Positions 1 to 9,051 of a stretch of DNA of 9,051 nucleotides are shown here, piece after piece. The position numbers and the translations under genes are program-made. The stretch comes from an uncultured Eubacteriales bacterium (lineage in GTDB: Bacteria > Bacillota_A > Clostridia > Oscillospirales > Oscillospiraceae). Position 1 is the stretch's first letter. The number at the start of each line of letters is the position of its first letter. Location of the stretch: NCBI GenBank assembly GCA_949739085.1, contig CATIYU010000201.1:1-9051 (forward strand), in the 5' to 3' direction. Under the pieces are notes generated by a model, which saw only the letters and a program-made list of their open reading frames with translations, searched no databases and had not been told where the DNA came from.

Positions 1-48
1 GCTGTGCTGGCGGATGTGGAAAAATATGATCTGACATTTGATTCGTGA
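1..48 (+). CDS. 3' end of an upstream gene (partial)
   Basis: Frame 1 is open from the window edge and ends at TGA 46-48, giving the 15 residues AVLADVEKYDLTFDS. A perfect-stem terminator follows 64 bases later, which supports this being the true end of a transcription unit. The fragment is too short to assign a family. It appears to be a separate unit from the recombinase gene, since a terminator and more than 230 bases lie between them. Confidence 0.5.
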   Translation, partial: AVLADVEKYDLTFDS

Positions 49-112
49 GAATTGGAGGCGCCTGACCGCAGGATATCTGCGTGGATACTCCTATACGGAA
101 TCAACAGCAATC

Positions 113-151
113 AGAACAGACCGTCCAGGAAACTGGACGGTCTGTTCTTTT
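113..151 (+). terminator. Strong rho-independent terminator after the upstream gene
   Basis: A perfect 16-bp stem is formed by 113-128 and 133-148, closed by a GAAA tetraloop (129-132) and followed by Ts to position 151. There is no mismatch in the stem. It marks the left border of the locus and should insulate the recombinase gene from upstream transcription. Confidence 0.9.
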
Positions 152-209
152 GATGCCGGAAAATCGGGGCTTCCGCCTGGAGCGTGGAGAGGAAAATGCA
201 GAGCAGTGC

Positions 210-237
210 TTATCAATAGGATTTTACAAAAGATAAA
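210..237 (+). promoter_or_regulatory. Candidate recombinase promoter
   Basis: TTATCA (210-215) and GATAAA (232-237), 16 bases apart, match the sigma-70/SigA -35 and -10 consensus at four of six positions each. They lie in an A/T-rich stretch between the upstream terminator and the recombinase start. The -10 overlaps the left arm of a 7-bp inverted repeat (232-238 with 250-256), which could be a regulator site or chance. This is the best promoter I see in the 49-281 gap, but it is only moderate. Confidence 0.35.
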
Positions 238-281
238 AAGAGTGACTGCTTTTATCAGCACACAAAAAAGGAGAAACGATC

Positions 282-1127
282 ATGAAAAAACGTCAAATCA
301 CCCAAAAGAAGCTCTCCGCTTTCCAAATGGAGCTCCGGTCGGAGGAGCGCAGCGCGGGCACAGTGGAAAAATATCTGCGGGATATCCGGGCATTGACGGC
401 CTGGCTCAACGGGCGGAATGTGGAAAAAGAATCCATTTCCCACTGGAAGGCCCACCTTCTGGAGAAGGGCTACGCGCCGGTGACGGTCAACTCCATGCTC
501 TCCGCTGTCAACAGTTTTCTGCGCTTCGCGGGCTGGGAGGATTGCAGGGTCAAATTCCTGCGCGTTCAGCGGCGGACGTTTCGGGAGGAGAGCCGGGAAT
601 TGACCAGGAGCGATTACCAGAGGCTGCTCGATACGGCGCGGGACCTTGGGCGGACGCGGCTGGGACTGCTCATTGAGACGATCTGCTCCACGGGCATCCG
701 CGTATCGGAGGTAAGCTATATCACCGTGGAGGCCGCGCAGCGGGGCGCGGCGGAGATCCGCCTGAAGGGAAAGGTCAGGACCATCCTCCTGCCGGCCAAG
801 CTCTGCCGGAAGCTGCTGAAATACGCCAAAAAGCAAAAAACCGCCTCCGGTGAGATATTTCTCACGAAAAGCGGAAGAAGTCTGTCCAGGCGGCAGATCT
901 GGCGGGAGATGAAGCAGCTGTGCGTCCGCGCCGGCGTGGAGGCGTCCAAGGTGTTCCCCCACAATCTCCGCCACTTATTCGCGTCGACGTTTTACCGGGT
1001 CAGCAAGGATATCGTCACGCTGGCGGACCTGCTGGGCCACAGCTCCATTAACACAACCCGGATCTACCTGCTGTCTACGGGAACAGAGCATATCAAACGG
1101 CTGGAACGCCTGGGATTAGTCAGCTAG
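282..1127 (+). CDS. Tyrosine recombinase / DNA invertase (phage-integrase family)
   Basis: A 281-residue site-specific recombinase. An N-terminal SAM-like core-binding domain covers about residues 8-85 (features such as TVEKYLRDIRAL and YAPVTVNSMLSAVNSFLRF), followed by the catalytic domain. All family active-site positions are visible: Arg140 (STGIRVSEV), Lys164 (LKGKVR), His227 and Arg230 (PHNLRH), His253 (LGHSS) and nucleophile Tyr262 (TTRIY). It should therefore be active. It is short and lacks the arm-binding domain of lambda-type phage integrases, which fits XerC/D-, FimB- or inverton-type enzymes. AAGGAG at 268-273 lies 8 bases before the ATG. The first of a pair of perfect inverted repeats begins 8 bases after its stop, and no excisionase or other phage gene is near. 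My inference is that it inverts the adjacent promoter segment. A remnant element integrase is the alternative. Confidence 0.93.
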   Translation: MKKRQITQKKLSAFQMELRSEERSAGTVEKYLRDIRALTAWLNGRNVEKESISHWKAHLLEKGYAPVTVNSMLSAVNSFLRFAGWEDCRVKFLRVQRRTFREESRELTRSDYQRLLDTARDLGRTRLGLLIETICSTGIRVSEVSYITVEAAQRGAAEIRLKGKVRTILLPAKLCRKLLKYAKKQKTASGEIFLTKSGRSLSRRQIWREMKQLCVRAGVEASKVFPHNLRHLFASTFYRVSKDIVTLADLLGHSSINTTRIYLLSTGTEHIKRLERLGLVS

Positions 1128-1135
1128 AGCGTTCG

Positions 1136-1156
1136 GTGGGCAAAATCAACCTTTTG
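1136..1156 (+). repeat. Left inverted repeat (IRL), putative recombination site
   Basis: This 21-bp sequence starts GTGGGCAAAATC and ends CCTTTTG. It is the exact reverse complement of 1413-1433, with pairing lost immediately outside and inside. Within it, 1141-1156 (CAAAATCAACCTTTTG) has the layout of a tyrosine recombinase core site: 5-bp inverted arms CAAAA and TTTTG around a 6-bp asymmetric spacer TCAACC. It begins 8 bases after the recombinase stop codon, so inversion would not change that reading frame. Confidence 0.9.
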
Positions 1157-1190
1157 TTCCAGAGACCGGCTGGAGCTTTTTGCCGACAGC

Positions 1191-1220
1191 ATTATATCAT
1201 ACAGATCAACGTACATGCAA
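1191..1220 (-). promoter_or_regulatory. Extended -10 promoter inside the invertible segment, facing left
   Basis: On the minus strand the -10 is a perfect TATAAT (1196-1191), preceded by TG one base upstream (TGATATAAT), an extended -10. The best -35 is TTGCAT at 1220-1215 with an 18-bp spacer. Upstream DNA (1240-1221) is A/T-rich, resembling an UP element. Transcription would start near 1184 and run left through IRL into the 3' end of the recombinase gene as antisense RNA. After inversion it would read through the right repeat into the regulator gene with a leader of roughly 94 bases. I found no comparable rightward promoter between the internal terminator and the regulator start. Confidence 0.75.
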
Positions 1221-1282
1221 TAGTGTTTATTTAAAAATGTGCAGAAAAAGATTTGCACCACTCCAATAGATATCCCGGAGCA

Positions 1283-1299
1283 CCCGCAAGCGCTGCGGG
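1283..1299. other. Small GC hairpin within the invertible segment
   Basis: CCCGCA (1283-1288) and TGCGGG (1294-1299) form a 6-bp stem with a 5-base loop. No T-run follows on either strand, so it is not a terminator by itself. It lies midway between the leftward promoter and the terminator. It may be an RNA structure or binding site, or it may be chance in GC-rich DNA. Confidence 0.35.
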
Positions 1300-1348
1300 A
1301 ACAACAGCCATCCATACGGGACAGACACTTATTATTTTTGATGTTATT

Positions 1349-1371
1349 CCGCTCTTCAGAGCGGTTTTTTT
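1349..1371 (+). terminator. Rightward terminator inside the invertible segment
   Basis: CCGCTC (1349-1354) pairs with GAGCGG (1359-1364) across a TTCA loop, followed by seven Ts (1365-1371). The other strand lacks a good T-tract after the hairpin, so it acts in one direction. In the present orientation it stops read-through from the recombinase gene before the regulator. After inversion it would face left, leaving the regulator open. Confidence 0.85.
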
Positions 1372-1412
1372 AAAAATTTAAAACAATCATCTCCCTTTCA
1401 CCGGGATATTGT

Positions 1413-1433
1413 CAAAAGGTTGATTTTGCCCAC
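1413..1433 (-). repeat. Right inverted repeat (IRR), putative recombination site
   Basis: The sequence is an exact reverse complement of 1136-1156 over all 21 bases. The core site at 1413-1428 has arms CAAAA (1413-1417) and TTTTG (1424-1428) around spacer GGTTGA. Because the spacer is not palindromic, strand exchange between the two copies would give inversion and not deletion. It lies 45 bases upstream of the regulator ATG, so it would be part of the regulator's leader RNA in the ON state. Confidence 0.9.
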
Positions 1434-1478
1434 AGGGGCCGGGAGAGCGAGGCAAACGGCTGTCTCGGGGAGAACGGT

Positions 1479-2675
1479 ATGGACATGAATGCGGTACAAG
1501 TGAAAATGCTTGGCGAGTTTTCTGTGTCCTGCGGGGACGCGGCGGTCAACGACAGGAACAGCCGCTCCCGGACCGCGAGAATTCTGCTGGCATACCTCAT
1601 CTATCACCGGGGCCGGATGGTGTCAATTGACGAGCTCGTCCGCGTCCTTGACCGCAGCCAGAAAAATACCGCCCCTGTGGCGGCTCTCCGGACGGCGCTC
1701 TACCGGGTGCGCCGCATGATTGAGCCCCTGCAGGAGCGGATCGGCCTGCCTTTCATCGTCTCCAGGAGCGGCCGGTACGGATGGAATCCGGATGTTCCCG
1801 TGGAGCTGGACGCGGCGGAATTTGAGGATATGCTCCGGGAGGATACCCCGGCCTGCTGCCAGCAGGCGCTGGAGCTGTACCGGGGGGATTTTCTGCGCAG
1901 TCTGGCGTCGGAGCCTTGGGTGGAGCCGCTGGCCGAATACTACCGGAACCTGTATCTCACCGCCGTCGAGAGGGCGGCGCCGGTGCTGATCGAGAGCGGC
2001 CTTGCGGACAAGGCCGCAGACTGCTGCCGCAGCGCGATCTCCATGGCTCCCTACCGTGAGACGCTGTACCGCTGCCTCATCGCCGCCTGCATCGCGCTGG
2101 GCGACAGGGAGAGCGCGAAGGCGAGCTATGAGGAGCTGCGAGCGGTCCTCTATAAGGACCTGGGCATTGTGCCGGGGGACGAGCTCCGGGAGCTCTACGA
2201 GAGCACCTTGCTGGGGGCGGAGGAGGACGCGCTGACGCCGGACAGCATCCAGGCCCAGCTCCGGGAGCACAGCCCGGTTTCCGGGGCGCTGATTTGTGAC
2301 TACACATCCTTTAAGCTGTTTTACCAGGCGGAGGCGCGGGCCGCGGCCCGGCGCGGAGACGCGATTCATATCGGCGTCCTGTCGGTGATCGGCAGAGGCG
2401 GAAGGGCGCTGGCCTCCCGAAGCCTCGCCCGGGCGATGGAACAGCTTCATGCCCACATTGAGGGGAGCCTGCGCACCGGGGATATCGCCTCCTGCTGTAG
2501 TGCTTCCCAATATATTCTGATGCTGGTGCAGGCCAACTATGAGAACAGCAAGCTGGTCTGCGACCGCATTATACAGGCGTTTTATTCCGCCCACCCCCGG
2601 TCGCCCATTCGGATACAGTCGGTGGTGTTTCCCCTGGAGCCGATGCTGAGAAGCGGAGGCCCGCCGGAAAAATAG
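1479..2675 (+). CDS. Winged-helix/BTAD (SARP-like) transcriptional regulator with degenerate GGDEF-like C-terminus
   Basis: A 398-residue predicted cytoplasmic DNA-binding regulator. About residues 5-107 read as an OmpR/SARP-type winged helix (VQVKMLGEFSV at the start, SIDELVRVL, LRTALYRVRRMIE, and the wing VSRSGRYGWNP). Residues 110-245 match a bacterial transcriptional activator (BTAD) TPR-like helical domain, with ALELYRGDFL, APYRETLYRCLI and YEELRAVLYKDLGIVPGDELRELY. Residues about 267-387 resemble a GGDEF fold that has lost its catalytic signature: SASQY (341-345) sits where GGDEF would be, after LRTGD and before a hydrophobic ILMLV strand. GGGGAG (1467-1472) lies 6 bases before the ATG; a second ATG at 1485 is possible but worse placed. 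The invertible element sits immediately upstream, so this is the first gene controlled by the switch. Its targets are unknown; the operon downstream is the obvious candidate. Confidence 0.88.
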   Translation: MDMNAVQVKMLGEFSVSCGDAAVNDRNSRSRTARILLAYLIYHRGRMVSIDELVRVLDRSQKNTAPVAALRTALYRVRRMIEPLQERIGLPFIVSRSGRYGWNPDVPVELDAAEFEDMLREDTPACCQQALELYRGDFLRSLASEPWVEPLAEYYRNLYLTAVERAAPVLIESGLADKAADCCRSAISMAPYRETLYRCLIAACIALGDRESAKASYEELRAVLYKDLGIVPGDELRELYESTLLGAEEDALTPDSIQAQLREHSPVSGALICDYTSFKLFYQAEARAAARRGDAIHIGVLSVIGRGGRALASRSLARAMEQLHAHIEGSLRTGDIASCCSASQYILMLVQANYENSKLVCDRIIQAFYSAHPRSPIRIQSVVFPLEPMLRSGGPPEK

Positions 2676-2677
2676 AC

Positions 2678-2702
2678 GCCGGCCCCCGGCCAAAATTTTT
2701 TT
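2678..2702 (+). terminator. Weak terminator or attenuator after the regulator
   Basis: GCCGG (2678-2682) pairs with CCGGC (2686-2690) around a CCC loop, 2 bases after the regulator stop. Seven Ts follow (2696-2702), but CAAAA separates them from the stem. The stem is short and the T-run displaced, so partial read-through is likely. Confidence 0.4.
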
Positions 2703-2726
2703 ATGATCTGTACGGCGGGGAGCAAA

Positions 2727-2760
2727 TGTAATGCAATTTGTAATCTGATACTGGTAAAGT
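2727..2760 (+). promoter_or_regulatory. Candidate regulator-dependent promoter of the surface-protein operon
   Basis: TGTAAT occurs twice as a direct repeat, at 2727-2732 and 2739-2744 (12-base period). It lies just upstream of TGGTAAAGT (2752-2760), which fits an extended -10 (TG, one base, TAAAGT). No good -35 is present. Repeated sites with roughly one helical turn spacing over a weak -35 are typical of promoters activated by SARP/BTAD proteins. Transcription would begin near 2767, just before the GGAGGGGAGG ribosome binding tract of the next gene. This is inference from layout; the repeats are short and the pairing with this regulator is untested. Confidence 0.35.
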
Positions 2761-2789
2761 GTAGAAAAAGCCGGAGGGGAGGGGGCGCG

Positions 2790-3218
2790 ATGCCGAAAAT
2801 GAGCGGCGAAATGTATCGCAATATACGCCTGTGCGTCGACTCCTATGAGCAGGGCGTGTGGAGGGGCCGCTGGTACCATCCGGGCCTGCCCGGCGGCGGG
2901 CGGAAATTCAGCAGCCTCACCCAGTTCCTGGCGGGGGCGGAGGCCCTCTGGGACGGGATGAATTTTCCCCAGTCGTTTACCGCGAGGCGGTCGTTCCTCC
3001 CCCTGCCCAGCGCCGGCGGCGGGGAGGACTCCGGGGCGGAGCCGGGGACGGGCGCGCGCGGCACCTTTATAATCCGGTGCCTGTTCCGCCAGAACACCAG
3101 CTGGCAGGGGAGCGTCCGGTGGATGGAAGGTCAGGGCGAGCAGACATTTCGCAGTGTGCTCGAGCTGATACTCTTGATAGACAGCGCCCTTGGCGGCTGC
3201 GGGGAGGGATCGGAATGA
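2790..3218 (+). CDS. Conserved-looking 142-residue protein of unknown function
   Basis: No named family is recognised. The protein has no signal peptide and no convincing membrane segment, so it is probably cytoplasmic. The N-terminal part (GEMYRNIRLCVDSYEQGVWRGRWYHP, described in two parts: residues 6-20 and 21-31) and residues 43-69 (LTQFLAGAEALWDGMNFPQSF onward) look like one small alpha/beta domain. Residues 70-91 are a Gly/Pro/Glu-rich linker. The C-terminal part holds an aromatic motif, RQNTSWQGSVRWMEG (100-114), then FRSVLELILLIDSAL (120-134), probably a helix. A G-rich ribosome binding tract (2773-2785) precedes ATG 2790. Its stop overlaps the signal peptidase start by four bases (ATGA), so translation is probably coupled. 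From memory, similar short proteins occur beside surface-protein operons in gut Clostridia, but I cannot verify that here. A role in regulating or delivering the adhesin is only a guess from position. Confidence 0.8.
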   Translation: MPKMSGEMYRNIRLCVDSYEQGVWRGRWYHPGLPGGGRKFSSLTQFLAGAEALWDGMNFPQSFTARRSFLPLPSAGGGEDSGAEPGTGARGTFIIRCLFRQNTSWQGSVRWMEGQGEQTFRSVLELILLIDSALGGCGEGSE

Positions 3219-4072
3219 CGCAGAAGCAACTGGAAAAGCTCAGCCGGAAGCGCCTGCTGGAGATGCTGGCCGAGCAGATCGGCAAATCCGAGCGGCTGGA
3301 GCGGGAGAATACCCGGCTCAAGGAGCGCATCGCGGACCGGGAGCTGCATCTGGCGCAGATGGGCACGCTGGCCGAAGCGCTTATCAGCAGCAGCGGCGGC
3401 GGGATGGACCGGACGCAGGCGGACGATATGGTCAAACGCCTGGCGGAGATCCGGGCCCCCGACTCCGGCGAGGAGGAGGACGCGGAGGAGGCAGAGCCTC
3501 CTGGCCGAAGAGACTGGCCCACCCGGGAACAGCTCCTGCTGGAGGCGAACCGGGAGGGCGGCAGGCGGCGCTATCTGTGGAGCTTCAAGACCACAATCTA
3601 CGCCATGGTAACGGTGGCGGCCGCGGCGGTGCTGGTAGCGGTTCTGCTGCTGCCGGTCCTGCGCATCTACGGCACATCCATGAACCCGACGCTCTACGAG
3701 GGGGACTTCGTTGTGAGCATCAAGGGGGGAAAAATGGATACCGGGGACCTGGTGGCGTTTTACTGGAACAACAAGATCCTGGTCAAGCGGGTCATCGGCC
3801 AGGCGGGGCAGTGGGTGGACGTCGCTGAGGACGGAACTGTCTATGTGGATAATGTCCGCATCGACGAGCCCTATCTGAGCGACAAGGGGTTTGGAGAGTG
3901 CGACATTGAGCTGCCCTACCAGGTGCCGGAAAACCGGGTATTTGTGATGGGGGACAACCGCAGCGTGTCGGTGGACTCCAGAAGCACCTCCATCGGCTGC
4001 GTGGCCGAGGAGCAGCTGGTGGGAAAAATTGTATTTCGGCTCTGGCCGCTGAGTGAATTTGGGAAGCTATAG
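3215..4072 (+). CDS. Type I signal peptidase with coiled-coil N-terminal extension
   Basis: A 285-residue S26-family signal peptidase that would cleave signal peptides at the outer face of the membrane. One transmembrane segment (about 126-149) is followed by the catalytic Ser155 in YGTSMNPTL, the general-base Lys191 in LVKRVIG, and the GDNRS box (246-250) with DSR (254-256), so the Ser/Lys dyad is intact. The unusual part is about 120 cytoplasmic residues before the membrane span. Residues 1-50 are charged with leucine heptads, probably coiled coil (KLSRKRLLEMLAEQ, RLERENTRLKERI), and about 83-96 are strongly acidic. Typical Gram-positive enzymes have a very short cytoplasmic N-terminus. GGGAGGG (3202-3208) lies 6 bases before the ATG, which overlaps the previous stop. 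The adhesin starts 29 bases after its stop, so it is probably a dedicated peptidase for that protein, though it may also have general use. Confidence 0.93.
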   Translation: MTQKQLEKLSRKRLLEMLAEQIGKSERLERENTRLKERIADRELHLAQMGTLAEALISSSGGGMDRTQADDMVKRLAEIRAPDSGEEEDAEEAEPPGRRDWPTREQLLLEANREGGRRRYLWSFKTTIYAMVTVAAAAVLVAVLLLPVLRIYGTSMNPTLYEGDFVVSIKGGKMDTGDLVAFYWNNKILVKRVIGQAGQWVDVAEDGTVYVDNVRIDEPYLSDKGFGECDIELPYQVPENRVFVMGDNRSVSVDSRSTSIGCVAEEQLVGKIVFRLWPLSEFGKL

Positions 4073-4085
4073 ATCAATTTCAGAT

Positions 4086-4092
4086 AAAGGGA
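4086..4092 (+). promoter_or_regulatory. Ribosome binding site that decides the adhesin start
   Basis: AAAGGGAG ends at 4092, directly abutting a GTG at 4093 and 9 bases before a GTG at 4102. The normal spacing favours 4102 as the start codon. It also gives a typical basic signal-peptide N-terminus beginning MKNLVKKV. Confidence 0.75.
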
Positions 4093-4101
4093 GTGTGGGC
4101 T

Positions 4102-4251
4102 GTGAAAAACTTGGTGAAGAAGGTCAGCGCGTATCTGGGCGCGAGCAGGGCGCGAAAGGCGTTTGTCCGTGCCCTGGCAATCGTTGTGGTGTTTACCACT
4201 ACATATTCGCTGGTGCTGCCGGCCATTACGCAGACAATCAGTCTGGCCGCT
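4102..4251 (+). other. Signal peptide region of the surface protein
   Basis: The basic N-region (KNLVKK, RARK) is followed by a hydrophobic stretch ALAIVVVF and then TTTYSLVLPAIT. Cleavage is probably a little after this, near ISLAA (46-50), but the exact site is not certain. The YSLVLPAIT end is unusual compared with the common AxA ending. Confidence 0.7.
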
Positions 4252-7200
4252 GAGCTGGATGGCGTCAGTGTACGGGTGGAAGCGAAGGAGGGCGCTGTCC
4301 CGGAGGGGACGGAGCTGGTTCTTGCCCCGGTGCTGCTGCCGGAGGACGAGGAGATCGGAGACGATATCCGGCGTCTGACGGAGGAGGAGACGGCACTTAT
4401 CCGCGAGGCGGCGCTGGCGGGAGACGATACCCGCGAGGCGGCGATCCTCAAGGTGCTGGATATCTCGCTGTACCACAACGGCGGGGAGATCGAGCCGGTG
4501 GACTCCGTGCGGCTGTTTATGGCGTCGGAGCTGCTGGGCGAGGCGGTATGTCCCGCGATTGTCCACCTGAGCGATGACGGCGCGTCGGAGCTGCTGGACG
4601 TGGAGATCCGGGACGGAGAGTCCCAGATCCTCTTCGGTGAGGACTTCGACGATGAGGCGGAGCTTGAGATCCCCGACGGCATGATGCTGGATGAGGATGG
4701 GAACCTGGTCCCCATTCCCGGGGAGCTTCCCCCGGAGCTGGACGAAAACGGCAATCCCATCGTAAAGGATCCGGAGCTGGATGAGAACGGCAACCCTGTC
4801 GAGAAGGACCCCTCTGAGGAGAATGAGAACGGCGAGCCCGCTGAGAAGGACCCCGCAGAGGGAAATGAGGACGGCGAGCCTGTCGAGAAGGATCCCGCAG
4901 AGGAGAACGAGGACGGCGAGCCCGTCGAAAAGGACCCTGCGGAGGAGAATGAGAGCGGCGAGCCCTCCGAGACTCCCGGTGAGGATGAGGACGAGACCCC
5001 CAAGGAGCCCGATGAGAGCGAAGAGGCGGAGCCCGAGGCTCCCCCCGCAGAGGAGCCGGAGCCTGAGCCGGAACCCGAGCCGGAGCCCGAGGAGCCTCCT
5101 GTGGAGGAGCCCGCCGGGCCGGAGGATACATCCGAGGAGCCGGAGCCCGCGCCCGAGGCGGAGATGGTTACTGATGAGTTCTCTGTGTACGCGATTGTTG
5201 ACCTGCTGCCCAGGCAGGAGGAGCCCGAGGAGGAGAAGATGACCTTCGAGGGCAGCGTGGAGGATATGGACGTATTCGTCACCGCGCCGGCGGCTGCGTT
5301 CCCCGAGGGGACCACAATGGAGCTGGCAATGGTGCCCGTGGAGGAGGTCGAGGCGGCTGTCAACGAGGCCGTGGAGGGCGAGGTCAAGGTCGTCAAGGCC
5401 GTGGATATCACCTTCTACAGCGCCGACGGCGAGGAGATCGAGCCCAGCGAGCCCATCAGCGTGGTCATGAGGCCCCATGAGGAGCTTGCGGAGCTCGCCA
5501 ACGCGGAGAACGACGCCCAGCTGGTCCATATCGGCAAGGAGGAGGCCACGGTGGTGGCCGGCGCCGATGTCAAAGCGGACGAGGTCAGCTTTGCCTCCGG
5601 CGAGTTCTCGACCTACGTTATCGTCATCCCCCTGGGCAAGCCCGGCACCCAGACCTACGAGGGCGGCGGCGTGACCATCACGGTGAGCTACGGCCCCGAG
5701 GCCAACCTGCCCGAGGGCACGGTGCTGGAGGTTGAGGAGCTGGAAGAGGGCTCTGAGGCGTACAGCGAGTACCTTGCCAAGACGCAGAGCGTCCTGAACC
5801 TGGACGCCAGCGTGGTTTCCATGGAGGACGTGAGCCTGGAGGCTCAGCTTGCCGCGCTGCTGGGCGGCGAGCAGAAGATCGAGAAGGCCCGGTTCTTCGA
5901 TATCACCCTGGTATATAACGGCGAGGAGGTCGAGCCGGAGGCCCCGGTGACGGTGGAGATCAAGTACGACGACGCCTCTGAGGCGGGCGAGGGCTTGCAG
6001 ATCGTCCACTTCGCTGAGCAGGCGGACGGCACGGAGAAGCCCGAGATTATTACCCCCGCCGTGGAGGACGGTACTGTTACCTATCAGCAGGAGAGCTTCT
6101 CGGTTGATGCGGTAACGCTTGCGAATGCCTTCGGTAATGCAGGGTGGGTCAAAGATGGCCGTATGGAATTTCATTACGGACGCACAAAAATAGACAATAA
6201 ACCGGTCTTTGAATTAGCGTATTTTGACGGTAATGTGCTTCGGCCTGGGTATGTGCCGACTAATAAGTGGCTGTACTATGGTGATGCTGGCTATCCAGCT
6301 GGAGACGGCGGAGTTTTGCGTCCCGGAACTACCATTGAAAATATTGTCGAGGCTCTGAAAAAAAATCCGAATGCTGGACAGCTGAAAGGAGTTACCATTG
6401 ATTTCATAATGCACGCCACCTATGACGTGAACAATGAGAGTTATGCGGTTCATGGACGTCCTGGCGGTGCTACGGAAATCTGGGATGCAAGCGGACTTGG
6501 AGGCGTCAAAATCACACGTGGCAGCGGGTTTGATGGTTATTTGATTGATATGTATCAGAATACCCCCGCAATGCAGATGAAGGGCAACGTGATCGTTGAT
6601 AACGCTGCGAAACAGATCGGTGCACACTCCGGCTTTGATGAAAACGGTTCGATCAGCCAGCCTGTGGCTATCCAAATCCGGGATGGCGGTCTGCTGATGA
6701 TGATCAATGGCAGTCATATTACAGATAGTACTGGCTCTAATCTTGGCACTGGCGTCCTGCTGACCAGCACTATGGTTTCCGAGGGTTCTGCCTTTAACCC
6801 CAGTACTCAGGGCGGCAATATTGAGATTTTTAACCTCGAAGGCAGTACAGGTGGTACGAGCAGCTATATTACGGGTATGGCTGTAGCAATTGAACAGGAA
6901 TATGGCGAGACGCGGCTCAAGACGGCTGCAAACCCGTTTAGGGGGAATACAGTAGGTGTGGCCCTGCATCATGGCAACTCCATTGGAAAATGGGAGGATC
7001 AAGTTCCCGGTACGTTGCAGGTGCCGGTCTTCCTTCGGGATGTGGAAAAATGGAAATCCGGCGACATTGTGATGAACAGCGGCTATACACCTCCTAAGGT
7101 TCACAAGAGAGTTGTTCCTGCTGATGAGGCAAAACTGATTTTCATGAACGGTCATGATACTACAACTCAAATGGGGTTGGAGTACTATGCCGGAAGCAAA

Positions 7201-9051
7201 GAGGGCGTTTACCCCATTATCCGTTTCTACGTTGGCACAGTGCTGAATACAAGAACCGGAGAGTGGTATAAGACACTTTATGACGCAGTAAACGGAACCA
7301 ATCCTATTAAGATTTCCACGCAGCCTCGACCTGAGGAGGCTATTAAGGATGACGATACCCTTGTCTTTTATGGCAACACCCTTGAGGGCCTGGATATCAA
7401 TATCAATCACAATCTGACAATTCGCTCCTCCAATTCGGGCGAACTGCCAACCGACGACCGTTCTGGCAGTGCCTGCACCGCAATGCTGGATCATTCGACC
7501 ATCACCATTGCTTCCAGCAAAACCGTTACCTTCGAGGGCGGAACCGGTGGCCTGACCCTGGCCGGCAGCAGTGGGGACACCATTGAGAACAACGGCACCC
7601 TGAACCTCCAGGCCGGCGTCACCCTGTGCGATGCCAAGGGAGCTGCGGTGCGTCAGAACGGAGAGTTCCATCTGTACGAGGGTGTAACCTTCCGGGGGAA
7701 TGCTGTTGATACTCGCCTTGAGGCCGATAACCGCTATATCACCCTGGAGACTACGCATCCTGCAACCAGTGTTAGAGTTGAGCTCGCCAACCAGTACAAC
7801 GGACGCGATGTTGTGGTGGCCGGGACAGCTGACAGTATTGGTACGACGCTGGACGAGAGTTACCTGGATCGATTCCCCTTGACGAACATGGAGGAGACGT
7901 TCCAATACGTCTACAACGAGACCGGTGGCCCTGGAGACGTGCGCGTTCTGGAGCTGAAGGAGAACGGCAGCGGGTTTGTGGATGTTCTGGTGCTCGACGA
8001 GGATGACCAGCCGGTTGCAGGTGTAGAAGTTGCAATTGACGGAACCCATTACACGACAGGAGAAGACGGCCATACGGAAAAGGTGAAGTATCAGAAACAA
8101 TCTGAAAACAACACTGTAAACCTGGAGACGCTTCCTGTCGGTTACGAGGACAGCAAGGACAACAGAGGCGAAACTGTTTATAATGTCGTGCCTGCTGATA
8201 ATGGCGAAGACTTCGTTGTAAATGTGACTACTAAAGAGCACGATGAGGATGTGATCTCAGACAACATCCACACCTTCGTCTACAAACTGGCTTCCAAGAA
8301 GCACCCCCTCACCCTGCTGAAAACCGACGCGCAGGGGAACGCACTGGGTGGAGCTGAGTTCACATTCACTGGCGCGGCGGATTCTTCTCCTACGCTTACG
8401 AGTAAGGCGGACGGTCAGATCTGGACTGGTACCCTCAAAGCGGGCGTGTACACTCTGACCGAAACAAAGGCACCTGAGAGCTATAAGAAACCCACTGAGC
8501 CTATTAAAATTACAATAGCAGCCGACGGCAGTGTGACAACCGATGCTGCGGAAACGGATGTCAAAGTTGACAATAAGGCGCACACGGTGACAGTTATCAA
8601 CTTCCCGGCGACAGTAAAGGTCACGCTTATCAAGGTTGAGACAGGCAAGCCGGATAAGAGGCTGGAGGGTGCGGAGTTCCAGTTGAGCGCTTCTGGCTGG
8701 GCTAAGCAAGCAGAGACGGATGCCAATGGTCAAATTGTGTGGAATGATGTCCCGGTGGATAAGGAATACACCCTTACAGAGACAAAAGCACCCAAGGGAT
8801 ACCTTGCTGCGGCTGAATCGGTGACCATCACAATTGAAGATACTGGTGAGATTGTCTGCTCCAGCACTTCCGTAGAGGCTCAAAAGGCGGCGGACGGGAG
8901 TATCACCATCACTGTCACCAACAGTCCTGGCCAGCGTCTCCCCAACACGGGGGGCATAGGCACCCTGCTGTTCACAGCTGCCGGTGCGAGCCTGATGGGC
9001 GCGGCGTTCCTGCTGCTGGCACTCCGGAAGAAGGGCCGTGGACGGGCGTAA
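4102..9051 (+). CDS. Large LPXTG-anchored SpaA/CnaB-type surface protein (putative adhesin)
   Basis: A 1649-residue wall-anchored protein, read from GTG 4102. Residues 1-50 are an export signal with a basic start, a hydrophobic core (24-42) and a TTTYSLVLPAIT motif. Three related modules follow, each with PEGT (67, 401, 537), a DI-[ST]-x-Y-x-G-E-EP type motif (120, 435, 600) and a VH pair. The first is split by a Glu/Pro-rich tract (about 190-353). Residues about 676-1285 are rich in short Asn/Gly/Ser/Thr strands and look like a beta-helix or beta-solenoid, the probable ligand-binding part. A CnaB-like domain without an obvious isopeptide Lys (about 1290-1398) leads into two SpaA-type domains with Lys/Glu/Asn triads (K1407-E1454-N1500; K1511-E1560-N1607), each with a YTLTETKAP E-box. 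The end is LPNTG (1613-1617), a hydrophobic segment and RKKGRGR. It would be exported, trimmed by the neighbouring peptidase and wall-anchored by a sortase encoded elsewhere. No YPK pilin motif is present, so it is more likely a stand-alone adhesin or tip subunit than a pilus backbone. Confidence 0.9.
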   Translation: MKNLVKKVSAYLGASRARKAFVRALAIVVVFTTTYSLVLPAITQTISLAAELDGVSVRVEAKEGAVPEGTELVLAPVLLPEDEEIGDDIRRLTEEETALIREAALAGDDTREAAILKVLDISLYHNGGEIEPVDSVRLFMASELLGEAVCPAIVHLSDDGASELLDVEIRDGESQILFGEDFDDEAELEIPDGMMLDEDGNLVPIPGELPPELDENGNPIVKDPELDENGNPVEKDPSEENENGEPAEKDPAEGNEDGEPVEKDPAEENEDGEPVEKDPAEENESGEPSETPGEDEDETPKEPDESEEAEPEAPPAEEPEPEPEPEPEPEEPPVEEPAGPEDTSEEPEPAPEAEMVTDEFSVYAIVDLLPRQEEPEEEKMTFEGSVEDMDVFVTAPAAAFPEGTTMELAMVPVEEVEAAVNEAVEGEVKVVKAVDITFYSADGEEIEPSEPISVVMRPHEELAELANAENDAQLVHIGKEEATVVAGADVKADEVSFASGEFSTYVIVIPLGKPGTQTYEGGGVTITVSYGPEANLPEGTVLEVEELEEGSEAYSEYLAKTQSVLNLDASVVSMEDVSLEAQLAALLGGEQKIEKARFFDITLVYNGEEVEPEAPVTVEIKYDDASEAGEGLQIVHFAEQADGTEKPEIITPAVEDGTVTYQQESFSVDAVTLANAFGNAGWVKDGRMEFHYGRTKIDNKPVFELAYFDGNVLRPGYVPTNKWLYYGDAGYPAGDGGVLRPGTTIENIVEALKKNPNAGQLKGVTIDFIMHATYDVNNESYAVHGRPGGATEIWDASGLGGVKITRGSGFDGYLIDMYQNTPAMQMKGNVIVDNAAKQIGAHSGFDENGSISQPVAIQIRDGGLLMMINGSHITDSTGSNLGTGVLLTSTMVSEGSAFNPSTQGGNIEIFNLEGSTGGTSSYITGMAVAIEQEYGETRLKTAANPFRGNTVGVALHHGNSIGKWEDQVPGTLQVPVFLRDVEKWKSGDIVMNSGYTPPKVHKRVVPADEAKLIFMNGHDTTTQMGLEYYAGSKEGVYPIIRFYVGTVLNTRTGEWYKTLYDAVNGTNPIKISTQPRPEEAIKDDDTLVFYGNTLEGLDININHNLTIRSSNSGELPTDDRSGSACTAMLDHSTITIASSKTVTFEGGTGGLTLAGSSGDTIENNGTLNLQAGVTLCDAKGAAVRQNGEFHLYEGVTFRGNAVDTRLEADNRYITLETTHPATSVRVELANQYNGRDVVVAGTADSIGTTLDESYLDRFPLTNMEETFQYVYNETGGPGDVRVLELKENGSGFVDVLVLDEDDQPVAGVEVAIDGTHYTTGEDGHTEKVKYQKQSENNTVNLETLPVGYEDSKDNRGETVYNVVPADNGEDFVVNVTTKEHDEDVISDNIHTFVYKLASKKHPLTLLKTDAQGNALGGAEFTFTGAADSSPTLTSKADGQIWTGTLKAGVYTLTETKAPESYKKPTEPIKITIAADGSVTTDAAETDVKVDNKAHTVTVINFPATVKVTLIKVETGKPDKRLEGAEFQLSASGWAKQAETDANGQIVWNDVPVDKEYTLTETKAPKGYLAAAESVTITIEDTGEIVCSSTSVEAQKAADGSITITVTNSPGQRLPNTGGIGTLLFTAAGASLMGAAFLLLALRKKGRGRA
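4735..4971 (+). repeat. Tandem 13-14 residue acidic repeats in the adhesin
   Basis: Five full units and one partial unit follow the pattern acidic-x-(D/N)-E-(N/D)-G-(N/E)-P-x-(E/V)-K-D-P. Examples are ELDENGNPVEKDP, AEGNEDGEPVEKDP and AEENEDGEPVEKDP. The first two units have 13 residues and the later ones 14. Neighbouring units are very similar at DNA level (for example around 4857-4938), so recent duplication and slippage-driven copy-number change are plausible. All units keep the reading frame. Confidence 0.85.
4972..5163 (+). repeat. Glu/Pro-rich low-complexity linker
   Basis: After the tandem units the protein becomes an acidic, Pro-rich tract with a run of Glu-Pro dipeptides (about 5056-5090). 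Such tracts in surface proteins commonly span the cell wall or act as stiff spacers. Its position near the N-terminus, far from the LPNTG anchor, is unlike a classic wall-spanning linker. Confidence 0.8.
5239..5637 (+). other. Adhesin module 2
   Basis: MTFEGSVEDMDVFVTAPA leads into FPEGT (400-404), DITFYSADGEEIEP (435-448), QLVHIG (473-478) and the closing strand FSTYVIVIPLG. The order and spacing of motifs match modules 1 and 3. It is probably a small beta-sandwich; no ligand is known to me. Confidence 0.7.
5650..6126 (+). other. Adhesin module 3
   Basis: TYEGGGVTITVSYG is followed by LPEGT (536-540), DITLVYNGEEVEP (600-612), IVHFAEQADG (634-643) and FSVDAVTLAN. It carries a roughly 35-residue insertion after PEGT compared with module 2 (around SEYLAKTQSVLNLDASVV). 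Its end coincides with a clear change in base composition. Confidence 0.7.
6127..7965 (+). other. Probable beta-helix/beta-solenoid region of the adhesin
   Basis: The region has many short strand-turn units rich in Gly, Asn, Ser and Thr, for example GNVIVDNAAKQIG, VAIQIRDGGLLMMINGSHI, LDININHNLTIRSSNSG and TIENNGTLNLQAGVTLCDA. This resembles right-handed parallel beta-helix proteins such as pectate-lyase-like folds. I see no catalytic signature of a known lyase. Base composition drops here: by hand count 5341-5400 is 41/60 G+C, whereas 6421-6480 is 30/60. Confidence 0.55.
7966..8298 (+). other. CnaB-like domain lacking an evident isopeptide lysine
   Basis: GFVDVLVLDEDDQPVAGVEV opens like a CnaB/carboxypeptidase-regulatory beta-sandwich, with TTGEDGHTEKVKY as the next hairpin. 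The position where SpaA domains carry the bond-forming Lys is occupied by acidic or hydrophobic residues. Probably structural without the internal cross-link. Confidence 0.55.
8299..8610 (+). other. SpaA-type domain with predicted Lys-Asn isopeptide bond
   Basis: Lys1407 (TLLKTDAQG), Glu1454 in the E-box YTLTETKAPE, and Asn1500 (VINFP) are at the positions expected for an intramolecular isopeptide bond. ALGGAEFTFTG is the usual second strand. Confidence 0.8.
8611..8934 (+). other. Second SpaA-type domain with predicted isopeptide bond
   Basis: Lys1511 (LIKVETG), Glu1560 in YTLTETKAPKGY, and Asn1607 (VTNSP) form the expected triad. RLEGAEFQLSA and TDANGQIVWNDVP are standard SpaA strands. It sits directly before the sorting signal. 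Confidence 0.85.
8935..9051 (+). other. LPNTG cell-wall sorting signal
   Basis: LPNTG (nt 8938-8952) is followed by a hydrophobic segment of about 23 residues (IGTLLFTAAGASLMGAAFLLLAL) described here in outline, then the basic tail RKKGRGRA and TAA. This is a complete LPXTG sortase substrate signal. The window ends exactly at the stop codon. Confidence 0.95.

What the first reader, a model, noticed from the sequence alone, without database searches (positions are those of the whole stretch)
1136..1433. Recombinase-adjacent invertible promoter: a phase-variation switch, captured in the OFF orientation
Two perfect 21-bp inverted repeats flank 256 bp carrying an extended -10 promoter directed away from the downstream regulator and a terminator directed toward it. 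A catalytically complete tyrosine recombinase gene ends 8 bases before the left repeat. Inversion would aim the promoter at the regulator and turn the terminator away. Every part needed for an ON/OFF switch is present in one compact module.
Basis: partly seen in the sequence, partly recalled or inferred. Interest (0 to 1): 0.93.

Follow-up and report, generated by a model that had tools for sequence, protein, structure and literature searches.

The report
Invertible promoter switch for surface adhesin
Between a recombinase gene and a set of regulator and surface-protein genes, in what is likely a gut Clostridia bacterium, lies a promoter-like sequence flanked by two perfect inverted repeats that match the sites found beside dozens of related recombinase genes, where the same kind of segment occurs in either direction; the recombinase is predicted to flip it, and this would switch the surface protein on and off.

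Summary
In detail: perfect 21-bp inverted repeats, 256 bp apart, start 8 bases after a catalytically complete tyrosine recombinase gene; between them a promoter-like sequence points left and terminator-like hairpins point right. Relatives support the interpretation. Of 110 distinct related recombinases with at least 420 nt downstream, 92 have the same layout; 1 of 426 control regions did. A site model built without the window picks exactly its two repeats. The central 4 bp, not scored, agree between partner sites in 72 of 72 well-scoring loci though they vary between loci, as a crossover region would. The promoter points away from the next gene in 68 loci, towards it in 18, uncalled in 6; similar segments of opposite class align reversed in 23 of 24 pairs, of equal class on the same strand in 68 of 70. 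Inversion in this strain is untested. The predicted target is a BTAD regulator, a small protein, a signal peptidase and an LPXTG protein. Clostridia invertons with linked tyrosine invertases are published. Not met in my searches: the first switched gene is often a putative DNA-binding protein, among them recombinase paralogues without catalytic residues.

The parts
282..1127 (+). tyrosine recombinase, 281 aa, predicted invertase
   Evidence: PF00589 E 5e-25 and PF02899 E 7e-11; catalytic R-K-H-R-H-Y present; relatives share the downstream layout
1136..1156 (+). left inverted repeat; family core site 1140-1157, predicted 6-bp crossover TCAACC 1146-1151
   Evidence: site model without the window scores 21.7 bits at 1140+; crossover inferred
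1413..1433 (-). right inverted repeat; family core site 1412-1429, predicted crossover 1418-1423
   Evidence: 18.9 bits at 1412-
1157..1412 (.). segment predicted to invert (256 bp), here in the predicted OFF orientation
1191..1220 (-). predicted extended -10 promoter: TTGCAT, 18 bp, TATAAT with TG; points away from the operon
   Evidence: same place and motif in relatives
1349..1372 (+). predicted terminator (hairpin 1349-1364 and T run), points at the operon in this orientation
   Evidence: 14 of 19 promoter-opposed terminators in relatives and window lie in the same part of the segment
1156..1181 (+). second, weaker terminator-like hairpin
1479..2675 (+). BTAD (SARP-like) transcriptional regulator, predicted first switched gene
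   Evidence: PF03704 E 4e-23
2790..3218 (+). 142-aa protein of unknown function
   Evidence: no Pfam or NCBIfam match; 282 homologues
3215..4072 (+). signal peptidase I
   Evidence: TIGR02227 112.8 bits, cut-off 47
4093..9051 (+). large LPXTG-anchored surface protein with SpaA-type domains (start codon uncertain)
   Evidence: PF17802 E 6e-31, PF00746 E 2e-6; TIGR01167 above cut-off

Best explanation
A 256-bp segment with a predicted promoter lies between two perfect inverted copies of the site found beside related recombinase genes, directly after a complete tyrosine recombinase gene, and the recombinase likely inverts it, which would switch the downstream operon on and off. In the orientation captured the promoter points left, into the 3' end of the recombinase gene, and two terminator-like hairpins point right, so the operon is predicted to be OFF. 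After inversion the -10 would lie at 1373-1378 on the plus strand, with a leader of about 95 nt before the BTAD gene, and the hairpins would no longer be followed by T runs in that direction (inferred). The ON transcript would carry the BTAD regulator, a 142-aa protein, a signal peptidase and a large LPXTG surface protein (inferred from gene order). Strand exchange would take place in the 6-bp centre TCAACC (inferred from the family).
For: Parts. Recombinase intact. Same layout in 92 of 110 related recombinases with at least 420 nt downstream (76 of 88 in the first set); control regions 1 of 426. Site model built from the 75 other loci ranks the window's two repeats first and second (21.7, 18.9 bits); best hit elsewhere 6.6. 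Central 4 bp agree in 72 of 72 loci whose two sites both reach 10 bits on arm positions alone; shuffled partners mean 4.3, maximum 12. Promoter: 56 of 59 segments have a strong candidate 50-95 nt from an end, shuffled mean 3.4, maximum 8. Directions: 68 OFF, 18 ON, 6 uncalled of 92. Similar segments of opposite class align reversed in 23 of 24 pairs with recombinase genes collinear; best pair L001/L157, same genome, 82% over 157 nt. 14 ON loci need 14 changes on a recombinase tree of 64, shuffled mean 12.8.
Against: No read-level test was possible; no genome is held for the window. Orientation in relatives comes from assemblies of different loci and species: it shows inversion over evolution, not a rate. 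Three of 94 similar pairs with both loci called go the wrong way: L023/L156, L006/L121, L028/L122. 19 of the 24 opposite-class pairs involve L009 or L157, both in genome G001. 18 of 110 recombinases show no repeat by my rule. Of the 16 loci below the site threshold, the centres of 4 best-scoring pairs disagree (L033, L046, L057, L060). Well-supported tree branches force only 3 changes. The window's inner segment matches no relative's segment better than E 0.14. Promoter, terminators and operon are predictions.
Confidence: 0.88

Rival explanations
1. The switch is locked: the segment inverted in the past but no longer does so in this strain.
For: OFF outnumbers ON 68 to 18 among 86 called loci; no reads could be looked at for the window.
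Against: The recombinase has all six catalytic residues, both sites score well and the repeats are perfect over 21 bp; decay would be expected to blur them.
Confidence: 0.08
2. The inverted repeats are not recombined but bind a regulator, for example the recombinase-like protein or the BTAD protein acting as repressor of the segment's promoter.
For: The arms are dyad-symmetric, as operators often are; some first switched genes in relatives are recombinase paralogues without catalytic residues.
Against: The central 4 bp, which vary between loci, agree within loci in 72 of 72; similar segments are found reversed; 102 of 102 adjacent recombinases keep the catalytic tyrosine.
Confidence: 0.03
3. 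The segment inverts but its target is mainly the recombinase (antisense control), not the downstream operon.
For: In the captured orientation the promoter points into the 3' end of the recombinase gene, and 68 of 86 called loci have that orientation.
Against: In relatives the next gene is usually on the plus strand (first downstream ORF in 64 of 75 by a crude caller), and the terminators found are more often opposed to the promoter (19 of 64 against 7 of 64), which suits control of what lies to the right.
Confidence: 0.04

Closest known systems
Clostridia inverton group 139 with invertase group 35 (Jin et al. 2025, PMC11892184; abstract, passages, sections 6 and 8 read)
   Same: Inverted-repeat segments, 32 of 33 from class Clostridia, with tyrosine-type recombinase genes within 5 kb.
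   Different: Their repeat motif is in a supplement that I could not read, so sharing of the site is untested. The two sections read name no regulator or inactive recombinase as first switched gene of that group.
Clostridioides difficile RecV-dependent switches, such as cwpV and flg (PMC5903667 passages; PMC2784873 search listing and start of abstract)
   Same: Tyrosine recombinase inverts a small segment that controls expression of a large cell-wall protein.
   Different: From recall: RecV acts on several distant switches and cwpV is controlled by an invertible terminator-like element; here each module has its own adjacent recombinase and an invertible promoter.
PsrA, hsdS invertase of Streptococcus pneumoniae (search listing and abstract starts)
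   Same: Tyrosine-type invertase; a 69%-identical relative of the window's protein bears the source name 'tyrosine-type DNA invertase PsrA' (P0044).
   Different: PsrA exchanges coding sequences of a methyltransferase subunit, not a promoter.

Membership tests
recombinase-linked invertible promoter (inverton) | inverted repeats flanking a promoter-like sequence | tested here: met
recombinase-linked invertible promoter (inverton) | repeats are the recombinase's sites | tested here: met
   by sequence only: model from 75 other loci finds them; binding not tested
recombinase-linked invertible promoter (inverton) | both orientations occur in related loci | tested here: met
   68 OFF, 18 ON, 6 uncalled of 92; 23 of 24 opposite-class pairs reversed
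recombinase-linked invertible promoter (inverton) | both orientations occur within one strain | not testable with these tools
   no reads; no genome held
tyrosine recombinase | integrase fold domains and catalytic R-K-H-R-H-Y | tested here: met
XerA/XerC/XerD equivalogs | NCBIfam curated cut-off | tested here: not met
   best NF040815 160.3 bits against 220
serine invertase (Hin type) | resolvase domain | tested here: not met
   only phage-integrase families matched in Pfam
inverton group 139 / invertase group 35 of PMC11892184 | repeat motif of the group | not testable with these tools
   motif is in the supplement, which could not be opened
SARP/AfsR-type regulator | BTAD domain | tested here: met
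   PF03704 82.8 bits, cut-off 22.1
SARP/AfsR-type regulator | N-terminal winged-helix DNA-binding domain | tested here: inconclusive
   PF00486 16.2 bits, below cut-off 26.2

The most novel reading that the evidence does not exclude
This family of switches carries its own feedback: the first gene read in the ON state is a DNA-binding factor that acts back on the switch. In 13 of 76 loci that gene is a paralogue of the recombinase; all 13 paralogues checked (12 of those 13 loci, and L028 where it comes third) lost the catalytic tyrosine and the first catalytic histidine. They would sit on the recombination sites and hold the switch ON or bias its direction. In 13 loci the first gene is AP2-like, in 13 a treble-clef zinc-finger gene, in 3, the window among them, a BTAD regulator. 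In the OFF state the same promoter would make antisense RNA against the recombinase, which could help explain why 68 of 86 called loci are OFF.
Probability: 0.25. Interest if true: 0.8.

Novelty: new member of a known kind. Interest (0 to 1): 0.56.

Why it matters
The window gives a compact switch in which site, predicted crossover, promoter and target operon can all be named, in a recombinase family found in 111 of 400 sampled genomes of one bacterial family. The site (ACAAAAT-NNNN-ATTTTGT) and promoter motif (TTG, then TGnTATAAT) can be used to find such switches without reads. The recurring first gene, including recombinase paralogues without catalytic residues, makes it testable whether bacterial phase switches regulate their own flipping.

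Tried and rejected
Phage origin: no near match in 50,697 phage records and no relative of the recombinase in viral contigs (17 pattern matches, none confirmed); plasmids were not searched. Known RNA in the window: no Rfam match at gathering score. The 142-aa protein as AP2-like: profile comparison gave probability 0.3% and the fold search no match at E 0.001 (best E 0.13, Pur-alpha, TM 0.23, model mean pLDDT 77); rejected. A consensus promoter for the recombinase: none in 1-400. BTAD as the usual target of the family: it is the first switched gene in only 3 of 76 loci, with further BTAD matches after the switch in L072 and L077 and one elsewhere in L025. Three orientation rules were used: 44 OFF, 15 ON of 59; 50 OFF, 14 ON, 12 uncalled of 76; 56, 14, 6 of 76; L079 ON to uncalled, L119 uncalled to ON, L070 OFF to uncalled, 7 uncalled to OFF. 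Searches use the rule, that. One search timed out and was redone. Contigs end within 420 nt after the recombinase in 12 of 80 loci and before it in 4 of 80, but within 420-1500 nt in 3 and 6: a hint of assembly breaks at the switch, too weak to use.

Full report
What is there. The repeats 1136-1156 and 1413-1433 are perfect over 21 bp with 256 bp between. The recombinase ORF 282-1127 stops 8 bases before the left repeat and has the six catalytic residues of tyrosine recombinases. On the minus strand the segment carries TTGCAT-N18-TATAAT with TG one base before the -10, pointing left. Two terminator-like hairpins point right. Downstream, on the plus strand, follow a BTAD regulator, a 142-aa protein of unknown function, signal peptidase I and a large LPXTG surface protein with SpaA-type domains.

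Whose site it is. One search confirmed 118 stretches that encode relatives of the recombinase and kept the best 80 (53-71% identity, best segment); their titles name Oscillospiraceae, Lachnospiraceae and other Clostridia, or unclassified bacteria. After removing duplicates there were 102 recombinases, 88 with at least 420 nt downstream; 76 of these 88 have inverted repeats 150-420 bp apart that begin within 130 nt of the gene's end. With three genus searches it is 92 of 110, out of 128 distinct, 18 being too close to a contig end. One near-identical pair, L161/L162, is counted twice there. The same rule on 426 control regions of the same loci found 1. The shared site is ACAAAAT-NNNN-ATTTTGT. 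A matrix from the 75 other loci scores 21.7 bits at 1140+ and 18.9 at 1412- in the window; the next hits are the same two places read backwards (10.5, 6.8), then 6.6 elsewhere. So the window's repeats are the family's sites, which the repeat search alone could not say.

Crossover signature. To avoid circularity I located sites by their arm positions only, giving the central four bases no weight and not demanding a repeat. In 72 of 88 loci both sites reached 10 bits; in 72 of 72 the central four bases agree, and so do all six at positions 7-12, while the outermost position agrees in 46. With partners shuffled between loci the centres agree in 4.3 on average, at most 12. Centres differ between loci. 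Of the 16 loci below threshold, the centres agree in 12 and disagree in 4 (L033, L046, L057, L060). Strand exchange by a tyrosine recombinase over a 6-bp centre would keep such identity; that rule is recalled knowledge of the family.

Both orientations. In 56 of 59 segments of the first set a strong promoter candidate lies 50-95 nt from one end; shuffled segments reach this in 3.4 on average, at most 8. Measured from the core site, 70 of 76 could be called, 56 OFF and 14 ON, the -10 ending a median of 46 bp from the site (window 33); shuffled segments were called in 6.4 on average, at most 11. In the larger set 68 are OFF, 18 ON, 6 uncalled of 92; 18 of 86 differs from one half (binomial p 5e-8, treating loci as independent). 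If the classes are real flips, similar segments of opposite class should align reversed. They do in 23 of 24 pairs; 67 of 68 OFF-OFF and 1 of 2 ON-ON pairs align on the same strand; 4 further pairs hold an uncalled locus. The exceptions are L006/L121, L023/L156 and L028/L122, the last a T-rich 45-nt match. The strongest case is L157 (ON) against L001 and L002 (OFF), all in genome G001: 82% over 157 nt and 79% over 162 nt reversed, recombinase genes collinear at 79% and 87%. These are paralogous loci. 19 of the 24 opposite-class pairs involve L009 or L157, so the pairs are not independent. On a recombinase tree of 64 loci the 14 ON loci need 14 changes, no fewer than shuffled labels (mean 12.8), so orientation does not follow descent; well-supported branches alone force only 3.

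Promoter and terminator. The 60 aligned promoters with a 17-bp spacer read CTTG, then TGnTATAAT. The scan rewards these words, so their sharpness is partly by construction; the shuffles are the control. A terminator opposed to the promoter is found in 19 of 64 segments, one in the promoter's direction in 7, against 0.6 per strand in shuffles; 14 of the 19, the window included, have one in the same part of the segment (about 55-117 in the promoter's frame). In the OFF orientation such a terminator would stop recombinase transcripts before the operon (inferred). In the other 45 of 64 no such terminator was found by this rule.

What is switched. Of 76 loci, 13 have an AP2-like gene first, 13 a treble-clef zinc-finger gene, 13 a recombinase paralogue, 3 a BTAD gene (window, L036, L041), and 34 none of these; the match begins 13-147 nt after the right repeat in the 42 (the models were built from some of these same genes, which match by construction). 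The Pfam AP2 matches are below the curated cut-off. Of 203 downstream ORFs examined, 52 fall in one sequence-linked cluster, which holds 33 of the 37 ORFs of 700 aa or more; repeats or low-complexity stretches may do part of the linking. Matches to SLH (3 of 56 proteins) and Listeria-Bacteroides repeats (2 of 56) point to surface proteins. The recombinase paralogues (26-34% identical to the window's enzyme in the 10 aligned) lost the catalytic tyrosine and first histidine in 13 of 13 checked (12, L132; L006 not checked), while 102 of 102 family recombinases keep K, H, R, H and Y and 101 of 102 the first R. The locus with the closest recombinase held, L132 (76% identical; the same place as L111), has such a paralogue first and a 1060-aa ORF next, cut by the contig end.

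What is known. Jin et al. 2025 (PMC11892184; abstract, passages, sections 6 and 8 read) found invertons in most strains of a defined gut community and linked inverton group 139 (32 of 33 from Clostridia) to tyrosine invertase group 35. PMC5903667 (passages) reports 14 of 15 inversion-positive Firmicutes samples as Clostridia. The window most likely belongs to this known kind. My searches for BTAD with inverton (no paper), inverton with phase variation and Lachnospiraceae (no paper), catalytically inactive tyrosine recombinase with phase variation and inversion (2 papers), and the wider ones (the last two lists of 22 and 63 capped) showed, by title and start of abstract, no BTAD-controlled inverton and no inactive recombinase as first switched gene; the library holds open-licence papers only.

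Verdict. The invertible promoter is well supported (0.88); inversion in this strain and control of the operon are inferred. It is a good new member of a known kind; the recurring first gene is the part that a specialist might find surprising.

Noticed in passing
L132:8665-9477, and first gene in L004, L005, L006, L008, L027, L033, L057, L061, L068, L112, L114, L125; third gene in L028: Gene after the invertible segment is a tyrosine-recombinase paralogue; the 13 checked (not L006) lack the catalytic tyrosine and first histidine.
   Followed up: partly
L002:1264-1725 and 12 further loci: First switched gene is a roughly 160-aa protein with a cysteine-rich N-terminal part and an AP2-like C-terminal part, below Pfam's cut-off.
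   Followed up: partly
L020:3167-4327 and 12 further loci: First switched gene resembles tandem DUF4379 treble-clef zinc-finger proteins.
   Followed up: no
window 2790-3218: 142-aa protein family, 282 homologues, none of the 120 listed with a Pfam domain; relatives also in L036 and L077, which have BTAD genes; the model shows two beta-beta-beta-alpha repeats.
   Followed up: partly
window 113-148: Perfect 16-bp hairpin with a 4-base loop before the recombinase gene; the scan lists it as terminator-like on the minus strand only.
   Followed up: no
window 4732-4990: Tandem repeats of 39-42 bp coding an acidic, Asn- and Pro-containing stretch of the LPXTG protein.
   Followed up: no
G001 (L001, L002, L009, L157): One genome carries at least four of these modules, two assembled OFF and two ON.
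   Followed up: partly
window 9049-9051: The window ends exactly at the stop codon of the LPXTG gene, so genes further on, such as a sortase, cannot be seen.
   Followed up: no
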